DNA of 64,000 nucleotides from Allacma fusca. Its lineage: Eukaryota; Arthropoda; Collembola; Symphypleona; Sminthuridae. Location of the stretch: contig OX359246.1 of the NCBI GenBank assembly GCA_947179485.1, positions 45,549,632 to 45,613,631 of the forward strand, given 5' to 3'. The translations under genes were made by a program, and so were the position numbers. The notes beneath the pieces are model-generated. The model ran no database searches. It was not told where the DNA came from and saw nothing but the letters and a program-made list of their open reading frames with translations. Of the stretch, positions 1 through 64,000 are shown piece by piece (the stretch's first letter is position 1; every line of letters begins with the position of its first letter).

Positions 1-967
1 TTAGATTTTATCAAGTATTTTTTATAAATGTAATATTTAGACAGTGCTTTTTAAATTAAAATTGTAATATCAGAGCAAGTGAGTTATTGTGTTAGTAGGG
101 TGTCAAATCAAGAGAAATGTTTGTTGGGTAAATATTTTCAAGCTGCTGGAAACTCATTGTGGGAACCCACTCTTCTTTCCCACTATGACTTCGGTATTGA
201 CAATAGCGCGTGGAGGTCTGGTCTATTTCCACAGATAGACCCTTTGACCTATGCCACGACTGAGATTGGTACTTAAAATTCAAATGAGCTCATTTTCGGA
301 TGTGGCTGTCGTTAGTATTTAGATATGCTGAAGCATTGAAAAACCGTTTGCATTTCGTGACTTATTATTTGTTCACCAAAAATGGGAGAACTGTAAAAGC
401 TTTCTTTCAGTTCCTTGACGTTGAACTCAAGACCATAACGTGCAGTTGTTATATAAAATGTGCAAGGAAATGTTTAAGAAAATATCCTGATATTTTAGTG
501 AAGGATTCCTTTTTAATAGTAGATACATTTAAATACATGAAGTCTCACATGTAGTAAATATTATTATTGTGTGGTGTAATAATTGTTAAATAGATGTGAC
601 GTTACTTTTGGTAGTAGTAGGACTGATTGTGAGTGTGTAATAATTAGTTGTGTGCATTGCATGTATGTATGTATGTATGTGATGTAGAGTAGAAGGGAGA
701 AAGTTGCCGAATAAGTCAACTTTGATTCGAATTGACCTTTTATTGCTGGATCAATGGTTGTTATATATCACTTATTATGCACTATCATTAGCGTGGTAGC
801 TTTCAATCTTGATTACTATGAATTACTGTATGATGGTTTGTGGCAGCATGAATGTAGATTTATGGTATTGTATTTATGTTCCTGGACGGTTCTTACTCTT
901 TATGAAAGACAAGGCGTGGGAGAACTCCTAATGACTTTATTCTCTGCTTGTGTCTCTCTCAATGTAG
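1..967. other. Left edge, probable perlecan intron
   Basis: I recognise no exon here. The first supported exon (968) enters in phase 1, so coding sequence continues to the left, and this stretch is most simply an intron of the same gene. It holds a short ATGT microsatellite at 661-680. The small open frames show no domain and no good splice context. The usual perlecan N-terminus (signal peptide, SEA module) was not found. Confidence 0.5.
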
Positions 968-2429
968 ATGAATTACCACCCACAAGACCTTCCACGGCTT
1001 GTGAGATTCACCAGGCCACTTGCGCCAATGGAGAGTGCATTGACAAGAACATGGTCTGTGATGGAGATAATGACTGCTCGGATGGGTCAGGTAAGCTTTC
1101 GATGCTCGGGAATTTCTCAGCCTTGTATTACTCCCTATAATATGTCCACTAATAAAAACATAAAAACCACTTACAAGCCCCGATGAAAGCTTTTAACGTT
1201 AATTAGCTGGATAATGAAATTATAAACAATGGAAGGACTTGCAAACTGTTGACATTCTTCGTATGATAAATTATTATATTCCTTTTTGCTCCAGACGAAA
1301 TGCGCTGTCGAGGACGGGATGGTTGTGAGCCTAATGAGTTCCGGTGCTCAAACAAACGTTGCGTACCCAAGACGTGGCGGTGCGATGGTTAGAAAATAAA
1401 TCACATTTGATTATTGTTTGAATTCTAATTTATGGTTTAAAATTGAATGAATAGCTCCAAAAAAAGCACTTCCGGCTTCTGTTCGTACATCTGCAGAAAT
1501 TTGTGCGTTAGTTAAGTTTTAATATATTTTTCCAAAAGGCGATGATGACTGCGGAGATAACACAGACGAACTTAGCTGTACACCTCCCCCACCAGGGTCA
1601 CCATGTCGGTATAATGAGTTCCAATGTACAAGTGGGAATCAATGTATCCCGAAGGCATTCCACTGTGACAAGGAAATTGACTGCTCGGACCGTTCTGATG
1701 AATTTGGTTGCTGTACGTATTTTATTTAGCACTATTCCAAGTGGTTTACTATTACAACTTTCCCTTCCAAAGATGCTAGAATTAAATTAATTATTTTGTA
1801 TTTTAATAAACTAGCCCCACCCGTCATCCAGAGACCACCTCTACCTTTGGTTACTATTGATGTTGGAGATGTTTTCAATATTTCCTGTTCTGCATTGGGT
1901 GTAAGTTTTTCTTGTGCAGTATTGTAATTATGGGTAACCTGATGTGTACTTATGGAGGCGTTTGTATAAACACATATGTGTGTACTTGTAGTAAGAGTAT
2001 TATAGTGTAGTGTTTTATTCTAGTGATGGAAGTATGCTCAATTTAGATTAAGGATGTATGTATCTATGTCTGATGAAAGAAATAAGTTCAAATAAATGTT
2101 TCTTTTAGATTCCGACCCCTGAAATAGTTTGGCGACTGAACTGGGGTCATATTCCGGACAAGTGTATTACAAGCAGTGCCAATGGTCAGGGTGTTCTCAC
2201 ATGTCCCAATATCCAAATACCGGATCAAGGAGCTTACAGTTGTGAGAGTATCAATAGTTTGGGTTCAACTTTCGCCATTCCTGATTGTATTCTTGTTGTG
2301 AAGACCACGGAGGTGGTTTGTTCTTCCGGCACTTTCAATGACCTGGCTACGACTCAACGGGATTGCATTCCGTGCTTCTGTTTTGGACAGACGTCTACTT
2401 GTGATAGTGCGGATTTATATTTGTCTGAG
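968..2429 (+). other. trol: Perlecan domain II: LDLa repeats, one Ig, first EGF half
   Basis: Exons 968-1090, 1295-1387 and 1539-1712 encode three LDL-receptor class A modules with the Cys pattern and calcium-site ending C-x-D-x-S-D-E ([24 protein letters not shown]). Exons 1815-1900 and 2109-2429 encode an Ig domain (first Cys in NISCSALG, Trp in EIVWRLN, closing GAYSCES). They run on into a laminin-type EGF segment ([13 protein letters not shown]) that leads into the laminin IV module. This is the order seen in perlecan domain II and early III. Confidence 0.9.
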
Positions 2430-5400
2430 GTTAGTTTAACAAAGTCTTCATTTCTAGATGCTGGGGTGTTTCAGAAATGATGAGATACTAATAGTATCGT
2501 AGTATAATAGTATTATATATAAATGTGTATATATGTACATATATTTAAATATAATAACTTAACAATAGTATCATACTATCATTTAATGTGTTGCTTTCTG
2601 TGGGTATTTTAGTGTGGAAATTTTTTGCTTTAATTATCATTATTACATAACATTATGGCAGCTCCCACCTCCAGAAAATGCCTATAGACTTGTTGGAGTC
2701 TCTCAAGATTTAGGCTCCGGTGAAGTTCAAATTCAGGATAGAACTGCTCGAACAAGTTTCCCCTCATCGGTTCTAAGGGCTGTCGGTCCAAATGGAGTTC
2801 AAGCCAGCTCACCCAATACCAGAGTGGCAGGATTTCCGTCTGAAGTTATTCCCTACTTCGCCCTGCCACCCAGTTATGCCGGCAATTTGCTTAGAAGTTA
2901 TGGAGGTAGTCTTCGGTACACGCTTAAATTCAGGTCACAAGGACGCTACCTTTCCGCGCCGGATGTTATCATTAGTGTAAGTTCAGACCATGGGAAATGA
3001 ATTAGAATCGTGCAATCATTGAAATTCTCCTTTTATTATTTTTACCATTTAAAAATAATATTCAATTCTAGGGTAATCGTTTGACGTTGTTGCGGTTCGG
3101 TGGAGAGAACTGGGCACCTAGCAGGGATCATCCTATTGCTGTACGCTATTGGCCTGGAGAATGGTACAAGCGAGTTTATGGCAGGCCTGGAGGCTCTGTT
3201 GAAGGCATTGAACCTGCTTCAAGGGAAGAAATTATGCAAGTTTTGGCCAACGTGGAGTATCTTCTCATTCGGTAAATTAGTGTTGGGGATTTCTGAACCA
3301 ATGTAAAAGAAAGATTGCCAATACATAGTAGTAGGAAATAATAACCTTTAACTATATGAGTCAAAGAATTCAATTATCGTCCTTTGTTTTGAAATTTCAG
3401 TAATTATTGTATAATACTATTCTATATTTTGTCGTTTCATTTTCAGAGCTCAGTATGACGAAGGGTCACTTTTAGAAACCACTATCTCCGGAATTCGCAT
3501 GGAAACCGCGATCTCTGCTAATTCTGGATTGGGTCAGGCTGTTCACGTCGAGGAATGTAGATGTCCTCCTGGATACACCGGCTTGTCCTGCGAGGTATTC
3601 GATTAGTATTATTGAGTTTTCCATGAAAGGGTTTTATAAAGAAGGAAGATTAAAGAATCTTTAGGCATACAAATAAAATTTTGATATCAAACAAATAGTT
3701 ACAGAAACGATTAAAATATGGAAGCACAAATAATACATGCTATTTCGGTTTTATACAGGAATGTGCTCCTGGCTACGAACGTCAACAAAATGGACCCTGG
3801 CTAGGAGTTTGTACAAGAACTGAGCCGTCCTGTCCTGAGGGTTACTACTCTGAATTTGGACAATGCAAAGTCTGTCCTTGTCCAGGAGATGGCAAGAGGT
3901 TCAAATTCTTGTTTATTTGTAAAGTTTTGCAAAAGGTTTTTATGATGCTAACCTTGTTTCCAATTAAATCGTAGGTTTGGAACAAGCTGCTTTAAGGACA
4001 CAGATGGTAGAATTACGTGCAACTGTGTCGAAGGTCATGCAGGCAGAACGTGCGAGGAGTGTTCTCCAGGATATCAGCCTAGTCCCAACTATCCGCATGA
4101 TTGCAGACCTTCTGGTATAATTTTTTTTTTAATTTCTAGAACGAATCGCCAATTAGATAGTGGTTAGACGTTGATATAGGGGAAAATCATTTATTTAATT
4201 GTGTTTAATGCTTTCTATGTTCAAGTCTCTCGCTGCGACATCGACGGAAGTATTTCAGATGTACCTGACGTACGGACTGGCCATTGCCTTTGCAAGGTAT
4301 AGTTCCTTAAAACACAAGTATCTTCCTTGCGACACTTTAATAAAGATTAATAATAATAATAATAATAATCTTGCATATGCTTCCTAAAAAGTTATTTATT
4401 ACTTATGTATCTACAGTATGTGCACCTATCAGATGAAAGCATTACAGCTATGTATGCATATGAATTTGTATTAAATATGGTATACACAATGTAACAATTT
4501 CCTGTAACTTTTTTCCTGCTTTCCCTGGATTTCTTGTGATCTTGGTACGTTCGCCTCGAGTTCTCGTCATTTGGAAGGATCAGTGTGTTTCTATGTTGTA
4601 TAGTTCATGGTGTTTTATATGTTTTAGCGTAGATTTGTAATTAGGGCTTCTGCCGTGGACAATTTTTGTGACTTGCAGAAGATTCCGTCTCCATCCTGAA
4701 ATCCTCGGGAAAAAATTATGTTCCTTGTCCCGAAATAACGGACAATATTTGTGTCCCGAAACAGAAACCCAGTATCGGCAAAAACGCCTCAATATCTCGT
4801 CATTCTAAAAGAGTACCATTTAAGTGACTGAATTTGACTCTAAAGACGCAAATAATTTTGTAACTCCCGACATACAGTACTGTGCCGTCCCGAGCTCCTC
4901 GGGACAAAAATGATCCCCATTCCATCCTGAAATAACATGGGCACAACATTTATGTCCCGAAATTGTCCCGTCCCGATCAGAAGCCCTATTTGTAATATCC
5001 GAATTAAGAAATGCCAAAGGATTTAGCGTTTTCGTTAATTCTAATAATTGGATTTCAAGCCAAGCTTAATATAGCACTAAACTATGGTAGATAAAGCTTA
5101 GTATATTGATAAATTATTAATTGGTGTATTTATCTCCAGGATCACGCTACTGGACCGTTGTGTACTGAATGTAAGCCAAATACGTTCCATTTGAGCTCGA
5201 ACAATTTATACGGCTGCATCAGCTGTTTCTGCATGGGAATCACAAGTCAGTGCTCCAGCTCAAATTGGTACCGAACACAAGTAAGTTATATTCTTTATGC
5301 GGGGAATTTTAGCAAGGAAATTATGTGAACATTGTGAAACCATTTGAAGGAGTTTCAATCAGTTTTGAAGAGATTGTACACATTTATTTCAACAGGAAAC

Positions 5401-8400
5401 TGCAAGTTTTGTTCAAGCTTCGCAAGGATTCACCTTAGTCGATGAATCCCAGCGGGATGTGATCCGAGATGGTTTCTCAATTGATCGGGATAGTCGGGAA
5501 TTGGGATTCAAAGAATTCAGTCGCTATCCACCAGAGATTTACTACTGGCAATTACCCTACAGCTTTTTAGGGGATAAGGTTACATCCTACGGAGGCTACT
5601 TAAACTATACCGTGCGCTATATCCCTCCACCCGGAGGACAGAACTCACCGAACAGTGCAGCGGATGTGGAGATTAACGGAAACGATATTAGGCTGCTTTA
5701 CTTTAGAAAGATACCAGTGCCAGCAAATAGACAGGAAACTATTTCTGTACCTCTGCTCGAACAATACTGGCAACGACAGGACGGACAAATGGCCAATCGC
5801 GAGCATCTACTTATGGCTCTTGCTAACTTGGACGCTCTGCTTATTAAAGCTACTTACACAACTAGCACTAGAGAAGCTCAGTAAGTATTTTCAGTTGCAT
5901 AATCACAAATGGCTATACTGTAATAATTATTATTACATAAAAACCTGAAAATCGCCACAAGTGTGCTCATAGAATTAGTATAAAGCAATAACGGATACAG
6001 TTGGTAAATGATTTTTTTAAATGATTACAGCATTAGTGATGTTATTTTGGACTATGCCGTGTCTCGTAATACGGGCCAGGACCGAGCATATGCTGTTGAG
6101 CAATGTGCTTGTCCACAAGGCTACATTGGCTTGTCCTGCCAAGAGTGCGCTTTCGGTTACACTAGATCTTTGAGAGGACTTTACTTAGGGTTGTGCGAAC
6201 CTTGCTCATGCAATGGACATTCGGACGAATGTGATCCTAAAACTGGAGTTTGCAGGGTAAGTTTTGAACGTGGTTTAATTGAATCTGTAATTTAATAATT
6301 ACTTTTAGGTTTTTACAACCTAACTTTATGAATAGAATTGTCGTGGTCATACAACTGGAGACTTCTGTGAGCAATGTGAAGAGGGCCACACTGGTGATCC
6401 CAGAACGGGACAATGTACTCGGGATTCTGGTCCTGGTCCCATTGATGATGGCGATTGTGGTTGTGATGCAAGAGGATCTTCTAGACCGGATTGTCCAGAT
6501 GGTCGCAATTGTGTCTGCAAGGTAATTTTTAATTTTCCCGTAACTCTATAAATAATAACCTTGGTCTAGAAACTTTGTACGTATAGTTATATTAAAGGTG
6601 TATATTGTTTGAGAAAATAAGAACAAGTTCGGTTTTTGTTTTTATACGTCCAAACGAGTGTTCACATTCATAATTTTTTTATAGGGTAACGTTGAAGGAT
6701 CCGCTTGCAACTTGTGCAGACAAGGCACCTTCGCTCTTCAGGAAGGTAACCCACAAGGGTGTCTCCAATGTTACTGCTCCAGAGTTAGTCAGGAATGCTC
6801 GTCGGCTAACTTGTTCAGACTTTCCATTGATTCTCAGCTGATTCCTGGACCGCATGGGTTTGTTTTAACGAATAGGTAATTCCGTAAGGTGTTTTGTGCA
6901 TGTATTATTATCTTACTTATTACCGTTTTTAAAATTTGTTTTCCGTTTAGGCCTGCTTGCATAATTAAATTAAATTTACATATGATTACTTATAGTCTGG
7001 GGACAAGTTCCATTACGGAAATAACTGTCGATCAAGCTTCGGAAGAATTAGCGTACAGATATCCCAGCTCGTCCAGATCTGAAAGATTGTTTTGGTCACT
7101 ACCGCCGAGATTCACCGGAAATCGAGTATGACAGACACAAATCGATTGTAAAATATTGAATAGGCTAAAATTGTTAAGTCTTTCCACTGAAAATTCTGAT
7201 CCTGGTTTAGATTGCATCTTACGGGGGTAAACTGAAAGCAACCCGAAGGTACTACATTCGTCCAGGTGGTTCCCGCAATGATGTTGACGTGGGTCCATCG
7301 AGAGTTGGTGAAGACATAGATGTCATACTTACTGGCAACAATGGTGTTTCCCTCTTTTGGATCTTCCATGGCTCTCTCCTCTCAGGACAAGAAGTTGTAA
7401 GTGACTTTCAAAAAATTAAAATATATAATTGTAAGGATTGAATTAAGTTTGAGTAATGTAGCTTTTTGATTTGTTGTTTCAATTTTTGCAACGTTTACAT
7501 ATAATTATTATATAAAATTTATTTTTATAGGGCTTGGAAGTGCCTTTGAGAGAAACTGCAGGCTGGCGACACTTGGAAGGTTCTTCTAATCCGGCTAGTC
7601 GTGAAGATATGATGGAAGTTCTGTCAGATTTGAGATCTATTTTAATTCGTGCTTCCTTTACGGACGATATGGAGGCTACGTACATCAAATCAGTATCTTT
7701 GGATGATGCGGTTCGACAGTACACTCCTAATGGGGTTGTCATGGAGGTGGAAGAGTGTCGTTGTCCGGCGGGTTATGAAGGTCTTTCTTGTGAGGTGAGT
7801 ATTTTTTAATGAAGTTTGTTGAGCCTGTAATTGTGTCAGTTTTTTCATATAAAACGCGTTTTTGTATTTAATTGAACTAATTAAGATAACTATGCACGAA
7901 TTTCAGAGTTGTAGCACAGGCTACTATCGTGATCCCAACGACCGCTCCAGAGGTGTCCCTGGTGGAGGTTGTCGTGCCTGTCCTTGCGGAGAGAACTCAG
8001 ACAGTTGTAGATTCGAGTCAGGCAGACCTGTTTGCATTTGTCGTCCGGGTTTCAGCGGTCCCAACTGTGACATTCGAGGTATGTACCCTTAAGCTTGCAT
8101 GATTTTAACAATCTTCTCTTAACCTTGCTTTAATTTTAGTACAGCCGTGTACTCAAGCCGTAGTTTTCACAATGCCACATTCTTCTCCAGTTTTACTTGT
8201 TTCTAAATTTTCAATTGCAATTTATTATCTCCGAAATTTTTATTGCATTATGCATGTTATTTTGCACATTTAAGTAAAATACTAATTCATTTACTTCTAA
8301 TAATTAGCGTTTAGCTAATTACTGCAGCGAACTTTTAGCTTTCGCTCTAACTGAATAATACATTCACCTCAAAGGGGAAGCTAAAAGAGCCTCCATGAAA

Positions 8401-11400
8401 CTTCGATCCAGTGCAGTAGTAAAGAATTTTGTGAACGTGGTAGAGAAATTTTTATTTTCGATTAATTATATATCTGTATATATACACATTATTATGATTT
8501 ATTCAACAATCGTAGCTTGTCATGTATTACTTGAACTTGATTGACGCTTTTATTCTAAAATTTGATTTTTATTCTGCGCGTGTTTAGTTAATAATTTCAA
8601 GTTGAGAACAAGTTTAGCTTTTTGAAAATTTTAGAGTGACACTTCATATATGATGAATATGGAAGTAAATTACTAACACATGATTTATTTTTGCATGACT
8701 TCTGAACCTCCTGCTGCGCTCTCTCTTGCTTCTTGCATTGACTTGAATATAACTTGTGGTGGCATGCGATGACTTTCGTTAAAAAACACAAACAGACCGT
8801 GTTGTAGTTGAACTTTACCCAGTGAAGCTTACTAGTTTCTACGGAAGCATTGAAGAATTTCGTTGCAGCTACGAAAGCCGACTACCTCTCCGTATTGAAT
8901 TCTTTACTTTCCCTGACTGGAATTGGCTGATTGCTCATCAACCTGCCAACTACAGGTATGAGACGGTTCCGACGAACTATCGATTTGGCCAGGACTTTTC
9001 TTGGAGCTCCTTCTTAATTGCGAGGATTCCAATTTTACCGAAAATGACCCGAGTGATTTGTCGTATATCCAATGAGGACAATGACACTGTGGCTGAGGTC
9101 TTCTCTAATATTATCTCAGGTTGGGAAGGTTCTCGTTTTCGACAGCAACCCCGACAACATCAACATTATCATGATAATAGCAGTGCATCATTTGTGCCAT
9201 CTAGATTTGAAATAGATACCTCTTGAGTTTACATATAAATACTCGAAAGATTAATTTATTTGAGTTGCTTTTGGAATGCGGTAAAAAGCGATGATGCATT
9301 TTTTTCAAAACTAATACTTTATCCTCTTGAATGATACCTTTTTCAGCTTTTATTTTCATAATAGCAAAAACTATAGTTATATAGCTTTGGAGAGTATATA
9401 CGTACATAGCTTGATATTGAATTTAAAAGCTTTTGTATCACTATAAATTTGTAGTCACAAAATTTGCAGCGATTGATGATTGACATATGATCCTTTTATA
9501 CAATGATATCTCAAATAATTTCGTGCTTGAATGAATTTTATCACAAATAAAAATTGATTTTGCCCTCCCAAAATTTTGTTTTTTTTTTTCAAATTTTAGT
9601 TTAGTACAATTAGAATTAAGTTAAAATTTTGAGCTTGGTAGATGATTCTTTTAGTATAGGAATTTAACATGCACAACTTCATATGTATTATTAAATTTCA
9701 TGGTTTATATTGTATATTTGATGTAATTTTTTGAAAATTTTTAACTTTAAACTTTCCCAATGATAGCTGGTCCAGTTCTTCCTGGCCCATCAGTACCTTC
9801 TGGACCTCAGATTCAGGTTTCAATATCAGAGCCTGTGATTCAAGTTGTGCAAGTGGGTAGCTCTGTGACTTTCAGATGTCAAGGCAGATCCTTGAGTGGT
9901 TCTCAGGTATATATATATTACTACACTTGCTTTTTTCCTATATAAACAAATGTTGGGATTTATTTTAGTATTTCACTCGATACTATTTAATTGATGTATC
10001 TGGGTCAGCATTTGGGGTTATAGGGTTTCGAGTGGAAAACAAATTAGGATTTTTTAATGGATAAAAAATTACGAATTTTGCATTTAATTACTTTAATGGG
10101 CTAAAATTTTAGTGTCGTGAAATATGAATGTGACTGTATCCAGATTTATCCAAACAAATATTTTCTTGGTAATCATTAATATTATAATAGTTTTGATTAA
10201 ATTGTCAACGCATAACTTCGGACTTGTAGGTATTCAAATGTATAAATGTACTGAGTACAGACTAAGACCTTTAAGATACTGTTAACAAGAACTAAACTGT
10301 ATTTATTTTATTGTAAACGTTTTGTAGTTGAGAGTGAACTGGAGCAAAGAAAATGGTGTAATTCCAAGCGCTAGAGCCCGTGACGATGGTTTAGGATTAC
10401 TGATAATTGACGGAGTCCTCCCATCAGATTCCGGAACTTACCTTTGTAGTGTCACTGATGGCTACAGTTCCAACGTGGATAGAGCTGTCCTCACTGTAGC
10501 TGGAGGTGGACCTCCATCCAATGTTCCCACCCGACCAGACATAACAATTAACCCTCGCTACCTCACCGTCCAAGTAGGGGAACAAGTAGAGTTTAAATGT
10601 ACGGCCACAGGTTTCCCCACACCCTCTATTTCATGGACCGGGGGTAGAACTGGGAATCTACCTTCTCACGCCAGAGTTGAAAATGGTATACTAAGAATTC
10701 CCTCAGTTCGAAAATCCGATGAGGCCGAATATTTCTGCTCAGCTAGCAACCTTGCTGGAACAGAAAATTTAAGAACGGTCCTCTACGTTGAAGGAGAGGA
10801 TACAGTTTCACCTATTGTTCCCCCTGAGTTTGGCTTTGTTGTCACGGTGAGTCCTCCAGAGTATGAAGCCCGCCCCGGAGAAACTGTCCGTTTCCGATGT
10901 GACAGCTCCGAAGTGGACGCGAGGGTACAGTGGACTAAGCTTTCGGGTATCCTACCTCAATCCGCCAGTCAATCACCAGATGGAGTTCTGAACTTGTTTT
11001 CAGTTCGAGATGCCGATAGTGGCATCTACCTTTGTACTGCAACATCCTCATCAGGCCAGTCCACTCAGTCGCAAGCCAGGTTAGTAGTATCTTACATCGG
11101 TTCACCTCCCACGGCTCGCATCGAACCTGAGCGTCAAACTGTGGCACAAGGAACCCAAGTTGAGATTCGTTGCATTGCTTCTGGCAATCCTACTCCAACA
11201 GTCGAATGGACTAAGGTTGGTAGTTCCTTACCTACATCGATTCCTACCACCAATGAAGTGTTGAGAATACCTTCGGCCCAAGTCAGTGACCGAGGTGTGT
11301 ATGTCTGCACGGTTGAGAACTCCGCAGGAAAGTCGTTGGCTTCAGCAATCGTCGAAGTTGACCGAAGAGAAGCTCCTCAAATAGAGATGTATCCAAGTGC

Positions 11401-14400
11401 ACGACAAACAGTAACTCAGGATGGCTCTGCTCTCTTCCAATGTAGGGTTATTGCAGGAATACCTTCTCCCAGAGTTAGCTGGTCGAGAGCTAATGGTCAG
11501 CGTATACCTTCTAATGTGGAGGAAATACAGGGCGGGGTACTCCGTTTCAATAGAGTTACTGGGGAGGAGCGAGGTCAGTATATTTGCACAGCTGAAAGTC
11601 TTGCTGGAACTACGACGGCTATTGCGACCCTGGAGATTCAGTCACCTCCTAAAGTTTTCGTTACTCCAAGCACTCCACATCGGGCTCAGAGTGGCGAAAG
11701 GGTGAGATTGGAATGTCGAGCTGAAGGTGATCCTCTGCCTTCAGTAACCTGGAAGCGCTTACAACATGGGCAGACTGATGGAATTGAGTTACAGAGGGCA
11801 TCACTCTCTTCGCCTCAGACAGTTATCTATGATATACAAAGGGTTACCAAGGGTGATGAGGGCTCTTATAGCTGTGTTGCAAGGAATGATGCTGGATTGG
11901 ACGAAGAAAGGATACAACTTTTGGTCGATGATTTTTCTGAACCTTCTTATCCCACTGTTGAATCAAGTTCGCAGACAAGAACCGAAGAAGTTTACCATTA
12001 CCCAGTGGGAAGTCGGGCGGTTTTGAACTGTATTCAATGTACGTTAATTAATTTTTACTGGTTTGGCCTAATATTATTGCATGTGTTTTGTTTTGAGACT
12101 ACAGTTACACATTTTACTACTTGTACTACATTAAGCAATTAGTCTTGCAGAAGTAATTGTAAGGAATACACGGTAAGGTGTTGGAACAGAAGTAACAGTT
12201 AATTTTGAAGTTGCAATCAAAATTCCAGTTCCAGGTATTACTTCTGAGTATGATAGAGTTATGCACAAAAATTGAGTTTGAGGTCTCCTCAAGCCGAAGT
12301 CTAGATAAAACCAAATATTTTGAGTTTTTAGGGAAACTTTATAAATGATATAAAGTTTTATTTAGTAAACTTTTCCAGTTCTTTACTGAGGGTCCAGGTG
12401 ATGTATTATGACTGCTTTAACTTATTTATTTTTTTGGCGTTCATTTAATAATTTTCGTTTGTAAATTTACTTACAACCTGAATTATTCAGCTTATGACGT
12501 TGGAGTATTCGACCAGCTTTACTTTGACTGGGAGCGAGTGGACAAAGGACCTATGCCCAGTTCCTATGAGGCCAGAGATGGCAGTCTCTACATTAACGAT
12601 GTCAAGCCTCAAGATGCAGGAAGATATTTGTGTACTGGAACGAACAGGCAAGGGCAGATTGTGCTCAATGTGGACGCCAGGCTGGAGGTGGTTGGATGTA
12701 AGGCAAAATTCTCTCTACCTTTGAAATGTTAAACTAACCATATGATAGTCTATTCAACTAATATGAAAGAAGGGGTTGACAAAGTTCGGATTGAGATGCT
12801 ATTATCATACATTTTTATTATGACTATTATTGCTGCTTGTCTTTCTCTTGGAATAGTGGTATCATGTTCGGTGCCGGAAGGTTAATTTAAATTTATTTTC
12901 AATGTCTTGTCCTTTAATTGAAGTGTTTTCACAGTTTCGTGTACTGTACATACCTATATGTTGATGAAATTACACACCCCAGGGTAGTACGTTGGGTTTA
13001 GTGTGCGTATACATTGTTTCACTTTATAGACATACATAGAATGTCAAGCTGGATTCCTGCACTGCACTTCCTTATTTTGGTGTGTTACTGTTAAAACTTG
13101 TGTAGGACGTTCAGGAAATAATATAATATTTTTTCGATAGCTGCTCCACCAAGGATTGTCCTTCAACCACCACGGCAAGTTGTGAGGAGAGGAGATGTCG
13201 TTCACATTGAGTGTCTGGCCAGTGGGGATCAACCTATCACCATTTCCTGGTCGAAGGTAGATCGACAGCCTTTCCCTCCATCTGTGATTGTTAATGGACC
13301 TCAGTTAACCGTAAGACCGTTATTACTCCATTTTTATCTCATAAATACATTTTTTAAGGGGTAGTTATCTTAAATTGACTTGATATAGAGTGCATTAGTA
13401 TGGTAAATCTTTTTACAAACATCGTTAGTAAATTGGAGGAATCCTATTTAATCCATGTTGATGTGAGTAATCCATGTTTATATACGGTATTTTTCACAAG
13501 TTTTTAAGTTTTAATCTCGATAACCAGGACTGGGGGTTATTGTCGAATAAATTTTACGATATCGAAAACGTTACTAAAAAAGTAAACTGATCATGGGGTA
13601 ATTACAATGATGTTAATCAAAATCAGCCGCATTAATATCCACCAAAAATGTGTTTAGTTCCGTGGAATCGAAGTGACGGATGCAGGTCGCTATGCTTGTC
13701 TTGCAACAAATGCTGGGGGTACTGCAGAGTCAGTGGCAGAAGTAATAGTGAATCCCCAAGGTGGTCCCGTCGTCACCCGCCCTCAACGTAGAGAGCAAAC
13801 AGCATATGCTGGATCTTCAGCAGAGCTTCTCTGCTTGAGTAGCAATGGCCGCACAACCTGGAGGAAAGAAGGTGCTCATTCCCTCCCCACGTCCGCAATT
13901 CCTCTAGGAAATCTACTAAAATTCATCAGTTTACAAATGTCGGACTCGGGACGCTACATTTGTGAAACGGATGAAGGTTCTGAAATTGTAGACTTGACTG
14001 TTGAAGGTGAGCCCACATTTTACTATTAGGCATCCCAAAAATATTTCCCTTTTTTTTTCTCTCGGTGTGAAACTATAAATACATAAGTATATATATATAT
14101 ATATATACCAGTACGTGTAGTACGCTACAAAAATAAAAAATATGATAACAAGATGAACGGACAACGCAGCGCAAACATTTATATTTTAACCTTAATTTGT
14201 AAATATTAACACAATTTTGGGTGGCATCCTACCTGGGTGTAGCTGTGTATTAGTGATTGTTCCGAATATAATAATTGAATTTTTGAAACGTTGTAACAAT
14301 TTACCATATTAATCTAAAACAAAAACCATAACAGAAGCAACCACAATGTTCAAGAATATTTTTTTCCAGCTATTTTTAAGCTTTTAGAAATGAGCTAGCA

Positions 14401-17400
14401 TTTTCAATTTATTTTTACTCCCATCTATTAAAAAAAATGTATATATTAGTAGTAGTGTGACTGGGGATGTGTTGGTATTATAATAGCGTAGCATTAGTAT
14501 GTATACCCATATTAATAACACTTTTTTTTGGTGGCGGTGTATGTATATAAATGTACATGTTTCATTTATTTTGCAACTTGTTACCATATGTTCGCCTTTT
14601 TATTCAGTATATATATACTCAAACATATATAGCCATGATTTACGGTAATTATGATTTTTCTCTTTACCATATTATACACTTTACTTTAATAGTAGATTAC
14701 ATTGACATGATTAGTCACTATATATACTCACATTTTATGAATATAAATTTGTGCTACTCGCTAACAATAAAATTGCTAATACCTTGACTAATTCGGATTT
14801 TATTTTATAGATTATTTTATTTGCGACTTCTCTCTTTTACTTTGATGCTATTTCTCTCTTTAAAGTTTTTGTGGATTTTTTTTTTAGTTTTTTTCCTCAA
14901 ATGCTGAAAGCTATAGTTAGTTCCTGTAGATTTTTCCTTCGGCATTTGATTACATGCATGTTTCCTTGTTTTGAAATATTTTTATGTGTATATTTGTGTT
15001 TGCAACTGCACGGAGCTGTGCAAAATTTTTGTGCATTTGAAAGTATAATGCTATGGGTGGTTTTTTTTAAATATTTTTGACAATTTTATATGGATCGTAA
15101 GTTTGCTGGATCCATTTTGATTATTTTATTTTTTGCTATTTACTTTATTTACCCTTATTGTTTCTCATTTATGATTTATTTGCTGAAAATATTATGGTTT
15201 GTATTTAATTTGATGGAACATATATATTTGTTGAAGGAAAATTATTAGTCAATTTGTTTTGATTAGAAAGACACGAGTGTTGCATGTAATTTCGAAACTT
15301 CTCTGCGTAATTTATATAGCTACTGCTCCTACTTCTTCTTCTTCGACCCTCCGGCGTCCAGATGGATGTCAGATTGACGAGTTTAAATGCGAAAGAGCAA
15401 ATCAATGTATTCCGAAAGATCAGAAGTGTGACGGTGAGGTGGATTGTTTAGACGCATCCGATGAAATTGGTTGTCCAGGCGAAAGTAATTCTATCTCTAT
15501 CAGAAGAGTTCGACATGTTAGGGGTAACCAACAAAATAACTCACATTTTGGGAAAGTCCTAGCATAATATTGGGGCTCTTCAAAATTTGTAGGAATTTTC
15601 TCTTTTTATTTTGCTTTGTTTTTTTAAGTTCCTTTACTTAACACATATTGTGTGTCTTTTTGAGTGTTTATTTGCGAATTTTGCTTTCAAAATTGTGTAA
15701 CTCCCGAAAAAAAAAAGATTTCTGATATATTCCTACAAATTTATGTTGTAAATATTAACGCGAGGATCTCCAAATCATCTTAAGACTTTCTCTCTCTTTT
15801 ACTAAACACTTTACAAAAACTTGTGAATAATTTTTTTCTCATCTGAATGTGTCTATATAATCTATTATTTAATCTTTCAAATAAATTTCTATTATTTGTG
15901 TACAAATTTGTTTTCGGCTTTTTTTGTGTGAGTTTCTTCTGGCGTTCGAGTACATGATGTAATATTGTACATAAGTTGATTTCTCTTGAGAAATGTGCCG
16001 TTTGTCGTTGTGCAAGTGTAGCAAACGTTTTATTCTAATCTTCATATCCTTTTAACGTGATATTGTGGCTGCTATAATTATTTATTTCGCGCATGCCTCC
16101 TCATTCATTCTCACTCTCATTCTTACAACACTTGATTTACACGAGAAATTACCATACTTTGTAGATATTTTGTGTGATCCCAAGGAAATGTCCCAGGAGA
16201 TGTTTAAATCTAGTCATCATCTACTTTTTAAATGTTGCTGTGTTCATATCTGACTTGACATCTTCAATCTTTGTGTTGTTCAAGGAATTTTTTGTTGTTT
16301 GTGGGGTTATTATATGTTCATTTGTATGTGTTTTGTAAAGGAACGTGTTGCTAAAAGAAATGTAGTTTTGGTTTCGGATAGTAACTTGAAGGTATTCGTA
16401 CAGGAATTGAAACAATAGCGGTTAGAATCACTCCCAATCGGGATTTGTATCGAGTCGGGGAGGACGTGGAAGTCCGATGCGATGTAACGGGAGATGTACT
16501 GCCGATTCAAGTTCGGTGGTCTAAGGTGAGAGGTGGCCTGCCTAGGAATGTCCAGGCTCTTGGCAATATTTTGAGGGTGAACAATGTTGAGCCTGAAAAT
16601 GGCGGCGTGTACCGATGCACCGTTACTACTCGAACGGGCAAGTTCGAGGAAGACTATGCTTTGACTATCCAAGGTTAGTAAATGTCGAAAACCATATATG
16701 ACCTGGTCGCTGAGATGATGATCCATGAAATATATGCATGTATGCGTTTCTTAATTTTTCGGCCTTTTTGGTTTAATATATGTTGTGTTGGGAAAGTAGC
16801 AAATCCAGACCGAATCCAAAATTCAGCCCCTATTGAGACAAAAATGGCACCGTATGGTTCAACAGTAACCATGGATTGCAGGACGGACTTGGATCTACCA
16901 GTGGAATACACTTGGCACAAGCAAGGAGGAATTGTACCAACAGCGGCTATGATTCAAGGACCGACAGTGACCATTCCCGACGTCAGCCCCGAAGATGCGG
17001 GAACGTACATTTGTTCCGTATCTAATCAGGTAACTTCCGTGGACATTCCCACAGTGCTGGTTGTGACCGGGGTCGTTCCCCATTTCGCACAGGCTCCCCA
17101 GTCTTACATGGCACTTCCGACTCTACCCGATGCATACTTGAAGTTCGACATTGAGGTGTCCTTCAAGCCTGAAGATAAGAATGGTGAATTTTTACATATT
17201 TTGATAATTTGTTAAATTAACCTTACAAGTAAGTTAGATGTGTTGTCAAAATCTAGAACTTTACCAAATATTTAATTAATTTGACTGATGTTTTCCAATG
17301 CGTCTAATTTTTATAGAGAAAATTAACGTTTAAATATAACTTAGAAACCTAGGCGTTTGCCAACTGCAAAGTTTAAAACAATGATTTATTATGGTATTAA

Positions 17401-20400
17401 TGCAAAGACACTTTTAAAACAGGCATGCTTCTTTACAACGGCCAGCATCGTGATGGTAGCGGTGACTTTGTGTCATTTGGACTGTCCAACGGTATTCCGG
17501 AATTCCGCTTCGACGTTGGATCCGGCCCAGCCGTAATCCGCGGAGATCGTCCAGTTGATATTGGTCGGTGGTCAACTGTGAAATTAACACGTGACAGAAC
17601 AGAAGGAACAATGGTCATAAACGAGCAGGGTCCATTCTTTGGAAGTATCAAAGGTAATTTCCATGGTTTGGATCTCATCGAACCCCTTTACATCGGAGGA
17701 GTGCCCAACTTTGGATCCATTCATCGACTCGCAGGTCAAACAAAAGGTTTCACAGGTTGCATCAGTGAGTTAGTCATAGGTGGGAAGAAGCAGCAACTCT
17801 TACGAGATTCTCAAACCAGCCGAGGTGTTCAGACTTGTGACACATGCAATTTGAACACTTGCAAGAACGGTGGTATCTGCCAAGAAGGGCTGACACATCG
17901 GGGCTACAGCTGTATATGTCCACCAGGTTACTCTGGTGAGGAATGCGAAACCCCGGGTCAAGCATGCTACCCTGGAGCTTGTGGAATCGGGAAATGTGTG
18001 AATGTTCCTGGAGGCTTCGATTGTTACTGTCCTTTCGGGAAGACCGGTGTCCGATGTGAAAGGGATGTGATCATAATTGAGCCCTCGTTTAGTGGAGATT
18101 CTTACCTGGCCTACCCCACCCCTGTGGCTTTAAAATCCATGAAAATGGCTATGAAGATTAAACCTGAAACAGATGCGGATGGTTTGCTTATGTACTGCTC
18201 CCAAACTGAAGAAGGCAATGGAGATTACACTGCTTTGGCCATAAGGGATAAGTACGTTGAATTCCAGTACGACACGGGAAGTGGTCCCGCTGTAATTCGT
18301 AGCAAGAGACAGGTTAGGCCGGGTGAGTGGCTGACGATTTCCTTTGAGAGACATTTGCAAGAAGGAAAACTACAGATTGAAGGGGATGTTAGCGAGGGGA
18401 AGAGTCCAGGAACTACTAGAGGATTGAATTTGAAGACGCCAATGTACTTGGGTGGTTATGACAAGCAACGACTTCAACTCAATTCCAATTTGAGAGTTAG
18501 CAAGGGCTTTGCTGGTTGTGTTGCAGAGGTACGTAATTAGCTAGTTTATGGGATTTTGAGTAGTTGTCGATGATGTTACTGGTGCCATAATTTCTCGGGA
18601 CAAGTACAAATCGTTAGGTAAATTCTAAAAAGTACATTTTCATTTGCGAACCCATTTAAAAATCATAGGTTATGAAAAGAAAATGATAATTTTTAGAATT
18701 TAGCCAACGAAATTCAAGATTGATACATTATATTATGTGGAATGGTGTTGAGCGAGGCTTAAAGTGCTGATTGATTTTCCATTTTATTGAAATTAAACTT
18801 TTGTATTTGAAATTTTATATAGCTTGCAGTATCCGGAATGGAATTAGACCTTGTAAACTCCGTCCTAGAGGGAGCCAATGTGGAGAACTGTGGAGGTTCA
18901 GTCCATGAGTGTTCAGGTTCGAATCCGTGCCAAAATAATGGCAAGTGTCGTAGCAACTCAACCCATGAGCAATACTGCGAATGTCCGTATAGCTACAGTG
19001 GACACCACTGTGAAGTCCATGATACTTGCTCCAGTAGGCCATGCAAAAATGGAGGCATTTGTCATGCTATGGAGGATACGTACAAGTGTGCCTGCCTTAT
19101 GGGATTCCATGGAAAGGACTGCCAAGAAAGTAAGTTAGGATACAAAGTTTTCCATGAATGGTCATTAAAATCTTTCCCGATATTTTGGTTTGTTGGAACA
19201 TGTTCCAGTAATTTAATTTTTTTTTTTCACCAGAAGGAATAGTTTACATGTAGTATACGTATATCACAGTTGTGGTATTATCACAAATTGAAAATTTATT
19301 ATATTACAGAGCTGGATTTCACGGAATCTGTAGCATTCCGAGGGGAGGGCTATCTGGAACTAGATCGTTCTTTAATGCCCCACACTAGCCCCACGGAAGG
19401 GGAAATTATTACTTTAGAAATATCCACGACAACAGCTCACGGACTTATCATGTGGCATGGGCAGCCTCCCTCGGAGGTGGATCCAGATGACTACCTAGCC
19501 GTTGGACTTAATGAGGGGCGCGTGGAACTCCGGTTTGAGCTTGGTTCCGGAGAAGCTGTAGTAGAAACGAAGGAAAGAATTGATGATGGTAAAAAGCATA
19601 AGGTATGGAAATAAAATAATTCGTATACCTAGCTAAGTCCATTAAATGTATGGTATGATGAGTAAAATCAAGTGAAAGAATAAAATAATAATAATAGCCC
19701 CTTGTGGGCCTATTATTATTATTATTATAGTCCATTAATCCTACTATTTAGTAATAATGTATTCACTTGTATTTATTACATTGATTGAACATTCTAAACA
19801 ATTGATTGATACATTGTCGCTGGTTAGGTTGTCATTCGACTCCAAGGAGGATTTGGTAGTGTAGAGGTTGACGACGGTGAGCCAGTTTTCACCACCAGCC
19901 CTGGACTGTCACAAACCCTCAACACCCGTGGTAACATTTACATTGGTGGCCTACCTAACCCCATTAAGATGACCCATGGAAAGTATGGCGATGGCTTCAT
20001 TGGCTGCATCCACAGTCTACGAATTCAACTGGAAACCAATCCGTCTGATGAGCCAATCAATCTCAATGAGAATGCTATCTCTGCTGTAAACGTGGGACCA
20101 TGCACAACGTTAGTAAATTTTATTTTAAAGACACGTTTTGCGTACAAATCAATGGGACTAATGTGTTCAATTTGAGATTTACTGTATGTTGATGTGTGTT
20201 TTTGGAGTTTTGTGTGTGACCCATTTTTGACCGGAGATTATTATGGATTTGTGTTCATGCAGCGAATGGTGGCAAGCCCTGGTTTCCGATGAATCCAGTA
20301 GTGCTGCACCCTACCATGCGAGTGGACGCACTGCATCCTTCACCACTTTCTTACTGTGTGTACTCATCACGCTTTGCACAGCACACTTACTATTTCCGCT

Positions 20401-21404
20401 CGTCCTAACCTCTAACTCCGGTTTATAGAGCCAGTCTTTTTTGTACTTTCGTAAAGTTATATATCCTGTTGACAGCCATATTACGAAACACACAATACAG
20501 CCTTTTTTATATTTGTAAACGTATGAATATTACATGTACATAATATGTTCTACCACAACCTGTAAATAGTCAAGTTAACATCGTATTACCTCAAAAGGTA
20601 CTCTTTTTCGAAATACTCAAAAAGTTACTGTTTACGTCTTTCACGTATTTTTTTTCTTTTTTTTAAAGCCGAGTTGTTTCTATTTTTTTATAGTCACAAT
20701 ATAATCCACATACCGTTAACCCCTTTAGTTTTGCATGGAATTTAGCATGGACAGTTTGGTACATGCATTCAATTAACTGTGTTTGATTTTTGAAAAAAAA
20801 TCAGTACACTGACGTTGAAGTATCACCGGTTTTGTTTGTTTCTGGTTACGCAAATTCGTACGATATATAGCTATTATCTTAAGTTAACGTTGCATTAACG
20901 CACCGAAATACTAGTCTTGGTATCTCATAGATATATATGCATATTATAATTTATTTCTAGTTTCTTATGTTTGGCTCACTATTTTGCCATGAGATTTTTG
21001 CACCTAAATTTTTTATAGCCTGCATTGTTTAGATAAGAGAACATATTTTAACAATGAGTATCTCCTTATACAGACATGGCCACAGGAATGGTCACAGGAA
21101 TGGGCACCATGGAAATGGAAATGGTCATCATGGCAGTAGCAATGGGCACAATGGAAATGGCAACGGTCATCATGGTACTAGCAACGGTCACAGGAATGGA
21201 CACAATGGTTCCAGGAATGGGCACAATGGTCATAGGAATGGCAACGGAAACTCGCGAAACGGACATAGCACCCGAAATGGTAACGGTCATCATGGCACCG
21301 ATCATCACCATAATGTTGAGCAAGCCCGTCGTGGTTATCGACCACGCCCAGCTGACACTCCCATAGACTTTGAAGATGACAATGGTGAACTCAACCTGGC
21401 TTAA
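968..21404 (+). CDS. trol: Perlecan (basement-membrane HSPG core protein, trol/HSPG2 type), 5'-partial
   Basis: Large secreted heparan-sulfate proteoglycan core protein of basement membranes. Exons: 968-1090, 1295-1387, 1539-1712, 1815-1900, 2109-2429, 2662-2976, 3072-3271, 3447-3594, 3759-3898, 3975-4114, 4226-4296, 5140-5280, 5396-5880, 6031-6256, 6336-6521, 6685-6875, 6996-7125, 7211-7396, 7531-7794, 7907-8078, 8823-9119, 9767-9906, 10328-12038, 12491-12697, 13141-13310, 13658-14006, 15320-15484, 16404-16673, 16800-17183, 17423-18528, 18823-19129, 19310-19602, 19828-20108, then either 20263-20428 or 21074-21404. Every junction keeps frame with GT-AG ends. With all shared exons the visible product is 3211 or 3266 residues. 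Module order (LDLa, Ig, laminin IV/EGF, Ig array, LamG/EGF) matches perlecan domains II-V. The start lies outside the window. Two internal exons are phase 1-1 and could be skipped. Confidence 0.95.
4348..4369. repeat. AAT microsatellite
   Basis: Run of about seven AAT units inside the perlecan intron that follows exon 4226-4296. Confidence 0.9.
4642..4990. mobile_element. Non-autonomous hAT-type element (349 bp) in a perlecan intron
   Basis: The ends are an 11-bp inverted repeat, TAGGGCTTCTG on the left and CAGAAGCCCTA on the right. They are flanked by a perfect 8-bp target-site duplication TTTGTAAT at 4634-4641 and 4991-4998. The interior has no coding capacity but repeats GTCCCGAAA / TCGGGACA motifs several times near both ends, as hAT-type MITEs do. 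An 8-bp duplication is typical of hAT (also P and Mutator-like 8-9 bp) insertions. Perfect duplications suggest a fairly recent insertion. Confidence 0.85.
8823..9119 (+). CDS. trol: Perlecan cassette exon, possible alternative end at 9226
   Basis: A 297-nt phase 1-1 exon with acceptor CCCAG before 8823 and donor G|GTTGGG after 9119. It codes about 99 residues, with two Cys (EFRCSYES and RVICRIS) and Trp between them, which suggests a divergent Ig-like fold. Exon 7907-8078 also leaves in phase 1 and exon 9767-9906 also enters in phase 1, so the cassette can be included or skipped without a frame change. If the weak donor is not used, the frame runs on through a Gln/His-rich tail to a stop at 9224-9226. 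That would give a perlecan truncated after domain III, and an AATAAA lies near 9546. Confidence 0.65.
14088..14108. repeat. TA microsatellite
   Basis: Run of TA dinucleotides in the 1.3-kb perlecan intron 14007-15319, which is otherwise T-rich and without a recognised exon. Confidence 0.85.
15320..15484 (+). CDS. trol: Perlecan LDLa cassette exon inside the Ig array
   Basis: A 165-nt phase 1-1 exon (acceptor TATATAG, donor GAAA|GTAATT). It codes a Ser/Thr-rich linker and then a complete LDL-receptor class A module: six Cys, from CQIDEFKC through CIPKDQKC to [11 protein letters not shown]. Upstream exon 13658-14006 leaves in phase 1 and downstream exon 16404-16673 enters in phase 1, so a transcript lacking it stays in frame. 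LDLa modules are normally confined to domain II in perlecans I know, so this one sits far from its siblings. Confidence 0.8.
17050..20108 (+). other. trol: Perlecan domain V: three LamG and four EGF modules
   Basis: LamG1 starts at the end of exon 16800-17183 and ends in exon 17423-18528 ([14 protein letters not shown]). Two EGF modules follow ([13 protein letters not shown], then [11 protein letters not shown]), then LamG2 (KGFAGCVAE continuing into 18823). Two more EGF modules follow ([25 protein letters not shown]), then LamG3 in 19310-20108 ([13 protein letters not shown]). The LamG-EGF-EGF-LamG-EGF-EGF-LamG order is exactly that of perlecan endorepellin. The last shared exon ends in phase 2 after GPCT. 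Confidence 0.94.
19684..19729. repeat. AAT/ATT hairpin in LamG3 intron
   Basis: An (AAT)n run ending ATAGCCC is followed after a short loop by GGGCCTATT(ATT)n. The two halves pair as a near-perfect hairpin with one bulged base. It lies within the intron 19603-19827. Confidence 0.75.
20263..20428 (+). CDS. trol: Perlecan alternative last exon A: hydrophobic, membrane-anchor-like C-terminus
   Basis: The acceptor CATGCAG before 20263 supplies one base to the phase-2 donor at 20108. The frame then reads [21 protein letters not shown], a short linker (RTAS), and a hydrophobic run of about 23 residues beginning [13 protein letters not shown] and ending FPLVL. The last six residues are TSNSGL, then TAG at 20426-20428. 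Small-residue region, spacer and C-terminal hydrophobic stretch together look like a GPI-attachment signal; a transmembrane helix with a six-residue tail is the alternative. No canonical AATAAA is seen just downstream. Perlecan is normally fully secreted, so this end is unexpected. Confidence 0.7.
21074..21404 (+). CDS. trol: Perlecan alternative last exon B: His-Gly-Asn repeat tail
   Basis: The acceptor TTATACAG before 21074 also completes the phase-2 codon left at 20108. The exon codes 109 residues. The first 75 or so are almost only H, N, G, R and S in units such as [12 protein letters not shown] and GHNGSRN. They are followed by a non-repetitive acidic end ([19 protein letters not shown]) and TAA at 21402-21404, with AATAAA overlapping the stop. 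The DNA is a degenerate 6-12-bp minisatellite. The opposite strand is also open because of the repeat, but that frame is a shadow. The tail has no hydrophobic anchor, so this isoform should be soluble and could bind metal ions through His. Confidence 0.7.
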
Positions 21405-21412
21405 TAAATAAA
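21403..21412 (+). promoter_or_regulatory. Poly(A) signals overlapping the perlecan stop
   Basis: Two overlapping AATAAA hexamers (21403-21408 and 21407-21412) overlap or directly follow the TAA stop of last exon B, which implies a very short 3' UTR for that isoform. Confidence 0.7.
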
Positions 21413-24400
21413 TTGTTAATTATTACTACTATTTCAAAAGTGTATTCTCCGATAACGTTCTTTTTGTTGTTCAAGTTCCGCGTAGTGGTAACTATATAGT
21501 AATTATATGTATGGTGTGCGTGTGTTGTCCATATTAGTATGTTTATTACACTTGTGTATCCATGCCTGCAAATCAACAGAGAACATTAAACAGTCGGGCT
21601 AGCACACAAACATAATTAAGTTAACCAAGGTTTCCATATGGCTGGACACTTGGTGTCTATGCTGAATGTATTGTAATATTTAATATGTATGACACTTGTT
21701 TATAACAATAATGTTTTCAAGAGTTGTTATCAATTGGCGACTTCTAAGAAAAGCGCAAAGCGGAAGTATATTTGGGACTATGAAGTCATCTATATGTGTC
21801 TATACGTTCATGATAATTAAAAAGTTTCATAAGACTTGTCTTATTTGTAATTACTTATATGTAAAACGTATGTAATTATTGTACAGTGTTTATTTTCGGG
21901 AAGAAGATGAGCTTTACAAACATAATTACACTGATTATGTGAATTCGTGCCAATACTTATATAGGTGGTTTATATTACTTGTGGAAGGTAAACACTACCT
22001 ACCAAAATTACGGATATATTTACTCTATTTTGAATTCTATTGAGATTAGGTCGGGTCCTCTGTTCTTGCAACTTGATAAAACTTAACATTTTAATGTATT
22101 ACTTACATTACACTATATTTGATACGTCTATTAAGGTTGCAAACTTTTCAAAATAATTCAATTGGAGCTGCATTTGCTATGTTATCATTGAAGGTTGCGG
22201 CAGTAACGAGCAGTAGTTTCTAAGCATGTATGTTCGTCTCCATTAAATTTTGTACCTGCGTTGATTAAGAAATGTTAATGTCAAACCTATGTCTTATCGT
22301 TGTTCTAATCGATAATTCCATATGTAAAATGTGTCAGGCTAACTTAATTTCAGGTTTTCACGCAATTTTGTTAATTTTTGTAGTCACAAGAGCACTGATC
22401 CAGTTATTCACTGTGGTCCACCTACTGACCTATCGAACAGACATTAAGAGCTTATTTTTCTTGGGTGTATAAATTAATTTTGTACTTTAATCTTGTTGCT
22501 ACACAATTCTGCTCTCAAGTTTACTCGAAATAACAGTTTATTCGTTAGCCTGTTGGAATTAATTAGCTTATCATTACTGATATTCAGTGTTTAGTTGTAT
22601 ACTAATGGTAGTCTGCAATGTAAAAATTTGTGGTTCAAGATGAATTGTATGTTTTTATAGTTCATTTGGTTCCCTAGTCTTGACTTTTGCTTTGAAGATT
22701 TTTTTTCGGGTGTGATCGTAAAGGAAATTAAAAATGTTGTGCCAATGTAGAAAAATGATGGCTTACATGTATTGTCAGTGTATGTAATTTCATTGGTGGT
22801 TGTAGATCTTCAACTACAAATCATCAATAGAGCTTTGAGTGTCTTCTTCTGCAGTAGCGCTTTGAATATTGGTAATTAATAAGAAGGGTGTATAAATTAT
22901 TAACGTGGTTTATTGAATAATATGAGTTTTACTAAAAGTTTTAATGGAAGTATAGTAGTAGAATTTATAGTAGTTATGGATAATGGCACAATTTATAGTA
23001 ATGACTTTTGATGAATGCCTCGGAGTTATTAATGCTGGAGTGACAATAAGCCTAAATTGATGGATTTGTGTATCCATAGTAATAAAAGATAATTTTTGTA
23101 GTTTCTAAACTGCTCACATAAAATGCGATTCCTGCGAGAAGCTATGTTACTATATCCTCGAAGGTAATCTGTACCGCAGGTTCATTGCCTAAACTTTCTA
23201 GAGAAACTGCTGTTGAGCAAGTATAGCCTAGCCTTTGGCGATATGTGTATGCATTATGAAAGTGTAAACATTTTGGTTTCCTTGAAATCCAATATTGCCA
23301 TGTATTACTGTGCATAAAAATAGATAAATATAGTTATTGGCCGAGTATTTGTAAAAAAAAATATTTTGTTCTAATGCTACAAGGAGTGCTATTAAAAGAT
23401 GTGTAAGTAAAGCGTGAAGCAAGCTGAATTAATTTCCGTGCTTATAAAATAAATGAAAACAAGGTGCAACTAAATCAGAGGACTCGGTTAGAATGCCATC
23501 AGCCATGATATTTGAAGGAAAGCTACTTATTAAATATGTCGTGGTTATATTAATATAATTTAACTGTATGTAATTTTAATAAGCAGCTGTATAAAACTGT
23601 ACATACAGAAAATACGTTAAATTTTACGACAAAGTATTAAAAATAAAATATAAGAGCCAATATACAGGCCTGTAATTAAGAAACTATAAATACTGTACTT
23701 TAGGAACTATTAAATGTGTAATCACATATTTCTCTTTGGAAATCAACAGCTATTTAAAGAAATATTTATAAGGTGTAATCATCTGTGGTGTTGTCAGGAT
23801 TGAAATGTTCTACTGAAAATGTAATTAAGCTTGGTTTGATAGTTATATGACATAGTAATATGGAAAAACACGACAATTATTTCTCCAACTGTGCCTTAAA
23901 TGTTGAAACAATTGTAGGAATAACAATATTCTTCATAGGGTAATGATGTTATGATTACTTTTATTACTACATACAATTTACACATTATTAGGACCTTTAT
24001 ATTCAGGGAGGGAAACTCTACATAACTAATGTTTCTGTTCAGTTAATTTTAACTAATACTAAACTGCCATACCTTATTTTGCTGCCAATTTTAATTTCAT
24101 CTGAAACTGATCTAAGTTTATTAATTTGGTCATTTTATTTTTTCCCAAGGTGCTATACAAAGTCTCAAGGATTTTCCTTTACGTTTTAAACGTATCTGGT
24201 ATTGTGTTGTTCATATATTAATGTGAAACTACCAAAGTTTGGTATTAAGTTCGTGGTTAAGAACTGGAGTGAAATTTATCCTATTGTGGCTACTTGAATA
24301 CGTACAGAATGCTATAGAAATTAACTTGTAATTACTATGTATTCATACTGTAATAATTATTACTCTCGAGTATGAATTCGTGCACTATATAGTTATTTCT

Positions 24401-25176
24401 ACTTAAAACGTTCTTAAAATAATAATATGTCTATGGGATAGAAATTGTTGATTCAACCTAAAATATTACAGATTAATGTATTATATTATGAATGATCGGG
24501 TCAGTCTTGAGTTTTGAGAGTGAAGTTGGAACTTTAGAAAAAAGTGTTTGAATGTGGTTCGAGATACGGCGAGTGAACTTGCGGATATGAAGGAGCAATA
24601 ATAAAATTCTGATATATGAATGTGTACTTAAAATGAGAGTATATGTAAAGATTTACCGAGAGATCCTGTAAAAAAAATCTTCTGTATCGAGACGAAATAT
24701 AAAATGCAATTTCTACCCTAAACTCGTATATTCTCATTTGACGCAACTTTTACATTATACACTTCTTGGCTGCATTTGTCACTTTGAAAATCAATTCATA
24801 TGATGTTGTCCTATATCGCATATGTATGTATCTATATTACCGAAAACCCCGCTAACATATGGAGTGACTCAAGATAAAATTTGTAATAGGGGACATTGCA
24901 GACAGATACCAACACATTACGGATGACCCCAGATGGAAGGTCAGGCCGTGAAGCGAGAAATCTTGGATGACCCATTCTTGTTAGTTTATCGTATTGAGTT
25001 TGATGATCATTATTTATTCGTTTCGAATTGCAGCACTGCATCAAAGATTCCAAAGAAAGTCGCAGTTTGCTTACATTCCTTCAATCACAAGAGTATTCTC
25101 AATTATTATTATAGCATTTGACAATACATTAATTTACGACTGGAAGACAACAGATTCAGGAGACCCTGTTCTAAAA
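21413..25176. other. Intergenic, AT-rich
   Basis: 3.8 kb between perlecan and the PXMP2-like gene. I see no open frame with a recognisable domain, no RNA gene and no clear transposon ends. It may include long 3' UTR variants of perlecan and the 5' UTR of the next gene (about 24.9-25.17 kb). Confidence 0.6.
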
Positions 25177-26687
25177 ATGTCTCAGAGTAAGCTATTAATG
25201 GTGGTACCCGTGGTTGGTATTACAACCTTGGGGGGAATCTATTCGAAAGCGCTCGAGAAGAACCCTTTGGCCACTAAAGCCTTCACAAGGTAACTACACT
25301 TTGGGGTTGCTATTATTAAGGCTTGAATAATCTTTTCTATTAAAATCTACTGTCTAAGCAATATAAATCGTGTTTTCCACAACTCTTCAACATTAGGAGA
25401 ATAAAATGACTTTTATTGGAAGGATAGTCCTTCAACTTGTATTTACATATTGAAGAGTTCTGTCGCACGTACATATGTATATAAACGTCATAAATATTTG
25501 TGAAATTTGAAATGTATGCATGAACGAGGTTTCCTTAAATGATCATAATTGTTTATCACACACCATTTTAAGAACGAATCGACTCATTTCAGGATTTTAA
25601 TTTAACATTTTCGCCACTGTAATATTGAAGTCCGCAAGGCAATCAAAACTTAATTAAAAATGTATTCGGGAAATAATAGTTCCTTATTTTTTTATTTGAA
25701 TTTCGGATTTGTCTTTAATTTTAAATTTAAAGTCTCGGAAAGTTGAGAGGGGATGCATCATCTTAGACAACTCAAACCCAATCCCCCTTACCACAACACC
25801 TGCTGTAAAAATCCATATGAAATTCCATTCATTATATAAAGTTGTTATTTTTATTATTTCCATTTTTATGATTTATGATGCTCATGCACATGTGCACTTC
25901 CACAACGTTATCATCAAGATGGTTCTACAGATGCATCCATATTTATTTTAATTTGCAGTGGTTTTATGTCAGCACTGGGAAACATCATTGGCCAGCGGAT
26001 CAAGTTGCAAAATGACTCCGATGGAAGGATGAGATGGAGATCGGTGGCAGCATTTGGAGCATTTGGTTTCCTGGTCGCAGGGCCTGTTACACACTTTTGG
26101 TTGGATTTTTTGCAACGTTTTGGCCCCGCCAATGTGTTCATGCAGTTGTTTCTAGACCGGTTTATTTACGGTCCACTTATGCTACTGGTGACTCTATATC
26201 TTCTGTCAATTTTTCAGGTGTCACAGCAATTTCCCCGTACAAAACTTTACTTAAATTAACCTCGGGTAGGTTCGTCCTGAATGCGATAACTATATGTACT
26301 TACTTCTATTGAAGGGAACAAGTTTTAAAGACACCCGACGACACGTGAATAAAATGTATGGAAACGCTTTCAAAGCCAATTTGAAGATTTACCTGATTTG
26401 TCAGTATGTCAATCTGAACTTCGTGCCTTTGCAAGTAATGAAATATTTGTATATTAATTAGGTGTTATCATTACAATCTTACAATTATCGGTATTTTAAA
26501 AAATTCTTACCACACTTTCTATTTAAGCAAATCTTTTAAGCATTAAATGACTTAAGCATATTAATTAAATATTTCCTTTTTTGTGATTTACCCCATATAG
26601 TACCGCACTCTGTACTCAAGTTTGGTTGCGCTCTGCTGGAATATTTATTTGAGTTCCAGGAAGGACAGTGGGAAAAAGACAGAATGA
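25177..26687 (+). CDS. Pxmp2: Peroxisomal membrane protein 2-like (PXMP2/Mpv17 family)
   Basis: Four exons, 25177-25289, 25959-26217, 26315-26434 and 26601-26687, give 192 residues, close to the usual PXMP2 length of about 195. Visible family marks are ALGNIIGQRI near the first membrane segment, AFGFLVAGPVTHFWLDFL, an FLDRFIYGPLM segment, and the signature ending VNLNFVPLQYRTLYSSLVALCWNIYLS with the typical NFVPLQYR-x-L and W-N-x-YLS. Members are four-helix membrane proteins; PXMP2 forms a small-solute channel in the peroxisome, while Mpv17 sits in the mitochondrial inner membrane. The C-terminal wording is closer to PXMP2. The last two exons are too short to stand out as open frames and were placed from splice signals (LQ|GTAATG, ATATAG|TACCGC). 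An AATAAA lies at 26990-26995. Confidence 0.9.
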
Positions 26688-28158
26688 AGACCCATGAAAT
26701 AATTTTTACCTCTACAATAATTTTTTGGGGATAAATATTCTTTTGAGAGCCATTTATTATAAATAGAATATCTTGCAAAAATTAATTTTTAAATGCAATA
26801 ATATTTATTATAATATTGATGATTATAGCGTCTTCTGTAATTTCCAAGTTACTTCAATATTGTTATTTCATTTATAGGAGCTGCAATACTAATTGTAAGG
26901 TCAAATACAGCTGTCTGTGTATATGACCTTACTGATTCATTTTGTAAATGTTGAATGTACCATATGTCAATACTACCCCTTAATTTTTCAATAAAGATAA
27001 TAAATAATTTATAATAAACCGTTACATTTATTATTTACAGATATAACATTTTTCACCATATCTCCATACAAAATGCTCAATTTATTAGATAATTATTTAA
27101 TTTGCTTGCACGTAATTAGTCTGTAGCTATTTTCGGGAAGAAACTACACACACACAAGTTTAAAAACAAATACAAACAACGAGTTGCTCAAAATGTAGCG
27201 TTCAAAGAAAAGGGGCTCCCTGGAGTGTAACCTTCATTTCCCTCTCGTTTCAAGTTCCTTTCAAGCCGATAGTAGAAAGTTAGGGGAGGAAGCTGTGTGT
27301 CTTATCAGAAATTACCCAGGCGGAAGCAATATAGCAGCTAAGCCTTTAAATGCATCCCGGATTTGTACAATGCATTTTCCTGGCTTAGTAAGTGTTTTAA
27401 AATGATTTTATACTTATAAGCCCGTATCAGTAAAAAAAAATGATTACCATGCATTTATATGTACAGAGTTTATAATGGATTCTTATGTAGGAAGGATATC
27501 CTACGCTAGAAATTTTATTCTTGACTTATTATGGATCCTGGTCTCAAATCATTGGGATATTTTGACGTTGAGCACGTACTGTACTATGCGTATGGTACCA
27601 GACCCTCTTAAAATATTCCCGTGTATAAATCAAGTGCATTTCCTTAATTCTCCCCTCACTTATGACATACCATATAACACTGGACTTGTATGTACCTTGT
27701 ATGAAAGCATGTGTATTTTGTTTAGATGTTTTGTGTTGATCATTGATATAGCCAATAGCTGTTTATTTATTTTCCCCTTCCGTCACGGTCACTTTTGTTT
27801 TCATTAGAAATACTGGATGTTTGTCACTCTTGATATGTACTTCGTGGAAGTTTCCGAGGGAAAGGTTTCACCAGACTCTACAGGGCTTGTTGCACGGTGG
27901 CCTGGACATTGAAAAATCCTTATTTGTCAGCAGGGAAAGTTGTTATTTCCTGACTGCGCAATCCAAGGTTTATGAACTTCCATGTATTATTTAATATTTG
28001 TCCAGCCATACTCACCCAGCAGTCCTGTGACTCAATTTAAGTTGCGCCATCCTTCCTTGGAGAGTCACTTCTTCCTCAGCATCCGTTGGAAAGACAACTC
28101 TCACAACCTAACGATAGGTTTAATCAGAGACTCTGAGCTGATAAATCACGGGTTCAAA
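26688..28158. other. Intergenic / 5' region of carotenoid oxygenase gene
   Basis: Contains the PXMP2-like 3' UTR with a poly(A) signal at 26990-26995. No convincing exon otherwise. The last few hundred bases may be the 5' UTR of the following gene. The longest open frame (27475-27807) shows no domain. Confidence 0.55.
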
Positions 28159-30133
28159 ATGTCAGTGAATATTACCAAGCTTTTTAGGTCTGCGGAGGAG
28201 ACAGAGACGCCGGAAGTTGCTATCGTGCAAGGTGCTTTAATTTTGTAAACATAAATGTTGTAAACATACAAGTGTATAAATTTTATAAAATAAAAATCTG
28301 AAATTTCATACAATAAGACAAGTAGTCTTGTAAGAAATCTGTTCGAATTACCTGCAACTTTGTATTGAATGAATAAATATTCTGTTTTTAAATATTTCCA
28401 GGGAAACTTCCAGAATGGGTAGCTGGAACTTACTACCGTGTCGGACCGGCCAAGTTTGACTTGAAGGATTTCACCATGAACCACATGTTGGACGGATATG
28501 CGATGATAGCCAAGTTTGACATCACCCCGGAGAGAGTTACCTTTCAGAAGAAATACCTTCAGTCGGATTCTTACAAGCGGGCAATTGCAGCCCAGCGCCC
28601 AGTCATCACAGAATTCGGAACTCCGGCTTGTTCGGATCCAAACAAGTCCCTCTTCTCCAAATTTGTGACAGCTTTGGTAATTTATTCTCAAATTTTTCCC
28701 TCAAATTGGATTATTTTTTTTTAACAAGTTTGAGTTTCCTCAGACGATAGATACGCCAGAGAATGTTCAGCATATGTATATTAATGTGGGACAATGATTT
28801 AATTTAATTTTGTAGATGCCAGAATTCTCGGACAACGACTACTCCACCCTTCTGAAGATCGGTCCGGACCTGTTCTCAATTTGTGACACTTGCTACTTCC
28901 GTCAAGTTGACACTCAAGCTTTGGGCAACTCCCCGGAAAAGTACGACTCCAACAAGCTCTTCGGAGTAAATGGTCAAAGTGCACATCCCCTGACGGACAG
29001 TAACGGAGATGTTTGGAACATCGGCTTTACCTTCTTCCCAGGCTTGAAGTACCAGGTTGTGAGGGTCCCGAATGGGAAGTCCTCCAAGGAGATGTTGAAG
29101 CAGTCAAAGATAGTAGCGACAATTCCAAGTCGTTGGAATGGAGCCTTGGGAACATTGCATAGTTTCGGGCTAAGTGAGAACCATGTGATCTTTATTGAGC
29201 AGCCGATGGTGGTCAGCGTGAGTAAGTTGTTTGCAGCTTTGGTGAAGAAAACAAGTGTGAGGGACTGGTTGGAGTGGAAGGGTGAGGACAAAAATAGATT
29301 CGTCATTTTGACCAAAGAAGGCAAAGTAAACAAGACGGAGTTCATCTCCAAGGACTCCTTTTACTTCATGCACACGATTAATTCCTTTGAGGAAGAAGGA
29401 CAGGTAAATATCTCCTTGTGTATAGTGTATCTATAATAACTAAATTTAAAATTATCAAGGCCAACAAGTCCCTTCAAAATTCTAAATAAATTGTTCTACA
29501 AAAACATTTTTTCAGATTGTTCTCGACATAATCACTTACGCCACGGCTTCTGTCCTGGACATGTGGTGGATGGAGAATCTCCGGGAGAATGTCATCAAGC
29601 CTTCAGATTTCCCCCAGTTCCAAAGATTTGTCATCCCATTGGTGGATGATGTCAAGAAAGTCCCGGAGAATGAAAACCTAGTGAAATCCTACTCATTGGA
29701 TCATAAGGCAACTGCCGTGAGGGAAGGAGGGAGGATCATACTAACTCCGGAGATCATCTATGAGGAGAAGGGTCTCGAGTACCCCTGTATCAATCAGGAC
29801 TACCGCTTTAAAAAACATAGCTTTACGTACGTGTCTGGGACTATCAATGAGAACTGGTTCCGGAACAAGATCTGCAAAGTGAACAGTGAGACCAAGGAGC
29901 TGGTACAGTACAAGGAGAACGACTATGTCTTCCCTGGTGAACCCGTATTCATTGCGAGACCTAAAGCTAAGGAGGAGGATGACGGGGTCATTGTGTCTGC
30001 AATGACGGATGTCAGAGACGGACATCAGGATTTCCTCCTGTTTTTAGATAAAGACCTGCAAGAGATGGCCAGGGCAACATTTCAAAATCAAATTCCTTAT
30101 GCTTTACATGGGATTTTCATGCAGGACTGCTGA
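28159..30133 (+). CDS. ninaB: Carotenoid cleavage oxygenase (ninaB/BCO-like)
   Basis: Exons 28159-28231, 28402-28676, 28816-29403 and 29516-30133 encode 517 residues, full length for the BCO1/BCO2/RPE65 family. The enzyme is a non-haem Fe(II) dioxygenase that cleaves carotenoids to retinoids/apocarotenoids. All four iron-binding His have counterparts: H173 (QSAHPLTD), H231 (LGTLHSFGLSENH), H302 (FYFMHTINSFEE) and H510 near the C-terminus (ALHGIF). Other family marks are LPEWVAGTYYRVGPAKFDL, NHMLDGYAMI and EFGTPACSDPNKSLFSK, the last a variant of the PDPCK motif. The start MSVNITKLFRSAEE fits the family N-terminus. There is no signal peptide, so it is cytosolic or membrane-associated. A poly(A) signal lies at 30293-30298. 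Arthropods usually have one such gene that combines cleavage with isomerase activity. Whether it acts symmetrically or eccentrically cannot be told from sequence. Confidence 0.93.
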
Positions 30134-30579
30134 TGACATTTTACAGACTGAATCTTATTATAATTAGTCTATGAGAATTGATTCTGTTTTCAGCTCCCAT
30201 TTTGTTTTAAGTTTGCATGCAATTACTGAGTAAGACATTTTTTTAAGTTAGAATAATTCTAAGTGTTACTTTTGTACTGTTTTAACTTTTTGAATAAATC
30301 TTTTGATACAGAAACTTCAATTTTTAATTAATATTTTTTCCTCTGCGAATCCCCCTCAAATTAAAAAAAATCATTCTGGGGATTATTGGGAGTCAAGCTA
30401 CCTCCTTGCATTTTTTGAACTCACTCTCCTCATCATTACGTGTGTTCATTTGTATTTACTTGGACATTCATCTTTTTTCCTAATTTTACATTAGATATTA
30501 CACACATAGATATCTACTTTTAATGCAGAGAAGATAATGCTAATGGAATGACAAGCACGGGCAATTGTTATGTGCTTAG

Positions 30580-30616
30580 TATATAAAAAAACTACGGAGT
30601 CGTAAAGTTTATCAGT
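30580..30616 (+). promoter_or_regulatory. Candidate TATA/Inr core promoter upstream of the DUF229 gene
   Basis: TATATAAAA begins at 30580 and TCAGTG lies at 30612-30617 with its A at 30614, about 34 bases downstream, which is the correct spacing for an arthropod core promoter. A possible 5' UTR donor (GAA|GTATGT) follows near 30674. The start codon of the next gene is 31108, so a small upstream intron would be needed. Confidence 0.45.
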
Positions 30617-31107
30617 GTCATAATAAACCTCACTCACAATCAGTCACCTGTTTGTCTACCTAAAAAATTTTGAAGTATGTAGTTACACTTATGTAGGTAT
30701 TTATATTTCTATATATGTATAAACGCATGAACATATATGACCCAGGTTCGTTGATGTTGTACTCTTACACATGTATTCAAAGGGTAGTAAGGCTGTATTT
30801 TCAAGGTATTTATAGAAAGACCCAGCTTTATTCTGTACAAAGCTAACAACAGTTGTTACAACGGTATAAAAAATGTTCGCAGCTATTCTGGCTTACGTAG
30901 ATACTTATATCTACATATATCTATGTATGTATGTATCAATGAAGCGTTTGGTGATTTCGCATATTAAACAAGAGGATACATTAATAATCAACGGATAAAA
31001 AGTTCTCAGGGAAAAATAAAACACACAAGATAAAAATGATAAAAACGGTCAGATTAGAGCCTGCAAAATGAAAAGATCTCAACTCATAAAATTTATTATG
31101 ACATTTC

Positions 31108-33278
31108 ATGCGTCCACTCAACTTCAACATGGGTCTTGCAGGAGTCACAATGGGTTTGCAACGCTTGCTCAGGAAATTGGGGCGCCTGAGGAGGATCAAA
31201 ATTATTATTGTTCTTGGGGCTTTGATTCTAGCACTCGTATTAATCGCTAGGTGGAATAAATCCATCCTCAACGGAGTGGTTGAGGTTCCTATCCTGGTCA
31301 AGGAAAATCAAGTAATTGATTTATACTCAGTAAATACGCCGGCTTGTAAAATCCCTAATCTCCAGCTTGTCTATCCGGGTATTAAATCCATAATACCCCG
31401 AAGCCCGAGTTGTCGTAAGGCAAGAGATGTTGCCAGCATTAAAGATGACGACCAGGTTAGACGTTTATTTGTACCTGTAATAAAATGTATTTTTTTACGC
31501 ACATTAGTAACATTCTAGTTGTTTTCTGAAAATTTTCTTGAGAACAGTCTAAAATGAATAAATCCTGGAAAAATTAGGTAGTGATACTTGGGGAGAGGTT
31601 CATGGACAAGGCGCACAATTGTACTGTAAGCGAAATATTTGGTTCCGGGACTGAAATCAGGTAAATTTTGATGATTGAACGAAATATTTTTCCAGGTAAT
31701 TAAAAAATTAAGCAATAAGGTATAATACGTTCCAGATTTTCTAAGCCAGAGCCAATTGACGATTCACTGGATGTGAGCGAAAAGGAACTGATAGTTACCA
31801 GATGTGGGAACTACTACAGCTTAGATGCAAATTTCCCGTTGAATCAACAGCTTCAGGAAAAGTTGGACAAATGGGATAGTTTGGATGAAATCCCTTTCAG
31901 TGTTATGTTAATAGGACTGAGTAATTACTCGAGAACAAATTTCCAGAAGAATATTCCAAAATCCGTGAAAAGTATGTTGGACATTATGGAATTTATAGAA
32001 TTTCAAGGCTACCACTCTGTAGCACCATTCCCTCTAGAAAATTTCCTTGGAATTTTGGGAGGGATGAATATCCCTACGGTGTTTAAAAAATGTCATCCTA
32101 ATCAGAAGTCATGGTTCGATGATTGCTCATTAATTTGGGATTCCTTTAAAGAGAACGATTATGTCACTATGCTTATGGAGGATGGAAGTGATACTTTTAC
32201 ATGGGATGGGATGAAGGGTTTCCTCAAAAAACCAACGGATTTTTACACTCACCCACTGTTCCAGTCCCGGGCGCAGTTGCGACAAGAGTTCCCTATCAAG
32301 GGCCTCAGCGATAAGTGTCTGAGCCGCCTCAATCCTCAAGCATTTCTGTTTGAGTATGCTCAAAGGTTTTATAAGAAGTTCATTGACTATCCCTTTTTTG
32401 CCTTTATTTGGAGTAGCTACATGACCCATTCCAAAAGCCGTTTCACCTCCGGCACTGACGATGGTTTTTCTAAACTCTTGTACACATTGAGGTATTTCCC
32501 GGAGACCCTGGAACGAACCGTTGTAATTATTGCAAGTGATAGAGGGAGTGATGCGGAGGGGCCTACAGGGTTTTTAGAAAAATCCCTCCCTGGCCTCTTT
32601 ATTCGAATTCCGGAATCCCTGGAAAAAAAGTTCCCGAACCTTCAATTACGCGAAACATTGGCAGTGAATTCAAAACGCTTAGTTACTGGATTGGATATTC
32701 ATCATACGCTTCAGCATTTACTTGTTCTGAATGAAATGAGCTTTTCAGGTGGAATGTCGGAGAACGGTGATATGCTGGGGAAAATTAATTCGAAAAATTT
32801 TAAGCCTACCCTTAAGGACAGATCTAGCTTGCTGGTCCCAATAAGTGAGAGTAGACAGTGTAGTGATGTGAACATCCCGGAATCAAGTTGTGCTTGCAAT
32901 GCTTCGGATGATATGCCGGCCTGGAATAACCCTCTTTCCAGAGTTTTAATGATTGATTTTGTAGTGAAAGAGCTGAATGATATAATCAAGGATTCAGTTT
33001 ACAAAAACAAATGTTTACAATATTTTCCGGCGAAAAACCCCAAAATTTATACGGATATTGTCAAAGCTGAAAAGAACTTCACTGAAGGAAGCCTCACATT
33101 TGTGGTTGAGCCTGAACGTAGAAAGTTCATTGTCACTTTACGTGTTATTCATGCTACTTCCAACCTTGACAGATTTGAGAGGCTATCTAAGTTCTCGAGA
33201 GCGGGTTCAGGTGTTCGGGAAGATTGGTGCCTGGAAGAAATTGAGGATGAGGTTGTTAAACAATTGTGTACATGCTGA
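31108..33278 (+). CDS. DUF229 (alkaline phosphatase/sulfatase-fold) type II membrane protein, probably inactive
   Basis: Exons 31108-31455, 31578-31660 and 31736-33278 encode 657 residues. An in-frame TGA nine bases upstream of ATG 31108 supports this start. A basic N-terminus (LRKLGRLRR) precedes one membrane helix (about residues 32-47, IIIVLGALILALVLIA), so the bulk lies on the lumenal or extracellular side. Family marks are CKIPNLQLVYP, CGNYYSLDANFPLN, DDCSLIWDSFKENDYVTMLMEDG, RFYKKFIDYPFFAFIW, THSKSRFTSG, LEKSLPGLFIRIP and RLVTGLDIHHTLQHLL. DUF229 proteins usually have GIDSxSR, SHxDxN and SDHG; here these read GLSNYSR (204-210), THSKSR and ASDRG (410-414). Several metal/nucleophile positions are therefore replaced. 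Cellular function of the family is poorly known. A poly(A) signal lies at 33357-33362. Confidence 0.85.
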
Positions 33279-34431
33279 CCTTTGAAATCTATAGTTGACA
33301 GTAAAATAATTTTTCTTATGTTTCTAGCTATAAAGAAGCATATGTGCGAGTCAGGGAATAAATCTCGAATATTTAAAATTGTTTACTACATGGAGCCCAA
33401 CTTTTATGTGTATGAGTATTTTGAGTTGCCAGGAAAGGCAAAAATACTATAGAATAATTATAAGGAACATTTATTAACGGTCTACTATATACTATCTTAG
33501 AGGACTTCGTCTTGTAAAATATGTACATTTTCCATGCAATTGTGTACTCGGACGATATAAGGCATACAATTAACCGGTTTATCTTTACTTTAATTTGGTG
33601 CTAAATCTGGTTGACAATATTCACGTTTTTAAAACCCTGATAAAACAGATTGGACAGAACAGAACTAAAACATCTTGCATCTCCACTTGTAGGACTGAAG
33701 AGGTAGATTCTATGAATGTGGTAATTATTTGTTGAGAGGTATTTTATAGATGGCGATATTAGCTTCCACGAAGAATTTGCAGGATGGCAGGATTTCCGTT
33801 GAATCATCATGGTAACATTGGATTGAAGAAAAGGTGTGAGAAAAGGAAGATAATTTTACGTAAATTAATTTCCACCCCTAAAATTCTTTACAAGTTTGCT
33901 TTATTTTTTCCCTGAAATTCCAATAGATTCAAGTGTAGAGAAGCAAGAGTAATAATTGGCATACGATTTTTCTAGAATCTCGAAATATAGATATACACAT
34001 ACCAAACTTTTTCACTTCCAGAATAAGTAAACTAAGACCTAAGAATCTGTACAGTTCACAAAGCTTAATAAATTATCTATTGTCAGATCTATTCAGAAAT
34101 TGTTTTATGTTGGCAGAAACATAGGTAGGAAAACATGTATGTGTTTAAGAGCATAAGCTTAATGTTAGTCCAATGCAATAAAAATTTCACACCTTTGGCG
34201 CTGAAATTCAGTAGGTATTTACAAAATAAATGCAAGTTTTTGCTATGTATATGCATGTAGTAAACAAAAGTGTTAAAAGAAAATAAGTGATTATTTTTGC
34301 ATTGAATATTGAAGAAGGCATAGCGGATTTGATCCTTTCATTTCCGAAGAAGTATGTGACTCATTGTTTCAAACGTTGGAAGAGACATGGGATTGGAAAG
34401 ACTATGACGCTGGAAAGACAATCTTTCAGGT
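33279..34431. other. Intergenic between converging genes
   Basis: 1.15 kb between the DUF229 gene (+) and spermidine synthase (-), holding the two 3' UTRs. One AATAAA (+) is at 33357-33362. I see no other feature. Confidence 0.7.
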
Positions 34432-35721
34432 TCATTTAATAGTTTCATTTGTTGTTCCGTTATCCAAACGAGGTCTGATGGCCTTTTGGGCAAACCTGGG
34501 CAAGATGAAGGCGGCAGTGTGCATTTCAGAAGAATAGTAGCGCAAGTTCATTTCGTCCAATTCTTGATCACTAAATTGTCGTAGTGGCGTTTCGAATTTC
34601 GTGGTCTGTGAAGGTTTACAAAAAGAATAAAAATCAAAACAACATTCAGAAAATTATATCAATGGTTAATATTAATGTGAAATACACGAAATCTCACTGG
34701 ATCTTTGCTACAGAGCAACAGCCCGATCTGACCACCAGGATATGTAGGAATGGAGGTATAAGCGTAGCCCACGGACGGGAAGATTCTCTTGCAAAATTTC
34801 ATCATTCCTGAGATAAGACTCTCATGGTACCACATGTTCTCACCTTGTGAGCAAACAATTCCACCTGGACGTAAAGCTGAAGACAACAGATGGTAATAAT
34901 TTTCTTGGAAGAGACTTTCTGCAGGTCCTGTGGATAAATCATGTTATTTCACTCTTTAAAAGTAAAAATCCACATCAAGCTAATTCTCTCAAGTATAAAA
35001 AATAAATACGATTCCTTTTATATTCACAAACTAACCAACAGGATCGGAAGAGTCCGTGATGATAACGTCAAATTCATTTTGATGTTTCCCCATAAACTCA
35101 AAACCATCTCCCACATGTAACGTCAGCTTGGGGCTATCAAATCCTGAAGCCATGAAGGGCAGATATTTTTTTGATACTTCAATGACTCTATCGTCAATCT
35201 CACATTGTGTGATGGATTCCACTGTTGGATATTTTGCAACCTCACGAGCAACTCCTCCATCCCCTCCTCCAATAATTAGCACCTTCTTTGGATTCGGATG
35301 AGATGCCAGAGGCAAGAAAGAAATCATTTCCTGGTAAGAAAACTCATCCTTCTCCGTGCACTGAATGACCCCATCAAGCACTAAAACTGTTCCGTAAGAT
35401 TTCCTGCACAAAATTATTTCACTCACAAAACTGCATACGCCACTTAAACAATTCAATAATTATTACTCGAACTGAAAATAACATCAAAACTTACGTCTGC
35501 AAAACTAAAATATCCTGGTACTTGGATTTCTCTTGGTGCAAGACTTGCTCCACTTGCAACGAAAAACTTTGTCCTGACCACAAAACACTAAAAGCACCAA
35601 TTCAAAAAATTAAATTATAAGATTAATTTTTATCTGGAAAACAATTCTTTGATTTTAAATAACTGCAATAAGCTATTACTTGCCTCAATTCACTGAACCA
35701 CCCTTGTTTCAATGCATCCAT
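34432..35721 (-). CDS. SRM: Spermidine synthase
   Basis: Transfers an aminopropyl group from decarboxylated S-adenosylmethionine to putrescine. Minus-strand exons, in order: 35721-35684, 35587-35495, 35403-35036, 34927-34698 and 34605-34432, giving 300 residues (human enzyme 302). Conserved blocks are [63 protein letters not shown] (SAM-binding loop), [49 protein letters not shown], and a C-terminal [18 protein letters not shown]. An in-frame TGA lies 24 bases upstream of the ATG. Intron 1 uses a GC donor (AG|GCAAGT). Choosing the nearby GT instead would break the frame, while the GC choice restores the conserved LS-VLW junction. Strand composition suggests a 5' UTR exon about 3 kb upstream. 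Confidence 0.96.
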
Positions 35722-38700
35722 GCTATACTTGGCTCGAAATTCTCAATCTTGTTTCCAATCCAAAATTTGTTTACGGTACACACATCAGTACAGAAAAATT
35801 CTTTCCGTCAGTCAGCTTGTCCTCTAGACAGAACCAAGAAAATAATAGAACTAAATTTATTACTCCTCAAGCAGCATCAACTTGGTAGCTTCTACAAAAT
35901 TACTGAGAATAGCAACAGATGCACACAGGGTACGTACATACATGCAAATGTATGAGCAACTGCTGCCAACAGTTGTCACACTTCAATTCATTACTTGGTT
36001 TCAAATTACATTCAAAGTAAAGTACCATGCACATGTATTTCCTTCCAATTTTCAATACATTAAGTCATATATGCTCAGCAGTTACCTTCTGAATTGCTAA
36101 GGTTAAAAATGTATGTATATCAATTATACTGCTATTGCTGTACATTATCTATTGCTGTACACATCGTAAAGAAACGGAAGCGAGGTAAACGCATACTAAT
36201 ATAATATATTATATTATATTATATTTATATATATACTAATAATGCATACTCTGGCTTCTGACACATGATAACAGCCTCACTGAACAGAAATATAGAAAAA
36301 TCATAACCCTTGAGCTTGACTTTCAGAAAGTTCAATCCTGATAGTTTAAATGTAGAAATCAGTAGTGAGAGTATGTGAATACGCGTTCTCATAATAATAA
36401 AAAATCTGAGAATACAGAATGTTCAGAAAAACCATCGGCTCATTTTAGAAACAAATTCTTCATAAGCCGTTCTTCAGACAGATACATAGATCAGTGTATC
36501 TAAACAAGCATTATCCTGAGATAATATACTTATCAATACCACTCAACCTCCAATGTTTACAAGAACCCGTTCAACTTGATAACGAGAATCATCAAAGATA
36601 AAAGCTACTTGTGGACTCTGAAGAAGCACTTTCCAGACCCGTTCAATTTGAAAATTTAGACAATAAACTGAAGGAGTCAAGAAACAAATACAGCAGAGGG
36701 ACAACTTACTTACGAACTTCAAACAGTAAATACTTGCTGATCCATAAATGACACACATAGTCCCATCTCTCACTTTACAAATCAAAGTCAGACAGTAAAC
36801 ATCCTTATGCCGTTGAAATATAAGATTATCACATTACAACGGAAATTTCCATGTATAATGTACACAATTTGAGTTTGCACAGTTAAGTTAAGTAAAGTTA
36901 GGAACATTTCTGCCCCGTTGTCACGTAGCAGAAATTCCATAATAACAGCAAAGCATACAAAATCAATAAATAAAATCCTATACATACATAATTATTAATT
37001 TTCAAAACAACGAGTAACTGCATCGAAACAAATATTCAACGAACAAATCCAGCAACACATCTTCAATCTAAATTATAAACTATTGTCTAAAATAAATAAA
37101 ACCAGGATTCACACCCACGGACATGTATACCCACACGTCCCACCAGCTGCCAGTCAAGAATTAGTGACACGTTTTACTTTCAGGAATTTGGAAGATCATC
37201 CAACGATTTAACAACACAATAATTTAATGTTCCTTAATTTGCAATATAGTCGGTGGGATGATGAGCAACACAAAAATTCTGCCAGTTTGTATGCACAAAT
37301 ATAATATAATTACTCATTTTCTACTCCAACCCTGTTCTTCTTACATCAATTTGACTCCTAAAGCAGTTTTGATGCTTCTCTGGAACGTAACGTTAAAAAA
37401 TAGAATTTATTATGCACACTGACAAACACCACATTATTCAATTCCGTTTTGCATTCTTCATATCTACGCCCGTAATTTCATTAGCTATTTCCCCGTAAAT
37501 TGGAACCTCTCGACACACTGCTGACAATCAAGTCATCGTCCAAAACCCTTAAAGCCCACGCGACTTTTTCGGAGGGTCCGTGCCAGTAATCGAAAATGTT
37601 GCATAATCCCTAGCACGCTGCCAGATCCAAAACGATCAGGTGTAGCAGCTGACTATCAAAGACCTACTAAGAGACCGACAAGAGACAGCAAGAATTAGCC
37701 CACCAAATGACCGCTCCTGACCACAGTTCTAATCGCAGTTTGGAGTATATGCACAATGTTCTACCAACAAATCTCAATCATCACCAGTTCATTCAAATGA
37801 ACGCATTACCCCGACTGAAAGTTGCCCAACACCCTGAAGTAACAGGATCCTTAAAACTGTCGGTGATCTCCGAAAATCGGCTCATGAATTATCCTACATC
37901 CCGTAGCCTCACTTCCCACAACCCACCAATTTTAGTACAGTGGTTCGGACAGTCCGATTTAGTACTTGTTTTTCCCTCTACATGGGAGTCCCGTAGGAGC
38001 TATTTATTTTACAAAAACATACAGAGCACGGAGCAACAATAATAATACCTCACTCCAGATCCCATCAATTTCACTACAAATCACCCAACAATAATTTATT
38101 GCTTCAAAATTCCCTTCACCTATCCCTCCTAAAAATTAGTCAAAACCACATTTACCATCATACACTCCAACAAATTAACTTGAATCAATGGTTAGGGATA
38201 TTAGTCCAGGAATGGAATTTCAAAACAATAAATTATTGTTACATTTTATTACTGTTAATAATTACCTACAAAAAATATCTCTATCGTCAATGGGCTGATC
38301 CCTGCACTGGTGTAGTTTGAAAAAATAAATTGTCTTCTATTCCTCGTCAGTACTCAACAACCACTGGAAACTGGAATGCACACGACAGCAAAATATTCAG
38401 TTACGTAACTACAAGATTTTTTTTTTAATTTGAAAGAACATAGATGACTTCAGGTTATTTGCAATATTATAAAATACTTGAAGAATAAATCATATTCAAA
38501 AACCGGGCTATGACTGACCTGCTCGAAATTAGGAGTGAACGAACTGAATCAAGGTCAGGATCACTTGACACGGTGACAGCAATACGGTAGCAATGTGCTC
38601 GTCCAGCCGACCCTCCTTCCACTGATAATAAGCACCACTCGATGAAGCAGTAAATGAACAGCAGTTGATTGGGAGCGGAACCACGGAACCAGTCACCGAG

Positions 38701-38903
38701 TCCTTTCCTTCACCCACTCACACTCATCATCGCTCACACACCACGAGTACACAATTTTGCATGGACAGGCAACCTCGCGCCCACAACTTTTGTCTCCATT
38801 GAGTGAAGCAATTCAATGACTTCCCGCATATGTGTCGGCTGTGGGAATCGGGGCACTCTGATACACTTTACTCTTTAATTAATACTTAATTAAATACTGG
38901 ACG
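35722..38903 (-). other. Probable first intron and 5' UTR exon of spermidine synthase
   Basis: No coding exon is supported in these 3.2 kb. The plus strand is rich in C and A throughout, the opposite of what is seen in introns of plus-strand genes here, as expected for an intron of a minus-strand transcript. On the minus strand a donor AGCAG|GTCAGT ends a possible exon at 38519 that could extend to about 38750. That would put the promoter near 38.8 kb. An AT-only microsatellite lies at 36198-36235. Open frames at 36543-36785 (-), 37707-38042 (+) and 38529-38717 (-) show no domain. Confidence 0.4.
36198..36235. repeat. ATATT/AT simple repeat
   Basis: AT-only run built from ATATT and TA units. 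Confidence 0.85.
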
Positions 38904-40341
38904 CAGGCACTCCGGAATAAGGGGGGACATGAGGGACATTGTCCCTCCTAAAAAACGTCAGGGAGGGACAGGCTATACTGCTGTCCCCCCACTTTTAAGG
39001 ATCCAATTAACCTTTTGTTAACTTTTTGATGTCAAAACTCCTATGAAGCTTCATTGTTTTTAAAAATCCCCTACAAACTGCTATTAGTTGCATTTAAAAA
39101 ACTCGCAACAAACTATCTCATTAAACAAAAATGTTTACTTAAATGATAAATATCTTTTCCATCCTGGTGTATGCATGCATGTGAAGATCGGCTCAGCTAG
39201 GTAACTATACCAAAATTGAGTAGTGAAAGTAGTGGGTCATACTGCAGTCCGAATAAGATTTTTTAAACCTACCGTTTTCATCCTTGATAATGATTTTGAA
39301 CTTATTCAAAGGATTTTATGCCAGTATTGCAATACTTTCAGGGTTGAAATTGTGTGATAGCGTGATTATTCAAATAGTAACTTAGGTATTCAACGCAACA
39401 CTGCCCATCAACAAATTAGAGGATATTTTTCTATTCAACATTCTTTACTATTGCTAAATTTGGAATATTATTTCCCGCTACGTATGCCGAACATATTGAC
39501 CTCCCCTTGCCAGATTGATCAATTGATCCAGGCAAAATCTTGACCTGGATTAAACGTTTGAACATTTTGAAACTTTTGTTTTGAATTTCGTTCCAAGTTC
39601 ATGCCAGACCAATAAAGCTGTTCCGAAATGTCGGACCAGACAGATAATACCATTCCTGTATTACGAGCTTAACGGAAAATTTGCTAGGAGCAATTTATAA
39701 ACTCAATAGGTTTTAGCGCGCCAATATTATTGAAAAGAGTACAACTGAGTATTAAAACGACACCCAAGGAGATTATTTTAGGGTATTAATAATTAACATG
39801 AAATAGTGTTGTTGGGTGAAACATTATTTACATCAAAAAATTCACCGACACAAAATTTGGTCTGTTCCAACGGATGGAAAAGGCCATGCAACACTGCTAA
39901 ACCAGTAAATCTACTGGAGAATGTTCCTTGGACGAAAATTGTGGAATAGATCTAGAGGAATGGTTCATGGTTCTACACTTGGACCATGTCAGACCAAAAA
40001 TGAAAGAACAGATTGAACCATTCCCGGAAATCAGTTGAATGATACTTTGATATCTCTATTTGAAATCAGTAAAATTTTGATAGTATTTAGTGTGTGTAAG
40101 AAAATGTTTCTAATAAATTAGATATAGTTGGTGTCTTCTACGAAAACTTGTTCTTTAAAAAAATGGAACAAAAATTAAAAGTTCTATATTTTTCATGCTT
40201 ATATGAGCTAACTAAAGAAAAATAATGCGTAACCCTATGCATATGTACATACATACGTTTGTATTTGGCCAACAGCAAAGTAACGAAAACTATTTTTAAA
40301 ATGTTGTCCCCCCCACTTTTTTGGACGTTCCGGAGTGCCTG
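38904..40341. mobile_element. Non-autonomous hAT-type element (1438 bp)
   Basis: Perfect 14-bp terminal inverted repeats, CAGGCACTCCGGAA and TTCCGGAGTGCCTG. The flanks are an 8-bp duplication with one difference: ACTGGACG at 38896-38903 and ATTGGACG at 40342-40349. Near both ends the motif GTCCCCCCAC(TTTT) recurs. No transposase frame is visible, so the element is either an internally deleted copy or a long MITE. It sits just upstream of the inferred spermidine synthase promoter. Confidence 0.85.
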
Positions 40342-40371
40342 ATTGGACGAATACTAACGATGAGAGTGAGC

Positions 40372-40582
40372 ATTATGTGGGTATTTTAAAGAAAGTATTG
40401 TATTTAAAATACAGTATTTTGTATTTGAGTATTTTAAAATACCTACAATGTATTGTATTTTCATTTTTATTTTAGCAATAAACCCTAAGTATTTTACTTT
40501 ATATTTTGTATTTTCCATATTTTATTTCTAGTATTTTATTTTGTATTTTGTCAACGAAGACCAAGTATTTTGCATAGCTCTG
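40372..40582. mobile_element. AT-rich element with KATTTTGTATTT repeats
   Basis: About 200 bp dominated by GTATTTT, TATTTTGTATTTT and AAATAC motifs. The right end, read inward, is CAGAGCTATGCAAAATACTTGG. It nearly matches the left end of the element at 56742 (CAGAACTATCCAAAATACATTG), so both belong to one family. The left end (GTGGGTATTTTAAAG) is less clear, and no matching 8-bp duplication was found, so the copy may be truncated. Confidence 0.55.
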
Positions 40583-41014
40583 CTCCCAACGTATAATTTC
40601 CCCAGAATTTTTATCTTGTCCCTAATATATTTAAAGAGTCCCCTTCCTTATCCCTAACGTATAATGTATAATTTGAAAGTTTGAAATTTGGAACTACACA
40701 TTTTGCCTCATCGTCGTCAATATGCTGGAAGTTCCTTGTCACATAATTAATGAATTAATAGTTCATTTGTCACAAATGCATTGTGAGCCCGTTAGCTCAT
40801 TAGTGCTGACCTACAATGTACTTCTTGGGGAATGTGGGTCAGCTCAAATAAGGGTAGGTAACGGTAAGATGGCTAATAACCCAGAAAGTACAAACGTTGT
40901 AGGTGTACACTGTTCAGATCTATTTCTGTTCCAAGAGTTTCTTTCCCAGTATTGTCCCCCCAATTTTAACCAAAACTCTGGTAGACTTCATTGAAGCACT
41001 CAAATAAAGCAAGG
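40583..41014. other. Intergenic
   Basis: A 90-codon open frame at 40722-40994 has no recognisable domain, signal peptide or splice support and I do not call it. The promoter of the secreted-protein gene at 41015 should lie here; no clear TATA/Inr pair was seen. Confidence 0.5.
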
Positions 41015-41706
41015 ATGCTTACCTGGAGCCCAAAATCGTATTTGCTCTTGTATTGTTTTGTCGTTCTGGTAAGGTTAAAGTTAAATTAAATAAAAGTAGT
41101 GTCAAATTATCACCAAAATATAGCAGGTTTTACTTGAATCTGTGTAATTTACATTGCTTTTAAATATTGGTAACGTTCGGTAAAATTCAATATTTTGATT
41201 TGCAGATGGTATCCCTCCATCCAACGTCCAGCACCCCTATAAACGAAACTGCATTGAAAACTAACGAGTCTGTGAAGGCTTGGAGACCCGGGAGTTTATT
41301 TTCCCGACCCGCACCAGTGACAGCGAGCTATCAGGTGCCTATGCTCATCTTCATCCCTCAAATGCCCTCAGCAGGTCAAGCCACAGGATTTATTTCGTTC
41401 CAGGACACTTTGCCAGCGGAACACTCCAAAAATTTTATGTCCGTCCTTCCTGTGGTTCACGATGCTCCAATCCCATACCCCACTGTCTACCCCAACAAGC
41501 CAGTCCCAACAACTGAGAATTTCGAGCCTGTTCTACTCACAGAATCCCTACCACCCGAGAGCCCAGTTTCGTCCCAAAGTTCCAAACCGGACGACGACTA
41601 TGAACTCTACGAGGAACTTCTGTCGCCAGAAGACATAGTGCAAGATCCTCTACCACCATCGCTCGCATTTGAAGAAGAGATCCCAAAGAAAGTCAATAAT
41701 TATTAA
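41015..41706 (+). CDS. Small secreted Pro-rich protein, unknown function
   Basis: Two exons, 41015-41068 and 41206-41706, joined in phase 0 (CTG|GTAAGG, TTTGCAG|ATGGTA), give 184 residues. I do not recognise the family. The first exon codes a typical signal peptide (MLTWSPKSYLLLYCFVVL), continued by the start of exon 2. The mature part is rich in Pro, Ser, Thr and Glu, has no Cys, and ends in an acidic segment (DDDYELYEELLSPEDIVQD) and KVNNY. It reads as an intrinsically disordered secreted or matrix protein. A poly(A) signal lies at 41940-41945. Without the 54-nt first exon, translation could start at the Met that opens exon 2, but the signal peptide and splice phase favour the two-exon model. 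Confidence 0.65.
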
Positions 41707-42347
41707 TATCTGAACTGTATGGAAAAAAAAAAACCTCGAAAATGTCTACCCACCAGAAATACATGTCTGATTCCTCAATTTGTACATCTACGCATATACA
41801 GTAGAATAATTCTGGACAAAAATGAATAATTACGATAATATAATATATAAACCCCATAAATGTAATCTTGAACAAGCCTCAAGGATTTTTTGTAATTTAT
41901 AATTTCCCCGAATTGATTTATTTACGCATATTTTTATAAAATAAAATTTAAACTGCAATTAAATTGATACGAGTTGATGAATTTCGTAGGAAAAAAATTT
42001 TATTGTAGGAATACTTGTACATATCACGGACTTACAACTGGAAGGTAAATTGCTTCCTCAAGAAATTCATATTTAAAGATATACGTACAGTCGAACAATG
42101 TGAAAGTTCCATGGATAATCCCATGATAAATTTATTAGTGTTCACTTATTTCCTCTTCATGTCGGTCCCGTTGGACCAAATATTTACAGGTTGACGCCCC
42201 AGTTATGAAAATGTTCCAGACATTTACAAATATCTATTCCAGTGAACTAACCCCCATTCATTGTATAATTTCAAGAATTTTTCTTCCAAGTGACATTTCT
42301 ATCACTGGCAAAATTTTGGAATTTCCTGAGATTTTTTCTGTTTGAAA
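41707..42347. other. Short intergenic stretch
   Basis: Holds the 3' UTR and poly(A) signal of the secreted-protein gene and the 5' region of the protease gene. Nothing else seen. Confidence 0.7.
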
Positions 42348-43714
42348 ATGTTCCAGAGGATTTTGTTTTCCCTATTGATGGTAGTAACAGTGATAGAGTC
42401 CGGTCCTCAACCCACCTGTGGAGTCAACAAATATGGGAACACGGTATGTATACAGACCTATAGAGATATTTATCGGATAAATAAATTATTACATTGACGC
42501 AGAATTTAAATTTCAAAATTTGTAATTTTTTATACCTTTCCCTACATAGGAAGGGAAAATCGTGGGGGGAAGATACGTCCGGGAAGATGAGTATCCCTGG
42601 CGAGTGGCGCTCTTCAAAAATACATCCAATAGTTTGAAACTATCTTGTGGGGGGACACTTATAAGTCCGGTTGTCATCCTCACTGCGGCTCATTGTATTC
42701 GCTCGTCGTCAATTTCCCGGCGGAATAAGACCAGGCAACTTTTTGCAGCCCTGGGTCACACCAACATCACTGGGTTGGAGTTTAAGGATGTCATCAAAAT
42801 TGCCCGTCACACTGTCCACGAAAGGTTTGTATCGACGTTATATACCTCCAACATAAACTTACATCTCTGCCTGCAGATGTTACATAACAAAGTGAGACAA
42901 TAATCCTATACAAATTCCAACTAGCGTTGATTAAATATTTGTAGTTTCAGTGATGGATTATCTTACGGGTCCTCCTTCAAGAACGACATTGCTCTTTTAT
43001 TTCTGGACCAGCCCGTCACATTATCAGATTCTGTGAGTACAGTCCTGTTTTAAATAGAAATAAATTTTAACTCATCCAAGCTTGTCCTTTTAAAGAATTT
43101 TTTCAAAAAATACAGATACGTTTATCCTGCCTACCATTTAATCAAAAGTCCTTGAGCTTCTCCAGATCTAGTAGTGCCATTGCCTCAGGCTGGGGCAAGT
43201 TGAAGCAGGGCGGCGTGAGCTCAAATCATATGAAAGCCGTGTCTTTGCCTTTGGTGTCCTATGACTACTGCTGGATTAGATTCTTCTTCAGTGTTGGACT
43301 CCTCCTGACGGACTCTCACATTTGTGCATACTCCCCCCGGGGGGATACTTGCCAGGGAGACTCAGGTTTGCTCTTCCGGTTTCCACTTAATTGACCACTA
43401 TGTATTTACTTATCTTAGAGAAAAGCCCGACTGGGTTTAATAACTTTTTCTGGCTGTTATATACATATGTACATACATAAACTCCACATAAATGTAGTTT
43501 TGTAGAATAAGGACCCTGAAATATCCATAGTTTTTATCCAGGAGGAGGTCTTGATCTCCGAGGATCTGACAACCGCATGTTCACAGTTGGGATTACCAGC
43601 TGGGGCTTTGGTTGTGCCCGCTGGGGCAATCCCGGTGTGTATACAAAGGTGGAGAATTATTTGGACTGGATCATCAGTAACACCCCTGGTACAATTCCCC
43701 AGTATTTGTTTTGA
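42348..43714 (+). CDS. Secreted trypsin-like serine protease (S1A)
   Basis: Exons 42348-42443, 42550-42824, 42951-43032, 43116-43365 and 43542-43714 encode 291 residues. A signal peptide ([19 protein letters not shown]) is followed by a short propeptide with one Cys (PTCG) and the activation site GK|IVGG, mature N-terminus I36. The catalytic triad is complete: H80 (LTAAHC), D136 (KNDIALL) and S234 (CQGDSGG). D228 before the CQGDSG motif is the S1-pocket Asp, predicting cleavage after Arg/Lys. SWGFGCA and GVYTKV complete the pocket. The propeptide Cys probably stays bound to the catalytic domain as in chymotrypsin. There is no clip or other accessory domain, so digestive, cuticular and haemolymph roles are all possible. 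An ATTAAA is at 43743-43748. Confidence 0.93.
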
Positions 43715-46700
43715 CATGCTTTAATCTAATTACAAAAAATACATTAAAGCACACTAATCATTTGTGGTTACAATAATTATACAGGAAGCTCTTTTTGGGG
43801 TCAAGGGACGAAGGTACTAGCTAATAATAAGACTAAAGTATCTGCTGTCCAATATCAAAATTCTACAGTCATCAAATATTGAGTGTATTACCTTCCATAC
43901 GTCCATATAAGCATACTGTAGCTATACTGGCGTACTAAACGTTTGTTTCCATTAATTATTATTATTTTGTATGATCTATGCTAACTCCGTCCGTAGAAAG
44001 TTCCTGTAAATAAATAAATACTGAGATAATTTATGAGAATTGTTTGAAAGTGTAGGTACAAGAATTAGCATATAAGATTAGAGCCCAACAGCAGTGGGAA
44101 ATATCCTGGTAATTAAATGCTAAATAAATATGTACGGAGTGAAATCAATTAACTGTTCCTCAACATCGCTACTATGTATACTTCTGATGGAAGTGTTGGG
44201 GAGCCAGTTGGAACTCCTGATGACTTTTTCTCTTTTCAGGTTTGACTATATATGTATACGTGATGTCCCTGCAAATGTGAGCCGGGGTAAAAGGGATTTG
44301 ATTCCCACATGTGTTCTTTCCAACACATTTTTATTTCATAGAGAGATACGGTCGGGGCAGTATGTAACCTAAGAGAAAAAAAAGAGAACACACGCTCCTC
44401 CCGACCGAGATGAATTCTTGATTGAATCCATTGGACTAAGTAATTGGTTCACCTCTAATTGCTCCTTTAATGCCAGCTATGGGCTTCCTCAAATTCGAGA
44501 GCTCTCAAATAATGTAGAGTCGAAACTAGAGCACAGCTCGAGAACAACTGTAATAATGTGGAGGAACATTCCGTGACAAAGTACTTATTACGAGGCTCTG
44601 AGATACATACATACATAGCCTCCTGCCTCTGTGCATTTGATGAACATAACAAATAACACTTAAACTTTAGCCTTCAGCTCTATTGCGAAAAATTGCAAAG
44701 GAGAGAGCGGAGGATGTACATCTGTAGAGAAGATACTCGTGAAATAGATGGATCGGCTGACATTGACGAAAGAGCTACAAGAGCATAATAATAATCTGTG
44801 CAATTTACAAGTGCATCATATCCAGAGCTGCGCCAATCCTTTCCCTACCCTCATTACTATCCCTATAGGAATTTTGAATGCTTTCTGTAATAATTATCTG
44901 TCATAGGGACGAATTGAGCCAATTTGGAATCCTTTTACAAATCCTAAATGTACATGCATAGGCTTTTAAGCATAATTTCATTATTTCGTCCCTCGGACAG
45001 AGTCCTTCATCCTCAATCCAAGCATCTCTTTCGAAACACAATAGTTTTGCCCTGATGTCCTGGTTGTATCATAGGGGAGCTCATATAGGCTGGACGCAGG
45101 GAAAGGGATGTCAAAAGTAGGAGCTATTGAATATTTTTTGCATTTGCACGTGCAGAATTTCCTCGGATATATCTCAGACTGGGGTGGTACCGGCAGGTGG
45201 GCCTCTCTTTCAATTATAGTCTTCCTGCTGGCTTATTGTCACTTGTCAAGAGAATGGTAGCTGGAAGCCTTCCTGTTTACCCAGTGACATAATTCCTTAT
45301 ACTGTACGCTGTACAATAAATGTGCTTCCTATTCCCGTCCCTACGGTTTCAAGGGGAAACTTTGGGGAAATTATTTTTCCTTGTGATACCTATAAATATG
45401 TGGTGTCATATTTATTATTCAATGTGTAAATATGTATGTAGCAGCAACTTGAAGGGGTGGTACCTCATACGTGTTTTGCTGGACTAAAGTAAGACTATTT
45501 AGGAGAATGGACATTACAAATTGACCTTTACTTGCGCCTTTAGTGAAGACTAGTAATTTCCTATGGCATTCACAAACACTTAGTTTAAAAAACACCCATT
45601 TTCACAATAAAGTCTCAATATCAAATTTTTGATGTACAATGTATTCCCCCCATTTCCAATGATCAGTCGTTTGCGACAAATTAAATTATAAAATAAAGAA
45701 ATAAAATACCATGAGCACTACATACCCAACAACGAATTTTATCCCTATTAAAACAATTTATACAAAAGCGAAGAATACATATGTATAAATCTCCATCTCT
45801 GGTCCAGATGACTAAACCTATAGTACCATATGATGAATACCTCATTCGAATACCATGCATCTTCCTCACACCCCAACCTCAAATCAAATTTAGACGTAAG
45901 TATTTACACAATGTTCCGAAATTGTTACCCCAATTGATTTAAAGAAAAAAATGCAAATTTTGACCAGTGTTTTTGTTTTTCGCCTAAAATGTTCGGCGTT
46001 CAAGTTGGGGATTACAAGGAATGCAAACAAACAAAGTTTGTTAGCATGCACATGCCCTACCCTACCAGATATTATGTAATTTAATTTTTAAAAATGTACA
46101 GACCCATGTTCAAAATTTTGAAAATTTAATTTTACTCTCATTGATTGGCTTCCCTCCAATAACCCCCTTAACTTCACCGAGTTAGACTCACGCAGTAGTT
46201 ACAAACTCCTTCAAAATCTAAATTCTAAAAAATCCTCTCGATCCAAATTTCTAAATTTCCATACACTCCAAATTTTGGTCACAGTATAACCAAAATTTCC
46301 TATTTTTTTGACTGCCCTTCCAAAATTTTTGTTTACAATTACGCATGATAAGTTTCATCTAAAAAAAAATCTATAGGTCCAAGCTCCTATTTTGCTTATA
46401 AATAGCTTGAAGTTACACCTTTGGTTTGAACTCCGAAAATTTCAGTAGTCATTCTGCATCAATGTCAAACCTGAAATATCCCCATCCCTGATAATCTGTA
46501 CCTCTCCTCAACAATTATTTATACGCATAGCCAGTTCATATACATTTTTTTAAAGTCGTCCGTAACCTTTATTTTCTTTCTCCTGACGCTAAAGTTTTTA
46601 GCACGCACCCACAATAGTAAGTACTTACACACGGACAGTGCTCTTATACACAGGCCCGTATCATCCCAATGCTCTACAAAAATACGTGTAACTATTATGC

Positions 46701-49150
46701 ACACAAATAATAGTCTCACACATTACATTTGACTAATAATAGTCAAACCAAGCCCAAAGCCCAGGAGAGCTTTCATATCAGATCCACATATAGAGGAGGA
46801 CTCTGTGTGTGACTTATTAGCGTGTGTGTGAATGTGTGTGTTGTGTGTCTATGAAATGGGAATTGTGTACTAAAGGAAACGTCCGGCGCTTGCGAAGGGA
46901 AAAAATAAGGATTATTGTATACATTTAAAGCCCATGATTTAACATATCACTTCCTCTCGCTATTCCCCGGCAGTCACCCAATACACTCTCCTGGGTTGGG
47001 AGTTTTAACTCAGAGCTAAACCAAAACCAGCGATCTCCCTCTCTCGAGTTCTCCCGTTCTATTCAAAATCTTCCATTTCCAGGTCGCTCTATATCAAAAA
47101 TCAAGGACAACAGGACAAGTAACGGGTCTGACGACAGAGAAGGTAAATACATAATACTTTTTCATTTTCACTCAATATTCCTGTTTTACTTGTAATTTTA
47201 TCGGAATTATCCATCAAGTTTGTGCTCAACTTGTTGGAGGAAGTGTGAGTGAGTCCTGTAATAGCTAAAGTGTCCGGTAATAATTATTTTTGTTTAAATA
47301 CATTTGAAACTGGTTCTGATAAATGGTTTAGGGACTGTTTGGATTTCTGTACGGGAGTGGGAATTGCAAACAAAGAAGGAACTTCAGATGTGTGTATGGA
47401 AATACATATTGAATTTTTGGAATTAAAAGGGATTAGAGAGAGAGAGTAAGAAAAAAAGAGTTGGATCTGTCTCTGGACTGTTTATTTTTTGTTTGTTTGT
47501 TTTTTTTTAGTAATCTTCAAGGAGATAACGGTAGGATTCCAGTTTAATCCCTCTGGCCTGTGATAAAGCTGATATTTATTTCCAGGGGAATTTTTGTGGA
47601 TGTTTTTGGAGGTTGGAGGGAAATTGAGAGAGTGTAATAGTAATTGATTTGTTTTTGGGGATTTGCATTCTGAGGAGTATATGGAGTGGGAGGTCAGTAA
47701 AGGTCGGATGTGTCAGAAGTTGGATTGAGTAATGGGGAATGGTTTGGGTAGGGATTTTGTTGGGTTTGAATGGGATTTACTGGAAGGAGTTGGTTGATTT
47801 TGTGGAAATGTGTAGGGAAACATGTAATTTTTATGAGATTATACTTATTAAGTATGGGAATTTGTGTGTGTACAGCGCATTTGTTGAGGGGAAGCACGTG
47901 GTGGTGGTGTCGAGTTTGTCAATATAATGAGAGTTAATTTAAAAGGTTGGAATGGGTTGTGTAAATAGAAGCTGTGGGAGAGTTAATTGGATGTGTTTAA
48001 TGTTGTGGGGTTAATTTTCGTTGGGAGGATACAATTAGTCAAAGGAGGAAAGAAATATGTGTGAGGAACAGTTTTGCTGGTTGAGTTTGTTTTGAAATTT
48101 GATGCGGCATATAATTTTATTCGTACATGGAGTAATTATGAGAATATAAGTTTCCGAGCGTTGTGTCAATTTACTTATGTGGGGATGTATGTGTGAGTAT
48201 TGAGTATATCCTTTTGTGTGTGTGTGATCGTGTGTCGGTTATATTAGAGCTGGGATGTGTGTAAATGAAGAATGTGGGGAGACATGTGTCATCAGGAGGA
48301 AGAGATTTGATATATGAACCTGTCAACATTGACTAAGTTGTGGAGATATTTCAGGTTATCGTTTTATTGTCAAATGGATGCTTCGCTGTTGATTCGGTAT
48401 GTCGGGAGTCGAGAGAGTGGTGTTCAGTGTAGAATTTTTCCAATTATCAGGATCTGTGGAGGCAGTTAACGATCCTGACGAGTAACCAGAAAGGGGTTTT
48501 AGAAGATGATCTCTATAATGAAAACTTCCGGTAGCTTGACCTCATAATTAGTGTGGAGTCAAGAACCCGTGATGGTCCTTTCTAGCAGCCATGCATTCGT
48601 ATAGGTTCTGTAGGATTCTAAACTAAATAATTATGAGCTATATTGGGGTTATTAGACTTCTACTTTGAATAATTTTAGCCAAAGTTTGTGTCGGTGTTGG
48701 GGTCTATAATTATTATTCCCTTCCTGTAATAATGTTTTACTTTGGAATATGAACGGAAAAGATAAATATAGTAGAATTGGTTTTGTGCGGAATTGTATTC
48801 TTACTATGACGGATCTCCAAGCACAAAGAGTGAGTATAACAAAACTAGAACTAATCAAAAGAAAACTATAGAAACACTCGACATTACTATTGTAGCCAAG
48901 AACAGAACTAAACTGCACTGCAATGTGCAGCATTATCTGTACCGACAAGGATTTTTTTGTAAAAAGTGTTTATCAGCAGGCGTTGCACATACATTTGACA
49001 TGAGATTATTTTTCCTCGAGACAAAACAATTTGTCTTCAACTCTTCGACGCTGTTGGTGGTACTTATATTTGTTAGGAAGGTGATTGTTCTGAAAAATGC
49101 CTTGTTCTCATTTCTTCACTTTATGCAGGTTCAAGGTCGGTGACGTAGAC
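43715..49150. other. Long intergenic region with probable 5' UTR exon of the next gene
   Basis: 5.4 kb without a recognisable coding exon. From about 45.9 to 47.0 kb the plus strand is C/A-rich; from about 47.2 to 48.5 kb it is strongly G/T-rich. The switch, with a donor GAGAAG|GTAAAT near 47141 and an acceptor TTATGCAG at 49128, suggests a transcription start near 47.0 kb and a 2-kb first intron leading to the start codon at 49151. Short ATAC runs lie near 44.6 kb. Confidence 0.45.
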
Positions 49151-52100
49151 ATGGGGTCAAACGAGCAGATGAGGTCCATTAATGGCAACCAGGATCAAGC
49201 TGGGGCTGTAAGTTAATTAAACTATATTGCCTATAGATTTAGTTAGTTTTGATGATATTTACGGAATTTATACCATTTTAATGCACGTTTGCGTATGATG
49301 CTTTTTTGATTTTGTTTTCAGAATACAATAACGATAATACACTTCAATGATGTGTATGATGTAGCAAGTCAAAATAGGGAGCCAGTGGGTGGTGCAAGTA
49401 GATTCTGCACTGCAGTCAAACAATATAGCTCGCTCGACCCCATTGTTATTTTCTCAGGAGATTGCTTTGCTCCCAGTCTTCGTAAGTTTTCAGCTCTAAA
49501 TTACATTATTGTGAAATTGCAAGTTTGTAATATTTTCTGTAAATGACAACTTTAATAACTAATATGTTTTATTAATGTTGTTACAATTATTTATTTTTTA
49601 AATTTAATTATTTGCAGTAAGTACGTTCACCAAGGGGGAACAAATGGTGCCTGTTCTTAACGCTGTAAAAACAACTTGTGCTGTGTACGGCAATCATGAT
49701 TTTGGTGAGACAGTTTACTGTATAGCATTAACCAATTTATTGGTCTAGTGTTACTTGTAGTTGTGAACTTGGATCATATTATTCATTAGATTTTGGTGTG
49801 GATGTTCTGGCTGACTTGGTGAAGAAGACCAGTTTTCCGTGGTTAATGTCAAACGTCGTCGATAATGAGACAGGTGCTCCTCTTGGTGACGGCCAAGTAA
49901 CATGGGTCCTGGAGAACCATGGGAAAAAGATAGGTCTGGTTAGTCGCAAGAAACATTTATTAATTAAACAAACTATTTGCATTTAGCATGTGTAATTAGC
50001 GTCAGACGACTTTTAATGCATTTACTTAACCGTTACTTGGATTTTTTTGTTTCCAGATGGGATTGGTTGAGTGGGAGTGGCTGGAAACACTTTCAACCAT
50101 CGATCCAGACGCAGTGACATTTCGAGACTTCGTAGACGTTGGAAACGAACTAGCTCAAAGGCTAAGAAATGAGGTATAACGCATAACATACTATTAAAAT
50201 GTTCTGGCCATGTGTGGGTTATAAGTTTGCTGTAAAATGTTTCCTCCAGCATACATCTGCACACTCATACTAAATATCATCCTCGTTTTTGTATAGTGCA
50301 CTTGATGCCACTATGCTATGGAATGTTAAAAGGACTATCATATTGTCTGTATTTCTCCATACAATTTATTTTCTGCAGGGCTGTGACCTTGTAGTGGCTT
50401 TAACTCACATGCGCTTCCCCAATGACGTTCGACTGGCAGAATTATCCGAAGGAATAGATCTAATTTTAGGTGGACACGACCATGTCTATGACGTGAAACA
50501 TGTAAGTAAATAGTAACTATTGCAGATGCTTGCCAAAACTAACGGCATTTTACATTCCTACTTGTTAGGTTCGTCTCTCAGTGTAGGAAAAAATCGAGGG
50601 GGGGGGGGTGTTTATTTATTATTAGGAATATTATTATGAATATATCATCTATGTGTCGATGTTGCCCATTATTGCTAATATTCTTATTAGTATTGTTTGA
50701 ACTAAGTAGATCTTTTCCGTATAATCTTTTATATCTACATATATGAGATATTGTGTTTCGCCTAATTAGATCAAAGGTATACCAATACTGAAGAGCGGGA
50801 CGGACTTCAGAGACTTTAGTGTAATTTCTGTAAGCTGGGAAGATGAAACTAAAGGTAAACCGAAATTTAACATTGATCGGATATCGGTCACATCCGACTA
50901 CGAAGAAGATCCAGGACTCCAGAAGGAGTTATCATGTTATTTTGGTAAGTTGTGCGTCTGTTTAATTCCCTAACTTGTCCCCGAAATCACTGATGTCAGC
51001 CAAATCCTTGCAATTTATCATTGATACTATTTTAACAGACATGATGGATACGAAATTGGACGACATATTGGGAGAGTTTCACGTTGACTTGGATGGGCGT
51101 TTCGCAGCCGTCAGAACAGGCGAAACAAACTTGGGGAACTTCATGTGTGATATTATGTTAGCGTGTTGTAATGCCGAGTGTGCTATCTTGAATTCTGGAA
51201 CGCTGCGATCGGATCGCATACATACCGCTGGCCTATTTTCTATTCGTGACTTACTCACAGTCCTTCCAATGATGGACTCACTTGTTGTGGTAAACGTTTC
51301 GGGTAAGCTGTTAATCACATTTTAATTCACTTGATATGGTTGACTCTGACCTTAACTCCACTCATACAGCCTCTGTTTGTCGTAAATTACTGCTTGCATA
51401 TATTCACTTGTTTGTTTTGGTCGACAGGTTCTATTTGTGCATTGTCATAACCAACTCTTACAATTAACGTTTTTATGATTTCATTTAGATTCAGCTTCGA
51501 ACTCGCTTGAAAATTGTTACTCATGTCAATTTTATACCTATAGGTAGCCAACTTGTGGATGCTTTGGAAAATGGTGTTTCACAATACCCAAAGTTGGAAG
51601 GGCGCTTCCCTCAAGTTGCAGGTTTGAGATTTGCATTTGATCCTTCCAAGTCTCCGGGTAACCGCGTGGACCCAAAATTTGTTCGTATTGGAGATGAGTA
51701 CATTCAGCCTCACCAATACTATCAACTTGCTACCAAGAAATACATAGCTACGGGGCATGATGGCTACACTGTGTTAGCTAATTGCGAAGTTTTGGTAATT
51801 TTCCTGTCATTATATTTGCAATTTATTGTTGTTGTAAATAAGTTGATTGTAACTTGTGACCAAAAGAGTATCTATGTTTTGAGTAACGGTTTATTGTCGT
51901 TGAGTGTTGACTTAATATTGGTAATTACTCATTGACTAATCACTCCTTTTAATATTTATATAATCTCCCCTATAGAAAGATGAAGAGACGTGTTTGGAAT
52001 TATCCATAGCCGTGCAGAACCACTTCAGCGCAATTAAAATGGTATCTGGAACAGGCCGTCGGAATTCTCGACACCACCAGTCTCTGATTACCATGTCTCG

Positions 52101-54672
52101 TCGTCACAGTTTACTTCGGTCTTTAAGCTCTTTGCAGATTCACGAATCATCTCCTACTCCCGTAATAGAAAGAGGCATGTCTTTATCTCCTCGTCCATCT
52201 CTGTCCAGGCAGGGAAATGTTATTGAAAATTTGGAGAAGACAACTTGTCAGTTGGCACCTGTTGTTGAAGGCCGAATTGTTGTTATTAAAAACAAGGATG
52301 TGAGTTTACTTGTATTTCCATTATTAAAACTCGTTGCCAGGTATCAAAATACTGAGAATTGTGAAGAGTTGAAAGTAAAAAAAATTTTTGATGCTGCTTA
52401 AAGAGTTTGCATGGAGATTTCAGCAGCTTTATTGTAGGTTTGACAGTGGTTTCGCAGAGTTATGTTGGGTTGACTTAAATAGATGTTCATTTTTGTTTAC
52501 TGTTTTAGATACTGCACGACCTTATTAACGAAAGAAAGGAATGGGAAGCAAACCGAGCCATTCAAGAAGAAGACGAAAATGGAAGTCCTAGCACACCTCC
52601 CGGTAAAAACGGTTCAATAGTTTCGGATATGTCTGCCGATCTTTCAACTTGAATTGACTAACACCAGTTTTTGTAGTGTTCATGACGATTCAATCAGTAA
52701 TTATTTAGAACTGGATTAACAAGTTTTAGATATAAGCATTTATTTTCTTGCTTTTCGACGGTGCAGGTAGATGTACAGTCAATTTAGTATTAATAAGATG
52801 AACAAAATTTAGAATAGTATTTGCATGTTAGGTATTAAGCTTGTAACGTCCAAATGATTTACGCACTTAACTACTTATATACGGTTTTGTATGAATATGA
52901 TTAAAGTTGATGTTACGTTATCTTCCTGTCCGAGTGTGGGTTTACATATGGTGAGTTTTTGTAATGGCTTTGATTATTCCAGTGGAAATACAGAGGAGTC
53001 AGGGAATAATTATGCAAATCATTTTTGTTATTTATGAGTGCTATGATTGTTAATAGTCATAAACTTTTTTTAAATGAATTGACATAAGGTACCCTTTTAA
53101 TACTCTGCTCTTTTCTGCTAGATTTTTAAAATTCGGCCTTGTATTACCAATTTATGATTTTAGTAGGTTTTAGATTTTTGATCCAAGTAGGAAATACTTT
53201 AGTGAATAAAAGGGAATGACCTATTTAAGTCTAGATAGCATCAGTCAATATAGAAGCAGAATAAAAGGACCGGTTCCAATCAAATATAACTTACTCATGT
53301 GATTATGAAATCAGTTATAATTATCTGATCGTATAAAATAACTGACTAGAATTTTGAGGCAAAACTATTTTGAAATCTAATTCCTGCATGTATACCTAGA
53401 TATACAGATTAGATACATATGTGTGCGCATGGATACAATGTTCCAAACTTGTAGTTCAAGGTTAAGGTTTATTTTGATTCTACATTGACTCGTTCGAGTA
53501 CTAATAATTATTAGACTAGTTTTCAATTTATAACAGCCCTTGCAATTAAATAATTTGATTTTTTTTATTAGCGACTCATTGGCAACTATATAACCACTAA
53601 TATAAAAATTGTACGTACACCTATCATTTAAGGAAAGAAGAGCAGGTGATAAGTATACTGTGATTGAAGAACTCATTCCCTATTATTTAACGATTAATGA
53701 CGCATCTACTATGTGTCAGCAATTAACCAATGATAAATGAATTTTTTATTGTTACGTAATATTTGTTGACGTGTTCTGTAGTTAGGAAAATAAAGCGCAC
53801 TCGCACTTGTTTGGTGATGCTGTGATAGTTTTTGTGTCACAATGTTTGTAACATGTTCTAGTTTTGTTTTTGTGATGTTCTGAGGTGGAAGAAATCGTTA
53901 TGGATTTTTGTGGTTCAACATTTGTTGCACTATTGTACTCGTACTCATGTACTGTCAAGTCACTTGAAAGTGAGCTTGTGTAGGTGTCTGAAAACATAAT
54001 AAAAAAATATTTAATACTTTAAAAAGCCTGCAGTTTTGTCTATTCTTATAATAATTACTAATCCAACCATATTTTTTATTCATTCAATTATGTAAGAACT
54101 TAATCTCAATATTTATCTCACCTAATCAATTCATTCTCATCCTTGTCACTTGCTCCATTTTAGCAGTCTTATGAAACTAGTCTCCAAATGCGGCTCATTT
54201 TTTAAAAATATTTTCTTTCAGCTCATGCTTTCATTGCTATTTCTATCACTTAACCCCAATTTCGTGGGGTACTTAAACAAATGTCTGATGCTTGTTAAAA
54301 CAAATACAATACAAAATACATAAATAACCTTTTGTATTTACATTTAATATACTTTGTTATTATCTTAATATTTGAGTTCCCTTTTACGGAGACCTTTCTA
54401 GCTGAATCAGTGTAATACCTACATTTTTACCGTGTATTTGAAAAAATAGCCTGATTGAACTCCACAAATTACACACAAAATCAGTCACTTCTTTTGCAAT
54501 TTAAAAACATTTTGTTTTTTTTTCAGCAATCTTATCCAGATTAAGGGCTCTACACTTTGAGGCCGTCACTTCCCAGGATTCCGGGATCTCCGACTCCATT
54601 TCAAGGGATTCGTCCCCGGCTTCAACCCCTACATTTACTGCCCATGAAATAATTGTAGACGTGGTTGATTGA
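49151..54672 (+). CDS. UshA/5'-nucleotidase-like metallophosphoesterase (CG11883 type), cytosolic
   Basis: Exons 49151-49207, 49322-49481, 49618-49704, 49790-49938, 50057-50173, 50379-50501, 50770-50944, 51039-51302, 51544-51794, 51976-52299, 52509-52602 and 54527-54672 give 648 residues. Metal-site motifs of the calcineurin-like fold are present: IIHFNDVYDV, SGDCFAPS, YGNHDFDFG, ALTHMRFPND and GGHDHVYD. A C-terminal nucleotidase domain follows, with GETNLGNFMCDIM, ILNSGTLRSD and LENGVSQYPKLEGRFPQVAG. There is no signal peptide or GPI tail, unlike ecto-5'-nucleotidase, and the wording (HFNDVY) resembles the insect CG11883 group. The true substrate is unknown; nucleotides or other phosphoesters are likely. 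A basic Ser-rich insert (RRNSRHH, RRHSLLRSLSS) near the C-terminus looks like a kinase target. If the last splice is not used, the frame reads on to a stop at 52650-52652, giving 616 residues. Confidence 0.88.
50598..50608. repeat. G homopolymer in intron
   Basis: Eleven G in a row within the intron 50502-50769 of the phosphoesterase gene. Confidence 0.9.
54527..54672 (+). CDS. Distal alternative last exon of the phosphoesterase gene
   Basis: A strong pyrimidine tract and TTTCAG precede 54527. The two leading bases complete the phase-1 codon left at donor CCCG|GTAAAA (52602/52603). The exon codes ILSRLRALHFEAV, QDSGISDSISRDSS and a stop at 54670-54672, with AATAAA at 54721-54726. The in-frame fit, signals and poly(A) hexamer support it. 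QDSGISDS resembles a DSG-type phosphodegron, by motif only. The 1.9-kb intron 52603-54526 holds the 3' UTR of the shorter form, with AATAAA near 53261 and 53788, and otherwise nothing I recognise. Confidence 0.65.
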
Positions 54673-55455
54673 CAAATGTGGCTAATTAAGACTAATGTCC
54701 TAATAACTATATTCCTGGTGAATAAAATAATTATAATTTTTTTTTTGAAAAAAAAAATTCTTTCTGGTTATTACAGTATTACTTAAACCGTCAGTCGGGA
54801 ACTTTATGTTATTGTAAAGGATATTGCTCATGTTCCATCCGCAGTCATAAGAAGGTTAATTAAATTATTGCTGACGTACTCCTTATTATTGGTCAGCGTT
54901 AGACATTTGGGCTTATTATTTTATTTCATTAATAATCATAAATCGAACCATTTAATTTCATACACAATAATATAGCTATTGCTATTTATTTATAATTACA
55001 TACATAAAGGGAATTAACTAAGTAATTATTCATTGGGTACGGAAACTGGGGCAAGTTGAGACTTGGTCATACACGCTCTACACAGAGTAAGTAAGTAAGT
55101 ACTTTCACAACTCCCAACTCTCAAAGTAGTCCTTGAGTGAGGGATTGTACGTTACATGTTGAAGCGTGACTTTTGAATCCACGTTTTGATTCCGTCGGAT
55201 ATACATTTGATTATGTGTGACTTACTTTTACTTATGTGTGAGCAAAAGGGGATAATTGTATGTAAAGTATTCCATGCTTGTGATTTTTCCTTGGTCGGTG
55301 TCGTTTTGTAGAGCGGTTTAAAGATAATTCCTAGGAAGTTAATTATTATTATTTGCATACATTAGCTCATATGCTGGATATAAAGATAGTGGGTGGACGT
55401 TGTATTTTAAATTAGCCATAAACTGGCAACCCTTCCACAACAAGTGATTCCATAA
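54673..55455. other. Intergenic
   Basis: 0.8 kb holding the poly(A) region of the phosphoesterase gene and the promoter/5' UTR of the H3-tail-mimic gene. A short GTAA run lies near 55089. Nothing else recognised. Confidence 0.65.
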
Positions 55456-57385
55456 ATGGGACGGACCAAGCAAACAGCCAGAAAGTCGACAGGTGGCTTT
55501 CCTCCATCAAAAATGTCCAAATTAGAGAATCCGGATTGTATTTCAGAAGAGCCTGGGGATGACGATGATGAGGTCATCTGTGTGAGTTCAGGAAGTTCAG
55601 AATTATCCGAGGATGAGCGGTCCAAAGGGGCTTGGCGAAATGGTCCAACGACAGGCCGTCCAAGAAAAAGAGTTCGTTCCCAAGTAAGTAATGTTTTTTT
55701 TATATTTATATTTAAGTACGCAGATTTTTTAATTTATTTTCGTAGATTAAAGTGTAATAGTCAATTTGAGTGGAGTACAATTTGTAGGTGGAATTTTTAC
55801 TGGATTGGGAATTTATTAGTGAATTATGTTTGTAGATCGGTGGAAATTTGAGATGATGACTATAGTTTTTAATCTGTAAATTTTAGGAGTCTGCCCCGAG
55901 AGGTCGACGACGAAATGTACAGGCCCGAAAATCCACCGGAGTCCCCCCTAAATGGCGATCAGAGCAAGTAGACAAATCGGACTCGGCTTTATCTGATGAG
56001 TCGGATACAGAGGTCAGGTGAAATTGAGATGTTTGACAGTGTTATGTAATTTATGGACGGAATGTAACTTAAGGTAAATAAGGTGAATATTTAATTAATT
56101 ATTGAATTGTTCCTTGCAGTCCAGTTCCCGAGTACCAAGTGAGCCTGGGAGGAGGTATCCTAAAGGGGGGAAGAAATGGAGTGCGATTGTGGCTCATAAT
56201 TCTAATTCTGAAAGTGGAAGTCAAAATTCGAAACCCTCACCTTCTTGTGAAAATCCTGGTGGTGATCGGAATGGGAAGGGAAATAGTGCTCACGCTGAAC
56301 CTGAACCTGAACCCTCTTCATCTGCTCAAGCTACACCTGATGTGGTAATTGGTATTTATTTTTTTAAATGAGTGGAGTTTGTGGGAGGTTGTAGCGATGA
56401 TTTATTGAGAAATTAACATTACATTATTTTCAAACTTCATGCAGTCAACAGACGAAGAGTCCCTATGTGATGGCTTGTCAGCCCGTGAATCGATTCTCAA
56501 ATTAGATGGATGGAATCTCCTGGATGCTACCGATTCTTCTCGTGAAACATTTTGCAAAGAATATTCATTCAAAGGTTTTAATGAGGTAATAGTTCAGAGT
56601 GTGCTGGAGGGGGTTATAAAAAGCTACTAGACTAGTGTTGGGTGGTTGGGTGCCAAGGGTTTTAAGGGTGTTGTTGTACAATAATGTGCAAGGTTCTCTT
56701 CCATATTAATATTTGACTGGGCCCATCAGGTTACCTGTGACCAGAACTATCCAAAATACATTGGGAGAAAATATAAAATACAAGATTCAGGAGCATTTTA
56801 ACCAAAATACAAACTACAAAATTCTTTTTTAACTCCTTGAAATCCAAAATACAAACTAAAAAATCTATTTTAAATGCCATTTAGATATATTTTTTAAATA
56901 CAATGTGTTTTTGTAAGCCAGGTTTTTCGCTTTAACATACATAATGATTGGTTCAGGTGACATAAATGAGGAAAGTTTGAATTTTATGGAAGATTAAGGA
57001 CGAAGACTGTCCTTGACTGCTAAAAAACAAAATACATTCAAGCCTTACACATCAGAAAATACAAACTACAATGCGTTTTAAATACCTGTATTTTGGACAG
57101 CTGTGCCTGTTCCCTTTGACTAGTTTTATATTTATGGTGCTTATGAAACAATAATATTTGTAAACGTAATTATACTTAATTCACTTACTTGTTTTACTAC
57201 AGGCATGGAATTTCATGAGTCAAGTGACAGTTAAATTACAAGTAATGAACCACCATCCCGACTGGCATCAAGTCAATAATAAGGTTAAAGTTTCCCTACC
57301 AAGCTCTGATGCTGACGGTCTTACCTCCAAGGACTCCATACTTGCTGAATTTATGGATAAAGTTGCTAAAGGAATTAATGTCTGA
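55456..57385 (+). CDS. Histone H3-tail mimic fused to a DCoH/PCBD (pterin-4a-carbinolamine dehydratase) domain
   Basis: Exons 55456-55683, 55887-56012, 56120-56344, 56445-56585 and 57203-57385, all joined in phase 0, give 300 residues. An in-frame TAA directly precedes the ATG, which fixes the start. Residues 2-14 (GRTKQTARKSTGG) equal histone H3 residues 1-13 except A1 to G; P16 and K18 of H3 are also kept. Residues 36-52 are acidic around VICVSS, like a SUMO-interaction motif. GRPRKRVRS is NLS-like. Exon 2 has a second ARKSTG (89-94) after a basic run. Exon 3 is disordered. Exons 4-5 are a PCBD/DCoH domain: DGWNLLDA, KEYSFKGFNEAWNFM, NHHPDW, NNKVKVSL, DADGLTSKD, LAEFMDKVA. Two catalytic His remain (257-258), but the third position is Ser275. 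DCoH proteins recycle tetrahydrobiopterin and bind transcription factors. A chromatin role is my inference. The alternative is two adjacent genes with exons 1-3 separate. A poly(A) signal lies at 57606-57611. Confidence 0.8.
56742..57105. mobile_element. hAT-like MITE in intron 4 of the H3-mimic gene
   Basis: Left end CAGAACTATCCAAAATACA and right end, read inward, CACAGCTGTCCAAAATACA, about 15 of 19 matching. The flanking 8-mers are CCTGTGAC (56734-56741) and CCTGTTCC (57106-57113), 6 of 8 alike and probably a worn target duplication. AAAATACAAACTA motifs repeat inside. Same family as the AT-rich element near 40.4 kb. No coding capacity. Confidence 0.6.
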
Positions 57386-57900
57386 ACCCTTCATTTTTAT
57401 TGCCCGAATTCCCTGGGACGACTCATAAATGGACCTATTTTGGAGACTGAAGACTTTATTCTGTTTTTAGCTCATTTTTTTATATCATTGTTCCTTTTAG
57501 TAATGTTTTGTTTATCGTTAATATTTTCTTGTTTTAGAAGAGACGAATGTTATCATTTGATGGTTCTTTCCTTATAATTATTACAGTTTATATTATTCCT
57601 ATGTGAATAAAAATGCAGTTTAGGAACCGATTCGATGTGAATAACAATCAGCACAAATTTATCTTTAAAGTACAGCAACCTTAGAAGTGTGTATTATAAG
57701 TAGTGGTTATATATATTCAAACGTTACAATATATATTTCATTGTATTAATGTTTTCGCGGCAACTGTTCAGATATGAAACAAAACTTATTGTATAGTTTC
57801 GCATTTTATTGGGAATGACCTTGAAATTGAAGTTCATCAAATAAATATTCTTTATTATTGTTGAATATAAATTATAAGTTTGTTGCAATTGAATTTGTAG

Positions 57901-57966
57901 TTTTTCAATTCAGTACAGGAACATTTAATTGATGGTTTTTGAAGATGCCTGTACTAAATTGAAAAA
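57901..57966. repeat. Long-stem hairpin in convergent intergenic region
   Basis: The arm TTTTTCAATTCAGTACAGG (57901-57919) is complementary to CCTGTACTAAATTGAAAAA (57948-57966) except at one position, with a 28-base loop. On the minus strand the odd position becomes a G-U pair, so a minus-strand RNA would be fully paired over 19 bp. It could be a small palindromic element, a pre-miRNA-like hairpin or a 3' UTR structure of the GTSF1-like transcript. I do not recognise a known miRNA. Confidence 0.7.
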
Positions 57967-58090
57967 TGGTATTAATTAAAAATTATTAGTCAACTGTCAA
58001 ATCGAATCATTACGTCGTCGTATTTACGATAGAACATCTGAAACCCCAAAATGTTTGGGTAATTAAGTATCACAATAAATAATGATTTGT

Positions 58091-58125
58091 TTTATGACGA
58101 AACATAAATTCTGTTTCGTCATAAA
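58091..58125. repeat. Perfect 14-bp inverted repeat
   Basis: TTTATGACGAAACA (58091-58104), a 7-base loop, then TGTTTCGTCATAAA (58112-58125). It lies between the stop codons of the two converging genes, about 170 bases past the end of the GTSF1-like CDS. Confidence 0.85.
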
Positions 58126-58295
58126 GCAAGAAAACAAAAAATACGAACTTAGAATTTTTATACCAACATAATTATATAAAGTAAATGTAAATGGTAAACC
58201 CCATTTAATAGATAAATACAACGAATTCTCTTGCTTAGAAATTAATAATCCGCTTATATAATTAGTCCATTATTATAGTTAGTTATTATAATTAA

Positions 58296-59936
58296 TTATT
58301 TCCACTCTTCGTTTGGCCGCTGCAACCTTGCAGAATGACCTCCCCGCTTGAAATTCCCATCCACCCAATTCTTAGTGTCAGTGTCATCCAATCTATTCGT
58401 CTCCAATTGCAAGTTCAACCTTCCGCTGCTGAATGGTGCATTAAGAAAAATTGCAGGGCCCTCTGTCGGAATTTCTGCCTGTGCCCTTCCGGTTTGGTTG
58501 GGTAATGGGTAGTTGACGCTTTTCTCATTCATCTTATTAGCCTCCAGTCTGCTGATACTGCTTTCGTAGTTATCCCAAAATGGTCCCGCAACCAAATGGT
58601 AGAATTTCAGACGTTGCTCTTCTCGGTGCTTGGTTTTTGCAGTTCTGTTCAAATTCTTGGGTTGGCTGCAATCATAAAAACAAACTTTTTTGCAACTAGT
58701 CTGTATTCTAAATTAACAAAGATTATGTAGATTTTTATGTCTGAAAAATATTTCCCTTTTGAAATGCTTACTAAAAAACTGGCTCATCTAAGACTTTCTT
58801 CATTGGATTGTAAGTAAGATGGCGCGGTGGCTCTGCTCCCCAATCTTCTGTAAACTGCGCTAGTTCCGGCGGACAAATGATCTTGTCCTTCGGAGCGTAC
58901 CTTTTGATGTCCTCCACTGAAAAGATCAAAAGCGACCATAAGCCATTTGTGCACGGAAAATTTGAGCACAATTTAAAGGGAAATAAAATATTATTTGACA
59001 CTGGATACAGTCAAAAAAACTAGTGCTAGAGTTGTAGTAGGCGAGTTAGTAGAAATATTTTGGAAACTAGTACAACGCCTGGTTAGTGCTTAAGAATTAA
59101 AGGAAAGTAAGTAGTTTTAGCCATTTTAGTTATATCATGGCTGTGGAAGGATTCAAAGTAGTAATTCTGTAAAACAACCCCTGGACATAATTTATGACTC
59201 TCCGAAGATCAGAAAAACTCACATTCTTCCTGAGTATTTTTGTAGCGACTTCCGCATTGGGCGGAATGGTATGATGCTTCAACCTCAGGGATGATATGGT
59301 GCTCATTCCAAGGACAGTTGATGTATCTCTCGGATAATCCCCGAGACTGGAGCTTGTTCTTATGGTTGGTCCTGCAACGATCCAGGTGGTTAGCCATCCT
59401 CGTTGGTCTGCAACAGAAATTAAACAGCTTTTAGTTACAAGTCTCCACATATGCCCACAATGATTCTTAGGATAGAATTAGAAATAAAATTCTGAAAATT
59501 TTACAAGCTCCCAGAAGCTTTCTATCAAAATTTGGTATATTATTCAAGGAAATGAATCCGATTGGGACAAATATTAAGGAAAAAGAATTCTGACATAAAA
59601 TTTTAATATCTGAATATATGTAAGAATTAGAATCTTATTTTTTTTTCGTATCAATCAAATATAATTTGATTTACTGCAAAATGTAATGCAACTAAGCCCA
59701 TACACCAGATGTTCAAAGCTAGGTTTCAATTAAACTTACAGAATCCGATGACTTTTCTCGTACGGGCACTGTACAAGGTGCTCTCCAGGTGCTAGACCAA
59801 AGTTAACAAAGTGTTCTGGAGAGACTGAATTCGGGATGCAAGGGTCGGCCTCGTACATAAATGTTGCAGAATCTTCCTCTGGAATTTCTGGAAGACTCTG
59901 CCTAAATGAATTTGTGAAAGGAACGTCACCAGCCAT
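58296..59936 (-). CDS. GTSF1: GTSF1/Asterix-like protein with two CHHC zinc fingers
   Basis: Minus-strand exons 59936-59740, 59407-59223, 58916-58772 and 58665-58296 give 298 residues. Two CHHC fingers with exact C-x5-H-x9-H-x3-C spacing are seen: C57-H63-H73-C77 (CPYEKSH and NHLDRC) and C97-H103-H113-C117 (CPWNEHH and YHSAQC). This pair is the mark of the U11-48K/GTSF1 family. In GTSF1 and Drosophila Asterix the fingers bind RNA, and the protein helps PIWI-piRNA complexes silence transposons. The start is ATGGCTGG with a good Kozak context (CAAAATGG) and an in-frame TAG upstream. Known GTSF1 proteins are about 165 residues; here a long C-terminal tail adds some 130. It contains IICPPELAQFTEDWGAEPP, which resembles the acidic/aromatic part that binds PIWI, then a polar end. 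Orthology is likely but the tail is unusual. Confidence 0.88.
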
Positions 59937-60512
59937 TTTTGTGGAAACCAAAAAGTGGAACTTCTGGGAGCTCTACTGAAACAAACTTTTGCCAAGGGAC
60001 GGGACACAAATGAAGATTTTGACAGTTTCTTAGCTGTTTTATAGCCAGGGGGTGTGGAGGAGGGTGGGTTATTTCCAGTATATTTCAGGGTTAAACCTTA
60101 AGGAACATTATTGGTTCTTACAAAATTGAAAATGTCGTCCCTTCTTCTATGCTTCCTTCCAAAAAATATTCAATAAAGCATCGACATGTTTCAGGGTGAA
60201 AGAATCGACTTAACAATGTATACTTACAAAAATAAATTATTTTGCTTCAGGGTATGAAACATTTTAACTGCTAACGCTACGTTACACCATATAGCTTTCT
60301 TAGGCGGTAATATTTATATGCATTTTTCAAAACTTTTAGGTACTTTTCTCACTAAACTAATCCAAGCTAAATGACCTTATGCGAAAGTTAGATTGAAATT
60401 GATTTAAACACTGTGGAATATGTTTTGCAGAAAGATGGCTGCTAGTTACAGCGATTTTATTATAGTTTCATCTTGCAAGCCTCTTAAAATATTAATGTAG
60501 AGTAGGAATTCT
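59937..60512. other. Intergenic
   Basis: Promoter side of the GTSF1-like gene and 3' end of the cuticle gene, whose minus-strand AATAAA is at 60456-60461. Nothing else recognised. Confidence 0.7.
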
Positions 60513-61103
60513 TTAATGGTGTCCGTGACCATGTCCGTGTCCATGTTGACCAGGAGTACGGTGAACGTTGGCACGGAATCCATTGTAGTCAGCAACGTAG
60601 GTCACGTGTCTCCAGCCACCATCAGCCTCACGAAGGGAATATTCTCCCTTGACATTTTCTCCATCACGGACCTCGCTCTGTTGCTTCACGTCACCAGTGT
60701 AGTGGTCGTTGACTCCATATTGGAACTTGTATTTGGGGTAAGCCTGTAAAAGTGTATTTACAAGAAAATGTTTTCAGAACAATTCTCACGGAAAGCATTT
60801 CTGGATGATATAAAATATGAAGAGAAACTTTGACACGTAAGTGTAGCTCAAAACTTACATAATAGTCCTGGACGTATCCATGACCGTGTCCGTGTCCACC
60901 GTGTCCATGACCATGCTCAGCCAAAGCGAAAGCGACGCCCAGGAGGACGCAAACCTGTGAGAATTAAATTAAAATGAAATATTAGGTGACATAGTACCTT
61001 TTGGAACAGTTTCAATAAAGAGCACGATATTTTGAAGAAATTGTAAACGTTTTGTCAAGTAATAAAATAAAATACGAACAATAGCAACTGGGAATCTTGA
61101 CAT
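60513..61103 (-). CDS. RR-2 cuticle protein (chitin-binding 4)
   Basis: Minus-strand exons 61103-61080, 60954-60859 and 60743-60513 give 116 residues. A signal peptide ([20 protein letters not shown]) is split by intron 1, as is usual for arthropod cuticle genes. A His-Gly linker follows ([14 protein letters not shown]). The extended Rebers-Riddiford RR-2 domain comes next: [20 protein letters not shown], then [19 protein letters not shown], then [19 protein letters not shown]. The end is a second His-Gly run ([12 protein letters not shown]). RR-2 proteins bind chitin and are typical of hard cuticle. Donor 1 (ATT|GTTCGT) is weak, but it gives the expected signal peptide and frame. A TATA box and initiator lie upstream and a poly(A) signal at 60456-60461. 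The open frame on the opposite strand is a shadow. Confidence 0.93.
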
Positions 61104-61169
61104 GTTGGATGAAAGGAGGTAGAAGTTAGATCTTCGTAGGTATTGTTATGAGTGGAATGGGAATTGTAT

Positions 61170-61206
61170 AACTGATACTAAATTGACACAAATTACCACT
61201 TTTATA
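61170..61206 (-). promoter_or_regulatory. Core promoter of the cuticle gene (TATA + Inr)
   Basis: On the minus strand TATAAAAG occupies 61206-61199 and TCAGTT 61175-61170. The initiator A at 61173 puts the TATA box about 33 bases upstream, textbook spacing for arthropod genes. This predicts a 5' UTR of about 70 bases before ATG 61103. Confidence 0.75.
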
Positions 61207-62866
61207 CTCAGATTAGCTCAAATGTTACGGTCCTCCCCCACAACTTTTCCTTTCTGGCGTTAACAACAATTAAGTAACAATTATTTTCTTCGATCTGATT
61301 TAATTTATTAGGTCCTTTACTAAGCCACTGTCTGGGCGGACCTGATCCTGATTTTTCTCATGTTTTTTTTAAGAAAATTTTTAAATGCTTCCATGTAGTT
61401 ACATACCGATGTGGTCCTTCCTTGTACATAGTTGGGCAGCCATGTTTTAGGTAAACGCTTTACATATGTATGTACAATAATCTGAATTTAAAATTTATCG
61501 CATTCTTGACCGAGCGGTATTTCGTTGTGGATTGAACATGATAATTACTGGTATAAGCCTTTCAATAGCTTGAGAGGTTTGGCAATGAACACAGGAACTA
61601 CTCAAAATACTGCACTATTGCACACACTCTCATAGATATATTATACATTTGTTTTTGATTAAACGATGAAATGAAAGTTATGCCTGTCTATACCGATACA
61701 TATACTCTAACGTTAGATAATGGCTGGCAATTTTTTTAGTGAGAGGTAGCAAGGAAGCTGAACGGGATCATTCAGGAGTGAAGTGCATTTTCCTTTGCAT
61801 CGCACCACAAGTTGCATGTGCAGTTTGTATCAGCGCTTACAGCTTTTTAAAAAGCTGTAATCAATTAATTACTGTTGAAATATATTCCACGCCTTTTACT
61901 GATTTGCATTCTCAACCGATTTTTTTCTTGTGTTCATTCACACGCTTGGATCAATCGTTCTATATGGAACTTTTTTTTATCATCCACTGTCAATATAAAA
62001 AATACAATAAAAATATGAGTAAATAAATTATTAGAAAATTCTGTGCGAAAAAATATTTTATTGGGCATTTACGATCTTTACTTTCCTTTTCCCAAATTTA
62101 GGACATGCTGAAAGCTCGTGTCTTTCCCGGGTTCTGGATTTTTTCTCTTTTCTCTGTGAGGGAAACAAGAAACGAAAGTGGAAAGTTCTTTGGGAGGGTT
62201 AGTTTTGTCGGTAAAATTTTACAATAAATATAAAGAAATTACACGGAACCTGTAATAATAAATCGACCCTGTGACATTTCCCAGTTTATGTAGTGTTATA
62301 TTTTCTATAAAATTAACTCAAACCTGTTGTTCTAAAATACAGCTATGCAAATGTACATGATTCCTTCATCCCTCAACCATGAAATTGAATTTTTTCTATC
62401 AAATAACAGTTTCAGTATTCCGCCTTGTATAGGACTGTCGTATACTAGATTGGTAGGAGCATATACATATGTACGGTATGGAATGATTGATTCCATACAG
62501 TAATGGAATGATTGATAGATTGGCTAGCACTTATTTTATTTTGTTTAATTACTTATTTCATTGATTCTCACATGCGCAAGCATAACATATTTTTAAATAT
62601 AAGTATATATTATCAGAGATGTAGATTTAAAAAGTAATATTTTTGATGTGGAAACGCAAGTGTGTATGTGGTCCGTGTTCAGGGACAGGGACTATTAAAG
62701 CTTTTATTTTGACTCGCATAAGGCTGCTAAACCTTTCCTTTGAAGTGGTTTCTGTTTCATTTTCAGGTCCTATATTTTCAATATCTCATTTATGTATAAG
62801 ATATCCGGAGTCGTCACATTATTGGACATGGGCATTTTATGGCACGATTTCTAATTTACAAAGAAC
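61207..62866. other. Intergenic
   Basis: No gene recognised in 1.7 kb. Near 62476-62515 ATGGAATGATTGAT occurs twice, the first copy within a TATGGAAT/ATTCCATA palindrome. Open frames at 61739-62026 and 62643-62933 show no domain. Confidence 0.6.
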
Positions 62867-63809
62867 CAGGGACGGGATATCGGAAAAATACGGATTTAAA
62901 TTCGGATTCGAATACTTTCTAGTTTCGATTTGAATTTTAATTATTTTTAATAATACTTAAAAATTAGAATTCCGATACGAATTCCAATATATTTGAATAC
63001 TTGCTGAATTTGAATTCCGATTCAAATACTTTTCGGATATTCGTATAAAAAATGGGAATTTATTCAAAAGAACAATTTAATCGCAAAAAAATAAGCGATA
63101 CATAACACATTAAGCGTTTTTGCATCTATACATTACCACGCAATCATTTAATATAAATTTAAGCGCAGAAAACACACGCTCAACTGAAATTTCAGTAACT
63201 AGAAAAGCAAGGATTGATCCAATAACATTTTTAAAAAATTCGGAGTAATCTGTTAACCTGTCTAACTACTTTTCCGGATAGATTTTTCTGACAGTATATA
63301 TTTTGCAAATCGATTTGTTTGATAACACATGGTAACTAAAATGCACTTCAACGGAATTAGTTTTACGCATCCCCATGATGAGAACAAAATTTAAGAAAGA
63401 AAAACTTGATTCACTTAATCTACGGCTATCTCATCGTATTTGTAGGAATTTTTACAAAACGGGCTATAAATCACTGCCCATTACCAACCATACACTTTTC
63501 GTTTACCAAACGTTCGTTACTTGCCCTTTGGGTTTTATAATTGCATGTGTGCATCTTTCAAAAAATTCCTATGAACATTTTCTCGCACGTGACAGTATAA
63601 AACCCAATGAAATCGATACTTTATTGGAATCGGAATTCTTAAAAAATATTCGAATACCGATTCGAATAACCTTGTTTTTATTCTAATCCAATTTCGGATA
63701 CAAATACCATGGTGAATTGTTTTCCGATTCTAATATCGATTCGGATACCCGAATTTTTTGAATATAATTCCGATTCTAATTCCGATTCGAATTCGAATTC
63801 CCGTCCCTG
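62867..63809. mobile_element. Non-autonomous hAT-type element (943 bp)
   Basis: The terminal inverted repeats begin CAGGGACGGGA on the left and end CCCGTCCCTG on the right. They are flanked by a perfect 8-bp target duplication CAAAGAAC (62859-62866 and 63810-63817). Subterminal regions are packed with GATTCGAATTC / CGAATCGGAATT motifs in both orientations, a common transposase-binding arrangement in hAT elements. The interior open frame (63375-63686) resembles no transposase I know. The perfect duplication suggests a recent insertion. Confidence 0.9.
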
Positions 63810-63817
63810 CAAAGAAC

Positions 63818-64000
63818 AAATAGCTACAGAGCTTATTACAGGCTACAAGCATGCCAAAAAATTCACAACAAAATCTGGACGTCGATTTAATTCCTGGCTC
63901 CAATAAAAATCTTGTTAAGACATCCGTGGAATTAATGACCGCTGACTATGATATGTCACAGTGAAAAATCCTATTTTAAAAAGAAAAGCAAATGTTGTTC
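63818..64000. other. Right edge
   Basis: 183 bases after the hAT element; nothing recognised. Confidence 0.6.

Follow-up and report, generated by a model that had tools for sequence, protein, structure and literature searches.

Most of the histone mimics known to us are single, short motifs that occur in viral factors or in proteins unrelated to one another. One of them, an internal H3K9-like mimic, is reportedly present in G9a. Two published accounts describe internal ARKS-type motifs, also H3K9-like, in ADNP, LIG1 and WIZ, which could be methylated and read (PMC3022755, PMC10611923). The gene that we describe here, from the springtail Allacma fusca, encodes a similar short ARKS-type motif. 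Those of ADNP, LIG1, WIZ and G9a are short, internal and found in unrelated proteins, whereas this one stands at the exact H3 position, in genes that form their own family. The nearest precedent is PAF15/PCLAF (PCNA-associated factor, PF15715), whose N-terminus has VRTK for ARTK and is bound by the PHD finger of UHRF1 (PMC8034647). Like PAF15, the A. fusca protein is a non-histone protein whose very N-terminus copies H3, but the match of its tail to H3 extends through the K9 region to residue 13, and the tail is joined to DCoH. The full Pterin_4a domain of the protein likens it to PCBD1/PCBD2 (DCoH, pterin-4a-carbinolamine dehydratase), from which it differs by an N-terminal extension of about 200 residues with the H3-like tail and by the replacement of the third catalytic histidine, more of these being lost in its paralogs. 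No DCoH/H3-tail fusion and no tandem H3 tails stood out among the literature matches listed, subscription papers being mostly outside the coverage.

As read from the genome, an N-terminal exon resembling the H3 tail has been joined to a DCoH gene that is duplicated and diverging, and three paralogs and an ortholog of one of them show this arrangement.

An H3-like exon and a DCoH domain in one gene

We analysed a window of 64,000 nucleotides (G000:C8:45549632-45613631). The five exons of the window gene span positions 55456-57385 and join to 903 nt (300 aa). All borders are GT/AG, every exon is in phase 0, and the GC content is 0.39-0.54 in exons vs 0.25-0.32 in introns. Read-through from an upstream gene is excluded by an in-frame TAA directly 5' of the ATG at 55456. 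The features of the gene are the following (window positions):

55456..55683, + strand: exon 1, with the H3-like tail, an acidic stretch and a basic stretch; donor CAA/GTAAGT
55456..55497, + strand: Met followed by GRTKQTARKSTGG, 12 of 13 residues identical to H3 1-13; the N-terminal spacing is correct if Met is removed
55513..55515, + strand: Met20, at which the publicly annotated, tail-less product of 281 aa starts
55546..55617, + strand: acidic/Ser stretch with a VICV core, SUMO-interacting-motif-like (translation read by eye)
55654..55680, + strand: GRPRKRVRS, AT-hook/NLS-like basic stretch (translation read by eye; no Pfam match)
55887..56012, + strand: exon 2
55923..55955, + strand: second H3K9-like motif, ARKSTGVPPKW, residues 89-99, which alone is within chance
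56120..56344, + strand: exon 3, low-complexity Ser/Pro/Glu linker
56445..56585, + strand: exon 4, first half of the Pterin_4a domain
57203..57385, + strand: exon 5, with the second half of the Pterin_4a domain, then the stop codon
57251..57256, + strand: His257-His258, two of the three catalytic His equivalents, the third being Ser275 (from the alignment)

The acidic/Ser stretch around VICV presumably resembles a SUMO-interacting motif, and we take GRPRKRVRS to be AT-hook/NLS-like. The linker has an acidic/basic composition and includes the second ARKSTG (residues 89-94, exon 2). The phase-0 intron before the AW of exon 5 lies at a position common to the paralogs described below (L011 and L009).

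A preliminary description of this DNA had read residues 2-14 as H3 1-13 with the sole change A1G, and had added that H3 P16 and K18 are kept. The translation bears out the first statement and the gapless alignment the second, since both residues are matched if gaps are disallowed. As a peptide, the tail reads GRTKQTARKSTGGFPPSK. Methionine is removed before glycine, and after this predicted removal the free end would be G-R-T-K-Q-T-A-R-K-S-T-G-G, with the correct H3 spacing (G1 R2 T3 K4 ... G13). We rejected N-myristoylation of MGRTK because Arg after Gly is disfavoured in the PROSITE N-myristoylation pattern.

To control for chance, the H3 13-mer was compared with the six-frame translation of 254,000 bases (the window and L012-L030, small overlaps included). 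It scored 13 once (a real H3 gene), 12 once (the window gene), 9 once (L011), 8 once (L009) and 7 at two places. Of 100 shuffled 13-mers, 4 had a best score of 8, 41 one of 7 and 55 one of 6, and none exceeded 8. A chance match for the window tail was thus rejected (12/13 vs a shuffled best of 8). The second ARKSTG, which the preliminary description had overlooked, matches 7/13 residues and is, alone, within the chance range of the shuffled 13-mers. Its score against H3 was reached by 68 of 5000 shuffles and another score by 81 of 5000, for which reason exon 2 was rejected as a proven second copy of the tail.

The Pterin_4a domain covers residues 208-294 (75.6 bits vs a curated cut-off of 26, E 3.5e-21), and the best PDB match of the protein is DCoHm (1ru0, E 4.1e-20). 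The five-exon model agrees with the earlier claim that four phase-0 exons after exon 1 lead to a PCBD/DCoH domain. Nothing besides Pterin_4a was found in the protein with Pfam at E up to 10, neither a Histone match nor one to PF15715 (PAF15/PCLAF). The H3 gene in L013, our positive comparison for the histone-fold search, scores 165 bits in Pfam.

Tail-bearing relatives and the start of the protein

The search of the species' own genome for Pterin_4a (E up to 10, four candidates scored) revealed four loci: the canonical-looking L010 on C10 (82.3 bits), the window gene, L011 about 55 kb further on C8, and L009 on C1. All three non-canonical loci start with an H3-like tail, and no match of at least 7/13 to the H3 tip was found within the 8 kb of L010. 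L011 has four phase-0 exons with GT/AG borders and begins MVGAKQTARLSTGGIPRQFK. The public protein P0003, which was annotated independently, is identical to this model over all 190 residues, tail included. An ortholog of L011 from a metagenome source, P0004 (199 aa), begins MIGAKQTAHMSTSGIPRHF and is 57% identical to P0003 over the whole length. Its contig is probably a transcript, because 941 bases cannot hold introns like those of L011. The five-exon model of L009 begins MNQKKSKYTARKSTAGEPRF, and the public protein of this locus (P0002) has 14 residues upstream of that Met and other splice sites just after the tail.

None of 5000 shuffles reached the scores of the tails of L011, P0004 and L009 against Met + H3 1-19, the tail of P0004 exceeding the best shuffle by one point only. 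These tails match H3 1-13 at 9/13, 7/13 and 8/13 residues, respectively, that of L009 (8/13) being alone within the range of shuffled 13-mers. K4 is kept at the aligned position in all four members of the family (window gene, L011, P0004 and L009). K9 is kept in the window gene and in L009, and is replaced by Leu in L011 and by Met in P0004. R2 is kept only in the window gene and lost in the other three. Hence, methylation like that of H3K9 cannot be general, because K9 is lost in two of the four members, and one single reader cannot explain the whole family when R2 is in addition lost in three. The preliminary description had proposed that the protein could be methylated like H3 and use H3 readers, and had named the lack of an H3-like N-terminus in relatives as evidence to the contrary. 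Three loci and P0004 carry such tails, and this check did not refute the proposal. The joining of tail and domain in one gene and the recurrence of the tail are supported; methylation, reader binding and a chromatin role stay putative, and the simplest form of the proposal is at odds with the losses of K9 and R2 and with the public start after the tail.

The His triad, read from the alignment, is HH..H in L010. It becomes HH..S in the window gene, while L009 has NH..P, and L011 and P0004 both have RY..S; the catalytic roles are those of the equivalent residues in PCBD1/2. The window gene keeps HHP and has Ser275 in place of the third His, and we therefore class its product as a DCoH-fold protein and not as an enzyme. 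DCoH activity is doubtful for this protein because one of the three catalytic histidines is replaced in it and all three are replaced in another copy, L011; the canonical L010 keeps all three. To judge from these residues, enzyme function seems to be fading in the copies that carry a tail.

The public protein P0001 (281 aa, unnamed product) is exactly residues 20-300 of the window protein. It agrees with the joining of all five exons, starts at Met20 and omits the tail. That exons of two neighbouring genes were wrongly joined is extremely improbable: the public model has these five exons joined as well, from Met20 onwards, the exon order is the same in the paralogs, and in P0004, whose 941-base contig could not accommodate L011-like introns, tail and domain share one frame. 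The earlier placing of tail and DCoH domain in one gene model is thereby supported. The public start raises another alternative, in which the tail is normally untranslated and the gene encodes a nuclear DCoH-like factor without the mimic. Besides the beginning of P0001, this is favoured by the start context, with A at -3 and T at +4 for Met20 vs T at -3 and G at +4 for the first ATG, which under the Kozak rule makes the two about even or Met20 better. Yet related genes carry an in-frame tail at their start, P0003 is annotated with its tail, and P0001 derives from a contig of only 8,226 bases. A start at Met20 seems to us very unlikely, and we retain the first ATG as the presumptive start.

When the whole window protein (971 candidates) or its DCoH part (8 candidates) was the query, the sole protein retrieved was the A. 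fusca record itself, and a profile of the three paralogs retrieved four proteins at E up to 10 among 3,428 candidates. The protein searches returned no ordinary PCBD, owing to length and shared-word limits, and are silent on other springtails. As a detail of annotation, the alignment of P0004 with L011 (3449-3529) suggests that exon 1 of the latter ends seven codons later (VTRCVDT), still in phase. The first exon of P0003 apparently stops seven codons early, and a second donor downstream fits better.

Divergence of the tail and fold-less H3-tail genes

The window tail was compared at the DNA level with one H3 gene, 18 kb away. Nine of the ten four-fold third positions differ (the ten codons include one CGT/AGA codon as well as the first codon, which is replaced, and some of the divergence is on the H3 side), but only 1 of the 13 residues. 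In neutral simulations, at least 12 residues were kept in 4,527, 337, 15 and 0 of 20,000 runs when 10, 20, 30 and 50% of the sites were changed. Because nine of the ten four-fold sites but a single residue differ, the window tail appears to be no recent copy, nor does it seem free to drift. On the same nine positions we rejected the idea that a piece of the neighbouring H3 gene had recently been inserted.

An H2B-H3-H4-H2A-H2B cluster on C8 (C8:45,623,543-45,631,842) separates the window gene, which ends 16.5 kb before it, from L011, which follows 30 kb after it. In the 89 kb around the C1 copy (L009), histone queries gave one weak H2B match only (E 0.071). The genome search with H3 returned 13 full-length, 100% identical matches at five places, and at least 38 matches in all. 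Since H3 genes occur at five places, the closeness of the window gene to H3 is suggestive, not proof, of a local capture of the tail from the adjacent H3 gene. It could also be that the tail is a relic exon, captured once from H3 or from an H3-tail gene, which has no role and is eroding in the paralogs. The histone cluster is about 16.5 and 30 kb away from two of the copies, and only 9, 7 and 8 of the 13 residues are left in L011, P0004 and L009, as one would expect of a relic. However, the window gene keeps 12/13 residues though 9/10 four-fold third positions have changed, and the tail is retained in two sources that are 57% identical overall. We consider a roleless relic unlikely.

The H3 genome search also revealed, at C8:65.509 Mb, an intronless open frame of 306 aa that matches the H3 tail three times (L035). 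Read from the ATG, its product has 299 aa, in which acidic linkers rich in Ser and Glu lie between the three H3 tails. Two further genes with tails, likewise with acidic linkers, are found at this other histone cluster:

L035, 559-1458 (coding part G000:C8:65509058-65509954): three-tail frame of 299 aa
L037, 229-594: 121 aa, one tail
L039, 289-927: 212 aa, MRVKLTAVKSTGRVPTW..., with a second ARTKETTARK

With Pfam at E up to 10, L035 and L037 have no Histone match, and L035 has no match at all. The histone stem-loop RF00032 is present 3' of L035 (1502-1547, 37.8 bits), of L039 (986-1032, 40.8 bits) and of L037 (L043 127-171, about 180 nt after the stop, 36.5 bits). As these genes read, all three have the 3' stem-loop of histone-type mRNAs after an intronless frame. 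Because each of the three fold-less genes precedes such a stem-loop, we conclude at the level of gene prediction that H3-tail-only genes exist in the A. fusca genome. They share with replication-dependent histone H3 genes the tail sequence and the location in a histone cluster with RF00032, but no histone fold was found in L035, L037 or the window protein. The window gene further differs from these H3 genes by its introns, and no stem-loop above the Rfam cut-off was found in 54500-60000 of the window. The genome search with L035 returned these three genes, the H3 genes and three degenerate-looking places, for a total of 21 matches.

The fold-less genes bear on the origin of the DCoH tails. Relative to TGGKAPR in H3, a shortening by one residue is seen in the first tail of L035 and in L037 (TGGVPR), in L011 (TGGIPR), in P0004 (TSGIPR) and in L009 (TAGEPR). 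The second and third tails of L035 are unshortened (TGGKPPR and TGGKAPR), L039 has TGRVPT, and TGGFPPSK in the window gene can be aligned either way. That L011, P0004 and L009 share the shortening with the first tail of L035 and with L037 hints that the DCoH tails may derive from fold-less tail genes and not from H3 directly. The tail would have come from the species' fold-less H3-tail genes or from the neighbouring H3 gene.

Two observations stand apart from this question. On the minus strand of L036 (G000:C8:58628877-58629035) there is an 81-aa frame with ARTKQTARKGSGLSKLHKQLATKSARARSAP, which is H3-tail-like and possibly degenerate. The three-tail frame of L035 is possibly more surprising than the DCoH fusion.

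A putative multivalent adaptor or decoy

In our preferred reading, to which we give a probability of about 0.5, the window gene encodes an H3-tail mimic on a duplicated DCoH (PCBD) scaffold that would act as a multivalent adaptor or decoy for H3 readers and writers. Translation would begin at the first ATG and the removal of Met would expose the free G-R-T-K end. DCoH forms dimers and tetramers, therefore there would be two to four tail ends per complex. In the oligomer, these ends and the internal ARKSTG copies would be on offer to readers and writers of the H3 tail, and the SIM-like and AT-hook-like stretches may help the contact with chromatin. The product of the window gene probably has less enzyme activity and that of the RYP copy probably none, which is why the DCoH part may be mainly an oligomerisation or protein-binding module.

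The tail might instead be kept mainly for nuclear import, as a short basic targeting signal, with reader binding unused. The H3 tail is itself recognised by importins. Tails staying basic while K9 and R2 vary between copies, and further basic stretches occurring downstream, are consistent with such a role. But a targeting signal need not keep 12/13 H3 residues while most four-fold sites differ, and the several other basic stretches would already suffice. We give targeting a low probability, and the adaptor or decoy remains our preferred reading.

A. fusca eliminates paternal chromosomes (PMC10427803), which makes unusual chromatin proteins of this species of wider interest. A tentative extension, which we hold to be possible but doubtful, is a springtail toolkit in which S-phase-type, fold-less proteins with up to three tails and DCoH-displayed tails would either compete for the enzymes and readers that act on H3 K4/K9 or form bridges between them. 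It might act, for example, while paternal chromosomes are marked or eliminated, but a link between the tail mimics and paternal-genome elimination is speculation. In one animal, two gene groups carry the whole H3 tip as a module, so that a direct test becomes possible of whether H3 readers and writers use detached multivalent tails. With K9 kept, changed to Leu or changed to Met, the copies offer a natural set of tails for asking which residues matter. If true, a protein of covalently linked H3 tails that lacks the histone fold would represent a chromatin regulator of a new kind.

Other frames in the window are of minor interest. At 59736-59972 (- strand) there is a weak match to the U11-48K/CHHC zinc finger (18.8 bits vs a cut-off of 21.1), in a frame that we presume to be reminiscent of the piRNA factor GTSF1. 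Positions 1-20200 (+ strand) contain Ig, LDLa, laminin-type and EGF-like frames, perlecan-like as judged by eye. Ordinary neighbours are a 5'-nucleotidase C-terminal domain at 50966-51322 (+ strand, E 1.6e-12) and a cuticle protein at 60516-60773 (- strand, Chitin_bind_4, E 1.8e-15).
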